Below are positions 1 to 64,000 of a stretch of DNA of 64,000 nt, in pieces. The notes below the pieces were generated by a model. It made no database searches, had not been told where the DNA came from, and was given only the letters and a program-made list of their open reading frames with translations. Made by a program: the position numbers and the translations under genes. The DNA lies in the NCBI RefSeq assembly GCF_038039215.1, contig NZ_JBBPCL010000001.1, forward strand, positions 3,038,001 to 3,102,000. Reading direction: 5' to 3'. This stretch comes from Pseudonocardia sp. T1-2H. Lineage in GTDB: Bacteria; Actinomycetota; Actinomycetes; Mycobacteriales; Pseudonocardiaceae. Each line of letters begins with the position of its first letter. Positions within the stretch are counted from its first letter, which is position 1.

Positions 1-150
1 GCCGCCCGCGTCGAGCTGGGCGTAGCGGTCGCCGTCGACGAACCGGGCGCCGAGCCCGAACGTCTCCCCGTAGAAGCGTACGGCCGCGGCGACGTCCGCC
101 ACGGGGTGCAGCACGTTGCCGATCTTCACGGGAGCCGGTTCGTCGGGCAC
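1..150 (-). CDS. VOC (glyoxalase/bleomycin-resistance fold) family protein, 3' part missing
   Basis: The reading frame starts at a GTG at 150, preceded on the minus strand by AGGAGG with a 5-nt spacer, and runs off the left end. The 50 visible residues include KIGNVLHPVADVAAAVRFYG and then ETFGLGARFVDGDRYAQLD. This is the typical first beta-alpha unit of a vicinal-oxygen-chelate domain, and the His of LHPV is in the position of the first metal ligand. The family covers dioxygenases, glyoxalases and resistance proteins, so no substrate can be given. The neighbour on the right is divergent. Confidence 0.75.
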   Translation of the reverse strand, partial: MPDEPAPVKIGNVLHPVADVAAAVRFYGETFGLGARFVDGDRYAQLDAGG

Positions 151-254
151 AAGGACCTCCTGGATGCGGTGATCGTCTCCGCCGCAGCTTAGGCGTCCCT
201 CGACCTGCGCCGGTGTCGCGAATGCGGACGGAGCGGGCCGGGCACGCCGTTGAC

Positions 255-268
255 GTGATCTGGGTCAC
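255..268. promoter_or_regulatory. CRP/FNR-type inverted repeat GTGA-N6-TCAC
   Basis: GTGATCTGGGTCAC matches the core of the CRP-family consensus TGTGA-N6-TCACA as found in actinobacteria. It lies between the divergent VOC gene (start at 150) and the MetE-like gene (start at 340), about 72 bases upstream of the latter. The match is seen in sequence; binding by a CRP-like protein, and the direction of control, are inference. Confidence 0.45.
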
Positions 269-339
269 TCAGTAGCGTCCGCCGACGGTCGACCCGAACG
301 AGTGATCCTCTCCCAGCGCCACGATACGGAGCCCTCTCC

Positions 340-1521
340 ATGAGCGGATACGACCCCAGGACGGCCACCGGCATCCCGACCGAGCCGGTGGGGTCGCTGC
401 CCCGGCCCAGCCGGCTGCAGCAGGCCTACGCGGACTACGACGAGGGACGGATCGACAAGGCCGCGCTGGATGCGGAGCAGGACTCGGCGATCAAGGACTC
501 GATCGAGCGGGGCAAGGCGACCGGCGCGCCGATCATCTCCGACGGAGAGCAGCGCTGGTCGTCGTTCGCGACCTACCCGATCACCGACACGCTCGCGGGG
601 ACCGGCCTGGCGCCGACGCTGGGCCCGGGCGGACAGTTCTTCGCGATCTTCGCCGACGGGCACGGGCGACAGCTGCCGAAGCTGGAGCGCGGCCCGTTCT
701 CCTACGTCAACTACGCGGCCGACTCCCTGCGGAGGTCGCTGCCGTACGCCGGCTCGACGCCGATGAAGCAGGCGGTCATCGCACCGTCGATGCTCGCGCT
801 GCTCTACCCCCTGACCGACCCGGTGGCGGACTACGGCCGCGACGAGTTCGAGGCCGCCCTGATCGACGAGTGCGAGAAGGACATCCGCGCCGCCTTCGAC
901 GCCGGCGCGGCCCGGGTCAGCGTGGACTTCACCGAGGGCCGGCTCGCGACCCGCGCGGACCCGCGCAACCCCTGGACCGGCGCGGGGCTGCTCCCGCACT
1001 TCATCGAGCTGAACAACCGCGTGATGGCCAGGTTCACCGCCGACGAGCGCCGGGACATCGGCATCCACACATGCCCCGGCGGGGACCGGGACTCCGTGCA
1101 CTCCGCGGACGTGCCCTACACCAACCTGCTGCCGTCGATGTTCGAGATCGACGCCGGGTACTTCCTGATCCAGATGGCCAGCGAGCGGGACAAGGACCCG
1201 GTGCTGCAGGCCATCGGCGAGAACCTGCGCGACGACGCGAACGGCGTCGCGCAGACCGCGTACATCGGCGTCACCAACCCGCAGAACCCGCGGGTGGAGA
1301 GCCCGGAGGAGATCCGGGACGCGCTGGTCAGGGCGGCGAACTTCATCCCGAAGGAGCAGCTCGGCGCCACGGACGACTGCGGGTTCTCACCGTTCAGCAT
1401 CGACGAGAAGCCGAACCACGGCTCGCCGGACCACGCGCGCGACGTCGCGTTCCAGAAGATCCACAACCGCGTCGAGGGCACGCGGCTCGCCGCGGAGACC
1501 CTCGGCGTCGCCGTCCCCTAG
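340..1521 (+). CDS. Cobalamin-independent methionine synthase II family protein (MetE C-terminal-like)
   Basis: A 393-residue protein equivalent to the catalytic C-terminal half of MetE, without the N-terminal folate domain. The zinc-thiolate site is visible: His243 and Cys245 in IHTCPGGD, and Cys347 in DDCGFSPF. The N-terminal PTEPVGSLPRP is typical of the family. Members transfer alkyl groups to or from thiols (homocysteine, coenzyme M or others), so the thiol partner is not decided by sequence. GGAG precedes the ATG at a normal distance. The stop codon overlaps that of the convergent SDR gene. No folate or methionine genes are nearby, so a catabolic alkyl-transfer role is as likely as methionine synthesis. 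Confidence 0.85.
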   Translation: MSGYDPRTATGIPTEPVGSLPRPSRLQQAYADYDEGRIDKAALDAEQDSAIKDSIERGKATGAPIISDGEQRWSSFATYPITDTLAGTGLAPTLGPGGQFFAIFADGHGRQLPKLERGPFSYVNYAADSLRRSLPYAGSTPMKQAVIAPSMLALLYPLTDPVADYGRDEFEAALIDECEKDIRAAFDAGAARVSVDFTEGRLATRADPRNPWTGAGLLPHFIELNNRVMARFTADERRDIGIHTCPGGDRDSVHSADVPYTNLLPSMFEIDAGYFLIQMASERDKDPVLQAIGENLRDDANGVAQTAYIGVTNPQNPRVESPEEIRDALVRAANFIPKEQLGATDDCGFSPFSIDEKPNHGSPDHARDVAFQKIHNRVEGTRLAAETLGVAVP

Positions 1522-2279
1522 GTGATCGTGATCCCGCCGTCCACCGGGAGCGTCTGGCCGGTGACGTAGCCCCCCGCGTCGCTGGCCAGGAACACCACGC
1601 TGGCCGCGAGCTCCTCCGGGTCGCCCTTCCGGCCCAGCGGTACCCTCGGCATCATCGAGTCGAGGTAGCCGGGCGCGTAGGTGTCCGTCATCTCGGAGGC
1701 GAAGAAGCCGGGCGCGATGGCGTTGACCCGGATGCCCTTGCGCCCGCCCCACTGCTGGGCCAGGTCCCGGGTCAGCCCGATCAGCCCCGCCTTGCTCGCC
1801 GCGTACGCGGCCTGCGGCAGGTTGGCGGTGGTGATCCCCAGGATGCTCGAGATGTTGATGATGCTGCTGCCCGGGCCCATGACCCGCCCGCAGGCCTGCG
1901 CCATCCAGTAGCAGCCGTTGAGGTTGATGTCGATGACGCGGGTGAACTCCTCGACGGTCTCCCGGGTCGCCGGGACCGCGGTGCCGACGCCGGCGTTGTT
2001 CACCAGCACGTCCACCCGGCCGAACTCGGCCATCGCGGCGTCGACGAGGGCCTGGCAGTCGGGCTGCGAGGCCACGTCCGTGGCGACGGCCAGCGCACGC
2101 CGATCGAGGTCCTCGACCAGCTTCGCCGTTCCCTGCAGGCGGTCCACGCGGCGGGCGCCGAGCACGACGTCGGCCCCCGCCTCCGCCAGGGCCTTGGCGA
2201 ACGCGACGCCCAGACCGGAGGACGCCCCGGTCACGATCGCCACCTTGCCGTCGAGGGAGAACCGTTCGAGAACCGTCAT
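1518..2279 (-). CDS. SDR family NAD(P)-dependent oxidoreductase
   Basis: A 253-residue classical short-chain dehydrogenase. The nucleotide-binding TGASSGLG is at residues 17-24, NNAG at 94-97, the catalytic Ser at 144-145 and YxxxK at Tyr159/Lys163. The C-terminal VTGQTLPVDGGITIT ending is characteristic. It converges with the MetE-like gene, their stops overlapping by a few bases. The substrate is unknown; the fold and length fit 3-oxoacyl or 3-hydroxyacyl reductases. Confidence 0.88.
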   Translation of the reverse strand: MTVLERFSLDGKVAIVTGASSGLGVAFAKALAEAGADVVLGARRVDRLQGTAKLVEDLDRRALAVATDVASQPDCQALVDAAMAEFGRVDVLVNNAGVGTAVPATRETVEEFTRVIDINLNGCYWMAQACGRVMGPGSSIINISSILGITTANLPQAAYAASKAGLIGLTRDLAQQWGGRKGIRVNAIAPGFFASEMTDTYAPGYLDSMMPRVPLGRKGDPEELAASVVFLASDAGGYVTGQTLPVDGGITIT

Positions 2280-2467
2280 GACCGGGACATTACGGGACTC
2301 GTGAACGGCCGATCAGGACTCCGTCGCCCGTGCCCCGGCGGCCCGGGTGGACCCCCCGTCACATCGGGTTGCGCCGGGGCGACCCCGGGATGCGACGATC
2401 GCGGGGAGCGGTGGGCCCGGATCCACTCGGGCACACCACGACCGATCAGTCGAAGGAGACGTGGAAG

Positions 2468-3229
2468 ATGACGCAGTCCCAGGCGCGGGTCGCCATCGTG
2501 ACGGGCGGCGCCCGCGGTATCGGCGCAGCCACCGCGCAGCGGCTGGCGGCCGACGGTCTCGCGGTCGCGGTGGTCGATCTCGAGGAGTCCGCGGCGAAGG
2601 GCACCGCGGACGCGATCGCGGCGACCGGCGGGACCGCCCTCGCGGTCGGGGCGGACGTCTCCGACGCCTCGCAGGTGGAGGAGGCCGTGGCGCGCGTCGC
2701 CGAGGAGCTGGGTGCGCCGACGATCCTCGTCAACAATGCGGGGATCACCCGGGACAACCTGATCTTCAAGATGACCGAGTCGGACTGGGACGCCGTGATG
2801 GGCGTGCACCTCAAGGGCTCGTTCCTGATGACGAAGGCCGTGCAGAAGCACATGGTCGACGCCAGGTTCGGCCGGATCGTCAACCTCTCGTCGACCTCGG
2901 CGCTCGGCAACCGGGGCCAGGCCAACTACTCCACGGCCAAGGCGGGCCTGCAGGGCTTCACCAAGACCCTCGCGATCGAGCTCGGCAAGTTCGGCGTGAC
3001 CGCGAACTGCATCGCGCCCGGCTTCATCGCCAGCGACATGACCAAGAACACCGCCGAGCGGCTGAACATCCCGTGGGACGAGTACCTCGCGGCCCGCGCC
3101 AAGGAGATCCCGGTGCAGCGCGCGGGCGCGCCCGAGGACATCGCGAACATGGTGTCGTTCTTCGTCGGCGAGGCCGCGGGCTTCGTGTCCGGGCAGGTCA
3201 TCTACGTCGCCGGCGGCCCGAAGGCCTGA
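2468..3229 (+). CDS. SDR family oxidoreductase, FabG-like 3-oxoacyl reductase
   Basis: A 253-residue classical SDR with TGGARGIG at residues 12-19, NNAGIT near 89-94, Ser142, Tyr154 and Lys158 (YSTAK), and a VSGQVIYVAGGP ending. The start ATG at 2468 is chosen because GAAGGAG lies 9 bases upstream; the frame is open further upstream but has no coding bias there. The sequence resembles FabG-type ketoreductases acting on CoA or ACP thioesters. A thioesterase gene follows 1 base after the stop, so the two are almost certainly cotranscribed and probably act on the same acyl-thioester pool. Confidence 0.88.
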   Translation: MTQSQARVAIVTGGARGIGAATAQRLAADGLAVAVVDLEESAAKGTADAIAATGGTALAVGADVSDASQVEEAVARVAEELGAPTILVNNAGITRDNLIFKMTESDWDAVMGVHLKGSFLMTKAVQKHMVDARFGRIVNLSSTSALGNRGQANYSTAKAGLQGFTKTLAIELGKFGVTANCIAPGFIASDMTKNTAERLNIPWDEYLAARAKEIPVQRAGAPEDIANMVSFFVGEAAGFVSGQVIYVAGGPKA

Positions 3230-3230
3230 C

Positions 3231-4088
3231 GTGACGACCATGCGGAACCCGGGGTCCGCGCCCCGGGCCCCGGTGGTCGTCCCGCCGCCGAGCGGCCCCG
3301 ACCGGCTGCTCGGCGTCGGCCCGATCACGGTCGACGACGCCGGTGTCTGCCGGGCGTCGATGAGCTGCGGTCCCTGGGCGGCCGGGCCGGACGGCCAGCC
3401 GTCCGCCGGCGTCCTCGGGGTCCTGCTCGACGCCGTCCTGGGCCAGGCGACGCTCGTCGGCCGGCCCCCGGACGGCTGGGCGGTGACGACCGAGCTGGCC
3501 GTCGACCTGGCCGGCCCGGTGCCGCTCGAGGGCAGCCTCGAGTGCGCGGCGTCCGTCGTGCACGTCGACGGCGAGGGCGTCCTCGCCCGTGGGCAGGTGC
3601 TCGACGACGCGGGGCGCGTGGTCGCGGTCGCGACCGAGTGGGGCAAGTTCGTCGACGGACCTCCGGACCTCGCGCCGCCCGCGCCGGTGCCCGTGCCCCG
3701 GGCACGGGACCTGGTGGAGCTCCTCGGCGGTGTGCTCGTCCCGGCCGCGGACGGCTCCGCGCCGACGGCCTCGGTCCAGGACGGCCCCAGCCTGCGCCTC
3801 CCCGGTTCGCCGGCGCTGTCCAACGAGCTGGCGACCGTGCACGGCGGGATCCTCGCCACGGCGAGCGAGCTCGCGGCGGTCGCGGCGCTGCCCGCGACCG
3901 CCGGCCGCCCGTTCGTCACCGGCTCGCTCCGGATCGCCTACCTGCGGCCGTCGCCGATCGCCGGGGACACCCTGTTCCGGACCCGGCCGGTGCATGCCGG
4001 CCGCTCGTTCGGGGTCGTGCAGGTGGAGGCGTGGAGCGGCTCCGGCCGGCTCGCGACGACGGCGACGGTGACCCGCCGGGTGTCCTGA
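3231..4088 (+). CDS. Hotdog-fold acyl-CoA thioesterase (PaaI-like, tandem domain)
   Basis: A 285-residue protein. The C-terminal half carries the hotdog signature ELATVHGGILATASELAAVA followed by GSLRIAYLRP. The N-terminal half resembles a second, diverged hotdog unit (SAGVLGVLLDAVLG, then VTTELAVDLAGPVP). The acidic residue after HGG in PaaI-type enzymes corresponds to the Glu of ASEL. The GTG at 3231 is one base after the SDR stop; an ATG nine bases further in is an alternative start. The inferred role is hydrolysis of acyl-CoA esters linked to the upstream SDR. Confidence 0.75.
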   Translation: MTTMRNPGSAPRAPVVVPPPSGPDRLLGVGPITVDDAGVCRASMSCGPWAAGPDGQPSAGVLGVLLDAVLGQATLVGRPPDGWAVTTELAVDLAGPVPLEGSLECAASVVHVDGEGVLARGQVLDDAGRVVAVATEWGKFVDGPPDLAPPAPVPVPRARDLVELLGGVLVPAADGSAPTASVQDGPSLRLPGSPALSNELATVHGGILATASELAAVAALPATAGRPFVTGSLRIAYLRPSPIAGDTLFRTRPVHAGRSFGVVQVEAWSGSGRLATTATVTRRVS

Positions 4089-4134
4089 GCCGGACCTGTG
4101 GCGCGGGCCGAGTGGTCCGTGCCACAGTCCGCCG

Positions 4135-5367
4135 GTGCACTTCGTCTTCACCCCGCCCGCCGAGGCCGCCGCGGGCCTGCTCACGCTGCCGTGGGGTGAG
4201 CCCCTCGAGGAGTGGGTGGACGACCGGATCGTCGAGATCCCGCAGCGGGGCATCTCCCGGCACGTCGTGCGGTTCGTGTCCGAGGGCGGCGAGGTCTTCG
4301 CCCTCAAGGAGCTGGACGAGCGCCTGGCGCGCAAGGAGTATTCGCTGCTGCGCCGGCTCGTCGAGCTCGGGGTGCCGTCGGTGGAGGTGCTGGGCGTCGT
4401 CGTCGAGCGGCCCGGCCTCGACGCGATCCTGGTGACCCGGTTCCTGGAGCACTCGTCGTCCTACCGGGCCCTGTTCGCGAACCCGCGGGGCGGCGGGATG
4501 GCCGACCGGCTGCTCGACGCCCAGGTGGAGCTGATCGTCCGGCTGCACCTGGCCGGGTTCATGTGGGGCGACTGCTCGCTGTCGAACACCTTGTTCCGGC
4601 TCGACGCGGGCGCGCTCGCCGCCTATGTGGTGGACACGGAGACGGCCGAGATGCACCCGTCGCTCTCCCGCGGGCAGCGCGAGTACGACGTCGCGATGGC
4701 CCGCGAACGCGTCGGCGGAGAGCTGTTCGACCTGGAGGCCGGGGAAGCCCTGCCGCCCGGGATCGACCCGATCGGGGTCGCGGACGAGCTGGTCCGGCGC
4801 TACGACCGGCTCTGGGACGAGCTGACCAGCGAGACGGTCCTGCGCGCGGACGAGCAGCGCTACCGGATCGCGGAGAAGGTGCGCCGGCTCAACGACCTGG
4901 GCTTCGACGTCGACGAGGTGGAGCTGCTCGACGCCGGCCCGGAGGGCAGCCGGCTGCGCGTGCGGACCCGGGTGGCGGAGTCCGGGCACCACCGCCGTCA
5001 GCTGTTCACCCGCACCGGGCTGGACGTGGGGGAGAACCAGGCCCGGCGGCTGCTGGCGGACATCGCGAGCTACCGCGGCTACCTCGAGCAGACCGGCCGC
5101 CGCCCGGTCCCGGAGTCCGTGGCGGCGAGCCGCTGGCTGGGCGAGGTCTACGAACCGGTGCTCGCCGGGGTGCCGGCCGAGCTGCGCGGGCGGCTCGACG
5201 ACGCCGAGGTCTTCCATGAGGTGCTGGAGCACCGGTGGTTCCTGTCCGAGCAGGCCGGACGGGACATCGGGACGACCGCGGCGGCGCGGGACTACATCGA
5301 CCGGGTGCTGCCGGACGTGCCGGAGGAGCTGGTCGCCGACCCGCCCACGGACCCGGACGTCTTCTGA
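4135..5367 (+). CDS. DUF4032 family protein with kinase-like N-terminal domain
   Basis: A 410-residue protein of an actinobacterial family of unknown function. The first 190 residues look like a small protein-kinase or lipopolysaccharide-kinase fold: Lys58 in VFALKEL, a catalytic-loop-like GDCSLSNTLF with Asp146 and Asn151, and a DFG-like Asp167 in VVDTET. The C-terminal half (from about 210) is the DUF4032 region, rich in Arg and Glu. The GTG start at 4135 is 46 bases after the thioesterase stop. Phosphotransfer activity is inferred only from the three aligned residues. Confidence 0.75.
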   Translation: MHFVFTPPAEAAAGLLTLPWGEPLEEWVDDRIVEIPQRGISRHVVRFVSEGGEVFALKELDERLARKEYSLLRRLVELGVPSVEVLGVVVERPGLDAILVTRFLEHSSSYRALFANPRGGGMADRLLDAQVELIVRLHLAGFMWGDCSLSNTLFRLDAGALAAYVVDTETAEMHPSLSRGQREYDVAMARERVGGELFDLEAGEALPPGIDPIGVADELVRRYDRLWDELTSETVLRADEQRYRIAEKVRRLNDLGFDVDEVELLDAGPEGSRLRVRTRVAESGHHRRQLFTRTGLDVGENQARRLLADIASYRGYLEQTGRRPVPESVAASRWLGEVYEPVLAGVPAELRGRLDDAEVFHEVLEHRWFLSEQAGRDIGTTAAARDYIDRVLPDVPEELVADPPTDPDVF

Positions 5368-5380
5368 GCCGGGTCCGGGG

Positions 5381-6808
5381 TCAGGACCCGGAGGTGGCGC
5401 CGGAGCGCTCGGCGATGGCCCAGCCCTCCAGCGCGTCGTGCCCGGGGACCGGGACCGGCCGGCTGCTGACGTTGACGATCAGCGCGCTGCCGTCCGGCGC
5501 CCGGAACCCGATCAGCGGCGACGTCTGCGAACTGCCGATCTCCACGTTGCCCTCGGCCAGCCGGGGGACCAGCCACTGCCAGGCCCGGGTCAGCGGCGTC
5601 GGCTGCCCGCCGTCGTCCTGCGTGCTGTCCGTCCAGAGCGCCGAGTACTCCAGGCTGTGGCCCTGCGGACCCCAGAGCAGCGCCGCCGCGGCACCGGACT
5701 TCGCGAAGGCGGCCACCGAGGCCAGCGCGGAGGCGGCGCTCGCCTGGCTCTGCGGTCCGCCGACGACGCCCGGGGGGACGTCGGAGTAGAACTCGGCCCA
5801 CCAGATCGGCAGCTGGGTCTTGCCCCGCAGCCACGTGTCGATCGCGGCGAGCTTCTCCGCGCCCACGCTCACCGGGTCCACGGCGTCGCCGGAACGGATG
5901 GAGGTGGAGGCGTCGACGGTGATGAAGTCCGCGCCCACGTTGTGCTCGAGCCAGTAGTCGATGACGTCCATGGGACGCTCGTCCAGCGCCCCCCAGGTCC
6001 CGGTGACCTCGGTGGTGGCGTTGTGGTCGTCCGCGGCCAGGCTGGTCATGACGGGGTAGGGGCCGCCGACCTGCACGTCCGGCCGGACGGCCTTCACCGC
6101 GGTGTAGACCTTGTTGTAGAGCTCGGTGTAGCCCTCGTAGTCCCAGCGGTTCTCGTCGGAGTGGTAGAAGCCCTTCAGCTCGTTCCACACCAGCACCCGC
6201 TCGACCTGCGGGTAGCGCTGCACCGCCTCGGCGGAGAGCTTCGCGAAGGCGTCGAAGTACTCGGGGAGCGGGGCGCGCTCGAGCTTCGACCAGTCGGTCT
6301 CGCCCTGCGAGCCGCCCTTCATCCAGTCCGGCGAGCAGCACAGCGTCAACGCCGTGCGGCCCCCGGTGTCCTCGACCAGCTTCATCCGGGTGTCGAGGGA
6401 GGCCCAGTCGAAGTCGCCCTCCGCGGGCTCCGGGTTGACCGTGCCGAAGCCCATCAGGTGGATGTTCTGCCAGATGGCACCGTCGTTGCGCAGGATGTCC
6501 TCGCCGCGCCCCCGGGCGGCGTCGGGCTCGTTGGGGTCGAGGCTGTCCTGGGTGTGGGTGACCCCGAGCTCCGTGGGCGTCGGCTGCTTCTGCCAGCTCC
6601 AGCCCTGGCCGAGGTCCAGGTAGCTCGCGGAGTCGTCCGCCTTCGTCGCCTGCGCATCGGTGCCCGTGGACGAGGTGCAGCCCGCGAGGACGAGCGTGGC
6701 GGCGAGCAGAGCCCCGAGCACGGGGACGACCAGCGCGACCGGGCCGCGGCGGGACGTGCGGCGGGGGGCGGGGCGGGATCCTTCTCGACGGATCCTGGCG
6801 AACGGCAC
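5381..6808 (-). CDS. Secreted lipoprotein glycoside hydrolase, GH39-like
   Basis: A 475-residue protein with a basic N-terminus, a hydrophobic segment and the lipobox LAGC (Cys44), so a lipid-anchored extracytoplasmic protein. The body is a TIM-barrel glycosidase of clan GH-A type, resembling GH39 beta-xylosidases. WNELKGF supplies the Asn-Glu pair (acid/base Glu210), and WWAEF supplies the probable nucleophile Glu339 late in the barrel. The substrate is unknown. It lies 134 bases downstream of cydC in the same direction, but nothing links the two functionally. Confidence 0.75.
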   Translation of the reverse strand: MPFARIRREGSRPAPRRTSRRGPVALVVPVLGALLAATLVLAGCTSSTGTDAQATKADDSASYLDLGQGWSWQKQPTPTELGVTHTQDSLDPNEPDAARGRGEDILRNDGAIWQNIHLMGFGTVNPEPAEGDFDWASLDTRMKLVEDTGGRTALTLCCSPDWMKGGSQGETDWSKLERAPLPEYFDAFAKLSAEAVQRYPQVERVLVWNELKGFYHSDENRWDYEGYTELYNKVYTAVKAVRPDVQVGGPYPVMTSLAADDHNATTEVTGTWGALDERPMDVIDYWLEHNVGADFITVDASTSIRSGDAVDPVSVGAEKLAAIDTWLRGKTQLPIWWAEFYSDVPPGVVGGPQSQASAASALASVAAFAKSGAAAALLWGPQGHSLEYSALWTDSTQDDGGQPTPLTRAWQWLVPRLAEGNVEIGSSQTSPLIGFRAPDGSALIVNVSSRPVPVPGHDALEGWAIAERSGATSGS

Positions 6809-6942
6809 GGGTCAGACCTCACGGTTGGCGGTGCAGGCCGGGGACGGCGCATGGACCTGCGGATGGGACGGAGTCTGGAGGGGGGTCCCTGTGGCGACGC
6901 TGAGACCGGTTCAGCCGATCGTGCACTCGTCCGTCGCGCGCA

Positions 6943-8665
6943 TCATCCCACCGGCGTGACGACGGTCGCCCTCCGGTACCAGCCGTCCCGCCCGGCCAGC
7001 TCGTCCGGCGTGCCGTGCTCCACTACCCGCCCGTCGACGAGGACGTGCACGGCGTCGCAGCGCGCGGTCCCGGCGAGATCGTGGGTGATCAGGAGAGTGG
7101 AGCGGCCGCGGGCGGCGGCCAGCAGGTCGTCGAGCACAGCGTCGCGGGTGTACGGGTCGAGGTGGGCCGTGGGCTCGTCGAGGACCAGCAGGGCGGGCTC
7201 GGTGAGCAGGGCGCGGGCCAGGGCCAGGCGTTGGCGCATGCCCCCGGAGAGCCTGCGGCCGTGGCTGCCGACGGCGTCGTCGAGCTCGAGGTCGAGGCGG
7301 ACCCGGTCGAGGACGGCGCGCAGGTCGTCGTCGGTGGCCGTCGGCCGCGCGAGGCGCAGGTTCTCGCGGACCGTGCTGTCGAAGACGTGCGGGTCCTGCG
7401 GCACGCCGCTGACGGCCGCGCGGACGGCGTCGGGGGAGCGGTGCAGCAGGTCGTGGCCCCCGAGGGTGACGCTCCCCCCGCCGGCGTCGCGGAACCGGAA
7501 CAGGACCGACGCCAGGGTGCTCTTGCCCGCGCCGCTCGGGCCGACGACCGCGACGTGCGCGCCCGGCGGGACGTCGAGGTCCAGGCCGTCGAGGGCCCAG
7601 GGCCCGGTCTCGGCGTAGCGGACGCGCAGGTCCCGGACCTGCAGCGGCGCCGGATCCGCCGGGACGGGCGCGTCGGGCGCGGGCCGGACCTCGGGCGGGG
7701 TGTCCAGGACGTCGAACAGCCGGGTGGCGCCGGCCTCGATCGCACCCAGCCGGGCCGCCGCGCCCGGGAGCGGCGCGACGATCTCGAACGCGGCGAGCGC
7801 GGTGAGCACCAGGACGGCGAGCGGGATCGGGCCGAGGCGGCCGTCGGACACCGCGGCGACGCCGAGCAGCAGCGTCCCCCACAGGGTCAGGCCCGCGACG
7901 AGCGCGGAGGCCCCGGCGCCGAGGCCGAGCAGGCCGGCGTCCCGGCGGGCGACCCGGGTGAGCTCGGCGTCCGCCCGTTCCACCCGTGCGACGGCGCGGT
8001 CCATGGCGCCGTGGGCGACGAGGTCCGGGGCGCCGTGCAGGGCGTCGACGAGCGCCGTCGAGAAGCTCGCTGCGGGCGTTCGCGGCGCGTCGTCCGGGGC
8101 CGCGGCCGGCAGCCGCGGCCAGCAGCGGGACAGCGAGCCCCGCGAGGAGCAGCCCGGCGGCGAGGAGCAGCCCGCCCTCGGTCAGCAGCGCCGTGCCGAC
8201 GACGACCACCCCCGAGCCGACGAGCAGCGCCGACAGCGGCGGGGCCAGCCCGCGGACCAGCAGGTCCTGGGTCGCGTCGGTGTCGTTGACCAGCCGGGAC
8301 ACCAGGTCCCCGGAGCGGAACCGGCGGACGGGCTCGGTGGCGGCGAGCCGGGCGTAGACCCGGTCCCGGGTGTCCGCGAGGGTGCGCAGCGCGGCGTCGT
8401 GGGTGACGACCCGCTCCAGGTACCGGGCGACCCCGCGGCTCACCCCGAGCGCCCGGGTGAGCACCACGGCGACGCTCAGCGCCGTGATCCCGGGGTGGGT
8501 GGCGGCGGTCGCGATCAGCCAGGCCGCGAGCATCAGCAGCCCGACCCCGGAGGCGGTCGCGGCCGCCCCGGCGAGCACCCCCAGCCCGAACCGCGCCCCC
8601 CGCGGCCGCGCCAGCCCGACCAGCCTGACCACACTGTGCGCGCGGAACCTCGTTCTAACGAACAT
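6943..8665 (-). pseudogene. cydC: Thiol-exporting ABC transporter subunit CydC, frameshifted as sequenced
   Basis: CydC with CydD forms the ABC exporter of cysteine/glutathione needed to assemble cytochrome bd. The N-terminal membrane domain starts at 8665. The C-terminal part holds Walker A GPSGAGKST, signature LSGGMRQR and Walker B LLVLDEPTAHLD. The two halves are in different frames. The break is at GAGCTTC, read on the minus strand at 8061-8067. Removing one T to give GAGCTC restores a continuous CydC through SELSTALVDALHG, and the span of 1723 nt is 3n+1. The ATG overlaps the cydD stop region by 11 bases, as in an operon. It is either a consensus error or a real inactivation; the rest of the gene is undecayed, which favours an error. 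Confidence 0.88.
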
Positions 8666-8767
8666 TGCCGCTCACGACCTCGGCCGGCCTGGAAAGACCG
8701 GCATCGTCGCTGCTCAGCGGGGGTCGTGCGGGTGGAACCTCGCTAGAACGAGGTTCCACGCGCACAG
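8634..8767. repeat. 24-bp imperfect inverted repeat across the cydD/cydC junction
   Basis: Positions 8634-8657 and 8744-8767 are inverted copies differing at one base, separated by 86 bases. The core AGAACGAGGTTCC is shared. A further copy of GGAACCTCG at 8733-8741 pairs with 8749-8757 to make a tight 9-bp hairpin with a 6-nt loop. The left arm covers cydC codons 3-10 and the right arm lies in the last codons of cydD. There is no transposase nearby. It could be an intra-operon attenuator or processing site. Confidence 0.6.
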
Positions 8768-10367
8768 GGCGGCCGAGGTCCCAGCCCTCGTCGTGCGCCA
8801 CGACGAGCGCGGTGCGGCCCTCGACGAGCCGGGTGACGGCGCGGCGGACCGCCCGGGCGTTCTCCGGGTCCAGATGGGCGGTCGGCTCGTCCAGCAGGAC
8901 GATCGGGGCGTCCCGCAGGAAGGCCCGCGCCAGCGCGACCCGCTGGCGCTGGCCGGCCGAGAGCCGCGCGCCGCGTTCGCCGAGGCGGGTCGCGTAGCCG
9001 TCGGGGAGGCCGGCGACCACCTCGTCGAGCTCGGCCAGGCTCGTCGCCCGGCGCACCTGCGCGTCCGACGCGTCCGGCGCGCCGAGACGGATGTTGCCGG
9101 CGAGGGTGTCGTCGAAGAGGTGCGGGTCCTGGGGGACCCAGGCCAGCTCGCGGCGCCACGCGTCGGGGTCGAGCGCCGCCAGGTCCCGGCCGCCGACGGT
9201 GACCCGGCCGCGGGTGGGCTCGACGAAACGCAGGAGCAGGGACAGCAGGGTCGTCTTGCCGGCGCCGCTCGGGCCGCTGAGCAGCACCGTCGAACCCGCG
9301 GGGACCGTGAGGTCGAAGCCCTCGAGGGCGGGGTGGTCCCGGCCCGGGTAGGTGACCCCGACGCCCTCGAACCGCAGGTCGCCGGTCCCCGCCGCGTGCC
9401 CGCCGCCGGACCCGGGGGCCCCGCCCAGGCCGTCGAGCACCGTGAAGACCTGCTCCGCTGCCGCGATCCCCTCCATGCTGGCGTGGAACCGCGCGCCGAC
9501 CTCGCGCAGCGGCAGGTACGCCTCCGGCGCCAGGATCAGCACGAGCAGCGCGGTCCGCAGGTCCAGCCCGCCGTTCATCAGCCGCAGCCCGACCTCGACG
9601 GCGACGATCGCGACGGCCAGCGTCGCCAGCACCTCCAGCACGAAGGCCGAGAGGAACGCGACCCGCAGCGTGCCCATCGTCGACTCGCGGTGCTGGTCGG
9701 TGACCTGCCGGACGAGCGCGGCCTCGGCCTTCGCGCGCCGGAACAGGGCCAGCGTGGGCAGCCCCTCCACGACGTCGAGGAAGTGCCCGCCGAGCCGGTT
9801 CAGCAGCCGCCACTGCCGGTTCGTCCGCGCCTGGGTGTGCATCCCCACCAGCGCCATGAACAGCGGGATCAGTGGCAGCGTCACCGCGATGACGACGGCG
9901 GAGACCCAGTCCGCGCGCACCACGACGACGAGCACGGCCACCGGCACCAGCACCGCGAGGACGAGCTGGGGGAGGTAGCGGGCGAAGTAGTCGTCGAGGG
10001 CGTCGAGGCCGCGGGTGGCGAGGGTGACCAGCTCCCCGGCGTTGCGCTGGGTGGGCGGGCCGCCGGTCACGTGGGCGACGAGCCGCCGTCGGAGCTGGGA
10101 CTTGGCACGGGCGGCGCTGCGCACCGCCGCGGCCTCCGCCCCGTACGCGAGCAGCGCCCTGGCGACCGCGACCGCGGCAACGGCCGCGATCACCAGGGCG
10201 AGCTCCTCGAGCCCGGCGCCGTCGGTCGCGCTCGCGACGGCGCCGGACACGAGCCACGCCTGCGCCACGATCAGCCCGGTGAGGCCGGCCGCACACCCCG
10301 TGGCGACGAGGAGATGGACGCGGACGGCGCTCGCCGTACGCAGCAGGCGGGGATCGAGGGGTTTCAT
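8655..10367 (-). CDS. cydD: Thiol-exporting ABC transporter subunit CydD
   Basis: A 570-residue ABC half-transporter: six hydrophobic segments in residues 1-300, then an ATPase domain with Walker A GPSGAGKTT, LSAGQRQR signature and Walker B IVLLDEPTAHLD. It pairs with CydC to export reduced thiols to the cell surface, needed for haem d/b insertion into the bd oxidase. The start ATG lies one base after the cydB stop. The last 35 residues after HDEGWDLG are poorly conserved in appearance and contain part of the inverted repeat noted separately. Confidence 0.92.
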   Translation of the reverse strand: MKPLDPRLLRTASAVRVHLLVATGCAAGLTGLIVAQAWLVSGAVASATDGAGLEELALVIAAVAAVAVARALLAYGAEAAAVRSAARAKSQLRRRLVAHVTGGPPTQRNAGELVTLATRGLDALDDYFARYLPQLVLAVLVPVAVLVVVVRADWVSAVVIAVTLPLIPLFMALVGMHTQARTNRQWRLLNRLGGHFLDVVEGLPTLALFRRAKAEAALVRQVTDQHRESTMGTLRVAFLSAFVLEVLATLAVAIVAVEVGLRLMNGGLDLRTALLVLILAPEAYLPLREVGARFHASMEGIAAAEQVFTVLDGLGGAPGSGGGHAAGTGDLRFEGVGVTYPGRDHPALEGFDLTVPAGSTVLLSGPSGAGKTTLLSLLLRFVEPTRGRVTVGGRDLAALDPDAWRRELAWVPQDPHLFDDTLAGNIRLGAPDASDAQVRRATSLAELDEVVAGLPDGYATRLGERGARLSAGQRQRVALARAFLRDAPIVLLDEPTAHLDPENARAVRRAVTRLVEGRTALVVAHDEGWDLGRPVRVEPRSSEVPPARPPLSSDDAGLSRPAEVVSGNVR

Positions 10368-10368
10368 C

Positions 10369-11391
10369 TCAGTGGACCGACGGCGTGATGTCCGCGCGCG
10401 CGACCCGCTTGCGGAACACCCAGTAGCTCCAGGTCTGGTAGCCGATCACCACCGGCAGCGCGATCAGCGCGATCCAGCTCATGACGGTCAGCGTGTACGG
10501 CGCCGACGCGGCGTTGCGGATGTCGAGGGAGAACGCCGGGTCCGTCGTCGAGGGCAGGACCTGGGGGAACAGTGAACCGAAGATCACCGCCACCAGGGCC
10601 GCGACGGCGACCGCGGTGGCCGAGAACGCCCGGCCCTCCCGTCCGCGGGCCACCAGCGCCGAGCCCGCGATCAGGGCCAGCACCGCGACGACCGCGACGG
10701 GCAGGGTCCAGTCCGCGCCTCCCGAACCTCTCGAACCGCCCAGCGCCTGCGTCCAGCCGAGGAACCCGACCAGCAGCGGGACGACGACGAGCGCGGCCCG
10801 CGCGGCGAACCGGCGGGCCCGCAGGCGCACCGGCCCGTCCGTCTTCAGCGACAGGAACACCGCGCCGTGCAGCAGGAACAGCGCGAGCGTCAGCGCACCG
10901 CCGAGCAGGGCGTACGGCGAGAACAGCTCGAACACGGTCGCGGTGACGACGTGCTCCGCCGTCATCGGCAGCCCGCGGACGAGGTTCGCGAACACGACGC
11001 CCCAGAGGAACGCCGGGACGGTGCTGCCCGCGACGATCGCGACGTCCCAGCGGCGCCGCCACGCGACGTCGTCGACCTTGCCGCGGTACTCGAACGCGAC
11101 GCCGCGGGCGATGAGCGCCAGCAGGATCGCCAGCATCGGCAGGTAGAGGCCGCTGAGCATCGAGCCGTACCAGGCCGGGAACGCGGCGAAGGTCGCGCCG
11201 ACCGCGGTGATCAGCCAGACCTCGTTGCCGTCCCAGACCGGGCCGATCGAGTTGATCATCACGCGGCGGTCGGTGTCGTCCCGGCCGAGGACCGGGAGCA
11301 GGGCGCCGACACCGAAGTCGAACCCCTCGAGGACGAGGTAGCCGGTCCAGAGGAACGCGATGGCGACGAACCAGACGACGGGGAGATCCAT
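10369..11391 (-). CDS. cydB: Cytochrome d ubiquinol oxidase subunit II
   Basis: A 340-residue membrane protein with eight or so hydrophobic helices. The diagnostic N-terminus FLWTGYLVLEGFDFGVG and the MINSIGPVWDGNEVWLI segment identify CydB. Together with CydA it forms the bd-type oxidase, which reduces oxygen to water at low oxygen tension and resists nitric oxide and sulfide. It starts 14 bases after cydA and ends 1 base before cydD. Confidence 0.95.
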   Translation of the reverse strand: MDLPVVWFVAIAFLWTGYLVLEGFDFGVGALLPVLGRDDTDRRVMINSIGPVWDGNEVWLITAVGATFAAFPAWYGSMLSGLYLPMLAILLALIARGVAFEYRGKVDDVAWRRRWDVAIVAGSTVPAFLWGVVFANLVRGLPMTAEHVVTATVFELFSPYALLGGALTLALFLLHGAVFLSLKTDGPVRLRARRFAARAALVVVPLLVGFLGWTQALGGSRGSGGADWTLPVAVVAVLALIAGSALVARGREGRAFSATAVAVAALVAVIFGSLFPQVLPSTTDPAFSLDIRNAASAPYTLTVMSWIALIALPVVIGYQTWSYWVFRKRVARADITPSVH

Positions 11392-11405
11392 AATGGCTCC
11401 GACTC

Positions 11406-12851
11406 CTAGTAGACGAACGCGGGCACGCGCTCGTCCTCGGTCCGCTCGGCCTCGACGGGCGTGGCCTCGGGCGACGGGTACGGCATGACGGCGGCCGGCC
11501 CGGCCTCGATGTAGCGCAACAGCAGCCTCGCCTCGACCACCGCGAGCACCAGGTAGATCGCCGTGAAGGCGCCCAGCGAGACCGCGACCTCGGCCAGGCT
11601 GACGCCGGGGGAGACGCTGTTTGCAGTGAGCAGCTCGCCCATGACCGTCCAGGGCTGGCGGCCCATCTCGGTCAGGATCCAGCCGAAGATGTTCGCCACC
11701 AGCGCGGCCGGCAACGCGGCGATCACCACCCGGTACATCCAGCGGTGGTCCGGGAGCCGGCCCTTGCGGGTCAGCCAGAGACCGAGCACCGAGATCGCGA
11801 TGCCGGCGCCCCCCAGGCCCATCATCAGCCGGAACGCCCAGTACAGGACCCCCACGTTCGGCATGTACTCACCGGGGCCGAAGACCGCCTCGTAGCGGGC
11901 CTGGACGTCGTTGATGCCCGCGACATTGCCCTCGAGGTCCCCGGTGGCCAGGAAGCTGAGCACCTTGGGGACCTGGATGTTGAGGTGGTTGCGCCCGTTC
12001 TCGATGTCCCCCACCGCGAAGAGCGAGAAGCCCGCGCCGTCCTCCTGGGTCCAGAGCGCCTCGGCGCCGGCGAGCTTCATCGGCTCGTACTGCGCCATGA
12101 GCTTGGCCTGGTGGTCCCCGGAGAACACGACGACCGACCCGGCGATCATCGTGACGACGAATCCCGCGCGCAGGGTCCGGCGGAACAGCGGGTGTTCGTC
12201 CGGGTGCGGCGCCCCGTCGCCCCAGCGCTCCTTCATCAGCTTGTAGGCGCTGACGGCGGCGACGAAGAGCCCCGCGATGACGAACGCGGCCGAGACGACG
12301 TGCAGGTAGGTCGACCAGGCCTGGTCGTTGGTGAGGACGGCCCGGATGTCGGTGAGCCGGGCGCGGCCCGTCACGGGGTCGACCTCGTAGCCGACCGGGT
12401 GCCGCATCCAGGCGTTCGCGGCGAGGATGAAGTAGGCCGAGAGGTTGGTGCCGATGGCCGCGGCCCAGATGCAGGCCAGGTGGACGCGCCTGGGCAGCTT
12501 GTCCCAGCCGAAGATCCAGAGCCCGATGAACGTGGACTCCAGGAAGAAGGCCAGCAGCGCCTCCATCGCCAGCGGGGCGCCGAAGACGTCCCCGACGAAC
12601 GTCGAGTAGGCGCTCCAGTTCATCCCGAACTGGAACTCCTGCACGATCCCGGTGACGACGCCCATCGCGAAGTTGATCAGGAAGAGCTTCCCGAAGAACT
12701 TGGTGGCGCGCAGGTACTCCGTGCGCCCGGTGCGGTGCCACGCAGTCTGCAGGGACGCGACGATCACCGCGAGACCGATCGTCAGCGGGACGAACAGGAA
12801 GTGGTAGATCGTGGTGATCCCGAACTGCCACCGAGCCAGGTCGAGCGCCAT
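11406..12851 (-). CDS. cydA: Cytochrome bd ubiquinol oxidase subunit I
   Basis: A 481-residue haem subunit. His17 in TTIYHFLFVPLTIGL is the high-spin haem ligand, a second His lies in YLHVVSAAFVIAG, and GWILTEMGRQPW is the conserved segment near the haem b558 ligand. The quinol loop core GDHQAKLMAQYEPMKLA contains the Lys and Glu needed for quinol oxidation. The Q loop is short, as in most Gram-positive enzymes. It is the first gene of cydABDC, with an inverted-repeat operator just upstream. Confidence 0.95.
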   Translation of the reverse strand: MALDLARWQFGITTIYHFLFVPLTIGLAVIVASLQTAWHRTGRTEYLRATKFFGKLFLINFAMGVVTGIVQEFQFGMNWSAYSTFVGDVFGAPLAMEALLAFFLESTFIGLWIFGWDKLPRRVHLACIWAAAIGTNLSAYFILAANAWMRHPVGYEVDPVTGRARLTDIRAVLTNDQAWSTYLHVVSAAFVIAGLFVAAVSAYKLMKERWGDGAPHPDEHPLFRRTLRAGFVVTMIAGSVVVFSGDHQAKLMAQYEPMKLAGAEALWTQEDGAGFSLFAVGDIENGRNHLNIQVPKVLSFLATGDLEGNVAGINDVQARYEAVFGPGEYMPNVGVLYWAFRLMMGLGGAGIAISVLGLWLTRKGRLPDHRWMYRVVIAALPAALVANIFGWILTEMGRQPWTVMGELLTANSVSPGVSLAEVAVSLGAFTAIYLVLAVVEARLLLRYIEAGPAAVMPYPSPEATPVEAERTEDERVPAFVY

Positions 12852-12876
12852 CGAGGTCTTCCTCCGGGAGCCGAAG

Positions 12877-12911
12877 TTCTATGTCCTGTAGTAGTTCTAC
12901 ACGACGTAGAA
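12877..12911. promoter_or_regulatory. Tandem inverted-repeat operator upstream of cydA
   Basis: Two similar 17-mers lie 18 bases apart: TTCTATGTCCTGTAGTA at 12877-12893 and TTCTACACGACGTAGAA at 12895-12911. The second is a clean 6-bp inverted repeat with a 5-nt spacer. The overlapping TGTAG-N5-CTACA at 12887-12901 makes alternating GTAG/CTAC half-sites every 9 bases. They sit 26-60 bases upstream of the cydA start in an AT-richer stretch. GTAG/CTAC half-sites resemble BlaI/MecI-type operators rather than Rex sites; the regulator is not in the window. Confidence 0.55.
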
Positions 12912-12975
12912 GATCGGTCGCTGCGAGATCCACGACACCCGCGCGTCGTGGCTCCGCGACGCGGTCCGGGGCGGA

Positions 12976-13683
12976 TCAGAGGGTGACTTCGGCGAAGGTG
13001 CGCCCGGCGTCGTTGCGCACGAGGACCGCCTTCACGTCGTTCGCCGCGACGGCGGCGCTCCCGTCGAGGGTGACGCCCCTCGACTCGCCCACCGGGCCGA
13101 CGATCCAGCCGCCGGCGATCTCCTGGCGCCCGTCGGCCGCGACCACGATCAGCCGGCAGCGCTCGCCCTGGGGCACGCCCTTGACGGTCGCCTCGAGCCG
13201 GATCCAGTTGGCGACGGGGACCACGGTCACCGACGCGTCGACCGCGCCCTGGGTGACTGCGGCGCTCCGGCTGCCGGTGGCCACGGTGGTGCCGGCCGGC
13301 GGCGCGTCGGGCGCGGTGATCCGGCCGCCGATCGCCCCGCCGGCGAGCAGGACGAGCGCCGCCACCGCGGCGACGGCGGTGCGGCGCAGCCCCGTGCGGC
13401 GGCGCTGGCTGCCGCGTTCGCTGCGGATCCGCCGCAGCGCCCGGTGCAGGACGAGATCGGAGTCCGGCGGCCCGTCGTAGAGGGCTTCGGGGGGCAGGTC
13501 GTCGAGGGTCCGGGTCATGGCCCGCAGGTCCTCCCACTCGTCGCGGCAGCGCGCGCACTGCCTCAGGTGGGCCTCGACGGTGGCGGCCTCGGCCGGCGTC
13601 GACAGGCCCAGTACGTGGGCGCTCAGCTCGGCGGGATCGAACCCGCAGGTCTCCCCGGTCGGGAGCCTCGTGGGGCCGGTCAC
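12976..13683 (-). CDS. Membrane anti-sigma factor with zinc-finger (ZAS) domain
   Basis: A 235-residue protein. The N-terminal anti-sigma domain has the ZAS motif HLRQCARC (His-x3-Cys-x2-Cys) near residues 40-47, preceded by an upstream His. A single transmembrane helix follows at about residues 102-122, then an extracytoplasmic domain of about 110 residues. It should sequester the ECF sigma factor encoded immediately upstream, releasing it on an envelope or redox signal. Its start overlaps the sigma stop by 4 bases, which implies translational coupling. The outer domain resembles the C-terminal part of RskA-type anti-sigma factors only loosely. Confidence 0.85.
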   Translation of the reverse strand: MTGPTRLPTGETCGFDPAELSAHVLGLSTPAEAATVEAHLRQCARCRDEWEDLRAMTRTLDDLPPEALYDGPPDSDLVLHRALRRIRSERGSQRRRTGLRRTAVAAVAALVLLAGGAIGGRITAPDAPPAGTTVATGSRSAAVTQGAVDASVTVVPVANWIRLEATVKGVPQGERCRLIVVAADGRQEIAGGWIVGPVGESRGVTLDGSAAVAANDVKAVLVRNDAGRTFAEVTL

Positions 13684-14282
13684 GGCGTCACCGCCCCCTC
13701 GACCGGGTCGCGCCCGACGAGGGCCGTGCGCAGCGCGCGGAGGGCGTAGTAGGAGCGGGACTTGACGGTCCCGGGCGGCACGCCGAGCACCGCCGCGGTC
13801 TCCGGGAGGCTCCGGCCCTGGAAGTACACCTGCTGCAGCACCTCTCGATGGTCCGCCGAAAGGCGCTCGAGCGCCGGGAGGACCGTGAGCGTGTCCACCA
13901 CCCGGTCCGCGTGGTCCCCGGACAGCGGCGGGGGAGCGGCGTCCTCGGCCACCTCGGCCGGGCGGGCCCGCTGGGCGCGCACCCGGTCCGTCGCGAGGTT
14001 CCGGGCCACCGTGAACAGCCAGCTGCGCACCGAGCCCTTCCCGTTCGTCAGCACGTCCGCGTGCTGCCAGGCGCGCACCAGAACCTCCTGCACGACGTCC
14101 TCCGCCGCCGCCCGGTCACCGAGCAACCTCGTCGTGAACGCGAGCAGGGCACCGCCGTGCTCGGCGTAGACGGCCCGGATCAGTGCCTCGTCGGCGGCGT
14201 CCTGTCGCTCCGCCGCGGAGCCGGTCCTCGGCCCGTTCCGGGTCGCCCGCCCGCGACGGGCGCCCGGAGATCTCAGGGACAT
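13680..14282 (-). CDS. ECF-family RNA polymerase sigma factor
   Basis: A 200-residue group 4 sigma factor. Region 2 spans about residues 30-105 (EDVVQEVLVRAWQ, then SWLFTVARNLATDRVR). Region 4 spans about 135-190 (LSADHREVLQQVYFQGRS, then a helix-turn-helix PPGTVKSRSYYALRAL). There is no long C-terminal extension. It is coexpressed with the ZAS anti-sigma factor and divergent from a secreted-protein/DUF6529/Rieske operon. A promoter matching that of the divergent operon lies upstream of it, suggesting autoregulation. Confidence 0.92.
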   Translation of the reverse strand: MSLRSPGARRGRATRNGPRTGSAAERQDAADEALIRAVYAEHGGALLAFTTRLLGDRAAAEDVVQEVLVRAWQHADVLTNGKGSVRSWLFTVARNLATDRVRAQRARPAEVAEDAAPPPLSGDHADRVVDTLTVLPALERLSADHREVLQQVYFQGRSLPETAAVLGVPPGTVKSRSYYALRALRTALVGRDPVEGAVTP

Positions 14283-14371
14283 GCGTCTCCCACACTCGGT
14301 CGGGGTCTGGAGGTACTGCGACGCACCGGTCCCGTCGGAGCTGAGGGAGCGTAGCGAAGGCCATGCCCACC

Positions 14372-14399
14372 CACACGGACCGTCCCGGCGAATGGTTCA
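14372..14399 (-). promoter_or_regulatory. ECF-type promoter of the sigma/anti-sigma operon
   Basis: On the minus strand TGAACC (14399-14394) is followed after exactly 16 bases by CGTGTG (14377-14372). This is the classic ECF arrangement of an AAC-containing -35 and a CGT-containing -10. The expected transcript start is about 80 bases before the sigma-factor ATG at 14282. The same motif with the same spacing occurs on the other strand 50 bases away, which strongly supports it. Confidence 0.65.
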
Positions 14400-14444
14400 C
14401 CGGTCCGCGCCGGCGAGCCACCTGAAGAATCTTCCCCGATCGGG

Positions 14445-14472
14445 TGAACCTTTCCGGGTCGGGCCCCGTGTC
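14445..14472 (+). promoter_or_regulatory. ECF-type promoter of the secreted-protein/DUF6529/Rieske operon
   Basis: TGAACC (14445-14450) is followed after 16 bases by CGTGTC (14467-14472), matching the divergent promoter in both boxes and spacing. It would give a leader of roughly 60 bases before the ATG at 14538. That the adjacent sigma factor recognises both promoters is inferred from this identity. Confidence 0.65.
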
Positions 14473-14537
14473 GGTCGTCGTAAGGCTCCCCGCAACGACC
14501 TTCCCGCACGGCACCACCTTCTGACACTGGAGTGACG

Positions 14538-15140
14538 ATGAGGACTCGCGGCCCCGTACTGACGCTGCTCGCCGTCCTGGCGGTCGGCGTGGCGGTCTTC
14601 GCCGTGAACACCGTCCTGAGCCCGGCGACGTCCACGATCGACGCGGCGGCCGCTCCCCTCGCCGCGTCGGCCCCCGCGGACGGCGCTTCCGGGTCCTCGG
14701 ACGGTTACGGCGAGGCGGCCCCCGCGCCCGCCGACCAGCAGGCAGCCCGGGCTCCGGCGGCCCCTGCGGCCCAGGCCCCGCCGGCGGCGGCCCCCGCCAC
14801 CCGGGCTCCGGCCCAGCCGGCCGCCGGCGACACCGCGTTCGCCGGCCGCTCCGCCGGCAACCAGGTGACGCTCTCCGTCGGGGTGAAGGACGGCCAGGTG
14901 CTCGCCTACGTCTGCGACGGCAAGGGCGTCGAGGAGTGGCTGACCGGCACGATGGAGGGCAGCTCGCTGACGCTGACCGGTCCGGACGGTACGTCCATGA
15001 CGGCGGACACCACGGAGGACTCCGTCCTCGGGAACGTGTCCGTCGGCGGCAAGAGCTGGCCGTTCGCCGCACAGGCCGCGAAGCAGCAGCCCGCGGACCC
15101 CACGGACCGCGCAGCCCTGCGCAAGCTGTCGAACGCCTGA
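14538..15140 (+). CDS. Secreted or membrane-anchored Ala/Pro-rich protein of unknown function
   Basis: A 200-residue protein with an N-terminal signal or anchor (MRTRG, then a hydrophobic stretch at residues 6-26). An Ala/Pro-rich low-complexity linker spans about 35-95. The globular C-terminal domain begins near FAGRSAGNQVTLSVGVKDGQ and includes AYVCDGKGVEEWLTG. The ATG at 14538 is preferred over a GTG six bases earlier because GGAG lies 5 bases upstream of it. I do not recognise the domain. It is the first gene of the operon facing the ECF sigma factor. Confidence 0.7.
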   Translation: MRTRGPVLTLLAVLAVGVAVFAVNTVLSPATSTIDAAAAPLAASAPADGASGSSDGYGEAAPAPADQQAARAPAAPAAQAPPAAAPATRAPAQPAAGDTAFAGRSAGNQVTLSVGVKDGQVLAYVCDGKGVEEWLTGTMEGSSLTLTGPDGTSMTADTTEDSVLGNVSVGGKSWPFAAQAAKQQPADPTDRAALRKLSNA

Positions 15141-15171
15141 CCGGCCACCACGATCCCCGGAGGTACCCCGC

Positions 15172-16209
15172 GTGCGTGACACCCGGCCGTCCGATCCCGC
15201 CCTCCACGGAGGCGCGGACCCCGACCCCCAGGCCGCCTACCGCGCAGACCCGCCCACGGACCCCTGGGGCATCCCCGCGGTCCGCGGGCACGAGCACGAC
15301 GACCTCGACCCGCCCACCGGCGCGATGCGCCCCGTCCCCGGCCCGCACGACGAAGTGACCGGGCCGTTCCCGGCCGTCCACCGCAGCCCCGAGCCGTACG
15401 GCGACCCGCCCCGCGACCTCTACGGGCAGGGCGACGACGACCCGTACGCAGGCCCGTACCGGGACGACGACCCCTACGGCGACACGCTCTTCACGACCGA
15501 CCCGGACGGCCACCCCTACCCGGACGACCGTGCCTACGAGTCCCCGGTCCTCGACGAGCCCGGCTACGACGAGCCCGGCTACGACGAGCCCGGCTACGAC
15601 GAGCCCGGCTACGACGAGCCCGGCTACGACGAGCCCGGCTACGACGAGCCCGGCCTGCAGCGGCACGATGACCGCCCCGCTCCCCGGCTCGCCGCGCTGG
15701 TCGTCCCCGTCGGCGTCGGGATCGGAGTGTCGGTCGCCATCGGCGTCTACGCCCGGCTGCACGAGGGCACCGGCACCGCGATCAACCTCGCAGGCTTCTC
15801 CAGCGGCCTGGCCGCGAAGAGCTGGCTGACCGCCGCCGCGTTCGTGTTCGCCGTGATCCAGCTCTACTCGGCGATGCGGATGTACGGCCGGCTCGGCGGC
15901 GCCGCCGGCCCCCGGACCGCGTCCGCACACCGCTGGTCCGGCCGGATCGCGGTGCTGCTGACCATCCCGGTCGCCGTGCACTGCCTCTACGCGCTCGGCT
16001 ATTCCGACGCGAGCGTCCGGGTGCTCGCCCACTCGCTGCTGGGCTGCTTCTTCTACGGCGCGTTCGTCGCGAAGATGCTGCTGCTCGGCCGCCGGGACGC
16101 CCCGCGCTGGGTGATGCCGGTCTTCGGCGGCCTGGTCTTCACCGCGCTCACCGCCCTGTTCCTGACGTCGTCGGTGTGGTTCCTCAGCACCCACGGCCTC
16201 ACGTTCTGA
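15172..16209 (+). CDS. DUF6529-like multi-spanning membrane protein with DEPGY repeats
   Basis: A 345-residue protein. The first 165 residues are acidic, Pro/Asp/Tyr-rich and presumably disordered and cytoplasmic, ending in six DEPGY pentapeptides plus DEPGL. The rest has about five hydrophobic helices. His residues occur in or at the edge of helices ([24 protein letters not shown]), reminiscent of cytochrome b561 or ferric-reductase-like haem proteins. It sits between a secreted protein and a Rieske lipoprotein, so a role as the membrane electron carrier for the Rieske centre is a reasonable guess. Haem binding is not proven by sequence. GTG start, with GGAGG upstream. Confidence 0.7.
15553..15657. 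repeat. Seven in-frame 15-bp tandem repeats encoding DEPGY
   Basis: Seven consecutive units of GACGAGCCCGGCTAC (the last ending in CTG) with essentially no base differences. They encode six DEPGY units and one DEPGL in the disordered N-terminal region of the membrane protein. Near-identity at the DNA level implies recent expansion or slippage, so copy number may vary between strains. Confidence 0.9.
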
Positions 16210-16229
16210 CGCCCTCTGGAGGATCATCA

Positions 16230-16703
16230 GTGACCCCGAACACCACCGTCTCCCGGCGGGCCGTGCTCGCCGGGACCGGGGCGGCCTGCGCGGCCGGCTG
16301 CCTCGCCGTCGCCGGATGCTCGACCTACGACTCGGGCGGGGCGCCGCCCACCCCGGCGCCGCCCACCACGGCGCCGGGCGCCGCCGGAGGCGCGGGCGCG
16401 GCACCGCAAGGGGGCGGCGCCGTCCTGGCCTCGACCTCGGACGTCGGCGTCGGCTCCGGGACGATCTTCGCCGACAAGGGCGTGGTCGTCACCCAGCCCG
16501 CGGAGGGGCAGTTCAAGGCCTTCTCGACCACCTGCACGCACCAGGGCTGCACGGTCAACGCGGTGACCGGGGGCACCATCGACTGTCCGTGTCACGGCAG
16601 CAAGTTCTCGATCACCGACGGCGCCCCGACCGCGGGCCCGGCGAAGAAGCCGCTGCCGGAGAAGGCGATCACCGTCGACGGGGAGTCCATCCGTCTGGCC
16701 TGA
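16230..16703 (+). CDS. Rieske [2Fe-2S] lipoprotein
   Basis: A 157-residue protein. The N-terminus has a twin-arginine SRRAVLAGT signal and a lipobox ending at Cys30 (AVAGC), followed by a Pro/Ala linker, so a Tat-exported, lipid-anchored domain. The Rieske boxes are CTHQGC (Cys102, His104, Cys107) and CPCHGS (Cys119, Cys121, His122). Cys107 and Cys121 would form the disulfide typical of high-potential Rieske proteins. The GTG at 16230 has GGAGG 7 bases upstream. It is not part of a bc1 operon; its partner is probably the upstream DUF6529-like membrane protein. Confidence 0.9.
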
Positions 16704-16725
16704 CCACCCGCTCGCGGGCGTGGTC
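16702..16725 (+). terminator. Probable hairpin terminator after the Rieske gene
   Basis: GACCAC at 16702-16707 pairs with GTGGTC at 16720-16725, extended by CCGC/GCGG with a small bulge, overlapping the Rieske stop codon. There is no U-tract, as is common in high-GC actinobacteria. Confidence 0.4.
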
Positions 16726-16841
16726 CAGGCCACGATGTCACCGCTGCCCGTTGCCGGGGTGCTCACCTAGACTCCCCGCAACCCCGGGTAACGGCGCGCA
16801 CAACGGTTCGTGCCCGCCGCCGCGGCCGAGGAGGAGTGGCG

Positions 16842-18755
16842 ATGAGTACGACCCACGAGGACCCGCCGGTGCCCGAGGGCGGCGTGCCCGACGAGCTCGT
16901 CCCGGACGAGCTCGTGCTGGCCGGCGAGTTCGACACCCCGAGCCGGGACGAGTGGACGGCCGCCGTCGACGGCGTCCTGCGCAAGTCCCGCCGGATCACC
17001 GACGACGCGCCGCTCGGCGCGGGTGTCGAGAAGCTGGCCTGGACCACGCCGGACGGCATCCGGGTGCAGCCGCTCTACGCCGCGGAGGACGTCGAGGGCC
17101 TGCCCGCGACGGGAGTGCCGGGCAGCGCCCCCTACGTCCGCGGGGACCTCGCCGCCGGGCACGTCCCCGGCGGCTGGGACGTCCGCCAGCAGCACGCCCT
17201 CGCCGACCCCGAGGCCGCGAAGCTCTCGATCATGGCGGACCTGGAGTGCGGGGTCAGCTCGATCTGGCTCGGCCTCGGCCCCAACGGCGCGCCCGTCTCG
17301 TCGCTGGCCGCGATCCTGGACGAGGTGCTGCTGGACCTCGCGCCGGTCGTGCTGGACGCCGGCCCGGAGGCCGAGGCCGCCGCCGAGGCGTTCCTGGCCC
17401 TCGCCGCGGACAAGGGCGTCGCCGGGGACGCGCTCCTCGGCACGCTCGGGCTGGACCCCATCGGCCTGCGCGCCCGCACCGGTTCCGGTGCGCCCGTCGA
17501 CTCGGTGGTCCCGCTGGCCACCCGGGTCGCGAAGGACTTCCCGCACGTCAAGGCCGTCGTCGTGGACGCCACCCCGGTGCACGAGGCCGGCGGGTCGGAC
17601 GCCCAGGAGCTCGGCTTCTCCCTCGCCGCCGGCGTCGCGTACCTGCGGGCCCTCACCGCGGACCTGGATGTACCCACCGCCGCCCGGCTGCTGGAGTTCC
17701 GCTACGCCGCCACCGGCGAGCAGTTCCCGACCATCGCCAAGCTCCGCGCCGCCCGCCGGTTGTGGAGCCGGGTCCTGGAGGCCTCCGGGGCGGACGGGCC
17801 GGGCCAGGCCCAGCACGCCGTCGTCTCGCCCACGATGCTCACCCGCCGGGACCCGTGGGTGAACATGTTGCGCGGCACGGTGTCGGGGTTCGCCGCGGGC
17901 GTCGGCGGCGCGGACGCCGTCACGGTCCCGCCGTTCGACTCGGCCCTCGGCCAGTCCGAGCCGTTCTCCCGCCGCGTCGCCCGCAACACCCAGACGCTGC
18001 TGATCGAGGAGTCCCACCTCGCCCGGGTCATCGACCCCGCGGGCGGCTCCTGGTACGTCGAGCACCTCACCGACGACCTCGCGCAGGCCGCGTGGGCGTT
18101 CTTCCAGGAGATCGAGGGCGCGGGCGGCGCGGTCGCCGCGCTGGACTCGGGCCTGGTCGCCGAGAAGGTGGCCGAGGTCCAGGCGATCCGGGAGAAGGGC
18201 GTCGCGACGCGGAAGACGCCGCTCACCGGCGTCAGCGAGTTCCCGGACCTGGACGAGAAGCCGGTCGAGCGCACCCCGCTCCCGGCCCCGGTCGAGCGGG
18301 GCGGGCTGCCGCTCTACCGCCCGGCCGAGGCGTACGAGGCCTACCGGGACCGCTCGGACGCGCTGCTGGCCGAGAAGGGCGAGCGCCCGCAGGCGTTCCT
18401 GGCCACGCTGGGCCCGCTCGCGGCGTACACCGCGCGGGCCGGGTTCGCCCGCAACCTGCTGCAGGCCGGGGGGATCGCGGGTCCGGAGGCCGGGCCCACC
18501 GAGTCCGCCGAGGACGTCGCGAAGGCGTTCGAGGGGTCGGGTACGCCGGTCGCGGTGATCTGCTCGACCGACAAGCTCTACGACGAGCGGGCGGAGGCCA
18601 CCGCGGCGGCCCTGCGCGAGGCGGGCGCGGCGTACGTGCTGCTCGCGGGCAGGCCGAAGGAGCCGGTCCCCGGCGTCGACGGCTACCTCTTCGCCGGCTG
18701 CGACGCCCTGGCCGTGATCGGTGACGTGTACGGCGCCCTGGAGGGAGAGAAATGA
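16842..18755 (+). CDS. mutA: Methylmalonyl-CoA mutase small subunit
   Basis: A 637-residue non-catalytic small subunit of the B12-dependent mutase that interconverts methylmalonyl-CoA and succinyl-CoA. The TIM-barrel half is conserved ([20 protein letters not shown], and later [14 protein letters not shown]). The C-terminal cobalamin-fold domain is degenerate and lacks the DxHxxG motif, as expected for MutA. The ATG at 16842 is chosen over a GTG 6 bases earlier because GAGGAG sits at the right distance. The stop overlaps the mutB ATG by 4 bases. No cobalamin riboswitch is visible upstream. Confidence 0.93.
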
Positions 18756-20946
18756 GCATTCCCGACTTCACCGGAGTCCCGCTGCTCGGCGACACCACGC
18801 CCGGCACGGACTGGTCCGCCGCCCTCGGCGGCGCGCAGCGTCCCGAGACCTGGCAGGCGCCCGAGGGCTTCGGGGTCAAGCCGCTCTACACGGCGTCGGA
18901 CCTCGAGGGCGTGGACTTCCTGCGCACCTACCCGGGCATCACGCCGTACCTGCGCGGGCCGTACCCGACCATGTACACCAGCCAGCCGTGGACGGTCCGG
19001 CAGTACGCCGGGTTCTCCACCGCGACGGAGTCGAACGCGTTCTACCGGCGCAACCTCGCGGCCGGGCAGAAGGGCCTGTCGATCGCGTTCGACCTGGCCA
19101 CCCACCGCGGCTACGACTCGGACCACCCGCGCGTCGCGGGGGACGTCGGCATGGCGGGCGTCGCGATCGACTCGATCTTCGACATGCGCCAGCTGTTCGA
19201 CGGCATCCCGCTGGACAAGATGTCCGTGTCGATGACCATGAACGGCGCCGTCCTGCCCGTGCTCGCGCTCTACATCGTCGCGGCGGAGGAGCAGGGGGTG
19301 AAGCCGGAGCAGCTCACGGGGACGATCCAGAACGACATCCTCAAGGAGTTCATGGTCCGCAACACCTACATCTACCCGCCCCAGCCGTCGATGCAGCTGA
19401 TCTCGGACATCTTCGGCTACACCAGCCGGAAGATGCCCAAGTTCAACTCGATCTCGATCTCCGGGTACCACATCCAGGAGGCCGGGGCGACGAACGACCT
19501 CGAGCTCGCCTACACCCTCGCGGACGGGGTCGAGTACCTGCGGGCGGGCATCGACGCGGGCATGGACGTGGACAGCTTCGCCCCGCGGCTGAGCTTCTTC
19601 TGGGCGATCGGCATGAACTTCTTCATGGAGGTCGCGAAGCTGCGGGCCGCGCGCCTGCTCTGGTCGAAGCTGGTGAACCAGTTCGAGCCGAAGAACCCGA
19701 AGTCGCTCTCCCTGCGGACGCACTCGCAGACCTCCGGCTGGTCGCTCACGGCCCAGGACGTCTACAACAACGTCGTCCGCACCTGCATCGAGGCGATGGC
19801 CGCGACCCAGGGGCACACACAGTCCCTGCACACCAACGCCCTGGACGAGGCCCTCGCGCTGCCCACGGACTTCTCCGCGCGGATCGCCCGCAACACCCAG
19901 CTGCTGCTGCAGCAGGAGTCCGGCACCACCAAGGTCATCGACCCGTGGGGTGGCAGCTACTACGTCGAGCGGCTCACCTACGACCTCGCGAAGCGGGCGT
20001 GGGCGCACATCACCGAGGTCGAGAAGGCCGGCGGGATGGCCGAGGCGATCGACGCGGGCATCCCGAAGCTCCGCGTCGAGGAGGCCGCGGCCCGCACCCA
20101 GGCGCGGATCGACTCGGGGCGCCAGCCGGTGATCGGCGTGAACAAGTACGTGGTCGACCAGGACGAGCAGATCGAGGTGCTCAAGGTCGACAACAAGAAC
20201 GTGCGCCGCGAGCAGATCGAGAAGCTGGAGCGGCTGCGCCGGGAGCGGGACTCCCGCGAGGTGGACCGGGCGCTGGAGAAGCTCACCAACGCCGCCGCGG
20301 CGATCGCCGAGGGCGGCCGGCGGGACTTCGACCAGAACGTGCTGGGCCTGGCCGTCGACGCCGCCCGGGCGATGGCCACCGTGGGCGAGATCTCGGACGC
20401 GCTGGAGAAGGTGTTCGGGCGGCACTCCGGCCAGATCAGGATCATCTCCGGCGTGTACTCCGAGGAGGCCGGCAGCAACCCGGCCATCACCCGTGCCCGT
20501 GAGCTCGTCGCCGAGTTCGCCGAGGAGGAGGGCCGCCAGCCGCGGATCCTCGTCGCGAAGATGGGCCAGGACGGTCACGACCGCGGCCAGAAGGTCATCG
20601 CGACGGCGTTCGCGGACCTCGGCTTCGACGTGGACGTGGGCCCGCTGTTCCAGACCCCGGCCGAGGTGGCGCGGCAGGCCGTCGAGGCGGACGTGCACGT
20701 GGTCGGGGCGAGCCCCTCGCGGCCGGGCACCTGACGCTGGTCCCGGAGCTGCGCGAGGAGCTGGCCAAGCTCGACCGGGGCGACATCATGGTCGTCGTCG
20801 GCGGCGTCATCCCGCCCGCGGACGTGCCCGAGCTGCTGGAGATGGGCGCGGCGGCGGTGTTCCCGCCCGGCACGGTCATCGCCGAGGCGGCGGTGGACCT
20901 GCTCGGGAAGCTGACCGCGGCCCTGCACGTGGAGTCCGACGACTGA
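18752..20946 (+). pseudogene. mutB: Methylmalonyl-CoA mutase large subunit, frameshifted as sequenced
   Basis: The catalytic subunit, about 731 residues. The barrel includes [19 protein letters not shown], and the B12 domain has [15 protein letters not shown] with the cobalt-ligating His (DGHDRG). At 20711-20716 the sequence AGCCCCTCG breaks the frame and a stop follows at 20734. Adding one base, most simply a T giving GAGCTCCCTC, restores [19 protein letters not shown] and the natural end at 20946. The 2195-nt span is 3n+2, as expected for one lost base. The downstream part keeps full coding quality, so a consensus error is more likely than inactivation. The meaB start overlaps its stop. Confidence 0.92.
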
Positions 20947-21929
20947 TGGCACGCCAGCCGGACGTCCCGGCGCTGGCCAAGGGGGTCCTCGACGGCTCCC
21001 GGCCGGTGCTCGCGCGGGCGATCACGCTCGTCGAGTCGAACCGGCCGGACCACCGGCAGGCGGCCCAGCAGCTCCTCCTGGAGCTGCAGCCGCACGCCGG
21101 TGGGGCCACCCGGGTCGGCATCAGCGGGGTGCCGGGGGTCGGGAAGTCGACGTTCATCGAGGCCCTGGGCACCCGGCTCACCGGCGCGGGCCACAAGGTC
21201 GCGGTCCTGGCCGTCGACCCGTCGTCGACCCGGACCAAGGGCTCGATCCTCGGGGACAAGACGCGCATGGCGGCGCTCGCCACGCACGACAACGCGTTCA
21301 TCCGGCCGTCGCCGAGCGCCGGGACGCTGGGCGGGGTCGCCCGGCGCACCCGGGAGACGATGGTCCTGATGGAGGCGGCGGGCTACGACGTCGTGCTGGT
21401 CGAGACGGTCGGCGTCGGGCAGTCCGAGGTCACCGTCGCCGGGATGGTGGACACGTTCCTGTTCCTGACCATTGCCCGCACCGGGGACCAGCTGCAGGGG
21501 ATCAAGAAGGGCATCCTCGAGCTCGCGGACGTCGTCGCGGTGAACAAGGCGGACGGCCCGCACGAGAAGGACGCGAAGGCCGCCGCCCGGGACCTCGCCG
21601 GGGCGCTGCGGATGATGACGCCGCTGACGGACGCGTGGCGGGCGCCGGTGCTGGCCTGCAGCGCGCAGACCGGGACGGGGCTCGACGAGGTCTGGGAGAA
21701 GGTCCTGGCCCACCGCGCCGCGCTGGACGAGGCGGGGGAGCTGGCCACCCGGCGCGCGGACCAGCAGGTCGAGTGGATGTGGGCGATGGTCCGGGACCAG
21801 CTGATGGACCGGCTGACCACGGACCCGGGCGTCAAGGGCAGGCTCCCGAAGCTGACGAAGGACGTGCGTGCGGGGGAGCTGACGCCCACGCTGGCGGCGC
21901 AGGAGATCCTGGACCTGCTCGGGATGTGA
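20946..21929 (+). CDS. meaB: Methylmalonyl-CoA mutase-associated GTPase MeaB
   Basis: A 327-residue G3E-family GTPase chaperone that gates cofactor loading and protects the mutase from inactivation. P-loop GVPGVGKST is near residue 60, switch region VETVGVGQSE near 157, and NKAD provides guanine specificity. The ATG shares a base with the mutB stop (TGATG), so it is translationally coupled to mutB. Length and motifs fit MeaB/ArgK. Confidence 0.95.
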   Translation: MARQPDVPALAKGVLDGSRPVLARAITLVESNRPDHRQAAQQLLLELQPHAGGATRVGISGVPGVGKSTFIEALGTRLTGAGHKVAVLAVDPSSTRTKGSILGDKTRMAALATHDNAFIRPSPSAGTLGGVARRTRETMVLMEAAGYDVVLVETVGVGQSEVTVAGMVDTFLFLTIARTGDQLQGIKKGILELADVVAVNKADGPHEKDAKAAARDLAGALRMMTPLTDAWRAPVLACSAQTGTGLDEVWEKVLAHRAALDEAGELATRRADQQVEWMWAMVRDQLMDRLTTDPGVKGRLPKLTKDVRAGELTPTLAAQEILDLLGM

Positions 21930-21946
21930 GCGGGCCTCACCCGCTC
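21928..21946. terminator. Hairpin between convergent meaB and the small gene on the minus strand
   Basis: GAGCGGG (21928-21934) pairs perfectly with CCCGCTC (21940-21946) around a 5-nt loop. It overlaps the meaB stop and the last codons of the convergent gene, and could serve both directions. Confidence 0.45.
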
Positions 21947-22326
21947 TCGGGCGGGCGGGTGCCGGTGCCCTTGGGCCGGCCGCCGCGGCGCATGTCACCG
22001 GTGGTGGTGCGGCGCCCCGGGTCCAGCAGGCGCTTCCACTTGGCCTGGGCGGCCTGCCGGCTGGAGAGCTGGGCCTGCACCGCGTCGGCCACCTTCGCCC
22101 AGGTCATCCCGTCGCTGCGCAGCTTCCGGATGAGCCCGCGCTCGTAGTAGTCCGCCTGCCGGCGCATCTCCTGCACCAGGGCGTACCAGGCCGCGGCCGC
22201 GTCGTTGGTCAGGGCGCCCTCCTTGCTGCGCTCGGCGAGGAAGGCGAGCTGGGCGGTCAGCGAGCGGTCCCGGGTGACGGAGGGGTCGACGCGTTCGATC
22301 CAGCGCTGGGCCTCTTCGTAGTTCAT
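21937..22326 (-). CDS. Small helical protein with a possible helix-turn-helix, unknown function
   Basis: A 129-residue protein, mostly helical, with a Gly/Arg-rich basic tail. The middle GLIRKLRSDGMTWAKVADAV reads like a helix-turn-helix, and the tail (RRTTTGDMRRGGRPKGTG) could bind nucleic acid. I do not recognise a named family. Its ATG is followed upstream by an unusually AT-rich stretch with a direct repeat, consistent with autoregulation. Confidence 0.55.
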   Translation of the reverse strand: MNYEEAQRWIERVDPSVTRDRSLTAQLAFLAERSKEGALTNDAAAAWYALVQEMRRQADYYERGLIRKLRSDGMTWAKVADAVQAQLSSRQAAQAKWKRLLDPGRRTTTGDMRRGGRPKGTGTRPPESG

Positions 22327-22330
22327 ATGT

Positions 22331-22344
22331 CATTGATACATTGA
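22331..22344. promoter_or_regulatory. Direct repeat CATTGA-TA-CATTGA upstream of the small HTH-like gene
   Basis: Two copies of CATTGA separated by two bases lie 5-18 bases upstream of the minus-strand ATG at 22326, in a locally AT-rich patch (ATATGTCATTGATACATTGA) that stands out in this high-GC window. It could be the -10 region and/or an operator for the adjacent gene. Confidence 0.35.
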
Positions 22345-22668
22345 CGCCGGCGGATCGTCCACCTTTCCTTGACCCACCGCAACGACGGCCCCCGCCGACG
22401 AACCGAACCCGGGCCGGACCGAGGGGACAGCCGGCCGCCGCCGCGGCGCGCTGGGGGCAGCACGCGACAGACCCGGCCCCGACGCGCATGCTGTATCCGT
22501 GACGGGCCCGGGGGAGACGGCCGGCGGATCAGCACCGGGGGTGCCACCGCCGAGAGCCCCACGCGCCCGGACGTCACGTGCCCGGACGTCCCCGCACCGC
22601 CCGGGCCGGGCGACGGGCTCCTCCCCGGCGGCGAGCACGGGCCGCACACCCGCAGCGCGGACGTCGCG

Positions 22669-23646
22669 GTGGCCCGGCCGGAGGAGCCGGTCCCCGCCGC
22701 GGACCCCACCGCGAAGCTGACCGCCGCGGGGGAGCCCCGGCCGCGCGGCGCGCGCGGGGCCTGGCTGGCGATCAAGCGCACGGTCGTCCGCGCCTGGGAC
22801 GACAACATCTTCAGCGAGGCGGCCGCCGCGGCGTTCTGGCAGACGCTGTCGCTGCCGCCGCTGCTGCTCGGCCTCCTGGGCAGCCTCGGCTACATCGGCA
22901 CGTGGTTCGGCCCGGACACCCTGACGGCCGTGCAGGAGGAGATCGTCCGGGCCTCCGGCAACGTGTTCAGCCGCAACGCCGTCGACGAGATCATCGCCCC
23001 GACCGTCGCGAGCATCCTGACCACCGGGCGCAGCGAGCTGGTGTCCCTCGGCTTCGTGATCTCGCTCTGGTCCGGCTCGTCGGCCATTTCCTCGTTCGTG
23101 GACGCGATCACCCGGGCCCACGGCCAGTACGGCATCCGGAACCCGGTCTGGCAGCGCATCCTCGCGCTGCTGATGTACCTGGTGGGGCTGGTCGCGGGGA
23201 TCATCGCCCTGCCCCTGCTGGCGCTGGGCCCGGACCGGCTGCCGGGCCTGCTGCCGAGCTCCTGGCGGGACCCGGCCGTGACGCTCATCGGCTGGCTCTA
23301 CTACCCGGGCCTGGGCCTGCTCCTGATGCTCGCCCTGACGACGCTCTACCGGCTCGCCCTGCCCGCGAAACCGCCCTGGTACCGGGGTATTCCCGGGGCG
23401 CTGCTCGCCGCCGTCGTGTTCCTGGTGGGGGTGACCGGGCTGCGCGTCTACATCAGCTGGCTGACCACCACGGGCTACACCTACGGCGCCCTCGCCGCCC
23501 CCATCGCGTTCCTGCTCGCGGCCTTCTTCATCGGGCTGGCGATCGTGCTCGGCGCCCACTTCAACGCGGCGATCCAGCACTACTGGCCCAAGCCCATGAA
23601 GGACCGCCGCGGTACGGTCGAGCAGCGCGGAGCAACCCGGCACTGA
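22669..23646 (+). CDS. YihY/virulence factor BrkB family membrane protein
   Basis: The conserved core (WDDNIFSEAAAAAFWQTLSL onward) has six hydrophobic helices typical of the YihY/BrkB family, and the tail is short and basic. The family's function is unsettled. The in-frame GTG at 22669 is a conservative start, but the same frame keeps coding bias back to about 22510 without a start codon. A GTG at 22499 in the next frame, followed by a G5 run at 22510-22514, would give a 382-residue protein if one G were missing there. The stretch 22345-22668 therefore holds the promoter and a probable N-terminal extension. Confidence 0.75.
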   Translation: MARPEEPVPAADPTAKLTAAGEPRPRGARGAWLAIKRTVVRAWDDNIFSEAAAAAFWQTLSLPPLLLGLLGSLGYIGTWFGPDTLTAVQEEIVRASGNVFSRNAVDEIIAPTVASILTTGRSELVSLGFVISLWSGSSAISSFVDAITRAHGQYGIRNPVWQRILALLMYLVGLVAGIIALPLLALGPDRLPGLLPSSWRDPAVTLIGWLYYPGLGLLLMLALTTLYRLALPAKPPWYRGIPGALLAAVVFLVGVTGLRVYISWLTTTGYTYGALAAPIAFLLAAFFIGLAIVLGAHFNAAIQHYWPKPMKDRRGTVEQRGATRH

Positions 23647-23696
23647 TCACGGCGCGTCGCCGCGGCAGGGCGCCGTGCCACCCGTACGGTCACGGA

Positions 23697-24503
23697 GTGC
23701 TCGGGGTCAGTCACGCCACGTCGGGAGCGGCCCTCGGGCTCGCGGTAGCGGGCTTCGCGCCCACCCTCGTCGGGTTGGCCCCGACCGCCGGGACGGTGCT
23801 CACCTTCGCCGGCGTCTCCGCCGGCGCCGCGCTGCTCCCGGACCTCGACCACCCCAGCTCGACGGCCACGCGCCGCTTCTCCTGGGCGTCCTGGCTCGCG
23901 TCGAAGGCCGTCCGGCCGCTGTCCGGGCTGGTGTTCGACCTGACCCGCGGCCGCCGGGACACCGGGAAGGGCACCCACCGCGGGCTGACGCACACCGCGG
24001 CGGGGGCGGTGTTCCTCGGCCTGGCGGTCAACCTGGCCTCCGCGCAGTGGGGGACGCCGGTCGTGCTCGGCACGCTGTTCGTGTGCCTGGCGCTGGCGAT
24101 CAAGGGCCTCGACCACCTGGTCCCCGGGCCGCCGTCGCTGGTGATCGCGGCCGGGCTGACCTGGGCGGTGCAGGAGCAGGTGCCCGGCGGGACGGCCGGG
24201 ACCGTGGGTTGGCTGGGCGCGGCCGTCGCGCTCGGGATGGTGGTGCACTCCCTCGGCGACGCGGTCACCTCCTCCGGCGCGCCGCTGCTCTGGCCGGTGC
24301 CCATCCGCGGGCGCCTCTGGTACCCGATCGGCAGCCCGCGGCCGATGCGGTTCCGGGCGGGCGGGAAGGTGGAGATGCTGCTCGTCGCGCCGCTGCTGAC
24401 GATCGGGACCCTCGCGCTCGCCGTGTACGTGGTGCCCGGCGCCCTGGAGCTCGCGCTCAGCGTGCGGGACCAGGCCGTGCGGCTGCTGCCCCGGACCGGG
24501 TGA
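23697..24503 (+). CDS. Metal-dependent hydrolase/inner-membrane protein, YdjM (DUF457) family
   Basis: A 268-residue protein with several hydrophobic helices and the family's His/Asp motifs: LLPDLDHPSS, GTHRGLTHTAAG and VHSLGDAVT. These residues align with the putative metal site of YdjM/DUF457 proteins. In E. coli YdjM is LexA-regulated and cell-envelope associated; the role here is unknown. The GTG at 23697 follows the YihY-like gene by 50 bases. Confidence 0.75.
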   Translation: MLGVSHATSGAALGLAVAGFAPTLVGLAPTAGTVLTFAGVSAGAALLPDLDHPSSTATRRFSWASWLASKAVRPLSGLVFDLTRGRRDTGKGTHRGLTHTAAGAVFLGLAVNLASAQWGTPVVLGTLFVCLALAIKGLDHLVPGPPSLVIAAGLTWAVQEQVPGGTAGTVGWLGAAVALGMVVHSLGDAVTSSGAPLLWPVPIRGRLWYPIGSPRPMRFRAGGKVEMLLVAPLLTIGTLALAVYVVPGALELALSVRDQAVRLLPRTG

Positions 24504-24513
24504 GAATGATCGG

Positions 24514-25359
24514 GTGACTCGTGAACTGCCGGCCCGTCCGGTGATCGGGATCCTGCACCCGGGGGCGATGGGCGCGTCCCTGGGCTCCGCGCTCAAGGGC
24601 CGGGCCGGCGCGGTGATCTGGGCGGCCGCGGGGCGGACCCGGGCCACGTCCAAGCGCGCGGAGCTGGCGGACCTCGTCGGGGTCCCGGACCTCGCGGAGC
24701 TGGCGCGGCGGTCGGACGTGATCATCTCCATCTGCCCGCCGCACGCCGCGCGGGACGTCGCCGAGCAGATCGCCGCCGCCGTCGAGGGGCGGGAGCGGCG
24801 GCCGCTGGTCGTCGACGCCAACGCCGTCTCGCCCGGCACCGTCGCCGGCATCGGTGCGCTCCTCGGGGCCGAGGACGTCGTGGACGGCGCGGTGATCGGC
24901 CCGCCGGCCTGGGAGAAGGGCCGCACCGTGCTGTGGCTCTCCGGCGCCCACGCGGGCGTGATCGCCGACCTGTTCGCCGGCACCCCGTTCGACGCGCGGG
25001 TGCTGGGCCCGGAGCTGGGCACGGCGAGCGCGCTGAAGGCCTGCTTCGCGCTGCAGAGCAAGGCGCTGCCCGCGATCTGGCTGGAACTCGACGAGGCGGC
25101 GCGCACCTTCGGGGTCGACGCGGAGCTGCGCGCCGAGCTGGCCCGGACGGGCGTGGACTACCCGCGGGCCCTCGGCGCCGTCGCGGGCGTCGCGGCGGAG
25201 AAGGGCTGGCGGTGGGTGCGGGAGATGGAGCAGGCCGCGGACGCGTTCGCCGCGATCGGCCTGCCGGACGGCTTCAACCGCGCCGCGGCGGAGATGTACC
25301 GCCGCCGCGCGGCGCGTCCGGATGTCGCAGGACCCGACGCCGCGGGACCCGACGCCTGA
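24514..25359 (+). CDS. NAD(P)-dependent oxidoreductase, 6-phosphogluconate dehydrogenase-like with DUF1932
   Basis: A 281-residue protein. An N-terminal Rossmann domain has GILHPGAMGASLG in place of the usual GxGxMG, and SICPPHAARDVA as the strand-loop around the cofactor. The C-terminal all-helical domain (from about residue 170) has LKACFALQSKALPAIWLELD, typical of DUF1932 proteins. The substrate is unknown. Its stop overlaps a strong terminator hairpin. The last dozen residues (VAGPDAAGPDA) are a short repeat. Confidence 0.8.
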   Translation: MTRELPARPVIGILHPGAMGASLGSALKGRAGAVIWAAAGRTRATSKRAELADLVGVPDLAELARRSDVIISICPPHAARDVAEQIAAAVEGRERRPLVVDANAVSPGTVAGIGALLGAEDVVDGAVIGPPAWEKGRTVLWLSGAHAGVIADLFAGTPFDARVLGPELGTASALKACFALQSKALPAIWLELDEAARTFGVDAELRAELARTGVDYPRALGAVAGVAAEKGWRWVREMEQAADAFAAIGLPDGFNRAAAEMYRRRAARPDVAGPDAAGPDA

Positions 25360-25396
25360 GTGGCTCGAGCAGCGTCAGGTGGTGCTCGAGCCACTC
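25358..25396. terminator. Bidirectional terminator hairpin
   Basis: A perfect 14-bp inverted repeat: GAGTGGCTCGAGCA at 25358-25371 and its complement at 25383-25396, with an 11-nt loop. It begins inside the stop codon of the 6PGDH-like gene and lies 25 bases before the end of the convergent flavoreductase gene, so it can terminate both. Confidence 0.75.
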
Positions 25397-25420
25397 GAGC
25401 GTCAGGCCGGTCAGGGTCCC

Positions 25421-26113
25421 TCAGGTCGGGCCGAAGCGCTCCACCCGGATCCGGTCGGTCCCCACCCCGAGCTCGATCAGCAGGTCCGTGGCGGTGTCGC
25501 AGAACCCGGGGGTCCCGCAGACGAAGACGGTCCGCGGCGCGCCGTCGAGCAGCGGCTTCAGGTCCTCCGCCGAGAGCCGGGCGGGCGGCCGCGGATCCCC
25601 GGGCGGCGCCTGCCTCGTGTAGACGACGGTCGTCTCCGGCCCCACCAGCTCGTCCGCGTAGTACAGGTCCGCCGGCCGGCGCGCGGAGACGATCAGCTTC
25701 AGCCGCTCCGGATGACCGATCGCCCTCGCGTGCCGCAGCATCGACATGAGCGGCACGACGCCCGACCCGCCGGCGACGCCCAGCGCGGGCGTGTCCCCGG
25801 CCCACGCGAAGAAGCCCCCGATCGGGCCGCGGACCTCCAGGGTGTCCCCGGGCTCGACGACCTCGTGCAGGAACCCGGACACCTCGCCCTCCGGGAACAG
25901 CTCCACCGTCAGGTCGATCTCGTCCCCACCCGGCGTCGACGCCACCGAGTACGAGCGCTGTGCCCGGTAGCCGTCCGGCGCCGTCAGCCGGACCACGTAG
26001 TACTGCCCGGCCAGGTGCGTCATCGGGGTCGTGAGGCGGAGCCGGAAGGTCTTGGCGTTCGGGGTCTCGCGCCGCACGTCGAGCACGGTCGCGTCCTGCC
26101 ACGGACTCGTCAC
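25421..26113 (-). CDS. FAD/NAD(P)-binding oxidoreductase (ferredoxin-NADP reductase type)
   Basis: A 230-residue reductase: FAD domain with RAQRSYSVAS (the RxYS motif), NAD(P) domain with GVAGGSGVVPLMSMLRHA and the C-terminal FVCGTPGFCDTATDLL. There is no iron-sulfur domain. Its GTG start lies 1 base after the stop of the sulfite-oxidase-like gene, so the two are cotranscribed. The reductase probably passes electrons between NAD(P) and the molybdenum protein. Confidence 0.88.
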   Translation of the reverse strand: MTSPWQDATVLDVRRETPNAKTFRLRLTTPMTHLAGQYYVVRLTAPDGYRAQRSYSVASTPGGDEIDLTVELFPEGEVSGFLHEVVEPGDTLEVRGPIGGFFAWAGDTPALGVAGGSGVVPLMSMLRHARAIGHPERLKLIVSARRPADLYYADELVGPETTVVYTRQAPPGDPRPPARLSAEDLKPLLDGAPRTVFVCGTPGFCDTATDLLIELGVGTDRIRVERFGPT

Positions 26114-26114
26114 G

Positions 26115-26720
26115 TCAGTCCCCCTGGTAGCGCTGCTCGAGCCAGGGGTCGCCGCGGTCGTGGTAGCCGTTGCGCTCCCAGAAGCCCTGCTCGTCGTGGC
26201 TCATCAGGCGCAGCCCGGAGACCCATTTCGTGCTCTTCCAGAAGTACAGGTGGGGCACCAGCATCCGCACCGGGCCGCCGTGGATCTCCGGCAACGGCGC
26301 GCCGTCCGCCTCCCACACGATCCACGCCTTGCCGCCGGTGATGTCCTCGATCGACAGGTTGGTCGTGTAGCCCGTGCTCGACGACGCCATCGCGAACCGC
26401 GCGCCCTCCTGCGGCTGCGCGATCTCCAGCAGAGTGTCCAGCGAGACGCCGTCGAAGGTCATGCCGAACTTGGACCACGTCGTCACGCAGTGGATGTCGC
26501 CCTCGTACCGGGAGCGGGGGAGCGCGTGCACCTCGTCCCACGTCCAGGTGGTCGGGTTGTCCACCAGGCCCTCGATGCCGAACGTCCAGCGCGCCGGGTC
26601 GATCCTCGGCGTCGCCTCGACGTGCAGGACCGGCCACTCGTCCTTCGCGTCGTACTGTCCCGGGGGCAGCCGCTCGTCCCGATCGCGTCGCCTGCCCGTG
26701 AACCCGCGGGTGATCGCCAT
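26115..26720 (-). CDS. Sulfite oxidase-like molybdopterin oxidoreductase
   Basis: A 201-residue molybdopterin-binding domain (SUOX/MsrP fold) without haem or dimerisation domains. The Mo-ligating Cys is in DIHCVTTWSKFG, and WTWDEVHALP and GGPVRMLVPHLYFWKSTKW are family hallmarks. There is no Tat signal, so a cytoplasmic enzyme. The ATG at 26720 is used; the frame is open upstream but lacks coding bias. It is paired with the FAD reductase downstream. The substrate could be sulfite or a sulfoxide or N-oxide. Confidence 0.88.
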   Translation of the reverse strand: MAITRGFTGRRRDRDERLPPGQYDAKDEWPVLHVEATPRIDPARWTFGIEGLVDNPTTWTWDEVHALPRSRYEGDIHCVTTWSKFGMTFDGVSLDTLLEIAQPQEGARFAMASSSTGYTTNLSIEDITGGKAWIVWEADGAPLPEIHGGPVRMLVPHLYFWKSTKWVSGLRLMSHDEQGFWERNGYHDRGDPWLEQRYQGD

Positions 26721-26853
26721 GGGTTTCTCGTCCCTTCCGCCGACGTACCCCCGACACAGCGCCGGGAGGGAGCATGGCATTCCGCCGCCCCGGACGGGGC
26801 ATCGTGACGGGACGGGTGGTGCGGGAGCGGGCCCGGCGATCTAGCGTCGGGGT

Positions 26854-27774
26854 ATGTCGCTCGACCCGCAGTTCCGCGTCGTCCTGGACACCCTCGCCGG
26901 CGCGGGTGCCACCCCACTGGTCCGCGCCGACGCGCCGGAGACCCGCGCCCACTACCGGAGCCTGGCGATGGCCCGGCGCGGGCCGGGCTTCGTGCCGGAG
27001 GAGGTCGCCTCGGTCACCGACACCCACGCCGGCGACGTCCCGGTGCGGGTCTACGAGCCGGCCCGGGGCGACGGGCCGGTCGTCGTCTACCTGCACGGCG
27101 GCGGCTGGGTGGTCGGGGACGTCGACACCCACGACCCGGTCTGCCGGCGGGTGGCCAACGCGCTGGCGGCCACCGTCGTGTCCGTGGACTACCGGCTCGC
27201 ACCCGAGCACCCGTTCCCCGCCGGCCTCGACGACGCCGGGGCCGCGCTGCGGTGGGCCGCGGACCGCTACCCGGGCCGCGCGCTGGGCGTGGCGGGGGAC
27301 AGTGCGGGCGCCTCGTTGGCGGCCGGGCTCGCGCTCCGGGCCCGCGACGCCGGCCCGACCCTGGTCGGGCAGCTGCTCTTCTACCCGGCGACGGACCCGA
27401 CCCTGGCCGGCGGCTCGATCGCCGAGAACGGCGAGGGGTACTTCCTCACCGAGTCGGACATGCGGTGGTTCTACACGCAGTACCTCCCGGCGGGGGACGG
27501 CTCCGCGCCCGAGCTGGACCTGCTCCATGCGGACGTCCGCGGCGTCGCGCCCGCGGTCGTCGCCACCGCGGAGTTCGACCCGCTGCGGGACGAGGGCGCG
27601 GCCTACGCGGACCGGCTCCGGGACGCGGGGGTGCCCGTCCGGTACCTGCCCGGGCCCGGGCTGATCCACGGCTACGCGGCGTTCCTCGGCGCCGTCGACG
27701 CCGCGGAGGACACCGTGTCCGCGGCGCTCGGGTTGTTCGCGGAGCTGCTGTCCGGGCGCGCTCAGACGGCCTGA
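26854..27774 (+). CDS. Alpha/beta hydrolase, hormone-sensitive-lipase-like esterase
   Basis: A 306-residue esterase of the HSL family (family IV): oxyanion HGGGW near residue 78, nucleophile elbow GDSAGAS (Ser about 151), acid Asp in ATAEFDPLRDEG and the catalytic His in LIHGYAAF. The ATG start is close to a likely -10 (TAGCGT) 15 bases upstream. It acts on small acyl or carboxylic esters. Its 3' end overlaps the convergent membrane gene by 13 bases. Confidence 0.9.
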   Translation: MSLDPQFRVVLDTLAGAGATPLVRADAPETRAHYRSLAMARRGPGFVPEEVASVTDTHAGDVPVRVYEPARGDGPVVVYLHGGGWVVGDVDTHDPVCRRVANALAATVVSVDYRLAPEHPFPAGLDDAGAALRWAADRYPGRALGVAGDSAGASLAAGLALRARDAGPTLVGQLLFYPATDPTLAGGSIAENGEGYFLTESDMRWFYTQYLPAGDGSAPELDLLHADVRGVAPAVVATAEFDPLRDEGAAYADRLRDAGVPVRYLPGPGLIHGYAAFLGAVDAAEDTVSAALGLFAELLSGRAQTA

Positions 27775-28415
27775 CCGCCCGGGAGCCGCCGGTCCACGGC
27801 GAGGGCCCCGAAGCCGAGGCCGAGGAACAGGACCGCGACGACCAGGCAGTTCAGCGCGACCCGCCCGTACCCGAGCACCGCCACGTTCACGAACGGGTAC
27901 GGGTACCAGCCGATGAGCGCGCCGCGGACGAGGGTGACCGCGAACCATGCCACCGGGTAGACCGCCGCGAGCAGCACGGTCCGCAGGGTGGTCAGCCCGC
28001 GCGGCCCCACGACCAGCCAGCCGACGACGCCGAGGACCGGGGCGGCGGTGTGCAGCAGGAAGTTCGCCACCGCCGCCAGGCCCCGCGGATCGTCGAGCGG
28101 GGCCAGCACCAGGTGGTAGACGACGCCGGTGACGGCGATGCCGAGGATCGCGTCCAGGTGCAGGACGCGCAGCACCGTGCCGCCCCGCGATCCGAACGGG
28201 GGCCGGCCCCGGGCGAGCAGCAGGCTGGTGACGCCCAGCAGCAGGTTCGTCAGGATCGTGAAGAACGAGAAGATGTTGGCCGCGCTCGCCGCGCCGGTCG
28301 GGAACCGCTCGCTGGGGTTGACCGCGGACGAGACGATCTGGAGCAGCACGCCGAGCAGGCAGACGGCGGCGACGACGCCGGACCAGAGGCGAGCGAGGGG
28401 TACGGTCCGGGCCAC
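27762..28415 (-). CDS. Pr6Pr family membrane protein
   Basis: A 217-residue protein with six hydrophobic helices. FFTILTNLLLGV, GVVYHLVLAPL and WYPYPFVNV fit the FAR-17a/AIG1-like or Pr6Pr family of actinobacterial membrane proteins. The conserved Asn and His in these helices recall the Thr/His pair of AIG1-type hydrolases, but activity is uncertain. Confidence 0.7.
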   Translation of the reverse strand: MARTVPLARLWSGVVAAVCLLGVLLQIVSSAVNPSERFPTGAASAANIFSFFTILTNLLLGVTSLLLARGRPPFGSRGGTVLRVLHLDAILGIAVTGVVYHLVLAPLDDPRGLAAVANFLLHTAAPVLGVVGWLVVGPRGLTTLRTVLLAAVYPVAWFAVTLVRGALIGWYPYPFVNVAVLGYGRVALNCLVVAVLFLGLGFGALAVDRRLPGGQAV

Positions 28416-28651
28416 GGCGGCACCGTACTGGTGTCGACGGTCCCGACCCGGCCACGTCCCCGATCGGTGGGCAATCGTCGCCGATCCGTGACGCTGGGAA
28501 GTCGGTCGTCCCCCGCCAGGGGGTTCCTGCCGGGGCGGCCCGAATCGTCATGCCTGCGGAACAGCTCGGACACAGCCGCGTAACGCGTCCTGGCGAGGGT
28601 CTGGCATCAGGTGTCCCGGGCCCGGCGGCACCCACGCTCCCCGAACCGGTG

Positions 28652-29194
28652 ATGAGCCGCAGGAAGGTGAACCCAGGCGATGACCAGGTTCTCCCGGGTG
28701 GTCCCGTGACGCCCCCCGACGACTTCGAGATCGGGTTCACCGGGGCGCGCTTCGGCGGCGCGCCGCGCAAGAGGCGCAGGAGCCGGGCCGAGCGCGCGGC
28801 GGAGAAGGTCGCGACCGCCCCGGCCGCGACCGGCGGTCCGGAGCCGGACACGGCCGTCGAGGACCTGAACACCCGCTTCGTGCGGCCGTACGTCTACACC
28901 GGCGGCCGGACCCGCTCCCGCTACGAGCTCGGCCTGGAGACCCTGGTCTCCACCCCCGCGGCCGCGTTCGGGCGCCCGGAGCTCGCCGAGCACCTGCCGG
29001 TGCTGGACCTGTGCCGGCGGCCCACGTCGATCGCCGAGGTCGCGGCCCTGGTCGGGGTGCCGATCGGCGTCGCGCGCGTGATCGTCGGGGACCTGGCGGT
29101 CACCGGCGGGCTCGTGGTGCACCGCACGGTCAGCGCCGAGGGCCCGGACGTCGCGCTGATGGAGCGGGTGCTGAGCGGGCTGCGGCGGCTGTAG
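28652..29194 (+). CDS. DUF742 family protein, orphan
   Basis: The C-terminal 120 residues match DUF742: RFVRPYVYTGGRTRSRYELG, then a winged-helix-like PTSIAEVAALVGVPIGVARV and a beta hairpin. In actinobacteria such proteins normally sit in conservons with roadblock/LC7 and small-GTPase genes. None are adjacent here. The N-terminus is uncertain: ATG 28652 is used, but third-position GC only becomes typical after GTG 28706. A basic linker (APRKRRRSRAERAAEK) precedes the domain. Confidence 0.75.
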   Translation: MSRRKVNPGDDQVLPGGPVTPPDDFEIGFTGARFGGAPRKRRRSRAERAAEKVATAPAATGGPEPDTAVEDLNTRFVRPYVYTGGRTRSRYELGLETLVSTPAAAFGRPELAEHLPVLDLCRRPTSIAEVAALVGVPIGVARVIVGDLAVTGGLVVHRTVSAEGPDVALMERVLSGLRRL

Positions 29195-29266
29195 GAGGCC
29201 GGGCGAAGGGTGTGACGCACGGGGTCCCGACGGGCGTCGGGGCCGCCGATGTGGGAGAACGAAACC

Positions 29267-30484
29267 ATGAGCGACCCCGCGACGCCCGAGTTCATCGAGC
29301 CCCCGATCCCCGTGGTCCCGGCGCAGTACCACACCCCGGAGCGCGAAGCGCTCCAGACGCAGGCCCGGACGTTCGCGGCGGAGCGGGTGCTGCCCGTCGC
29401 GGACGAGCTGGACAAGGTCAAGGGCGAGATCCCGCGGTCCCTGCTCGACGAGATGGCCGCGCTCGGCTACTTCGGGATCACCGTCCCCACCGAGCACGGA
29501 GGCCTCGGGCTCGGCGCCTACGAGTACTGCATGGTGGCCGAGGAGCTGGCCCGCGCCTGGATGAGCGTCGGCAGCATCATCGCCCGCGCCCAGGGCGCCG
29601 GCACCGGGGTCGCGGACGAGTCCCGCCGCGCGGAGCTGCTTCGCCGCAGTGCGAAGGGCGAGTGGATCGGCGCCATCGCGCTCTCCGAGCCGGACGCCGG
29701 ATCGGACCTCGCCGCCGTCTCCACCCGCGCCGAGCGCGACGGCGACGAGTTCGTCGTCACCGGCCACAAGCGCTGGACGGGCAACGCGAAGGCCGCGGAC
29801 TTCATCCAGGTCCTCGTGCGCACCGAGGACCCGGCGCCGGGGGAGCGGCGCTCCGCGGGCCTGGCGACGATCGTCGTGGAGAAGGAGCGCGACACCTTCC
29901 CGAAGGGGATCACCGGCACGCCGATCGACAAGATCGGCTACCACGGCTTCGTGACCTGGGACCTGGAGTTCGACGGCCTGCGCGTCCCGGTCGCGAACCA
30001 GCTCGCCGCCGGTGACCAGGGGTTCGCCTCGACGCAGCAGTGGCTCAACATCGCCCGGGTGCACACCGCCGCCCGCGCCGTCGGCCTCGCCCGGGCCGCC
30101 GTCGAGGACTGCATCCTCTACCTGCAGGAACGCCGCCAGTTCGAGCACCCGATCGGCGACTTCCAGTCCGTCCGGTTCACCCTCGCGACGATGGCCGCCC
30201 GGGTCGAGCAGGCCCGCGCGTTCTACCAGCACGTGGCCCACCTGATCGACCTCGGGCAGCCGTGCGAGCGGGAGGCGGCGATGGTCAAGCTGCTCGCCAC
30301 CGAGATGGCGGCCGAGGTCACCGGGGACGGCATCCAGCTGCACGGCGGGAACGGCTACACCACCGAGCACCGGGTGGAGCGGCACTGGCGGGACGCCCGG
30401 CTGACCACCATCTTCGAGGGCACCAGCGAGATCCAGAAGAAGATCATCTCGGACCGGCTGCTGCCGCGGAGCCCGCTCGGCTGA
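29267..30484 (+). CDS. Acyl-CoA dehydrogenase
   Basis: A 405-residue flavoenzyme. FAD/substrate motifs are ALSEPDAGSDLAAV and KRWTGNAKAADF, and the C-terminal catalytic region has HGGNGYTTEHRVERHWRDAR with TIFEGTSEIQ, typical of short/branched-chain acyl-CoA dehydrogenases. ATG 29267 has GGGAG about 8 bases upstream. The acyl chain cannot be specified. No electron-transfer flavoprotein genes are adjacent. Confidence 0.92.
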   Translation: MSDPATPEFIEPPIPVVPAQYHTPEREALQTQARTFAAERVLPVADELDKVKGEIPRSLLDEMAALGYFGITVPTEHGGLGLGAYEYCMVAEELARAWMSVGSIIARAQGAGTGVADESRRAELLRRSAKGEWIGAIALSEPDAGSDLAAVSTRAERDGDEFVVTGHKRWTGNAKAADFIQVLVRTEDPAPGERRSAGLATIVVEKERDTFPKGITGTPIDKIGYHGFVTWDLEFDGLRVPVANQLAAGDQGFASTQQWLNIARVHTAARAVGLARAAVEDCILYLQERRQFEHPIGDFQSVRFTLATMAARVEQARAFYQHVAHLIDLGQPCEREAAMVKLLATEMAAEVTGDGIQLHGGNGYTTEHRVERHWRDARLTTIFEGTSEIQKKIISDRLLPRSPLG

Positions 30485-30491
30485 TCTATAC

Positions 30492-30522
30492 GGCGCGCCC
30501 CGGGATGTCACGTGCGCGCGCC
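30492..30522 (+). terminator. Possible terminator hairpin after the acyl-CoA dehydrogenase
   Basis: GGCGCGC (30492-30498) pairs with GCGCGCC (30516-30522) around a 17-nt loop, 7 bases after the stop. The loop is long and there is no U-tract. Confidence 0.35.
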
Positions 30523-30616
30523 CGGTCCGGCCGACGTTCGCCCGATCGGGTCACGTCCGTCCGGCGCGCGCCTCGTTGTCCGGGGAAAGGCGTCTCGACG
30601 GAACGGTGGTGGGCAC

Positions 30617-31607
30617 GTGGACGACTCCCCCCAGGAGTCCGGGCGGGACGGCGGCCTGCCGCGGGTCGCCGTCGTGATGCCGGTGCGGGACATGGACCCG
30701 GTGCTGGTGTGCCGGGCCGTCGCGAGCGTGCACGGCCAGACCTACCCCGGCCCGATCGAGCTCGTCCTCTGGGACGACGGGTCGGCCACCTACGACTACC
30801 GCTTCGCCGACCAGTGGATGGACGGCCGGGAGTCCGCGGGGGAGCGCACGGTGCACCCGCACCGCTGGGAGTTCTCCCGCGGGATCGCCGCCGCGCGCAA
30901 CGCCGGGGCGGACGCGACGTCCGCGCGCTGGCTCCTGTGGCTCGACGGCGACGACGAGCTTCCCGGCCGAGGCGGTCGAGCGTCTGGTGGGCGCCACCAC
31001 GGGCCACGACGACGTCGAGTTCGTGATCGGGCAGTGCGACGTCGCGCACCCGCGCGGCGGGGCCGGCAAGGGGTACGGGATGCCGCGTCGGCACTGGAAC
31101 CTGCCGTACCTGGAGACCTGGCGGACCGCCTACGGGACCAGTGAGGACCCGCTCGCGCGGACGGTGTTCCCGATGCACGGGGGGCTCGTCTCGCGGCGGC
31201 TGTTCGAGGCGTCGGGCCGGTTCGACCCGGAGTTCACCCACACCCCGCTCGTCGACTGGTTCCTGCGGATGCTGCTGCGCGTCGTCGAGGACGACCGGCA
31301 GTTCGTCGTCCTGAACGAGGCGACCTACCTGCACCACAAGCGGCTGGGCTCGCACTCGTCGGACCGGCGGGTGGTGCACGCGCAGCGCCGCGAGGCCCTG
31401 CGCCGCTACGCGCTGCGCGCCGGGGTCCCCGGACCGGTCTTCGAGATGCTGGTGACGGACCCGCACACGGGAGCCCGCAGCTACGGGGTACAGGTCCGCG
31501 CGGGCGCGGCGCGCTTCCCGTGGTTCCCGGCGGACGCGGAGCGGCCCGGCGGCCCGGCGGAGCCCGACGACGCCGGCGTCGCCGCGACCGGGGTCGTCAG
31601 CCCGTAG
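30617..31607 (+). pseudogene. Glycosyltransferase family 2 protein, frameshifted as sequenced
   Basis: The N-terminal half is a GT-A domain: VAVVMPVRDMD, LVLWDDGS and the metal-binding WLDGDDE. The C-terminal half (FVIGQCDVAHPRGG through LVDWFLRMLLRV) is in another frame. The break is at GAGCTTC (30957-30963). With GAGCTC the reading becomes DDELPAEAVERLVGATTG, joining the halves into a protein of about 329 residues. The 991-nt span is 3n+1, matching one extra base. The GTG start has GGTGG upstream. The 3' end overlaps the convergent GGDEF-EAL gene by 11 bases. Confidence 0.8.
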
Positions 31608-33762
31608 CCGGCCGGCGGCGCTCCCCACCCGGGACCGGGCTGCGCCGCAGTCTCGGCAGCGGGCGGCCCAGCAGGGGCTCGACCCGCGCCGGCCCCGCCG
31701 GCGGGGCGAGGAACCAGCCCTGTCCGGTGTCGCAGCCCAGCGCCCGCAGCCGGCCGTGCTGCTCCGCCGTCTCCACGTTCTCCGCGGTGACCGACAGCCC
31801 GAGCGTATGGGCGAGCCCGATCACGGACGACAGGACGGCCTCGGTGCCCGCCGTGCCGCCGCGGCCGTCGCGCCCGCCCGGCCCGATGCCGGTGACGAAC
31901 GGCCCGGCCAGCTTGAGCGCATGGACCGGCAGCGTGCGCAGGTAGGCCAGGTTCGAGTAGCCGGTGCCGAAGTCGTCGATCGCGATCCGCACGCCGAGGT
32001 CCGCCAGCGCCCCGAGGGTCTCCAGCGGCCCGCCCTCGGCGGACATGACGTCGCTCTCGGTCAACTCCAGCTGCAGTGCCCCCGGGGGCCAGCCGGTCCG
32101 CTCCAGGGCGGCGCGGACGTCGTCGACGAAGTCCGGCTCCCGCACCTGCCGCGCCGCGACGTTCACGCTCATCAGCGGCCGCTCGCCGCCGTGCGCGTCG
32201 TGCCAGCGCCGGGCCTGCCCGCACGCCTCGGTGAGCACCCAGCGGCCCAGGGCGACGATCAGCCCGGTCTCCTCGGCCAGCGGGATGAAGCGGTCCGGGC
32301 CGAGCCGCTCCCCGTTCTCCCGTCGCCAGCGCACCAGCGCCTCGACCCCGGTGGTCACGCCGTCGCAGAGCCGCACCAGCGGCTGGTACTCCAGGAAGAA
32401 CTCCTGGCGCCGCAACGCCTCCGGCAACTGGGCCGACAGCTCGAAGCGGGCGACGTCGGTGCGGTGGCGGTCCCGGTCGAACTCCGCGACCCGGGAGCGG
32501 CCGTCGTTCTTCGCCCAGTACAGGGTGGTGTCCGCGGCCTTCATCAGCTCCGCGGCGCCGGACCCGCCCTGGTCCCGGCCGACGATCCCGATGCTGGCGG
32601 ACACCCGGATCTCGTTGCCCTCGACCCACACCGGGCGGCGGACCGTCTCGAGCGCGCGCTCGGCGACCCGGCGCATCCGGGCCGGGTCCGCGGCGTCCTC
32701 GACAAGCACGACGAACTCGTCCCCGCCCATCCGGGCCACCAGATGCCCCTCGGGGGCGAGCTCGGCCCGCAGCCGTTCCGCGATCGTCCGCAGCAGCTGG
32801 TCCCCGACGTCGTGGCCCAGGGTGTCGTTGACGGCCTTGAACCCGTCGAGGTCGAGGTAGCAGACGCCGGGGACGGCGTACCCGTCCTCCAGCGCCGCCT
32901 CGAGCCGGTCGAAGAACAGCGCGCGGTTGGGCAGCCCGGTGAGCGGATCGTGCAGGGCCTGGTGCTGCAGCCGGGTCTGCAGCAGGTGCCGCTCGGTGAT
33001 GTCCTCGACCATCGCGACGAGATAGCGGGGTTCCCCGGTCTGGTCCCGGATCAGCGAGACCACCAGGTCGGTCCAGAGCTCGGTGCCGTCCTTGCGGTAG
33101 TAGGCCTTCTCCATCCGCAGGTGGTCCACCGTGCCGGCGATCATCTCCCGCACCCGCCGCCAGTCGCCCGGGGCGTCGTAGGGGTGCATGAACTCGTAGA
33201 TCGGGCGGGCCGCGATCTCTTCGGCGTCGTAGCCGAGCATCCGGCAGAGCGCCTCGTTGACCTGGACGATCCGCCCGTCGAGCTCGGCGACGCTGATCCC
33301 GATCACGGCCCCGGCGAACACGGCCTGGTAGCGCGCCTCGCTCGCCCAGCGGGCCTCCTCGGCGGCGATCCGGGCGGCGAACGCCGCCATGCTGATCCGC
33401 TCCTGCTCGGCGAGGGTGCGCTCGCGCAGCGCCTCGGCGTACCCGGCGGCGAGCGCGCCCTGCAGGGCGGCGAGGCGGGACGTGCGGTCCGCGCCGGCGG
33501 GCGCCAGGTGCTCCGCGACGACGACGAGGGTCCGCTCCAGGGACCGGGCGTCCGTGAAGTGCGCCGCGACCATGAGCCGGCCGACGCCCGCGGCGACCGT
33601 GCGGTCCCACTGCGGCGCGTCGAACGACGCGACGAGCCGGGTGGCCAGCCCGGTCAGGTACCGCAGCAGGTCCCGGCGGTTCATCGAGACGTAGCTCGTG
33701 CCGAGGACGGCCGCGGTCCAGTCCGCGGCCAGCGCCGCCGGATCCACCCGGTCCCCGCCCAC
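31597..33762 (-). CDS. PAS-GGDEF-EAL cyclic-di-GMP signalling protein
   Basis: A 721-residue cytoplasmic protein: an N-terminal helical sensor region (1-150), PAS/PAC domain (about 150-280), GGDEF (about 280-440) with intact MGGDEF, and EAL (about 460-690). The diguanylate cyclase site looks competent, and no RxxD inhibitory site precedes it. In the EAL domain, VEAL, SVNVAARQ, ELTES, DDFGTG, ENVET and Q of DTGQGW are present. The usual KxD after DDFGTG is KLA, so the Asp is Ala, which may weaken phosphodiesterase activity. It starts 12 bases after the methyltransferase gene. Confidence 0.92.
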   Translation of the reverse strand: MGGDRVDPAALAADWTAAVLGTSYVSMNRRDLLRYLTGLATRLVASFDAPQWDRTVAAGVGRLMVAAHFTDARSLERTLVVVAEHLAPAGADRTSRLAALQGALAAGYAEALRERTLAEQERISMAAFAARIAAEEARWASEARYQAVFAGAVIGISVAELDGRIVQVNEALCRMLGYDAEEIAARPIYEFMHPYDAPGDWRRVREMIAGTVDHLRMEKAYYRKDGTELWTDLVVSLIRDQTGEPRYLVAMVEDITERHLLQTRLQHQALHDPLTGLPNRALFFDRLEAALEDGYAVPGVCYLDLDGFKAVNDTLGHDVGDQLLRTIAERLRAELAPEGHLVARMGGDEFVVLVEDAADPARMRRVAERALETVRRPVWVEGNEIRVSASIGIVGRDQGGSGAAELMKAADTTLYWAKNDGRSRVAEFDRDRHRTDVARFELSAQLPEALRRQEFFLEYQPLVRLCDGVTTGVEALVRWRRENGERLGPDRFIPLAEETGLIVALGRWVLTEACGQARRWHDAHGGERPLMSVNVAARQVREPDFVDDVRAALERTGWPPGALQLELTESDVMSAEGGPLETLGALADLGVRIAIDDFGTGYSNLAYLRTLPVHALKLAGPFVTGIGPGGRDGRGGTAGTEAVLSSVIGLAHTLGLSVTAENVETAEQHGRLRALGCDTGQGWFLAPPAGPARVEPLLGRPLPRLRRSPVPGGERRRPATG

Positions 33763-33774
33763 GGCGCCGCCCCG

Positions 33775-34704
33775 TCAGTCCTTCCGGGCCATACCGGCGA
33801 CGCCCGGGTAGAGATCCGCGCCCGGCCGGACGTCGTCCGGGGAGTCCGGGCGCCACAACGGGATCCGCACGACGCCCGGATCGAGCAGCGTCAGGTCCCC
33901 GAACAGCTCCTCGACCTCGGCCCCGGTCCGCATCCGCATGCGGTTGGGGGAGCGGTTCTGGTTGTAGACGGCCTGGGCGCTCGACGCGTCCGGCCGTCCC
34001 TCGTCGCTGGCGTGGCTGATCACGAGGTGGCTCCCGCGAGCCGCGTCGGCGAGGTACTCGCCCACGACGTCCGCCGGACCGTCGTCGTCACCGACGAAGT
34101 GCAGCACCGACACCAGCAGGACCGCCACCGGGCGCCGGCGGTCGAACCGGTCCCGGACGAGCGGGTGACCCGTGATCGCGCGGACGTCCCGCAGGTCCCC
34201 GGCGATCGCGTCCGCGTGCGGGACGTCCCGCAGCAGCTCCGTGCTGTGGGTGACGGCCACCGGGTCGTGGTCCACGTAGACGACCGTGGCCGCGGGGTTC
34301 GCCGCGTGCACCACCTCGTGCACGTTGCCGACGGTCGGGATGCCGGACCCGAGGTCCAGGAACTGGTCGACGCCCTGGGCGCAGAGGTAGGACACGGCCC
34401 GGCGCAGGAACGCCCGGTTCTCCTGCGCCACGGACACCAGGTCGGGCATCTGCGCGAGGACCCGCTGGGCGAAGACCCGGTCCGACTCGAAGTTGTGCGA
34501 TCCACCCAGGTAGTAGTCGTAGACGCGGGCGACGCTCGGCTGCGTGGGGTCGACCCCCGCGGGCACGTCCGCCCTCCCGTCGTTCCCGGTCCGGCCTTCG
34601 TTCTCCCCCGAGCCCTGCACCCCGACTGCTCCCTCACGGGTCGACGTCTCTCCGGCGCCCGTCGGCACGGCTCGACCGTGCACGAACGGTGATCGGCGCG
34701 CCAC
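33775..34704 (-). CDS. SAM-dependent methyltransferase, S-adenosyl methyltransferase (DUF574/PF04672) family
   Basis: The body begins with PSVARVYDYYLGGSHNFESD, diagnostic of this large actinobacterial family. Motif I is FLDLGSGIPTVGNVHEV, and VVYVDHDPVAVTH follows. Substrates are unknown for nearly all members. The frame opens at GTG 34704 (309 residues), but the first 45 residues are low-complexity and the true start may be internal. It lies 15 bases after the helicase and 12 bases before the GGDEF-EAL gene, all in one direction. Confidence 0.85.
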   Translation of the reverse strand: MARRSPFVHGRAVPTGAGETSTREGAVGVQGSGENEGRTGNDGRADVPAGVDPTQPSVARVYDYYLGGSHNFESDRVFAQRVLAQMPDLVSVAQENRAFLRRAVSYLCAQGVDQFLDLGSGIPTVGNVHEVVHAANPAATVVYVDHDPVAVTHSTELLRDVPHADAIAGDLRDVRAITGHPLVRDRFDRRRPVAVLLVSVLHFVGDDDGPADVVGEYLADAARGSHLVISHASDEGRPDASSAQAVYNQNRSPNRMRMRTGAEVEELFGDLTLLDPGVVRIPLWRPDSPDDVRPGADLYPGVAGMARKD

Positions 34705-34719
34705 GTTACCGGGCCTGGA

Positions 34720-37265
34720 TCACCCGATGGTGTCCGAGACGTTCGTGACCCAGACCACTGCCTCGCCGGCCTCGTCCGAGGCGGCCAGGTCGACCTCCGC
34801 GGTGATGGCCCAGTCGTGGTCGCCCGCGGGGTCGTCGATGACCTGCCGGACGAGCCAGCGCTCCTTCTCCTCGGAGATCGTGATGAGCCCGGGGCCGCGC
34901 GCGTCCGGCCCGATCTGGATGCCGCCCCAGCCGTGCAGCTCGAAGAAGGGCTCGAACGCCTCGCGCCAGGCGTCGGCGTTCCAGCCGGAGTCCTTGTCCA
35001 GCTCGCCGAGTGAGTCCCAGCGGTTCAGCGACGCGAGCTCGACGCGGCGGAACATCGCGTTGCGCACGAGCACCCGGAACGCCCGGATGTTGCCGGTGAC
35101 CCCGGCCGGCCCCTGGTCCAGCGTCGGCGGCGCGATCTCGTCGGTGTCCATCCCACCGCCGGCGGCGAGCTTCTCCCACTCGTCGAGCAGGCTGGAGTCC
35201 ACCTGGCGGACGAGCTCGCCCAGCCACTCGATGATGTCGGTGAGCTCCTCGGTGCGGGCGTGCTCCGGCACGGTCTGCCGCAGCGCCCGGTAGGCGTCCG
35301 CGAGGTAGCGCAGGACCAGTCCCTCGGAGCGGGCCAGCTGGTAGTACGAGACGTACTCGTGGAAGGTCATCGCCTTCTCACTCATGTCCCGGACCACGGA
35401 CTTCGGCGAGAGCCGGGCGTCCTCCACCCACGGCGCGCCCCGCCGGTAGGTCTCCAGCGCGGCGGTGAGCAGCTCGTCGAGCGGCTTGGGGTGGCTGACG
35501 TCCTCGAGCAGCGCCATGCGTTCCTCGTACTCGATGCCGTCCGCCTTCATCGCCGCGACGGCCTCCCCGCGCGCCTTGTTCTGCTGCGCGTGCAGGATCT
35601 GGCGCGGGTCGTCCAGCGTCGCCTCGATGATCGAGAGCACGTCCAGGGCGTAGCCGGGGGACTCCATGTCCAGCAGCTCGATCGCGGCCAGGGCGAACGG
35701 GGAGAGCGGCTGGTTGAGCGCGAAGTCCAGCTGCAGGTCGCCGACGACGCGCACGGTCCGGCCCTCGGCGTCGGGCTCGTCGAGCTTCTCGACGATCCCG
35801 GCGGCGAGCAGCGCCCGGTAGATCGCGATGGCCCGCAGGATGTGCTTGCGCTGGCGCGGCCGAGGCTCGTGGTTGTCCTCGAGCAGGTGGCGCATCGCGG
35901 TGAACGCGTCCCCCGGGCGGGAGATGACGTTCAGCAGCATCGCGTGGGTGACCTGGAAATGGCTGGTCAGCGGCTCGGGCTGGGCGCTCTGCAGCTTCTC
36001 GAACGACGTGGCGGACCAGCCGACGAAACCCTCCGGCGGCTGCTTGCGCACCACGCGCCGGCGCTTCTTGGGGTCGTCGCCCGCCTTCGCGAGCAGCCGG
36101 GCGTTCTCCACCTCGTGGTCCGGCGCCTCGGCGACCACGGTGCCGACCGTGTCGTACCCCGCGCGCCCGGCCCGGCCGGCGATCTGGTGGAACTCCCGGG
36201 CCTTCAACGAGCGCGTGCGCACGCCGTCGTACTTGGCGAGCGCGGTGAACAGCACGGTGCGGATCGGCACGTTGATGCCGACGCCGAGGGTGTCCGTCCC
36301 GCAGATGACCTTCAGCAGGCCGGCCTGGGCTAGGGTCTCGACGAGGCGCCGGTAGCGGGGCAGCATCCCGGCGTGGTGCACGCCGATCCCGTGCCGGACC
36401 AGCCGGGACAGCGTCTTCCCGAAGCCGGCGGTGAAGCGGAAGTTGCCGATCAGCTCGGCGATCGCCGCCTTCTCCTCCTTCGACGTGACGTTCACGCTCA
36501 TCAGCGTCTGCGCCCGTTCCACGGCGGACTGCTGGGTGAAGTGCACGACGTAGACCGGGGCCTGCTGCGTCGCCAGCAGCTCGGTGATCGTCTCGTGCAG
36601 CGGGGTCAGCACGTACTGGTAGAGCAGCGGCACCGGCCGTTCCACCGAGGTGATCTCCGCCGTCGGACGCCCGGTGCGCCGGGTCAGATCGTCCCGGAAG
36701 AAGGTCGTGTCCCCGAGCGTGGCGCTCATCAGCAGGAACTGCGCCTGCGGCAGCTCGATCAGCGGGACCTGCCAGGCCCAGCCGCGGTCCGGGTCCGCGT
36801 AGAAGTGGAACTCGTCCATGACGACCGAGCCGACGTCCGCGCCCCGGCCCTGGCGCAGCGCGAGGTTCGCGAGGATCTCCGCGGTGCAGCAGATGATCGG
36901 CGCGCCCTCGTTCACCGCCGCGTCCCCGGTCAGCATGCCGACCTTGTCCGCGCCGAACACGTCGATCAGCGCGAAGAACTTCTCGCTGACCAGCGCCTTG
37001 ATCGGGGCGGTGTAGAAGGTGCGGACCCCGCGGCTGAGCGCCGCCGCGTGCGCCGCGATCGCGACCAGGGACTTCCCCGAGCCGGTGGGCGTCGAGAGGA
37101 TGACGTTCCCCCCGGTCGCGATCTCCAGAAGGGCCTCCTCCTGCGCCGGGTAGAGCGACAGGCCGCGTTCGGAGAAGGCCCAGTCCGCGAACGTCTCGAC
37201 CAGGGTGTCGGGGTCGGCGGCGGGGGGAGGCGGTCGCTGAGCAGCGGGGCGGTCGCAGAGGTCAT
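34720..37265 (-). CDS. DEAD/DEAH-box RNA helicase with DUF3516 domain; N-terminal frameshift
   Basis: A superfamily 2 helicase of about 848 residues, Ski2/Mtr4-like in its helicase core. Motif I is TPTGSGKSLVA, motif II MDEFHFY (DEFH), motif III LMSATL, motif VI HQIAGRAGRAG, followed by the actinobacterial DUF3516 region. The authentic N-terminus is the ATG at 37265 (TSATAPLLSDRLPP). The frame changes at a G6 run at 37222-37227 (plus strand) within the first 16 codons, and one more G rejoins it to ADPDTLVETFADW. The span is 3n+2. It is divergent from the ligase-like gene with 140 bases between starts. Confidence 0.85.
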
Positions 37266-37405
37266 GGTCCCACCGATTGTCCACGATTCCCCGGACGGGT
37301 TGCGAGGCGCCGTACAACGCACCGCACCGGCGGCTGGGCGCGTTCGCCGCGCCGTACGGCCGATCGAGTGACGACGGCGCCCATCGGCGAACTACCGTGT
37401 GTCGG

Positions 37406-38984
37406 ATGAGGGGGCGCACGGCGGGCATCGGGATGCCGGAGGTCGTCCCCCCGATGCTGCCCGCGGCCGGCGAGCTTCCCGGACCCGGGCGACGGCGAGG
37501 GCTGGGCCGTCGAGTTCGCGTGGGAGGGCTTCCGCTGCCTGGCCTACGTGCGGCCCGGCCGGGTCCGGCTGCTGTCGTCCGGCGGGCGCAGCGTCACCGC
37601 CTCCTTCCCGGAGCTGCGGGTCCTGGGGGAGCGGATCGCCGGGTCGTCGGCGGGCATGATCCTCGACGGGCTGGTGGTCGCCCTGGACGAGGGCGGCCGG
37701 CCCAGTCGCCGGCCGCTGATGCGCCGCACCGCCACGGTCCGCCCGTCCGAGGGCCTGATGCGCCGGGTGCCGGTGGGCTACGTCGTCACGGACCTGCTCT
37801 GGCACGACGGCCGCTCCCTGGTCCGGACGCCCTACGCCGCCCGCAGAGAGCGGCTGGAGAGCCTGGAGCTGGGCGTCGCGCCGATCATGGTGCCGCCCTC
37901 CTTCCCCACCGACGAGGCCGAGTTCGTGATGCAGACGGCCGAGCAGTACGGCCTGGACGGGCTGCACCTCAAGCGGCTCGACGCCCCGTATGCGCCCGGC
38001 CGCCGCACCCGGCAGTGGCTGCGGGTGCCGTTGCGGCGCAGCCGCCAGGTCGTGGTGGGCGGGTGGACACCCGCGGACCCGCACAAGCCGGACAAGGTCG
38101 GCGCGGTGCTCCTCGGCCTGCCCGTCGCCGACGGGCTGCGCTACGTCGGACGGGTCGGGATCGGCTCCGGCCGCGAGCGCCGGGCGGTCCGCGAGCTGAT
38201 GCTGGAGCTGCAGCAGGACGACACGCCGTTCGGCGAGGGGCTGCCGGACCGGGTCGCCGAGGACGCCCGCTGGGTGGCGCCCCGGCTCGTCGCCGAGGTC
38301 GAGTACCAGGCGCTCACCCGCACCGGCCAGCTTCGGCTGCCGGCGTGGCGCGGCCTGTGCGAGCCGGACGAGGTGGACCCGGGCCTGTGGGACGTCGCGG
38401 ACGACGTGGCCGCGATACCGCCGGCGCCCCCCGAGCCCGAACCGGAACCCGGTCCCGGACCCGCGCCGCCGTCGGCCCCGGTGTCGTCGGCCCCGGTGTC
38501 GTCGGTGCTGAACCGGCGGCTGGAACAGCACTTCGTCTACAACTCGCTGAACACGATCGCCGCGATCACCCGCACGGACCCCGCGCGCGCCCGCGAGCTG
38601 CTGCTCGGGTTCGCCGAGCTGAGCCGGGCGGCGGACCGTGCGGACACCGGGGACATCCCGCTGGCGGACGAGCTGGACGCCGTCCGCGCCTACCTCAGCA
38701 TCGAGGGCGCCCGCTTCGGCCGCCGGCTGGCGTTCAGCGTGGGCGTGGAGCCGGGGCTCGACGAGGTCCGGATCGTGCCGCTGCAGCTGCTCGACGCCGT
38801 CAAGGCCACCGTGCAGCAGCGGATCGAGCCGCGTCCGGAGGGCGGCCGGCTGGCCGTCCGCGCCGCCGCCGCCGGGAACCGGTGCGTGGTCACGGTGACG
38901 GACGAGGGGTATCCGGACCCGGTCGTCCTCCGGCTCCCGCTGCCCGAGGCCGAGGCGGCGCCGGCCCCGATGGCCGCACCCTGA
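37406..38984 (+). pseudogene. Degenerate ATP-dependent DNA-ligase-like domain fused to a LytS-like histidine kinase segment (frameshifted as sequenced)
   Basis: GAGCTTC at 37472-37478 breaks the frame; as GAGCTC it gives GELPDPGDGEGW and a 525-residue protein (span 3n+1). Residues 10-325 align by eye with LigC/LigD-type adenylation and OB domains, but key residues are changed. Motif I reads VEFAWEGFR (Ala38 instead of the AMP-accepting Lys), motif III LDGLV instead of LDGE, motif IV DG instead of EG, and motif V RVP instead of KxK. Residues 367-500 resemble the LytS/PF06580 kinase: RRLEQHFVYNSLNTI with His375, then a weak ATPase lid VTVTDEG without an N-box Asn. A Pro/Glu linker joins them. 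The function is unknown, possibly regulatory. Confidence 0.65.
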
Positions 38985-39134
38985 GCGAGGGTTCCACCCC
39001 GTCCGTGTGAACGGCGCGTTGCCTCCATCGCGCCAAGGGTGTGACGAGTGGGCGGCGGTGTCCTCGACGGGATCAGCGGGACGCTACCGTTCGCGCATGC
39101 TCGTCGTCTCCGTCCGCGAAATCCGGGAGCCCCA

Positions 39135-41492
39135 GTGAAGCCGGATGCAGGCCGCACGTTCACGGTCGAACCGTGGGTCGTGCGGGAGCCCACGCTCGAC
39201 CTCGCCGCGCTCGGCCAGACCGAGACGGTCTTCGCCCTCTCCAACGGGCACATCGGGCTGCGCGGGAACCTGGACGAGGGCGACCCCCACCACCTGCCCG
39301 GCACCTACCTGAACTCGTTCTTCGAGGTCCGGCCGCTGCCGTACGCCGAGGGCGGCTACGGGTACCCGGAGTCCGGCCAGACGATCATCAACGTCACCAA
39401 CGGCAAGCTCATCCGGCTGCTGGTCGACGACGAGCCGTTCGACCTGCGCTACGGCAAGCTGCGCCGCCACGAGCGCGTCCTGGACCTGCGCGCGGGCACC
39501 CTGACCCGCGAGGTCGAGTGGGAGTCCCCGGCCGGGCGCGTGGTCCGGGTGCGCAGCAAGCGGCTCGTCTCGCTGACCCAGCGCGCCATCGCCGCGATCA
39601 GCTACGAGGTCGAGGTGCTGGACGAGGAGGCGCTGCTCGTCGTGCAGTCCGAGCTCGTCGCGAACGAGCAGCTGCCCACCCGCGGCAACGACGACCCCCG
39701 GCTCGAGGCCGCGCTGACCAACGCGCTGGAGCCGGAGCTGCACCGCAGCGACGAGGCCGGCGCGACGCTGGTGCACCAGACCCGGAAGTCCCAGCTGCGC
39801 GTCGGCGCGGCCATGGACCACGAGGTGTACGGGCCCGAGGGCATCAAGATCACCTCGGAGGCGACCGAGGACACCGGCCGCACCACGATCATCGGCCGGG
39901 TCAAGCCGGGCGAGACGCTCGAGGTCGTCAAGTACCTCGCCTACGGCTGGTCCTCGCAGCGCAGCCTCCCCGCGATCCACGACCAGGTCCGGGCGGCGCT
40001 CGCCGCCGCCCGCTACACCGGCTGGGAGGGCCTGCTGCGCGAGCAGGAGGGCTACCTGGACGACTTCTGGGAGACCGCGGACGTCGAGATCGACGGCGAC
40101 GCGGAGCTGCAGCAGGCGATCCGGCTCGCGACGTTCCACGTGCTGCAGGCCGGTGCCCGTGCCGAGCGCCGCTGCATCAGCGCCAAGGGCCTCACCGCGG
40201 ACGGCTACGACGGCCACACGTTCTGGGACACCGAGACCTTCTGCCTGCAGGTGCTCTCGTTCCTCGCCCCGGACGCCGCGGCCGACGCGCTGCGCTGGCG
40301 GCAGTCCATCCTGCCGTCCGCGTTCGAGCGGGCCCAGCAGCTCGGGCTCGAGGGCGCGGCGTTCCCGTGGCGCACGATCCGCGGCCAGGAGTGCTCCGGC
40401 TACTGGCCGGCCGGCACCGCCGCGTTCCACCTCAACGCGGACATCGCGGACGCCGTCCGGCGGCACGTCGCGGCGACGGGGGACACCCAGTTCGAGCTGG
40501 AGGTCGGCCTCGAGCTGTTGGTCGCCACCGCGCGGCTGTGGCGCTCGCTGGGCCACCACGACTCGGCGGGCGAGTTCCGCATCGACGGCGTGACCGGCCC
40601 GGACGAGTACTCGGCCATCGTGGACAACAACGTCTACACGAACCTGATGGCGCAGCAGAACCTGCGCTACGCCGCCGAGGTGGCCGCCAAGCACCCCCGC
40701 TCCGCGGCGAAGCTGGGCGTCAACTCGGAGGAGATGGCGAGCTGGCGGGACGCGGCCTCGGCCATGCGGATCCCGTTCGACGACGAGCTGAAGGTCCACC
40801 CGCAGTCCGAGGGCTTCACGAAGCACAAGGTCTGGGACTTCGAGAACACCCCGGCGGACACCTACCCGCTGCTGCTGCACTACCCCTACTTCGACCTCTA
40901 CCGCAAGCAGGTCATCAAGCAGGCGGACCTGGTGCTGGCCATGCAGCTGCGGCCGGACGCGTTCACCCCGGACCAGATGCGCCGCAACTTCGCCTACTAC
41001 GAGGCGATCACGGTGCGGGACTCGTCGCTCTCGGCGTGCACCCAGTCCATGGTCGCGGCCCGGGTCGGGCACCTGGACCTGGCCTACGACTACCTGGCCG
41101 AGGCCGCGCTCGTCGACCTGAACAACCTGGCCGGGAACACCGACCACGGCATGCACATCGCGTCGATGGCGGGCTCGTGGGCGGCGATCACGACCGGGCT
41201 GGGCGGCATGACCTGCGACGCCACCGGGCTGGCGTTCGCCCCGGTGCTCCCGGCCGCGCTCTCCCGGGTGTCGTTCGGGCTCCGTTACCAGGGCCGGCAC
41301 ATCCGCGTGACGATCACGCAGGAGGACGCGGAGTACCGGCTGGTCAGCGGCCCGCCGATGCGGCTGCGCCACTACGACGAGCCGATCGCCCTCGCCGAGG
41401 AGCCGCAGGTCCGCAAGCTGCCGGCACCGCCGTTCGTCGAGCCGGTGGAGCAGCCCTACGGCCGGGCCCCGCGCCAGCGCCACCACGGCTGA
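39135..41492 (+). CDS. Glycoside hydrolase family 65 protein (disaccharide phosphorylase type)
   Basis: A 785-residue GH65 enzyme. The N-terminal beta-sandwich has ALSNGHIGLRGNLDEGDPHH and the (alpha/alpha)6 barrel has HTFWDTETF. The general acid Glu lies in GPDEYSAIVDNNVYTN. NTDHGMHIASMAGSW and the C-terminal GLRYQGRHIRVTI complete the family pattern. Members are maltose, trehalose or kojibiose phosphorylases, plus some hydrolases; the substrate is not resolved. The GTG at 39135 has GGGAG 5 bases upstream, which is why the longer open frame is not used. Confidence 0.9.
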   Translation: MKPDAGRTFTVEPWVVREPTLDLAALGQTETVFALSNGHIGLRGNLDEGDPHHLPGTYLNSFFEVRPLPYAEGGYGYPESGQTIINVTNGKLIRLLVDDEPFDLRYGKLRRHERVLDLRAGTLTREVEWESPAGRVVRVRSKRLVSLTQRAIAAISYEVEVLDEEALLVVQSELVANEQLPTRGNDDPRLEAALTNALEPELHRSDEAGATLVHQTRKSQLRVGAAMDHEVYGPEGIKITSEATEDTGRTTIIGRVKPGETLEVVKYLAYGWSSQRSLPAIHDQVRAALAAARYTGWEGLLREQEGYLDDFWETADVEIDGDAELQQAIRLATFHVLQAGARAERRCISAKGLTADGYDGHTFWDTETFCLQVLSFLAPDAAADALRWRQSILPSAFERAQQLGLEGAAFPWRTIRGQECSGYWPAGTAAFHLNADIADAVRRHVAATGDTQFELEVGLELLVATARLWRSLGHHDSAGEFRIDGVTGPDEYSAIVDNNVYTNLMAQQNLRYAAEVAAKHPRSAAKLGVNSEEMASWRDAASAMRIPFDDELKVHPQSEGFTKHKVWDFENTPADTYPLLLHYPYFDLYRKQVIKQADLVLAMQLRPDAFTPDQMRRNFAYYEAITVRDSSLSACTQSMVAARVGHLDLAYDYLAEAALVDLNNLAGNTDHGMHIASMAGSWAAITTGLGGMTCDATGLAFAPVLPAALSRVSFGLRYQGRHIRVTITQEDAEYRLVSGPPMRLRHYDEPIALAEEPQVRKLPAPPFVEPVEQPYGRAPRQRHHG

Positions 41493-41535
41493 CCCGCGGC
41501 GGGTTGGTCCGGCCCCGGCGGGGTATCTGGGCGCC

Positions 41536-42639
41536 ATGAGCGCGTCCCTCAACACCCCCGGGCACGACCCCGCGGGGCTGGTCCGGGTGGATCCCGCCGC
41601 ACCCGGCTACGGGCGCAGGCGGTACGGGCGCGGGTTCGGCTACACCCGGCCCGACGGCTCCCGGCTCGACGACCACGCCGAGCTCGCCCGGATCAAGTCC
41701 CTGGTCATTCCGCCCGCCTGGAAGGACGTGTGGATCTGCCCGGATCCGGACGGCCACATCCAGGCGGTCGGCACGGACGACGCCGGCCGCCGCCAGTACC
41801 GCTACCACGACGAGTGGCGACGGGCCCGGGACGCCGAGAAGTACGACCGGGTCCTGCGCCTGGGGCGGCGGCTCGCGCGGGTCCGTGAGGAGGTCGCGGT
41901 CCGGCTGGGGGAGAAGGGCCTGGGCCGCGAGCGGGTGCTGGCCGGCGCGGTGCGGATGCTGGACATCGGGGTGTTCCGGGCCGGTGGCGAGCAGTACGCG
42001 CCGGACTGCAGCGACGACCCCAACACCGACTGCGACTCCGAGGACGAGGCCGGCACGTTCGGGCTCGCCACCCTGCGCCGCGAGCACGTCCGGCTCCACC
42101 GGGGCGCGGTGCGGTTCGACTACCCGGCCAAGGGCGGCATCCCCCGCTCGCTCGAGCTCCGGGACCCGGCGCTGCACCGGCTGGTCAACTCGCTGCTGCG
42201 GCGTCGCGGCGGCGGGGAGGACCTGCTGGCCTTCCGCACCGGGCCGGACTGGCACGACGTCACCTCCGCGGACCTGAACGCCGCGGTGAAGGAGCTGGTC
42301 GGGGACGCGTTCACCTGCAAGGACCTCCGCACCTGGAACGCGACCGTGCTCGCCGCCGTGACGCTCGCCGAGGCGGTCGCGGAGCAGGGCCGGGTCCCGG
42401 GGTCGAAGCGGGCGCGGACCAAGGTCGTCCGGGCCGCCGTGAACACGGTCTCGGACCACCTGGGCAACACCCCGACCGTGGCGCGGGCGTCCTACGTCGA
42501 TCCGCGGGTGATCGAGAAGTTCGAGGAGGGCCGGACGGTGCTCGTCGCGCTGCGGCGCCTCGGCGGTGGCACGGACATGGCGGACGACCGCAGCCGGGCC
42601 GCGGTCGAGCGCGCGGTGGTCCGGTTGATCAAGTCCTGA
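41536..42639 (+). CDS. DNA topoisomerase IB (poxvirus type)
   Basis: A 367-residue bacterial type IB topoisomerase, which relaxes supercoils through a 3'-phosphotyrosyl intermediate. The active-site set is visible: Arg in LATLRREHV, Lys in FDYPAKGG, Arg in KDLRTWNAT, His in VSDHLGNTP and the nucleophile Tyr in ARASYVDP. An insertion PDCSDDPNTDCDSEDEAG interrupts the usual YAEENGSYGLATL segment, adding two Cys and seven acidic residues. It starts 43 bases after the GH65 gene and converges with the sigma factor, leaving 9 bases. Confidence 0.92.
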   Translation: MSASLNTPGHDPAGLVRVDPAAPGYGRRRYGRGFGYTRPDGSRLDDHAELARIKSLVIPPAWKDVWICPDPDGHIQAVGTDDAGRRQYRYHDEWRRARDAEKYDRVLRLGRRLARVREEVAVRLGEKGLGRERVLAGAVRMLDIGVFRAGGEQYAPDCSDDPNTDCDSEDEAGTFGLATLRREHVRLHRGAVRFDYPAKGGIPRSLELRDPALHRLVNSLLRRRGGGEDLLAFRTGPDWHDVTSADLNAAVKELVGDAFTCKDLRTWNATVLAAVTLAEAVAEQGRVPGSKRARTKVVRAAVNTVSDHLGNTPTVARASYVDPRVIEKFEEGRTVLVALRRLGGGTDMADDRSRAAVERAVVRLIKS

Positions 42640-42648
42640 CCCTGGCCG

Positions 42649-43467
42649 TCACCGGTCCCCGCCCATCCGGTCCCGGAGCCGCGCGAGCGTCCGGGTGAGC
42701 AGCCGGGAGACGTGCATCTGGGAGATCCCGACCTGGTCCGCGATCTGGGTTTGGGTCTTGTTGCCGAAGAACCGCAGCACCAGGATCACCCGCTCGCGTT
42801 CGTCGAGCTCGTCCAGCAGCGGGGCGAGGGCCTGCCGGTACTCGACCTTGTCCAGCTCGGCGTCCGCCACGCCGAGGGTGTCCTGCAGCGTCGAGTCCGC
42901 GCCCGCGACCAGCTCGTCGAGCGAGGTGCTGCGGTAGGCCTGCTGGGCGTCGAGGCCCTCCAGGACCTCCTCGGTCGGGATGCCGAGCCGGTTCGCGATC
43001 TCCGACGGCCGGGGTGCCCGGTTCAGCTCCTGCGACAGCGGCCCGACGGCGCCGTTGATCGCGCTCTGCAGCTCCTTGAGCCGCCGCGGGACCCGCATGG
43101 CCCAGGTGCGATCCCGGAAGTGCCGGCGCACCTCGCCGGTGATCGTCGGCACCGCGTAGGAGAGGAAGTCGATGCCGCGCTCGGGGTCGAACCGGTCCAC
43201 CGCGTTGATCAGCCCGACGGTCCCGGCCTGCTCGAGGTCGTCGACGGGCTCGCCGCGGCCGGCGAACCGGCGGGCGATGTGCTGGACGATCGGCAGGTAG
43301 CCCGTGACGAGCTTGCTCCGGATCGCGAGCCGGTCCGGATGGTCCTCGGGCAGCCCGACGAACTCGTGGAAGAGCGGCATGAGGTGGGCGTACTCCGAGT
43401 CGCCGTACTGCCGATCGGGCGCGGCGCCCTCTCCGGACGAAGCGGTCACGACGGGCCCGCGATGCAT
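42649..43467 (-). CDS. SigB/SigF-family RNA polymerase sigma factor
   Basis: A 272-residue group 3 sigma factor: region 2 DLEQAGTVGLINAVDRFDPERG and FLSYAVPTITGEVRRHFRD, region 3 RVPRRLKELQSAI, and region 4 LDERERVILVLRFFGNKTQTQIADQVGISQMHVSRLL. It controls general stress or stationary genes in actinobacteria. These factors are usually held by RsbW-type anti-sigma kinases; none is adjacent, but an RsbW-like gene and STAS proteins occur at 57-61 kb. The ATG start lacks a clear Shine-Dalgarno sequence. Confidence 0.92.
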   Translation of the reverse strand: MHRGPVVTASSGEGAAPDRQYGDSEYAHLMPLFHEFVGLPEDHPDRLAIRSKLVTGYLPIVQHIARRFAGRGEPVDDLEQAGTVGLINAVDRFDPERGIDFLSYAVPTITGEVRRHFRDRTWAMRVPRRLKELQSAINGAVGPLSQELNRAPRPSEIANRLGIPTEEVLEGLDAQQAYRSTSLDELVAGADSTLQDTLGVADAELDKVEYRQALAPLLDELDERERVILVLRFFGNKTQTQIADQVGISQMHVSRLLTRTLARLRDRMGGDR

Positions 43468-43610
43468 GTGCGGAGGCGGCTGGCCACGGGAGGAGCTACC
43501 CGTCGGGGCGGAGGAGGAAACGCGGGCGCTGGTAGGTTGGTCAGTCCCGTCACGGGGTGGAGCACATGTCCCCCCGCGCGTCTCGTGCGTCAGGTGAGGA
43601 AGATCCGCTG

Positions 43611-45962
43611 GTGTCTGAACCGGAGCAGGCCGATGCGCCCGAGCAGTCCGCGCTCGAGCACGAGCGCGGCTACGTCGCGATGCTCTACGAGCGCCTCGAC
43701 GAGCGACGGCGGGACACCGCGCGCCGGCTCGCGGACGTCCTGCACGGCGAGACCGTCGGCACGCCCCAGGCGCTGACCGAGCGGGACGCCGCCGCGGCGA
43801 TGTACACGGACCGGCTGGCCGCCCTGCGTGCCGCCGAGCACGGCCTGGCGTTCGGCCGCCTGGACACCGAGGCGGAGGAGATCCGCTACATCGGCCGGCT
43901 CGGCCTGCTCGACGAGGACAACGAGTACGAGCCGCTGCTGATGGACTGGCGCGCTCCCGCGGCGCAGCCCTTCTACACCGCCACGGCCGCGTCGCCCGAG
44001 GGCATCCGCCGCCGACGGCACCTGCGCACCCGGGGCCGCAGTGTCACCGCGGTCGACGACGAGGTGCTGGACCTGGCCGAGGCCGCGTCCACGACCAGCT
44101 CCGGCCTCACCAGCGAGGCCGCGCTGATGGCCGCGGTCACGGAGGCCCGCACCGGCCGGATGACGGACATCGTCGCCACCATCCAGGGCGAGCAGGACCG
44201 GATCATCCGCTCCAAGCCCTCCGGCGTGCTGGTCGTGCAGGGCGGCCCGGGTACCGGCAAGACGGCCGTCGCCCTGCACCGCGCGGCGTACCTGCTCTAC
44301 ACGCACCGGGACCGGCTGGCCCGCCGCGGCGTCCTCGTGGTCGGGCCGAACGCCACGTTCCTGCGCTACATCGGCCAGGTCCTGCCCTCCCTCGGCGAGA
44401 CGAGCGTCGTGCTCGGCACCGTCGCCCAGCTCTTCCCCGGCCTGCACGCCCGCCGCACCGAGAGCGCCCGGACCGCGGAGGTCAAGGGCCGCGCGGACAT
44501 GGCGGCCGTCATCGCCGCGGCGGTGCGGGACCGGCAGCAGATCCCGCGGCAGCCGATCCGGCTCGTCGTCGAGCAGCAGCAGGTGCGGCTGGACCGGGAC
44601 GTCGCCAACCAGGCCCGCTCGCGCGCCCGGCGCTCCCGCAAGCCGCACAACGAGGCCAAGCGGCTCTTCCACACCGAGGCCATCCGGCTGCTGGCGAACC
44701 AGGTGGCGGCGAACCTCGGGGGCCGTGGCCTGGTCGGCCCGGCGGACGTCGACGACATCCGCGAGGAGCTCGCCGAGAGCGCCGAGCTCAACCGGGAGCT
44801 CGACGCGCTGTGGCCCACGCTCTCCCCGGAGCGCCTGCTCACCGACCTGTTCGCGGACCGGCGCAAGCTCAACTCGATCGCCCGGCGCATCCCCGCCGAG
44901 GAGCGCGCGCTGCTGGAGCGGCCCGCCCCCGGCGACGACGTCCCGTACGACCTGCGCTGGACGCCCGCGGACGTCCCGCTGCTCGACGAGGCCGCCGAGC
45001 TGCTCGGGGACGACGGCGCGGCCGCCAGAGCCGCGGCCCAGGCGGCGCTGCGCGAGGAGGTCGAGTACGCCCAGGGCGTGCTCGACGTGCTGGACCTCGA
45101 GGAGGAGCTGGACCCGGAGCTGCTGCGCGCCACGGACATCGTGGATGCGGACCGGCTCGCCGAGCGCATGCAGGTCCGGTCCTACGAGTCGACGGCGGAC
45201 CGGGCGGCCTCGGACCGCGAGTGGACCTACGGCCACGTGATCGTCGACGAGGCGCAGGAGCTTTCCGCGATGGCCTGGCGGCTGATCATGCGCCGGGTGC
45301 CGAGCCGGTCGATGACCGTGGTCGGGGATGTCGCGCAGACCGGGGACCTCGCCGGCGCGGGCAGCTGGGGCCAGGTGCTCTCGCCGTTCGTCGCGAACCG
45401 CTGGCGGCTCGAGCAGCTGACCGTGAACTACCGGACGCCCGCCGAGATCGCGGACGTCGCCGACGACATCCTGGCGATGATCGACGCGAGCCTGGACCCG
45501 CCGAGCTCCGTGCGCAGCACCGGTGTCCCGCCGCGGGCCGTGGCCGTCGCCGCCGGGACGCTCGTGGGGTCGGACGGCGTCCTGGGCGAGCTGGTGGCCG
45601 AGGAGCGCGCGGCCGTGGGCGAGGGCCGGGTCGCGGTGCTGGTCCCGAACTCCCGGGTGCAGGAGCTGCGGATCGCGCTGCTCGGCGAGCCCGGGGCCCG
45701 CGCGGCCGAGGCCGCCGAGGGCGAGGTCGACGACTTCGCGGACCCCGAGGACCTGGAGGCCCCGGTCGTCGTGCTGCCGGTGACGGCCGCGAAGGGCCTG
45801 GAGTTCGACTCCGTGGTGCTCGTGGAACCGGCCGAGGTGCTGGCCGAGTCGCCGCGCGGGCTCAACGACCTCTACGTCGCGATCACCCGCGCCACCCAGC
45901 GGCTCACCGTCGTGCACCACGACGAGCTGCCCGAGGCGCTCAAGCGGCTGCGCCGCGGCTAG
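43611..45962 (+). CDS. HelD/HelR-type RNA polymerase recycling motor ATPase
   Basis: A 783-residue UvrD-like SF1 protein. Features are an N-terminal coiled coil (ALEHERGYVAMLYERLDERR), the domain LLMDWRAPAAQPFYTA, Walker A GGPGTGKTAVALHRA, Walker B VDEAQELS, and C-terminal SF1 motifs TVNYRTPAEI and YVAITRATQRL. HelD/HelR proteins pull stalled or rifamycin-bound RNA polymerase off DNA. The GTG at 43611 is chosen because codons between an upstream ATG (43566) and 43611 lack GC bias at third positions. I see no rifamycin-associated inverted repeat upstream. It is divergent from the SigF-like gene. Confidence 0.87.
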   Translation: MSEPEQADAPEQSALEHERGYVAMLYERLDERRRDTARRLADVLHGETVGTPQALTERDAAAAMYTDRLAALRAAEHGLAFGRLDTEAEEIRYIGRLGLLDEDNEYEPLLMDWRAPAAQPFYTATAASPEGIRRRRHLRTRGRSVTAVDDEVLDLAEAASTTSSGLTSEAALMAAVTEARTGRMTDIVATIQGEQDRIIRSKPSGVLVVQGGPGTGKTAVALHRAAYLLYTHRDRLARRGVLVVGPNATFLRYIGQVLPSLGETSVVLGTVAQLFPGLHARRTESARTAEVKGRADMAAVIAAAVRDRQQIPRQPIRLVVEQQQVRLDRDVANQARSRARRSRKPHNEAKRLFHTEAIRLLANQVAANLGGRGLVGPADVDDIREELAESAELNRELDALWPTLSPERLLTDLFADRRKLNSIARRIPAEERALLERPAPGDDVPYDLRWTPADVPLLDEAAELLGDDGAAARAAAQAALREEVEYAQGVLDVLDLEEELDPELLRATDIVDADRLAERMQVRSYESTADRAASDREWTYGHVIVDEAQELSAMAWRLIMRRVPSRSMTVVGDVAQTGDLAGAGSWGQVLSPFVANRWRLEQLTVNYRTPAEIADVADDILAMIDASLDPPSSVRSTGVPPRAVAVAAGTLVGSDGVLGELVAEERAAVGEGRVAVLVPNSRVQELRIALLGEPGARAAEAAEGEVDDFADPEDLEAPVVVLPVTAAKGLEFDSVVLVEPAEVLAESPRGLNDLYVAITRATQRLTVVHHDELPEALKRLRRG

Positions 45963-45996
45963 CCCACGCCGGTCGAGCGCAGCTGCCGGCCGTCAC

Positions 45997-46016
45997 GCAC
46001 AGGTCCGGACCTGTGC
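45997..46016. terminator. Bidirectional terminator, 20-bp perfect palindrome
   Basis: GCACAGGTCCGGACCTGTGC is perfectly self-complementary, giving an 8-bp stem and CCGG loop. It lies midway between the stops of the convergent HelD-like and amidotransferase genes. Confidence 0.65.
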
Positions 46017-46039
46017 CGGTCCGCAGAGCCCGTGCCGGC

Positions 46040-46780
46040 TCAGGCCGCGGCGCCCGCCTCCGTCGCGGCCTGCAACAGGCCCGAGACGAGCCGCAGGTCC
46101 GTGGCGTCCTGCTCGGGGTGCCACTGCACGCCGACGACGAACCGCTGCCCGCCGAGCTCGATCGCCTCGACGATGCCGTCGTCGGCCCGGGCGGAGACCC
46201 GCAGCCCCTCCCCGAGCCGGTCGACGGCCTGGTGGTGGTGGCAGCGGACCCGGGCCTCCTCGCCGACCAGCGTGCGGACCAGGGTGTCCCGCTCGGTGCG
46301 GACCTCGATCTCGCCGTACACCGTGGGTTCGGGGCCGTGCCGCACGTGCCCGACGACGTCCGGGACGTGCTGGTGCAGCGTCCCGCCGAGGGCGACGTTG
46401 AGCAGCTGGTGGCCGCGGCACACGGCGAGCACCGGGACGTCCCGCTCCAGGGCCCGGCTCAGGACGGCCAGCTCCGCCTCGTCCCGCTCCTCGCGCGCCG
46501 GGACGGTCTGCGGGCCGGTCTCGGCACCGTAGCGGCCGGGGTCGACGTCCGGGCCGCCGGAGATGACCAACGCGTCCAACCGGTCCACGACGCCCGCGGA
46601 CAGCGGGATCGGCGGCAGGACGACCGGGACGCCCCCGGCCGCCGTCACCACGTCGATGTAGGTGCGGGGGAGCAGCACGGTGTCGTGCTCGAACGGGACG
46701 TACCGGGCGATCTCGCCGTAGCCGGTGATCCCGACGACCGGCCCGCCGCCCGCACTCCGTCGCTGCATCCGCTCGCTCAC
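46040..46780 (-). CDS. Class I glutamine amidotransferase, gamma-glutamyl-gamma-aminobutyrate hydrolase type
   Basis: A 246-residue PuuD-like hydrolase. Nucleophile Cys in [16 protein letters not shown], His-Glu dyad in GVQWHPEQ, and substrate-site ISGGPDVDP. The GTG at 46780 overlaps the recQ stop by 4 bases (GTGA); an internal ATG at 46768 is an alternative. Family members cleave gamma-glutamyl amides in polyamine or glutamine catabolism. Cotranscription with recQ is evident, but a functional link is not. Confidence 0.88.
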
Positions 46781-48615
46781 CCCGCGTCTCCCGCCACCGC
46801 GGCGAGTACCCCGTCGCCGTACTTGGTCAACTTGTTCTCCCCGACCCCGCTGACCGTGCCCAGCTGGTCCAGGGACGTCGGCGCCAGCGCCGCGACGGCC
46901 CGGAGCGTGGCGTCGTGGAAGACCACGTAGGCGGGCACGCCCTGCTCCTTGGCGGTGGCGCCGCGCCAGGCCCGCAGCCGCTCGAACACCGGCTGGGCCT
47001 CGGGCGCGAGGTCCGCGACCGGCGCGCTCGACCGGGAGGACCGCCTGGTGCGGGTCCGTTCCGGGTCCTTGCGGAGCATGACCTGCCGGTCGCCCTTGAG
47101 CACCGCCGAGCTCTCCGGCGTCATCTCCAGGGTCTGGTAGGCCCCGCCGACGGCGAGCAGGCCCCGGGCGAGGAGCTGGCGGACGACCCCGCGCCACTCG
47201 ACCTCCCCCAGCTCCGTGCCGATGCCGAAGGTGGAGAGCGAGTCGTGCCCGGACTGCTCGACCTTCGGGGTCCGCTTGCCCACCAGGATGTCCACGATCT
47301 GCCCGGCGCCGAAGCTCTGGTTGCGCTCGTGCTTGAGCCGCCAGACCGTGGAGAGGACCTTCTGCGCGGGGACGGTGCCGTCCCAGGACTCCGCGGGTGT
47401 GAGGCACGTGTCGCAGTTCCCGCAGGCCTCGGACCGCTGGCCGAAGTAGTTCAGCAGCTGCGTCCGCCGGCACTCGACGGTCTCGCAGAGCGCCAGCATC
47501 GCGTCCAGGTGCTGGGCCAGCCGCCGGCGGTGCGCCAGGTCCCCCTCGGACTCGTCGATCATCTTGCGCTGCTGCACGACGTCCGCGAGCCCGTAGGCCA
47601 GCCACGCCGTGGACGGCAGCCCGTCCCGGCCCGCGCGGCCGGTCTCCTGGTAGTACCCCTCGACCGACTTCGGCAGGTCCAGGTGGGCGACGAACCGGAC
47701 GTCCGGCTTGTCGATCCCCATCCCGAACGCGATGGTGGCGCACATGACCACGCCCTCCTCGCGGAGGAACCGGGACTGGTTGCGCGCGCGGACGCCGGCG
47801 TCCAGCCCCGCGTGGTAGGGCAGCGCCGGGATGCCCTGCGCGGCGAGGAACTCGGCGGTCTGCTCGACGGACTTGCGGGACAGGCAGTAGACGATGCCCG
47901 CGTCCCCGGGGTGCTCGGTGCGGATGAGCTCCAGGAGCTGCTTGCGGGGCTCGTTCTTCGGCGCGATCCGGTACTGGATGTTCGGCCGGTCGAAGCTGGC
48001 GACGACGTGCTTGGCGTTCGTCAGGTCCAGCCGTTGCGCGATCTCGGTGCGGGTGTGCTCGGTGGCCGTCGCGGTGAGGGCGATCCGCGGGACGTCCGGC
48101 CAGCGCCGGTGCAGGTCCGAGAGCATCAGGTAGTCCGGCCGGAAGTCGTGCCCCCACTGCGCGACGCAGTGCGCCTCGTCGATGGCGAACAGCGCGATCG
48201 TGCCGCGGTCCAGCAGGCTCAGCGTGGACGGGACGCGCAGTCGTTCCGGGGCGAGGTAGAGCAGGTCCAGCTCGCCGCCGAGGAAGGCGCGTTCGGTGTC
48301 CCGGCGCTCGTCCGGGTTCTGGGTGGAGTTCAGGAAGCCGGCCCGCACGCCCAGGTTGCGCAGCGCGTCCACCTGGTCCTGCATGAGCGCGATCAGCGGC
48401 GAGACCACGACCCCGGTCCCCGGCCTGACCAGCGCGGGGACCTGGTAGCAGAGGGACTTGCCGCCGCCGGTGGGCATGAGGACGAGTGCATCGCCGCCCG
48501 CGCACACGTGCTCGACGACCTCCTGCTGCGGCCCGCGGAACGCGTCGTAGCCGAAGACCCGGCTGAGCACTTCCAGGGGCGTCCGAGCAGCGGTGGGGGC
48601 TCCGGGGGTGCTCAC
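46777..48615 (-). CDS. recQ: ATP-dependent DNA helicase RecQ
   Basis: A 612-residue 3'-5' helicase. Motif [13 protein letters not shown], motif II IDEAHC, aromatic-rich loop [12 protein letters not shown], motif [14 protein letters not shown], the zinc cysteines (Cys in [10 protein letters not shown] and ACGNCDTCL), a winged helix, and a C-terminal HRDC domain from about residue 530 ([19 protein letters not shown]). It acts in recombination and fork repair. The GTG at 48615 is chosen because a -10-like TACGAT lies just upstream and earlier codons lack bias. Confidence 0.93.
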
Positions 48616-48744
48616 GGGCCCGATCGTACGAGATGCGGCTCCGTCGCCCGTGCGCGAACAACGTTGTTCCCGCGACATCTTCCGCGCACGAGCGGCGCGG
48701 CCTCCCGCGTTGCCGGGCGCCCCGGCCGGTGCGATCGTCGGCCG

Positions 48745-49934
48745 ATGGCCATCGACTCGTTACCCGGGGACTTCTTCCACTACGCCGACGCGCTCACCGA
48801 CGACGAGCAGAAGGTGCTCGCCCGCGTCCGCGAGTTCTGCCGCACCGAGATCGCCCCGATCGCGCTCGACGCCTGGACGAAGGCCGAGTTCCCGCACGAG
48901 ATCGTTCCGCGCTTCGCCGCCCTGGACATCGCCGCGCTGCCCTACGAGGGCCTCGAGGGGCCGGCCGCGCGCCGGACGCTGATCGGGTTCCTGTCGATGG
49001 AGCTGGCGCACGCGGACCCGTCGCTGAACAGCTTCTTCGGCATCCACAACGGCCTCGCGATGGGCAGCATCGACCTCTGCGGCTCCGCCGAGCAGCGTGA
49101 GCGGTGGCTCCCGGCGATGGGCCGGATGGAGAAGATCGGCGCGTTCGGACTGACCGAGCCGCACGGCGGGTCCGACGTCGCGCAGGGCCTGGAGACCACC
49201 GCCCGCCGCGAGGGCGACGAATGGGTCCTGAACGGGGAGAAGCGCTGGATCGGCAACGGGACGTTCGCCGACCTCGTCGTCGTCTGGGCCCGCGACGTCA
49301 CCGACGAGCCGGAGAAGGGGCCGGTCCGGGGTTCGTCGTGGAGCAGGACAACCCCGGCATGACCACGACGAAGATAGAGAACAAGATCGCCCTGCGGACG
49401 GTGCAGAACGCGGACATCGTACTGACGGACTGCCGCGTCCCGGAGTCCGACCGGCTGCAGGAGGCGAACTCGTTCAAGGACACGAACAAGGTCCTGCGGC
49501 GCACCCGCGGCGGCGTGGCCTGGGGCGCCACCGGCACGATGATGGCGGCGTACGAGATCGCGCTGGACTACGCCAGGGAACGCGAGCAGTTCGGCCGCCC
49601 GATCGCCGGGTTCCAGCTGGTCCAGGACCTGCTCGTGCGCATGCTGGGCAACGTGACGGCCTCGCTGGGCATGGCCGTGCGCCTGGCCGAGATGCAGGAC
49701 GCCGGCACCGCGAAGGACGAGCACGCCGCGCTGGCCAAGGAGTTCACCACCACCAGGATGCGCGAGACGGTGTCCCTGGCCCGGGAGGTCGTCGGCGGCA
49801 ACGGGGTGGTGCTGGACTACGGCGTCGCCAAGTACTTCGCCGACGCCGAGGCGCTGTATTCCTTCGAGGGCACCAGGCAGATCAACACCCTGGTCGTCGG
49901 GCGGTCGATCACGGGGCTGTCGGCGTTCGTCTGA
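48745..49934 (+). pseudogene. Acyl-CoA dehydrogenase (glutaryl-CoA dehydrogenase-like), frameshifted as sequenced
   Basis: About 396 residues. N-terminal FAD-binding [14 protein letters not shown] and [11 protein letters not shown] are in the first frame. [32 protein letters not shown] and the catalytic [18 protein letters not shown] are in the second. The YSFEGTxxIN ending is typical of glutaryl-CoA dehydrogenases. The break is a G4 run at 49328-49331, and a fifth G gives [13 protein letters not shown]. The span is 3n+2, as expected for one lost base. It probably oxidises glutaryl-CoA or a similar acyl-CoA. Confidence 0.88.
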
Positions 49935-49947
49935 TGCGGCTGTGCCA

Positions 49948-49972
49948 CCTGTGCGCCGAAACCGCGCACAGG
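49948..49972. terminator. Bidirectional terminator hairpin
   Basis: CCTGTGCGC (49948-49956) and GCGCACAGG (49964-49972) form a 9-bp stem with a 7-nt loop. It lies between the convergent acyl-CoA dehydrogenase and ABC transporter genes. Confidence 0.65.
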
Positions 49973-49976
49973 CGCG

Positions 49977-51800
49977 TCAGCGCAAACTCGCCCGCCAGGC
50001 CTCGTGCAGGTCCGCGTACTCGCCCGCGCTCGCCAGCAGCTCGGCGGGGGAGCCGTCCTGGACCACCCGGCCCTCCGCCATGACCAGCACCCGGTCCGCG
50101 ATCCGCACGGTCGAGAGGCGGTGGGCGATGATCAGCGCGGTGCGGCCCGCGAGGACCGTCTCCAGCGCGTCCTGCACGGCCCGCTCCGACGGGATGTCCA
50201 GGCTCGACGTCGCCTCGTCCAGCAGGACGACGGCCGGGTCCGCCAGCACGATCCGGGCCAGCGACACCAGCTGGCGCTGGCCCGCGGAGAGCCGCCCGCC
50301 GCGCTTGCGGACGTCCGTGTCCAGCCCCTCGGGCAGCTGCTCGACGAACGGCCCCGCCCCGACGGCGTCGACCGCGGCCTCGATCTCCGCCCGGGTCGCG
50401 GCCGGCCGGCCCATCGCGACGTTGTCCGCTACCGAGCCGGAGAACAGGAACGACTCCTGCGTGATCATCACCAGCGCCCTGCGGAGGTCCGTGTCCGCGA
50501 GGTCCCGCAGGTCCACGCCGTCGAGCCGGATCGTGCCGAGCGTCGGGTCGTAGAACCGGGCCGCGAGCTTGGCCAGCGTGGACTTGCCGGCGCCCGTCGC
50601 CCCGACCAGCGCGACCGTCTGCCCGGGCGGGACCCGCAGGGTGAACTCCGGCAGCACCGTCCGGTCCGCCGCTCGGGCGTAGGCGAAGCCGACCCCGTCG
50701 AAGACGAGCTCGCCGCGGACCGGCGACGGCAGGGCCGTCGGGTCCTCGGGCTCCGGCACCCCGACCGGCGTCTCCAGCAGCGACGCCAGCTTCTCCAGCG
50801 CCGCGGCCGCGGACTGGTAGGCGTTGAGGAACTGCGCCAGGTCGTCGAGGGGATCGTAGAAGCGGCGCAGGTACAGCAGGAACGCCGTGAGCGCGCCCAG
50901 CTCCAGCGCCCCGCCGGACACCCGGAACGCCCCGATCAGGAGGACGAGCGCGAGCGTCACGTTGCCGACCGCCCGAACCGCCGCCACGAACCACGCGACC
51001 GTGAGCAGCGCCTGCGCGTTCGCGTCCCGGTACTGCGCGTTCAGCCCGTCCATGATCGACGAGTTGCGGGCCTCGCGGCGGTACGCCTGGACCGCGCGGA
51101 TGCCGTTCATGGACTCGACGAAGTGCACGATCACCCGCGCCACCCAGGTGCGGGTGCGCCGGTAGCCGGCCCGCGAGCTGCGCTGGAACCAGCGCGTGAG
51201 CAGCACCATCGGGACGAACCCGGCCAGCACGACGCACGCGAGCACCGGGTCGATCACCAGCAGCAGCACGGTGATCCCGACGAGCGAGAGCAGCGCGCCG
51301 AGCAGCTTGTCCAGGCCCTGGGCGAGGAGGTCGTCGATCGAGTCGACGTCGCTGGTCAACCGGGAGATCAGCCGGCCGGACGTGTAGGACTCGTGGAAGT
51401 CCAGCGAGAGCCGCTGCGCATGCCGGAAGACCCGGTTCCGCAGGTCCAGCAGCAGGTCCTGGCCCACCCGGCCGGACAGCCGCAGGAACACCGCGCGCAG
51501 CCCCGCCCCGGCGACCCCGCATCCGGCGTACCCGGCGATCGCCCAGGCCAGCGGGCCGGGGCGGCCGTCGAGCGCGGCCGGCACCCCGGTGTCGATGGCG
51601 AGCGCGACGAGCAGCGGCCCGGTGAGCATCACCGCGTTCTCGACGACCAACAGCGCCATCGCGAGCGCGGCGGGCGCCCGGTGCGGGCGCAGCAGCGACC
51701 AGAACAGGGTACGAGCACCGCGGGCCAGCGTGAGGCCCGCGGCGTACGTGACCTCGTCGGGCTCGTCGCCCACGCCGCGCCAGGAGAGATCGACGCTCAT
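49977..51800 (-). CDS. ABC transporter permease/ATPase (heterodimeric exporter, catalytic subunit)
   Basis: A 607-residue type IV ABC half-transporter: six helices in the first 330 residues, then an ATPase with Walker A GATGAGKST, signature LSAGQRQ, and Walker B VVLLDEATSSLD with the catalytic Glu. The H-loop is IIAHRLST. The ATG overlaps the stop of the upstream half-transporter by 4 bases. The pair is of the MdlAB/TmrAB/LmrCD kind; cargo (lipid, peptide or drug) is unknown. Confidence 0.9.
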   Translation of the reverse strand: MSVDLSWRGVGDEPDEVTYAAGLTLARGARTLFWSLLRPHRAPAALAMALLVVENAVMLTGPLLVALAIDTGVPAALDGRPGPLAWAIAGYAGCGVAGAGLRAVFLRLSGRVGQDLLLDLRNRVFRHAQRLSLDFHESYTSGRLISRLTSDVDSIDDLLAQGLDKLLGALLSLVGITVLLLVIDPVLACVVLAGFVPMVLLTRWFQRSSRAGYRRTRTWVARVIVHFVESMNGIRAVQAYRREARNSSIMDGLNAQYRDANAQALLTVAWFVAAVRAVGNVTLALVLLIGAFRVSGGALELGALTAFLLYLRRFYDPLDDLAQFLNAYQSAAAALEKLASLLETPVGVPEPEDPTALPSPVRGELVFDGVGFAYARAADRTVLPEFTLRVPPGQTVALVGATGAGKSTLAKLAARFYDPTLGTIRLDGVDLRDLADTDLRRALVMITQESFLFSGSVADNVAMGRPAATRAEIEAAVDAVGAGPFVEQLPEGLDTDVRKRGGRLSAGQRQLVSLARIVLADPAVVLLDEATSSLDIPSERAVQDALETVLAGRTALIIAHRLSTVRIADRVLVMAEGRVVQDGSPAELLASAGEYADLHEAWRASLR

Positions 51801-53575
51801 CGCCGGGCCACCTCCTCCTCGGGGTTGCTCAGCAGGTCCCGGTACTCCGCGTTCCCCGCCAGGAGCTCGCGGTGCGTCCCCACCGCGGCGATCCGGCCGC
51901 CGGAGAGCAGCGCCACCCGGTCCGCCAGCTGCACCGTCGACGGCCGGTGCGCCACGACCAGCGCGGTCACCCCGCCCAGCAGCCGGCGCAGCGCCGCCTC
52001 CACCTGGGCCTCGGTGTGGACGTCCAGGGCGGACAGCGGGTCGTCGAGCACCAGGACGGGCGGCCGCCCGATCACCGCGCGGGCGAGCGCGAGCCGCTGC
52101 CGCTGCCCGCCGGAGAGCGAGAGACCCTGCTCACCGATCCGGGTGTCCAGGCCCCAGGGCAGGGCCGCGACGAACCCGTCCGCGCCCGCGACGCGCAGCG
52201 CCTCCCACACGTCCTCCGGCGACGCGCCCGGTGTACCGAGCGCCACGTTCTCCCGGACGCTCGCCGAGATCAGCACCGGGTCCTCGAACGCCGTGGCGAC
52301 GAGGGAGCGAAGGTCCGCGAGCCGCAGCCGCCGGACGTCGACGCCGTCGAGCAGCACCGCGCCGCCCGTCACGTCCTCGAGCCGCCCGACCAGCGACGTC
52401 AGCACCGTCTTGCCCGACCCCGTCGCCCCGACCAGAGCCATCGTCTCGCCCGGACGGACAACCAGGGAGAGCCCGCGCAGGACGTCCCGCTCGGCGCCCT
52501 CGTGGCGGTACCGCACGTCCCGGAACTCGATCTCACCCCGCACCGGGTGGGCCGGCGGCACCGGCTCGGCGGGATCGGTGATCGCCGGCTCGACGTCCAT
52601 GACCTCGTAGTACCGCCGGGTCGCGGCGGCCGCGTCGCCCGCCTCGGTGAGCAGCCAGCCGAGCGAGGCGATCGGCCAGTACAGGTACATCATCACGGTG
52701 ACGGCCGCGACGAGCGTGCCGAGCGTCAGCGAGCCCTGCGCCACGCCGAGCGCGCCGAGGCCGAGGATCAGCGCGATCGCCGCCTCGGGCAGCAGGATCA
52801 GCACGCACCACAGCGCGGCCTGCAGCCGGACCTTCCGCAGCTCGGTGCCGCGGAGCCCGCGGGCGTCCGCCGTGAACCGCTTCGCCATCTCCCGGCCGCG
52901 GCCGAGCGACTTCAGCACCCGGATCCCGAGGGCGGACTCCTCGACGACCGTCGCGAGGTCCCCGGCCTGGTCCTGCGCCGAGCGCGCGGCCAGGGAGTAG
53001 TGACGCTCGAAGTACCTCGTGAGCAGTACGAGCGGGATCGCGATGACCGCGATCGCGGTGCCCAGCAGCGGGGACAGGACCGTCAGCACCCCGACACCGA
53101 CCACCGCCGTCACCGCGTTGACCACCAGGAAGATCCCGGAGAACGCGAGGAAGCGGCGCAGCGTCGACAGGTCCTGGACCGCGCGGGACAGCAGCTGCCC
53201 GGACGGCCAGCGGTCGTGGAACGCCACCGGCAGGTCCTGCAGGTGGGCGTAGAGGTCGGCGCGCATCGTCGCCTCGATCAGGGTGGTCGGGCGGACGACC
53301 AGCCGGCGCCGCCACAACAGCAGCAGCGCCTCGAGGAGGCCGAACGCGAGCACCCCGAGCACGAGCCAGGGCAGCGAGCCGAGCTCACCGCGGGCGATCG
53401 GGCCGTCGACGATCCGGCGGGTGACCAGCGGGATGGCGAGGGCGGCCAGGCTGCTCGCGAGCGCGGCCACCCCGGACCCGAGCAGGGCCCGGCGGTGCGG
53501 GCGGACAGGGGAGGCCAGGCGACGCAGTTCGGCCAGGGAGGTCGACCGCGCCGCCGCCGGAAGGGAGGACGTCAT
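51797..53575 (-). CDS. ABC transporter permease/ATPase (heterodimeric exporter, degenerate-site subunit)
   Basis: A 592-residue half-transporter with Walker [10 protein letters not shown], signature LSGGQRQR and Walker [13 protein letters not shown]. The residue after the Walker B Asp is Asp instead of the catalytic Glu, the usual mark of the non-hydrolysing site in heterodimeric exporters, and complements the intact site in the partner. ATG 53575 has GGAAG 6 bases upstream, and codons before it lack bias. It is divergent from fgd. Confidence 0.9.
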
Positions 53576-53750
53576 GGTTGCTTCCAGAGTACGAACGGGA
53601 TCGACCGATCGCACCTGGTTTGCCGCAGGCGGAGCGGGCCCGGGGCGACGAGTGATCAACGTGTCCTCGCGGCAGCGGCGCCGGGGGTGTAGCACTGTGG
53701 GCAGCAGACGTGCGCCCGACCGCGGCGCTCGACCGGGAGAGGACCCTCAG

Positions 53751-54758
53751 GTGACCCTGAAGATCGGCTACAAGGCCTCGGCGGAGCAGTTCGGGCCCCG
53801 GGACCTGGTGGAGTACGCGGTGCGGGCGGAGGAGGTGGGCCTGGACAGCGTGTGGGTGTCGGACCACTTCCTGCCGTGGCGGCACAACGGCGGGCACGCC
53901 CCGTCGGCGTTGACCTGGATGGCCGCGGTGGGGGAGCGCACCAGCCGGGTGCAGATCGGGACGAGCGTGACGACGCCGACGTTCCGGTACAACCCGGCGG
54001 TGATGGCGCAGACGTTCGCCACGATGGCGCTGCTCTACGACAACCGGATCATCCTGGGCGCCGGGACCGGGGAGGCGCTCAACGAGATCGCCGTGTCGGG
54101 GATGGAGTGGCCGGACTTCAAGGAGCGCTTCGCCCGGCTCCGCGAGGCCGTGACGCTGATGCGCACGCTGTGGACCGAGACCAACGTCGACTTCGACGGC
54201 GAGTACTACAAGCTGGTCAACGCGAGCATCTACGACCGTCCGGACACCCCGGTCCCGGTCTACATCGCCGCCGGTGGTCCGGTCGTGGCCCGGTACGCGG
54301 GGCGGTCGGCGGAAGGCTTCATCTGCACCTCGGGCAAGGGCATGGAGCTCTACACCGAGAAGCTGCTGCCGGCGGTCGCGGAGGGCGCGGCGAAGGCGGA
54401 GCGGGACCCGGCCGAGATCGACAAGATGATCGAGGTCAAGTTCTCCTACGATCGGGACCCGGAGGCCGCGCTGGAGAACACGCGGTTCTGGGCGCCGCTG
54501 TCGCTGACCGCGGAGCAGAAGCACACCGTGGACTCGGCGGAGGAGATGGAGCGCCTGGCCGACGAGCTGCCGATCGAGCAGGTCGCGAAGCGCTGGATCG
54601 TGGCGTCGGACCCCGACGAGGCGGTCGCGCAGATCAAGCCCTACCTCGACGCCGGGCTCAACCACCTGGTCTTCCACGGCCCGGGCCACGACCAGGAACG
54701 CTTCCTCGCCCAGTTCACCTCCGACGTCATGCCGAGGCTCCGCGCACTCGACAGCTGA
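53751..54758 (+). CDS. fgd: F420-dependent glucose-6-phosphate dehydrogenase
   Basis: A 335-residue luciferase-like protein very close to mycobacterial Fgd1. It has [35 protein letters not shown] (His and Trp of the active site), [30 protein letters not shown] (catalytic Glu), [17 protein letters not shown] (phosphate-binding Lys) and [14 protein letters not shown]. It oxidises glucose-6-phosphate and reduces F420, supplying F420H2 to nitroreductase-like and other enzymes. The GTG at 53751 is preceded by GAGAGGA. No F420 biosynthesis genes are in the window. Confidence 0.93.
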
Positions 54759-54763
54759 GCCGG

Positions 54764-54778
54764 GTCTCCGGGGGAGAC
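54764..54778 (+). terminator. Small hairpin after fgd
   Basis: GTCTCC (54764-54769) pairs with GGAGAC (54773-54778) across a GGG loop, starting 6 bases after the fgd stop. It is short, so only a candidate. Confidence 0.4.
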
Positions 54779-54808
54779 GACGGTCACGCCGGTGCCTCGT
54801 TCCGAGCG

Positions 54809-54820
54809 GTCAGATCTGAC
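54809..54820. promoter_or_regulatory. 12-bp palindrome GTCAGATCTGAC upstream of the SDR/enoyl-CoA hydratase pair
   Basis: A perfect palindrome followed directly by TGTTAACG, a plausible -10 region, 60 bases before the SDR ATG. It is flanked by a looser inverted repeat (around 54791-54805 and 54841-54855). The arrangement suits an operator, perhaps for a TetR-type repressor, but none is encoded nearby. Confidence 0.35.
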
Positions 54821-54880
54821 TGTTAACGTCCGGTCACCGAGGAACGGGGCGCCGGTGTCCCGGGGGTGAGGAGCGGTGCG

Positions 54881-55708
54881 ATGACGGCGTCACTTCGAGG
54901 ACGGACGATCCTCATGTCCGGCGGCAGCCGGGGTATCGGGCTGGCCATCGCGGTCGCCGCGGGCCGGGAGGGCGCCAACGTCGCGCTGCTCGCCAAGACG
55001 GACCAGCCCGACCCGCGGCTCCCCGGCACCGTGCACACGGCCGTCGCGGAGATCGAGGAGGCCGGCGGGAAGGCCGTCGCGATCGTCGGGGACGTGCGGG
55101 AGCCCGCGGACGTCGAGCGCGCCGCCACCACCGCGGCGCAGACGTTCGGCGGCATCGACATCGTGGTCAACAACGCCAGCGCCCTGAACACCTCCGGCAC
55201 CGCCGAGCTGCCGATCAAGCGCTACGACCTGATGCAGCAGATCAACTCCCGCGGCACCTTCCTGCTCACCCAGACCGCCTTGCCGCACCTGCGGAAGTCC
55301 GACGCGGCGCGCATCCTCACGCTCTCGCCACCGCTGAGCCTGGACCCGAAGTGGCTGGGGAGGTTCCCGGCCTACATGCTCTCCAAGTACGGGATGTCGC
55401 TGCTCACGCTCGGCTTCGCGGAGGAGTTCCGGGCGGACGGGATCGCCGCGAACTGCCTCTGGCCGGAGACGACGATCGCCACCGCCGCGGTGATCAACCT
55501 GCTCGGCGGCGACGAGGCCGCCTCCCGCTCGCGGACGCCGGAGATCATGGCGGACGCCGCGGTGGCGGTGCTCAAGCGTGGGCCCGAGGTCACCGGACGG
55601 ACCTTCCTGGACGTCGACGTGCTGGCCGAGGAGGGCGTGACCGACCTGTCCCGCTACGGCGGCGGGGACGAACCCGAGATGGACTTCTTCGTGGAGAGGG
55701 ACCGATGA
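54881..55708 (+). CDS. SDR family oxidoreductase, HSDL2-like
   Basis: A 275-residue SDR with SGGSRGIGLAIAVAAGREGANV and the extended ALLAKTDQPDPRLPGTVHT segment typical of HSDL2/citronellol-dehydrogenase-like proteins, NNASALN, and YMLSKYG as the YxxxK site (Tyr, Lys). The Ser of the triad is in LTLSPP. ATG 54881 is preceded by GAGGAG. Its stop overlaps the ATG of an enoyl-CoA hydratase, suggesting that both serve breakdown of a branched or terpenoid acyl chain. Confidence 0.87.
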   Translation: MTASLRGRTILMSGGSRGIGLAIAVAAGREGANVALLAKTDQPDPRLPGTVHTAVAEIEEAGGKAVAIVGDVREPADVERAATTAAQTFGGIDIVVNNASALNTSGTAELPIKRYDLMQQINSRGTFLLTQTALPHLRKSDAARILTLSPPLSLDPKWLGRFPAYMLSKYGMSLLTLGFAEEFRADGIAANCLWPETTIATAAVINLLGGDEAASRSRTPEIMADAAVAVLKRGPEVTGRTFLDVDVLAEEGVTDLSRYGGGDEPEMDFFVERDR

Positions 55709-56493
55709 CCGCCCCGACCACCGCACTGGACGGCCGCGTGCTGCGCTGCCGGATCGCCGCCGGCAAGGCCGGCACCCTCGACGGCGAGGCGATGACCGCC
55801 GTCGCCGAGACGCTGCGCGGGCTGGCGACGGCCGAGCAGGCCGCGGAGCAGGGCGTCGGCGCGATCCTGCTGGCCCACGACGGCGGCAGCTTCTGCACCG
55901 GCGGGGACGTGCGGGCCTTCGAGGGTGCGGAGGACCGCGGCGCGTACGTGAAGCAGCTCGCGGACACCTTCCACGAGTTCCTCGAGGCCTACGTGCGCTG
56001 CGCGGTGCCCAGCGTCGCCGGCGTCCAGGGCTGGGCCGCGGGCGCCGGGATGAGTGTCGTGCTGGCCACCGACATCGTCGTCGCGGGCCGTTCGACCAAG
56101 CTCCGTCCGGCGTACCCGGGCATCGGGTTCTCCCCGGACGGCGCGATGAGCTGGACGCTGCCCCGCATCGTCGGGTACGGGCGGGCGCGGCAGATCCTGC
56201 TGACGGACCAGGTGCTCGAGGCCGGCGCGCTGCTGGACACCGGCATCGCCGCGTCGGTGGTCGAGGACGCGGAGCTGGCGGCGGAGGCCGAGCGGACCGC
56301 GCACCGCCTCGCCCAGGGCCCGACCGCCGCCCTCGGCCGGATCAAGCGGCTCCTCGCGGACAGCTGGGCCGCGGACCTGCGGACCCAGCTGGACGCCGAG
56401 GCCGCCGCGATCTCGGCCAGCGCCGCCGGCGCGGAGGGCGCCGAGGGGCTCGCCGCGTTCGTGGGTAAGCGCATCCCGCGGTTCCACCAGTAG
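55705..56493 (+). CDS. Enoyl-CoA hydratase/isomerase family protein
   Basis: A 262-residue crotonase-fold protein. The first oxyanion-hole segment is HDGGSFCTGGDVRAF and the second GVQGWAAGAGMSVVLATDIVVA. Instead of the Glu pair of classical hydratases, the second catalytic position lies in YPGIGFSPDGAMSWTLPR, where SPDGG-type motifs mark isomerase-like members. The reaction could therefore be isomerisation rather than hydration. It is translationally coupled to the SDR (ATGA overlap). Confidence 0.88.
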   Translation: MTAPTTALDGRVLRCRIAAGKAGTLDGEAMTAVAETLRGLATAEQAAEQGVGAILLAHDGGSFCTGGDVRAFEGAEDRGAYVKQLADTFHEFLEAYVRCAVPSVAGVQGWAAGAGMSVVLATDIVVAGRSTKLRPAYPGIGFSPDGAMSWTLPRIVGYGRARQILLTDQVLEAGALLDTGIAASVVEDAELAAEAERTAHRLAQGPTAALGRIKRLLADSWAADLRTQLDAEAAAISASAAGAEGAEGLAAFVGKRIPRFHQ

Positions 56494-56506
56494 GACTCAG
56501 GAGGGC

Positions 56507-56574
56507 GCTGAACGACTCGGCCCTGCTGCGAGGCCACCACCCGGCCCCGCTCGCGACGGGCGGAGTCGTTCAGC
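56507..56574. terminator. Inverted repeat at a convergent gene junction
   Basis: GCTGAACGACTC (56507-56518) and its exact complement (56563-56574) enclose a 44-nt GC-rich loop that can itself fold (GGCC pairs). It lies between the enoyl-CoA hydratase and the convergent DUF4235 gene. The loop is long for an intrinsic terminator. Confidence 0.5.
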
Positions 56575-56580
56575 ACCCGC

Positions 56581-57000
56581 TCAGCGCTTCGCCGACGACG
56601 CGGGGATCGGCGTGAAGACCGCCTTCCGATAGACCTTCATGCCGTACCGGTTCACCGCGGTCCGGATGAGCCCGAAGATCGCGCCCTGCAGCGTCGCCGC
56701 GAGGAGTACCTCGCGGGTGCTGTACTTCGGGGACAGCGGCTCCGGGGTCTCGTCCTCGTTGGACAGGCGCTTCCAGATCAGGTCGAAGACCTGCCCCGCG
56801 ATCAGGCCGCCCACCAGGCCGGACACCACGCCGACCGGCTTGTAGGCGAGCCTGAGCGCGCCCGGGAGGTCCTCGCCGGTCGCCTCCATCGTCTCCTGGC
56901 GGTGCTCCGGCTCCACCTTCGAGCCGGCCCGGTCCTTCAGCTCCGCGGCCTTCCGGTTGAGCGCGTTCGCGATGTCGCCGGCCTTGTCCGCAATCGTCAT
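56581..57000 (-). CDS. DUF4235 domain-containing membrane protein
   Basis: A 139-residue protein. The N-terminal amphipathic helix (DIANALNRKAAELKDRAG) is followed by two Gly-rich hydrophobic segments (GVVSGLVGGLIAGQVFDLIW, then LLAATLQGAIFGLIRTAVNRYG) that mark DUF4235. Such small actinobacterial membrane proteins are of unknown role. The neighbour is a divergent RsbW-like gene 129 bases away. Confidence 0.75.
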   Translation of the reverse strand: MTIADKAGDIANALNRKAAELKDRAGSKVEPEHRQETMEATGEDLPGALRLAYKPVGVVSGLVGGLIAGQVFDLIWKRLSNEDETPEPLSPKYSTREVLLAATLQGAIFGLIRTAVNRYGMKVYRKAVFTPIPASSAKR

Positions 57001-57129
57001 GCCCGCGCTTACCCGCTGGTCGGCCGGGTCACACGCCCCGTCGACGGGGTTCGACGTGGTCGGCGGCGGGAATTCCCGGGGCAGCACATCGGCAGGCACC
57101 CCGGCTGCCGGACGGAGGAGGGAGCCCCC

Positions 57130-57882
57130 GTGACGTCGCACCGTCCGGTCCCCGCCGGACACCCCCGCAGCGGCACGACCGGAGGCCCCGGCGGTGCCGG
57201 CCTCCGGCGCACCCCGCGCCTCGAGCTCCGCCACACGGCGAACCCGCGGGAGCTCGCCCGGATGCGCGCCCTCATCGAGGACTGGGCGGGCGAGGTCGGC
57301 CTCACCGCGGACGAGCTGGTGGACCTGCAGCTCGCGGTGGGGGAGGCGGCGGCCAACGGCGTCGAGCACGCCTACCGCGGCCGCCCGCCCGGGCCCGTCG
57401 AGATCGACCTGGAGCTGCGGGACCGGGGGAGCCCCGGCGCCGCCGTCGTCGTGCGGGTACTGGACCACGGGTTCTGGCGTCCGGCGCCGGTGGAGGCGGG
57501 CCCGCGCGGCCGCGGGCTCTCGTTGATCCGGACGCTGTCGGACGGGCTGGACGTGTCCCCGACGGGCGGCGGCACCGAGGTGTCGTTCGAGATCCCGGTC
57601 GCCGTACGGCGTAGGGCTGTCCCGGGGCAGGAGCGCCGGTTCGCGAACCGCTCGACCGGGTATGCGTCGGACATGGCCGGGCCCACCCACGACGACTGTC
57701 GTCCGCACCGCGTCCGGGCGTGGGTCTCCGCCGGCACCGTTCCCGTCCTGCTGGCCGCGGCCGTCCTGGTGTTCCTGGCCGGCTACCCGGCGTTCAGCGT
57801 CGTGCTGGCGGTCCTGGCCGTCTTCGGTGTCGCGGACTCCCTGTACATGGCCCGCCGCCGTGGTCGTTCGCCGGAGAGCTGA
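57130..57882 (+). CDS. RsbW-like ATP-binding (anti-sigma kinase type) protein with C-terminal membrane segment
   Basis: A 250-residue protein. HATPase_c_2 domain at about residues 30-160: N-box LAVGEAAANGVEHAY and G-box GPRGRGLSLIRTLSDGL. Relatives phosphorylate STAS antagonists or bind sigma factors. In the same frame the C-terminus (about 195-250) has one or two hydrophobic helices (VPVLLAAAVLVFLAGYP, then FSVVLAVLAVFGVADSLY), which is unusual for RsbW. A separate small membrane protein starting at ATG 57673 is the alternative, but no stop intervenes. GTG start with GGAGG upstream. Confidence 0.75.
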   Translation: MTSHRPVPAGHPRSGTTGGPGGAGLRRTPRLELRHTANPRELARMRALIEDWAGEVGLTADELVDLQLAVGEAAANGVEHAYRGRPPGPVEIDLELRDRGSPGAAVVVRVLDHGFWRPAPVEAGPRGRGLSLIRTLSDGLDVSPTGGGTEVSFEIPVAVRRRAVPGQERRFANRSTGYASDMAGPTHDDCRPHRVRAWVSAGTVPVLLAAAVLVFLAGYPAFSVVLAVLAVFGVADSLYMARRRGRSPES

Positions 57883-57947
57883 GCCGACAGAGCCGAGTCG
57901 GCAGCGCCGAGACGACCGGCCGGGGCCGACGGGCTCCGAAATGCGGA

Positions 57948-57981
57948 ACGGCCCCGGAACCTGCGCAGGTTCCGGAGCCGT
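57948..57981. terminator. Strong bidirectional terminator hairpin
   Basis: A 15-bp stem with one mismatch (57948-57962 against 57967-57981), core GGAACCTGCGCAGGTTCC and a GCGC loop. It lies between the convergent RsbW-like and BTAD genes and is the clearest hairpin in the right half of the window. Confidence 0.75.
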
Positions 57982-57999
57982 CGCGCGGGAGGAGGGTGG

Positions 58000-58863
58000 T
58001 CAGCGACCGGGGACCGAACCGCCGGTGACGAGGCGGCGGACGCCGCCCTGACCGGCGGGCCGGGCGGCGCGCAGCTGCGGCAGCATCACGGCGGAACGCT
58101 GGGTCGGGCGACGGAAGCCGCGCATCACGGGCCGCGCGGCCGACGGCGGGAACAGGTGGTCCATGCCGGCCGGCACCGGGCCGCCGATGCTGGAGCGCAG
58201 CAGCTCCTGGTAGGCGTCGTACTGGGCGACCGCGGCGACCACGTCCCCCTGGGCCAGGTGGGCCTCGATCAGGGCGCGCCGGGCGCTGTCGCGGCTGGGG
58301 GCCTGCGCGACGGCGAGCTCGGCGATCTCGACGGCGTCGGCGTGCAGGCCGGCCTCGCTGAGCTTGCCGACGAGCTGCTCGAGGGCGGAGAGCCGGAGCT
58401 GGCGGAAACGCTCGCGCTCGACGGCGATCCAGGGGGAGGTCCACGAGGGCAGGATGTCCTCGCTGAGCAGGTCCACGTGGGGGCGCTCGTCCAGGCGGCC
58501 GCCGCCGGCGAAGGCCCGGATGAGCAGCATGGAGTCGGAGAGGTCGACCTCGACGTCCTCGTTCAGCGAGAGCGCGGCGGACTCGTCCTCGGCGCCCTCG
58601 AGCAGGCCGGGTACGTCCACGGCGGCGAGGGCCTCGGTGAGCAGCCGGGCCGCGGAGGCGGCGGGCACCCCGGGCCACAGGTCCGCGGCGAGACCCGCGC
58701 GCGACTGGGGCCGCGGGTGCACGGCGAGGTAGGCGACGACGCGACGCGCATCCACACCGAGCGGCACGGTGGCGCCGTCCGAGTGGAGGGTGAACGAACC
58801 GAGCACCGTGATGCGGTGACAGGATCGGGTCGCGAAGGATCGACGGTGACCGTCTGACAACAT
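58000..58863 (-). CDS. BTAD-domain transcriptional regulator (SARP/AfsR-like, without effector domain)
   Basis: A 287-residue protein. The N-terminal winged helix is ITVLGSFTLHSDGATVPLG with HPRPQSRAGLAADLWPG (residues about 18-90). The bacterial transcriptional activator domain of tetratricopeptide-like helices follows (RFRQLRLSALEQLVGKLSEAG, ARRALIEAHLAQGDVVAAV). ATG 58863 is chosen since GGGGA lies 6 bases upstream; ATG 58899 would place a regulatory direct repeat inside the gene. It lies downstream of the MEDS genes in the same direction and may be their output or a neighbour. The C-terminal 45 residues are basic and disordered. Confidence 0.83.
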   Translation of the reverse strand: MLSDGHRRSFATRSCHRITVLGSFTLHSDGATVPLGVDARRVVAYLAVHPRPQSRAGLAADLWPGVPAASAARLLTEALAAVDVPGLLEGAEDESAALSLNEDVEVDLSDSMLLIRAFAGGGRLDERPHVDLLSEDILPSWTSPWIAVERERFRQLRLSALEQLVGKLSEAGLHADAVEIAELAVAQAPSRDSARRALIEAHLAQGDVVAAVAQYDAYQELLRSSIGGPVPAGMDHLFPPSAARPVMRGFRRPTQRSAVMLPQLRAARPAGQGGVRRLVTGGSVPGR

Positions 58864-58884
58864 GGGTATCCCCGTAAATGATGG

Positions 58885-58906
58885 CACGTGGTGGATCATG
58901 TGGTGG
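58885..58906. promoter_or_regulatory. Direct repeat CAYGTGGTGG upstream of the BTAD regulator
   Basis: CACGTGGTGG (58885-58894) and CATGTGGTGG (58897-58906) are 10-base direct repeats with a 12-base period, 22-43 bases upstream of the minus-strand start. SARP-family proteins bind direct repeats near the -35, so autoregulation is possible. The surrounding 58864-59061 is AT-richer and holds no gene I can support. Confidence 0.4.
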
Positions 58907-59061
58907 CCGCTCGGCACGCCCCTGACGCCCTGGGCCGTCGAACAGTGTTCTCCGACCCGCCGGAATTGCCAAGAGGCTGTTTCGTCACAGTTACACGCCG
59001 CGGTCACGACCACTACGCCGCAGGTACGGCCATCCGAGTGACGGTGCGTAGCGATCATATC

Positions 59062-60028
59062 TCAGGGGCGCGCGTGCATCCGCACGTGGGTGCCCGAGGC
59101 GTCCCGCCAGACGTGCAGCAGATCGCACAGCTGCCGCGCGATCCACACCCCGCGGCCCCGCGGGTCCTTGGGGTGCGGCGCCTTGAGGCCGGGCAGCCGC
59201 TCACGCAGCGTGCCTCCGTCGTGCACCTCGCAGACCAGCTCCGTCGGCGAGGCCCACAGACACAGCTCCGCGTCCGCCGTCCCGTGCTCGACGGCGTTGG
59301 TGGCCACCTCGTTGACCGCGAGCACCAGGTCCTCGCCCCGGGCCCGCTCGAACCCGACCAGCCCGACCGCCGTCTCGACGGCGCCCCGCACGTCGTGCAG
59401 CTGCCAGGAGTTGTACGTCAACCGCAGGTCGGGCGGTCCCAGCACGACCGGCGACTGCGCCGGACGGCTCCGCAGGACCTCCACCGGACACCGGTGCGCG
59501 GGGTTCTCGCGGGCTACCCCCGGCGAGGAGCAGCGCGTGGTTGGCCCGGGCGCCCTCCAGCACCTCCAGGTGCAGCGGGTACGACGGGTAGAAGCAGACC
59601 ATCGTGACGTCCAGGTCCGCGACCGCCACGTTCAGCGCCGCGTCCAGCTCGGTCCAGTAGCCGCCGTCGGCGCCGTCGAGCCGCTCGTCGTGCACGGCGA
59701 CGACGGTGACCGCCGGCCCGTCCCGGCACAGCATCCGCAGCTCGCGGCCGCGCAGGGCGGCGGTGGTCTGACCGGACCCCTCCGCGGCACCCGACACCGA
59801 GCTCACCGGAGGGACCGCGGGCGCGAGCGAGACGAGCTCGGCGCTCCCGAGGTCGCCCCGGATCGCCTGCTCGACGAGGCCCGGCGCGGCCAGCGCCACC
59901 CGCTCCCCGCGGTCGAGCGCCTCGCGGACCAGCGGCACGGCCTGGGCGAGGAGGTCGTCCGTGGTGTCGTAAAAGGCGACGGCGTGCCGCAGGGCGAGGC
60001 CCGCGGGGGTGCGGGGGGTGACCTTCAC
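59062..60028 (-). pseudogene. MEDS sensor-domain protein with HATPase (anti-sigma kinase type) domain, frameshifted as sequenced
   Basis: The N-terminal 170 residues form a MEDS (DcmR-like) sensory domain: LRHAVAFYDTTDDLL, REALDRGERVALAAPG and VTMVCFYPSYPLHLEVLEG. The C-terminal part is an RsbW-like ATPase with LVLAVNEVATNAVEHG (N-box) and DPRGRGVWIARQLCDLL (G-box). The two are split by a C5 run (59517-59521, plus strand). With four bases the frame continues LLAGVARENPAHRCPVEVL. The span is 3n+1. The GTG at 60028 overlaps the stop of the MEDS-STAS gene (GTGA). Confidence 0.8.
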
Positions 60029-60960
60029 TCGGGGTCCGCCTCCTCGGCCGCTCCTGGCTCCGGGAGCTCCTCGATGGACAGCTGCCGCGCGAACGCCGCG
60101 CCGCAGCGGTCGAACACGCGCTGCACCCGGGGCCGCACCCCGGTCAGGACGAGCCGGTGGGTGTCCGGGAAGCCCTCGGCCGCCTGCACCACGCTCACCG
60201 CCGCCGTCACGTCCAGGAACCGCAGGGACGCGAGGTTGAGGACGATGTCGTTCGGGGCGTTCGGCGCGCGCAGGACCTTGTCCAGGTCCCCGAGCAGCAG
60301 CGTCGTGATCATCGGGCGGTTGCTGTGGTCGATCTCGCCGGCCAGCCGGGCCCGGCCCAGCCCGGTCCGGGTGATCCGCAGCAGACCGTCGTCGTACGCG
60401 GCCGGCGCGGCGACCTCCGCACGATGCACGGCGCGCATCTCCTCGATCTGATCGTCGGTGTACCGGGTGCGGTCGTAGAGGCACAGGGCGCGGGCCGAGT
60501 CCCGCTTGCGCACCACCTCGTCCAGTACGGCGTCGTAGCTGCTCAACGGGATGCCGGCGGGGCGGGCCGCGCCGTAGCTCAGCTGGCCCGTCATCCGGAA
60601 CCCCGCCCAGCCGTCCCGCTCGGAGAGGTCGATGTAGCTGTTCAGCAGCTCCTGGACGGCCGGCGGCGGGGCGTGGAAGGCGCCGCGGGTGACGTCCGAG
60701 GAGACGATCTCGAGCTGGCCGCGGCGCAGCGGATCGGCCACCGCGACACGGTCGTCCAGCAGGCGTTCGAGGACCGCGTCCGACGTCCCGTCGTCGAAGT
60801 AGTAGACCTTCTCGCCCCGGGCGAGGCCGGCGGCGAGGAAGGCCGCCGTCAGCTCCCAGAGCTCCTCGTCACTGACCGGTACCGCGCACGCGTGATCGGC
60901 GGATGTCAGTTCATCCGTCGCTCCCACCAGTGCGTCCCCGCCGTTCGCGCTGCGTGACAA
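60025..60960 (-). CDS. MEDS-STAS protein, anti-sigma antagonist type
   Basis: A protein of up to 311 residues. The MEDS domain (about 20-190) has HACAVPVSDEELWELTAAFL, GEKVYYFDD and GFRMTGQLSYG. The STAS domain (about 205-300) has LAGEIDHSNRPMIT and DIVLNLASLRFLDVTAA, with a Leu-Arg-Phe-Leu-Asp strand in place of the usual phosphorylatable Ser. That suggests an altered switch. The first codon is TTG at 60960; GTG 60927 is an alternative start. It is cotranscribed with the MEDS-HATPase gene, forming a likely sensor/antagonist pair. Confidence 0.8.
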   Translation of the reverse strand: MSRSANGGDALVGATDELTSADHACAVPVSDEELWELTAAFLAAGLARGEKVYYFDDGTSDAVLERLLDDRVAVADPLRRGQLEIVSSDVTRGAFHAPPPAVQELLNSYIDLSERDGWAGFRMTGQLSYGAARPAGIPLSSYDAVLDEVVRKRDSARALCLYDRTRYTDDQIEEMRAVHRAEVAAPAAYDDGLLRITRTGLGRARLAGEIDHSNRPMITTLLLGDLDKVLRAPNAPNDIVLNLASLRFLDVTAAVSVVQAAEGFPDTHRLVLTGVRPRVQRVFDRCGAAFARQLSIEELPEPGAAEEADPE

Positions 60961-61087
60961 CTGCTCGTCGAAGCACTGTAGGACGCCCCCCGCGGGGCCC
61001 GTCGCCCCCAGCGGGGGTGGGCGGCGCCGAAACGCCGACCAGCCGCGCCGAGTGGTGAGACCAGCGGTCGGGCGGGGCCGGGCCGCC

Positions 61088-62683
61088 TCAGGGAGCCAGC
61101 GGCGGGACGAGGGCCTCCACCAGGTGCGGACCGGGCTCGGCGGCCGCCCGGCGCAGCGCGTCCGCGAGCTCCTCGGCCGTCGTCACCCGCACCGCCGGAA
61201 CCCCCATGCCGGCCGCGATCGAGACGAAGTCCAGCCGCGGGTCCCCGAGGTCCAGCAGCCGCCGGGCCGGGGAACCCGCCGCCGGGGCGGTCGCGCCCAC
61301 GTTCGCGAGCTCGAGGCGCAGGATCGCGTAGGCGGCGTTGTTGAAGACGATCGTGGTGACGTCCAGCTGCTCACGGGCGTGCGTCCACAGTGCGGAGATC
61401 GTGTACATCGCGCTCCCGTCCGCCTCCAGGCACCAGACGGGCCGGTCCGGGCAGGCGACGGCGGCGCCCGTCGCGGCAGGCAGGCCGTAGCCGATGGCGC
61501 CGCCGGTGAGGGTCAGCACGTCGTGCCGGGGCGCGCCGGCCGTCATGGCGGGGAGCGCGAAACCCGACGTCACCGACTCGTCGACGACGATCGCCCGCTC
61601 CGGCAGCAGCGCCCCGACCACCTGCGCCACGGACTGCGCGGTCAGCTCGCCGCTCGGCAGCCCGGGCCGGGCGGGCCCGGCGAGGACCGGTTCGGCGTCC
61701 CCGGCGACGAGGTCCGCGATTGCCCGCAGCCCGGCCGCGCCGGGTCCGCCGTGCGGGGCCACCTCGTGCACCTCGCAGCCCTCGGGGAAGAGCACGCTCG
61801 GCGTGTCCGGGTAGCCGAAGAAGCTGACGGGCGCGGCGGCCCCGGCGAGGATCAGGTGCCGGGTGCCGGCGAGCTGGCGCAGCGCGCCCTGCACGGCGTA
61901 GGCGAGCCGCTCGAAGGCCGGCAGGCCCACCCCGCGCTCGTGCCGGGCGGGGAAGGTCTCGACCAGGACCTGGGCGCCGGTGGCGGCCGCGATCCGGCTC
62001 GCTGCCAGCAGGCCGTCCTCGCGGGTGGCGTCGCCGCCGATCAGGATCGTGCAGCGCTCGCCCCCGGTCGTCGACCCCAGCGCCTTGGCCGCGGCCTCCA
62101 GCGCGTCGGCGTCCAGCGCGCCGCGGCCGAGCGGGGTGCCCGGGGTGACCCCGGCGGGCGCGCAGCCCTCGTCCTCGGTCCAGGAGACGTCCGCCGGCAG
62201 GATCAGCGTGGCAACCTGCCCGGCCGCCTGTATCCCGCCGCCGACGGCCGCGGCGACGGCGTCCGCCGCGTCCGGTCCGACCTCCGCCGGGCTCGCGCTG
62301 CGCCGCACCCAGCCGGAGACGGCCCCGGCGACCGCGTCGATGTCCGACTCCAGCGGTGCGTCCAGCGGCTTGTGGAACGTCGCGTGGTCCCCGACCACGT
62401 TCACCACCGGCGAGCCGGCGCGGCGGGCGTTGTGCAGGTTCGCCACGCCGTTGCCGAGCCCCGGGCCGAGGTGCAGCAGCGTCGCCGCCGGCTTCCCGGC
62501 CATCCGGGCGTAGCCGTCCGCCGCGCCCGTCGCCACGCCCTCGAACAGGGTCAGCACCCCGCGCATCTGCGGGACCGCGTCCAAGGCCGCGACGAAATGC
62601 ATCTCGGACGTGCCGGGGTTGGCGAAGCAGACGTCCACACCGCCGTCGACGAGTGTGCGCAGGAGCGCTTCCGCGCCGTTCAT
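61088..62683 (-). CDS. Thiamine-diphosphate enzyme, benzoylformate decarboxylase/acetolactate synthase-like
   Basis: A 531-residue ThDP-dependent enzyme. The activating Glu48 is in LFEGVATGAADGYAR, HLGPGLGNG has His71 at the position of the catalytic His of benzoylformate decarboxylase, and the cofactor motif runs from EADGSAMYT to FNN. The annotation 'acetolactate synthase' is common for such proteins, but His71 and the lack of a small subunit favour a 2-oxoacid decarboxylase or lyase. Its ATG overlaps the stop of a GlcD-type oxidase by 4 bases. Confidence 0.85.
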   Translation of the reverse strand: MNGAEALLRTLVDGGVDVCFANPGTSEMHFVAALDAVPQMRGVLTLFEGVATGAADGYARMAGKPAATLLHLGPGLGNGVANLHNARRAGSPVVNVVGDHATFHKPLDAPLESDIDAVAGAVSGWVRRSASPAEVGPDAADAVAAAVGGGIQAAGQVATLILPADVSWTEDEGCAPAGVTPGTPLGRGALDADALEAAAKALGSTTGGERCTILIGGDATREDGLLAASRIAAATGAQVLVETFPARHERGVGLPAFERLAYAVQGALRQLAGTRHLILAGAAAPVSFFGYPDTPSVLFPEGCEVHEVAPHGGPGAAGLRAIADLVAGDAEPVLAGPARPGLPSGELTAQSVAQVVGALLPERAIVVDESVTSGFALPAMTAGAPRHDVLTLTGGAIGYGLPAATGAAVACPDRPVWCLEADGSAMYTISALWTHAREQLDVTTIVFNNAAYAILRLELANVGATAPAAGSPARRLLDLGDPRLDFVSIAAGMGVPAVRVTTAEELADALRRAAAEPGPHLVEALVPPLAP

Positions 62684-64000
62684 GTCGTGTCCTCCGGGGA
62701 CGGGGAGATCTCGGGGTTGAGGATGCCGTGCGGGTCGAACGCCGCCTTCACCCGCGCGAGCAGGGCGAGCGTCACCGGGTCGGTGAGCTCCCGGTGGTGG
62801 CGGCGCTTGCTCCGCCCGATGCCGTGCTCACCCGAGATCAGGCCGCCCAGCTCCCGCCCGGCCCGGAAGACCTCGCCCAGCAGGCGGTGACGGGTGTCGT
62901 CGTCGGGCTCGAAGACGGACAGGTGGACGTTCCCGTCCCCGGCGTGGCCGCAGCCCGCCAGCCGGGAGCCGTACCGCTCGGCGATCTCCCCGGCCCGCCG
63001 CAGGAACTCGGGCATCGCGGCGCGGGGCACGACGACGTCGACGATGTCCGCGGCACCCATCGCGCGCACCGTCCAGAACGCGCGCTCCCGCGCCTCGACG
63101 AGCCGGCGCGCGGCCGGCCCCGGCAGCACGTAGGCGTCGGTCGCGCCGAGGCCGGCGAGCAGCGTGCCCAGCCGCTCGACGTCGGTGTCGAGCCGGTCCT
63201 TCGCGCCGTTCTCCAGCATCACCAGGAGGTAGGCGTCCGAGCCCGCGCGGACCCCGTCGGGGAGCCCGAGCTCGAGGTCCTCGGCCCGGGTGATCGCGTT
63301 CATCGTGGCCGTGTCCAGGTACTCCAGGATCAGCGGCCCGACCCCGGACGCGACGACCTTCGGGACCGCCGCCGCCACCTCGTCGACCGTGGGGAACGGC
63401 GCCAGGACGGTGGCCTGGTGGGGGAGCCGGGGGTAGAGGCGCAACGTGGCCTCGGTGACGAGCGCGAGGGTGCCCTCGGACCCGACGATCAGCTGGGTGA
63501 GGTCGTAGCCGGTGCTGGCCTTGGCGAGCTTGCCGCCGGTGCGCAGCACCTCGCCGGACGGCAGGACGGCCTCGAGCCCCAGGACCTGCTGCCGGGTCGC
63601 GCCGTAGCGCACCGCCCGCATGCCGCCCGCGTTCGTCGCGACGTTGCCACCGAGGCTGGAGCCGTTCTCGCCGGGCTGCACCGGGTACGTGAGCCCGTGC
63701 GCGGCCGCGGCCCGGTCCAGCTCGGCGAGGGTCACCCCGGGCTGGACGACGGCCACGTGGTTCTCCGTGTCGATCTCCAGTACTCGGTTCATCCGGGCGA
63801 AGGAGACGACCAGGGCGCCCTCGGCCGGGACCGCGGCGCCGGACAGGCCGGTGCCGCTGCCCCGCGCGGTGACGGACACGCCGTGCTCGGCCGCGAGCCG
63901 CAGGATCGCCGAGACCTCCGCCGTCGAACCCGGGCGGACGACCGCGCACGGGCGCCGCCAGGTGATCGACAACGCCTCGTCGTGCGAGTGGTCCGTCAGC
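62680..64000 (-). CDS. FAD-linked 2-hydroxyacid oxidase/dehydrogenase, GlcD family, 5' end beyond the window
   Basis: At least 440 residues. The FAD PCMH domain has RGSGTGLSGAAVP and QPGENGSSLGGNVATNAGG. The C-terminal domain has GCGHAGDGNVHLSVF and SGEHGIGRSKR. The frame stays open to the right edge through TDHSHDEAL, so the start lies outside. The family oxidises glycolate, D-lactate or other D-2-hydroxyacids to 2-oxoacids. Coupling with the ThDP enzyme suggests that its 2-oxoacid product is then decarboxylated. Confidence 0.9.
   Translation of the reverse strand, partial: LTDHSHDEALSITWRRPCAVVRPGSTAEVSAILRLAAEHGVSVTARGSGTGLSGAAVPAEGALVVSFARMNRVLEIDTENHVAVVQPGVTLAELDRAAAAHGLTYPVQPGENGSSLGGNVATNAGGMRAVRYGATRQQVLGLEAVLPSGEVLRTGGKLAKASTGYDLTQLIVGSEGTLALVTEATLRLYPRLPHQATVLAPFPTVDEVAAAVPKVVASGVGPLILEYLDTATMNAITRAEDLELGLPDGVRAGSDAYLLVMLENGAKDRLDTDVERLGTLLAGLGATDAYVLPGPAARRLVEARERAFWTVRAMGAADIVDVVVPRAAMPEFLRRAGEIAERYGSRLAGCGHAGDGNVHLSVFEPDDDTRHRLLGEVFRAGRELGGLISGEHGIGRSKRRHHRELTDPVTLALLARVKAAFDPHGILNPEISPSPEDTT

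Follow-up and report, generated by a model that had tools for sequence, protein, structure and literature searches.

The locus considered here raises the question of whether a DNA ligase-like domain that has no AMP-accepting lysine and a degenerate LytS-type histidine kinase are really parts of one protein, and what such a protein could do. The first-pass annotation of the window, the whole stretch of 64,000 nucleotides of the Pseudonocardia sp. T1-2H genome that was analysed, described them as one reading frame after a single-base correction and proposed a pseudoenzyme that binds nicked DNA or nucleotides and reports to a partner.

Organisation of the gene

The ligase-like and kinase-like halves are encoded at positions 37482–38984 of the forward strand, with a stop-free frame of 500 residues at 37482–38981. 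The GC3 of this frame is 0.968 versus 0.798 and 0.532 in the other two forward frames, and the coding bias is as intact as first described. A profile search gave Pfam matches over the cut-offs for DNA_ligase_A_M (PF01068, 2.1e-18, residues 6–181), DNA_ligase_A_C (PF04679, 3.1e-16, residues 204–292) and His_kinase (PF06580, 8.4e-15, residues 342–416). They correspond to the nucleotidyltransferase (NTase) domain of a pseudo-ligase (37482–38039), its C-terminal OB-fold domain (38040–38366) and a LytS-type dimerisation/phosphotransfer (DHp) domain (38505–38729). The OB-fold and DHp domains are joined by a Pro/Glu-rich linker (38367–38504), and the frame ends with a degenerate, shortened ATPase (CA) remnant (38730–38981), in which motif comparison found neither the N-box Asn nor the G1 box.

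The N-terminal 16 residues, MPEVVPPMLPAAGELP (37433–37480, +), are encoded in this assembly in a frame other than that of the rest of the gene; homologues have MPDLVPPMLPAAGELP-like starts in the same frame as the remainder. Two near relatives, G070 (L021/L177, 93% identical) and G071 (L022, 84–85%), read through in a single uninterrupted frame, and the window has one additional base relative to them, lying between 37476 and 37482. The single-base correction was therefore right, and its place is the very start of the gene, not the region between the domains. An acyl-CoA dehydrogenase gene of the window (48745–49934) is also split, into two overlapping frames, and an assembly indel is therefore a fair reading of the extra base in the fusion gene, the alternative being a real mutation.

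Distribution of the fusion

Fusion loci were read from 83 genomes, one from each, belonging to four genera of one family: 57 from Pseudonocardia, 14 from Actinomycetospora (g34), 10 from a genus designated g88 and two from another, g107. The proteins of 82 of the 83 loci are distinct in sequence, L035 being identical to L036. Both halves and the H-box lie within a single open frame in 81 of the 83 loci, and the other two are truncated by contig ends. Such conservation of the same fusion excludes chance. Neither an intact KxDG motif nor two separate genes were found among the fusion loci read: the motif I lysine is present in 0/83, and each of the 81 uncut loci has one frame, so that both the loss of the lysine and the fusion are conserved.

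The Pseudonocardia sample comprised 62 genomes. Besides the 57 from which the locus was read, there are two (G057 and G006) in which the halves were matched on short contigs, and three others (G021, G074 and G075), all of them fragmented drafts, that gave no fusion at the thresholds used. The family sample comprised 390 genomes of 46 genera, and five Actinomycetospora fusions were matched in it via the ligase half alone. The genome G707 (g107) carries a second fusion copy, not included in the 83, with FTWDG as motif I. The kinase half was unmatched in six ligase-half loci of other genera (L164–L169, of which L169 is truncated by a contig end). Outside the family, no listed match covered both halves among 394 genomes at the class level and 397 at the order level, in a search that can miss fusions.

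The ligase half

The nearest solved chains by sequence profile are those of the LigD ligase domain (1vs0 and 6nhz, about 2e-68, profile positions 1–302). Motif comparison upheld the catalytic substitutions reported for the window protein. Motif I (E-F-A-W-E-G, 37512–37529; EFAWEGFR in full) has Ala at residue 13 in place of the AMP-accepting Lys, motif III (L-D-G-L, 37662–37673) has Leu64 in place of Glu, motif IV (D-G-L-H-L-K, 37956–37973) has Asp159 in place of Glu and retains Lys164, and motif V (W-L-R-V-P, 38016–38030) has Arg181 in place of Lys.

Across the fusions, the motif III Glu is, like the motif I Lys, found in 0/83, the motif V Lys181 in 6/83 and the motif IV Glu in 12/83. The motif I residue is Ala, Gly or Asp in the main Pseudonocardia clade, Val, Tyr and Ala in three Pseudonocardia eucalypti-like loci, Val, Leu or Ala in Actinomycetospora, Ser, Arg or Gly in g88 and Thr in g107. 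The lysine was present in 23/23 comparison ligases of the same family. These were taken from the family search or selected because they resemble a query with the lysine, and they exclude five Ku-adjacent ligase-like genes that, like the fusions, lack it. Glu64 and Lys181 were both present in the 20 ligases compared residue by residue. A second motif V lysine was dropped as a sign of ligase death; it is absent in 20/20 comparison ligases as well and is no test.

When the 81 fusions were compared with these 20 ligases, Trp8, Gly16, Arg18, Asp62, Gly63, Asp104, Arg121, Arg122, Tyr170, Gly173, Trp179, Trp195 and Trp264 proved to be kept at 99–100%. No fusion keeps Lys13, Arg33, Glu64 or His84, while Lys181 is kept in 7% and Glu159 in 15%; the ligase-invariant positions 76, 80, 83, 113, 146 and 198 are likewise lost, and many others are mixed. 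This pattern suggests a fold maintained under selection without its key chemistry, and nick sealing and adenylation are predicted to have been lost. Arg33, which we take to be a nick-phosphate contact in ligases, is invariant in 20/20 ligases and replaced in 81/81 fusions. This speaks against canonical nick binding and weakens the earlier suggestion that the protein binds nicked DNA.

It could be supposed that the domain is still a cryptic enzyme, in which a migrated lysine or another nucleophile in the pocket supports nucleotidyl transfer. The fold residues are kept, and migrated residues are known in some pseudoenzymes, according to the available part of PMC10211241. Nevertheless, all 83 loci lack both the motif I Lys and the motif III Glu, and 77 lack the motif V Lys as well, which makes this extremely improbable.

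Another explanation would be an adenine-nucleotide sensor, in which the NTase pocket binds ATP, AMP or a related ligand without transfer and informs the kinase of the energy or nucleotide state. All 81 fusions compared retain Glu11 and Arg18, whose positions in ligases presumably recognise adenine and ribose, and position 164 of motif IV carries Lys in 56 of them and Arg in the other 25. The available part of PMC10653868 also describes a LytS-type kinase, BtsS, that senses a metabolite, pyruvate. Set against this are the absence of the motif III Glu and the near absence of the motif IV Glu and motif V Lys. The motif IIIa aromatic residue 103, to which we ascribe a stacking role, is lost in the Pseudonocardia clade and kept in Actinomycetospora and g88/g107. 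Since it also leaves the adjacency of Ku genes (see below) unexplained, a nucleotide sensor seems distinctly unlikely.

The kinase half

The phospho-accepting His noted at first is His350 (codon 38529–38531, +), and it is retained, together with the Phe and Asn of the HFxxN motif, in all 81 fusions that reach the H-box. The N-box is indeed missing from the window protein, where Ala442 occupies the position of its Asn. In the 26 fusions of Actinomycetospora, g88 and g107, both the N-box Asn and G1 are present without exception. The P. eucalypti-like group has the N-box Asn in 1/3 and the DxGxG string in 0/3, and the other Pseudonocardia fusions have them in 0/52 and 2/54, respectively. From the H-box onwards the protein has a median of 144 residues in the main Pseudonocardia clade versus 176–197 in the other groups. 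HATPase_c was found over the Pfam cut-off in L048 (Actinomycetospora), L160 (g88), L163 (g107) and L020 (P. eucalypti-like), and was below the cut-off or absent in L049 (P. eucalypti), the window protein and L002. The first description of both halves as catalytically compromised thus holds for the window species and probably does not describe the original state: with the N-box and G1 intact in 26/26 sister-genus fusions, a protein dead in both halves looks derived.

The canonical LytS of the window's genome consists of GAF, His_kinase and HATPase_c domains, with GAF in the place of the pseudo-ligase, and has a LytTR regulator gene close by. The identity of the DHp domain to this LytS is 48% for the window fusion and 58–76% for six other fusions; the identity to a second LytS paralogue (43–55%) is lower in each case. 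A solved chain, 6swj, named only "Histidine kinase", matches the kinase half by profile at 1.3e-22. No Pfam match to 5TMR-LYT was obtained for seven fusions scanned or for the canonical LytS of this genome.

Origin and evolution

In the ligase tree (44 rows) the fusions form one clade (97/90) nested within Lys-bearing ligases, and the lysine label needs one change among the 44 rows. A separate origin of the g88/g107 fusions was considered, and their grouping with the canonical ligases of g88 was rejected (p-AU 0.000115). The tree of the kinase half, made by a quick method from 26 fusions and 23 LytS sequences (about every third LytS locus and the window genome's own), also places the fusions in one group (95), together with Pseudonocardiaceae LytS at 87. 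It contains the same subgroups as the ligase tree and a long branch (0.97) leading to the degenerate Pseudonocardia set. The position of the three P. eucalypti-like sequences differs between the trees, being with g88/g107 for the ligase half (83/75) and with Actinomycetospora and Pseudonocardia for the kinase half (87), and is firm in neither. The trees of both halves fit one fusion event, and the lysine appears to have been lost before the fusion or soon after it. The earlier state was probably a dead ligase joined to a kinase with an intact sequence, and decay of the ATPase would have followed in the main Pseudonocardia clade and, in part, among the P. eucalypti-like loci.

The pairwise rates, of which only the order of the parts is used because third-position saturation inflates absolute dN/dS, agree with a later ATPase decay in the main Pseudonocardia clade. 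The medians for this clade (1319 pairs) are 0.325 for DHp, 0.67–0.71 for the ligase parts, 0.925 for CA and 1.33 for the linker; in Actinomycetospora and g88, where CA is intact (185 pairs), they are 0.23 for DHp, 0.32 for CA, 0.41–0.45 for the ligase parts and 0.69 for the linker. DHp thus evolves slowest and the linker fastest.

A decaying relic, heading for loss and now functionless, if only in the strain of the window, would account for the frameshift, for the three fragmented Pseudonocardia drafts of 62 that gave no fusion, and for dN/dS between the window and its nearest relative, G070, of 0.53 for the whole protein and 1.8 (few changes) for CA. The corresponding values for G071 are 0.27 and 0.38. 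Against decay, the ligase part gives dN/dS of 0.30 versus G070 and 0.22 versus G071, and DHp gives 0 and 0.13; 57 Pseudonocardia genomes yielded the gene and two more have pieces of both halves, and the similarly split acyl-CoA dehydrogenase fits assembly indels. We consider a relic very unlikely.

Genomic neighbourhood

A DUF3516 DEAD-box helicase gene (34720–37317, −; start codon uncertain; PF12029, 2.8e-214) is divergent from the fusion gene, as had been noted. The same arrangement was observed in 18 of the 19 wide-flank Pseudonocardia loci with that side in view (L118–L137 without the P. eucalypti-like L131). Among the loci from the other three genera covered by the synteny comparison, none has the helicase beside the fusion; its limitation to Pseudonocardia means that it is not the telling neighbour, and it was rejected as an ancestral partner. 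Downstream, a GH65 glycoside hydrolase/phosphorylase gene (39048–41492, +) follows the fusion, and GH65 occurs in this place in 17/17 Pseudonocardia loci with that side in view. A HAD gene (assigned by Pfam in one member) lies between the two in 16 of these 17. It is missing between 38984 and 39048 in the window, and also in the near relative G070 (L177/L038).

In 10/10 g88 loci Ku immediately precedes the fusion and is read in the same direction; it is cut by or at the contig edge in L155, L156 and L161. In both g107 genomes Ku is convergent and next to a fusion, in G707 to the second copy (the other genome is G706); the flanks of the first G707 copy contain no Ku. It was not seen in the flanks (about 1.5–5 kb) of the 57 Pseudonocardia loci, and in four Actinomycetospora genomes examined it lies 8.6–11.1 kb from the fusion, which hints faintly at a link. 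All 27 genomes tested possess Ku. With Ku distant or unseen in the Actinomycetospora and Pseudonocardia flanks, the link is strong only in g88 and g107.

The neighbourhood and the kinase sequences bear on the possibility of a scaffold without phospho-signalling, whose DHp domain only dimerises so that a two-headed pseudo-ligase tethers Ku-bound ends or recruits repair proteins. Loss of the N-box Asn in 52/52 Pseudonocardia fusions outside the P. eucalypti-like group, the slowness of DHp relative to CA (0.325 versus 0.925) and the Ku adjacency in g88 are all consistent with it. However, mere dimerisation should not need the His, Phe and Asn of HFxxN, which are kept in 81/81, and the N-box and G1 have been preserved in 26/26 fusions of three genera. 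A pure scaffold is therefore rather unlikely.

A second set of ligase-like genes lacking the motif I Lys (YEVDWSGIR, YEVDWAGVR and YEVRWTGLR) was observed in four Actinomycetospora genomes and one g107 genome, divergent from an adjoining Ku gene (L210 4135–4974, L211 12404–13111, L212 2446–3147, L213 within 14550–16247, and L208 5007–5564). The two that were scanned gave a match to the NTase domain and to no other. In the genome of the window, the corresponding gene next to Ku (L172 4962–5897) is longer and keeps the lysine. Ku-linked pseudo-ligases may have arisen twice.

In 13/13 wide Actinomycetospora loci (L139–L151) genes of one family lie upstream of the fusion on the same strand. This family is anti-sigma-like, with a zf-HC2 match just below the cut-off in L212, and is mostly preceded by an ECF-sigma-like gene.

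Output partner and promoter

None of the 15 genomes tested, several of them drafts, has a LytTR match on the fusion's contig at a distance of 100 kb or less, and the partner is therefore inferred. In five of the 15 (G326, G467, G602, G603 and G607) there is a single LytTR match, near the canonical LytS, and the PF06580 matches are just two, the canonical LytS and the fusion; the other ten have more LytTR matches. As LytR is the only LytTR-type target found in these five genomes, it is, by exclusion, the likeliest target of the fusion. LytS-type kinases might phosphorylate regulators of other classes.

A DNA-damage promoter was not accepted. No position-conserved site was seen in ten examples viewed of SOS or PafBC-like boxes upstream of the 83 loci. 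Matches were commoner than in a crude block shuffle (SOS with three mismatches, 38/83 versus 24/249; PafBC-like with two to three mismatches, 28/83 versus 23/249), an excess that has no further explanation. The SOS examples near −420 (L002 and L008) fall inside the helicase coding sequence and were for this reason not counted as evidence.

Possible function

The sequences indicate that, in the family of Pseudonocardia, one fusion joined an NHEJ-type (LigD/LigC-like) ligase module to the DHp and ATPase core of LytS. According to the available part of PMC9638933, the KD of mycobacterial Ku for the LigD ligase domain in isolation is 81.4 nM; its authors regard the polymerase domain as the primary Ku site and tie contacts between the Ku core and the ligase domain to stimulated ligation. 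By analogy, a ligase domain stripped of its chemistry could keep the Ku docking, which leads to the reading of the fusion as a Ku/DNA-break receptor.

In such a mechanism, the pseudo-ligase would dock on Ku and/or DNA ends without sealing them, and the break-bound state would switch the attached LytS-type dimer. In the genera with an intact ATPase (Actinomycetospora, g88 and g107) the protein would act as a soluble histidine kinase, with LytR as the likeliest target. In Pseudonocardia, including the window's strain, where the ATPase has decayed, it would act through the conserved His and DHp dimer alone, possibly as a partner, phospho-acceptor or phosphate sink for the canonical LytS/LytR. That the fusion acts as a Ku/DNA-break sensor upstream of LytR, which in Pseudonocardia has become a pseudo-kinase, is put forward tentatively as the preferred reading, in which we infer the docking, the signal and the target. 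A bolder form of it seems doubtful: Ku at a break would recruit the dead NHEJ ligase, which serves a LytS-type kinase as its sensor, and the state of end joining would thereby control the LytR regulon, the doubly dead receptor of Pseudonocardia working on the canonical LytS/LytR. Counted against the Ku/LytR reading are the lack of a LytTR neighbour and, in Pseudonocardia, of a Ku neighbour, the loss of Arg33, the lack of a clear damage-type promoter and the frameshift in the window.

Eukaryotes signal double-strand breaks via Ku-linked kinases; we know of no bacterial double-strand-break signalling via two-component kinases. A dead break-repair ligase at the front end of a signalling kinase, present in Pseudonocardia and a few soil-dwelling relatives, hints at signalling of broken DNA in bacteria, and if the Ku reading is true, break signalling through a histidine kinase would be a new kind of system. 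The reuse of a repair enzyme as a kinase sensor makes this idea directly testable. Within the family one can also trace how a kinase that was apparently active turned into a double pseudoenzyme, a natural case of enzymes becoming receptors.

Comparison with known systems

The fusion shares the NTase and OB folds with the LigD ligase domain (M. tuberculosis Rv0938; 1vs0, 6nhz) and with actinobacterial LigC/LigD, among which the fusions nest in the tree, and in g88/g107 it has Ku beside it. In contrast to these ligases, it has lost the AMP-accepting Lys and the motif III Glu in all cases and the motif V Lys in nearly all. Unlike LigD, it gives no match to a Pol or phosphoesterase domain and has a kinase attached instead. 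The operon-like order of Ku followed by a ligase-like gene in g88 resembles the two-protein bacterial NHEJ system of Ku plus LigD, but the ligase-like partner of Ku is here devoid of the sealing residues and carries a signalling kinase.

With the LytS-type kinases (canonical LytS, BtsS, 6swj) the fusion shares the PF06580 DHp domain with HFxxN, HATPase_c in the sister-genus fusions and the placement with Pseudonocardiaceae LytS in the kinase tree. It differs from them in having a pseudo-ligase as input, rather than GAF or 5TMR-LYT, in having no LytTR gene nearby and, in the clade of the window, in the absence of the N-box and G1. DivL is a degenerate histidine kinase that signals without the usual catalysis; the fusion is also a kinase relative, here with a dead-enzyme sensor, the His kept and the ATPase lost. 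The 5TMR-LYT membrane domain is named as the characteristic input of LytS-type kinases in the available part of PMC10653868.

The first-pass annotation knew of no described system with this architecture, and no description of a pseudo-ligase/LytS fusion was found in the open-access literature searched (titles and beginnings of abstracts). The available part of a study of the Streptomyces NHEJ gene set (PMC5124664) does not mention a histidine kinase. Among histidine kinases, the protein would stand out by its input domain, of which no earlier description was found in that literature.

Other observations on the window

Three fusions (P0001, L048 and L160) gave no PADLOC match, and assignment to a defence system was not accepted. 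Parts of the DUF3516 helicase match PDC-M23B (5.5e-27) and HamB-type helicases (best 1.4e-21) in PADLOC, with 44 families in all at E 0.01, probably due to the shared helicase core. The term DUF3516 was not found in the open-access literature searched. Elsewhere in the window, the gene at 60025–60927 (−) encodes a MEDS sensory domain fused to a STAS domain.
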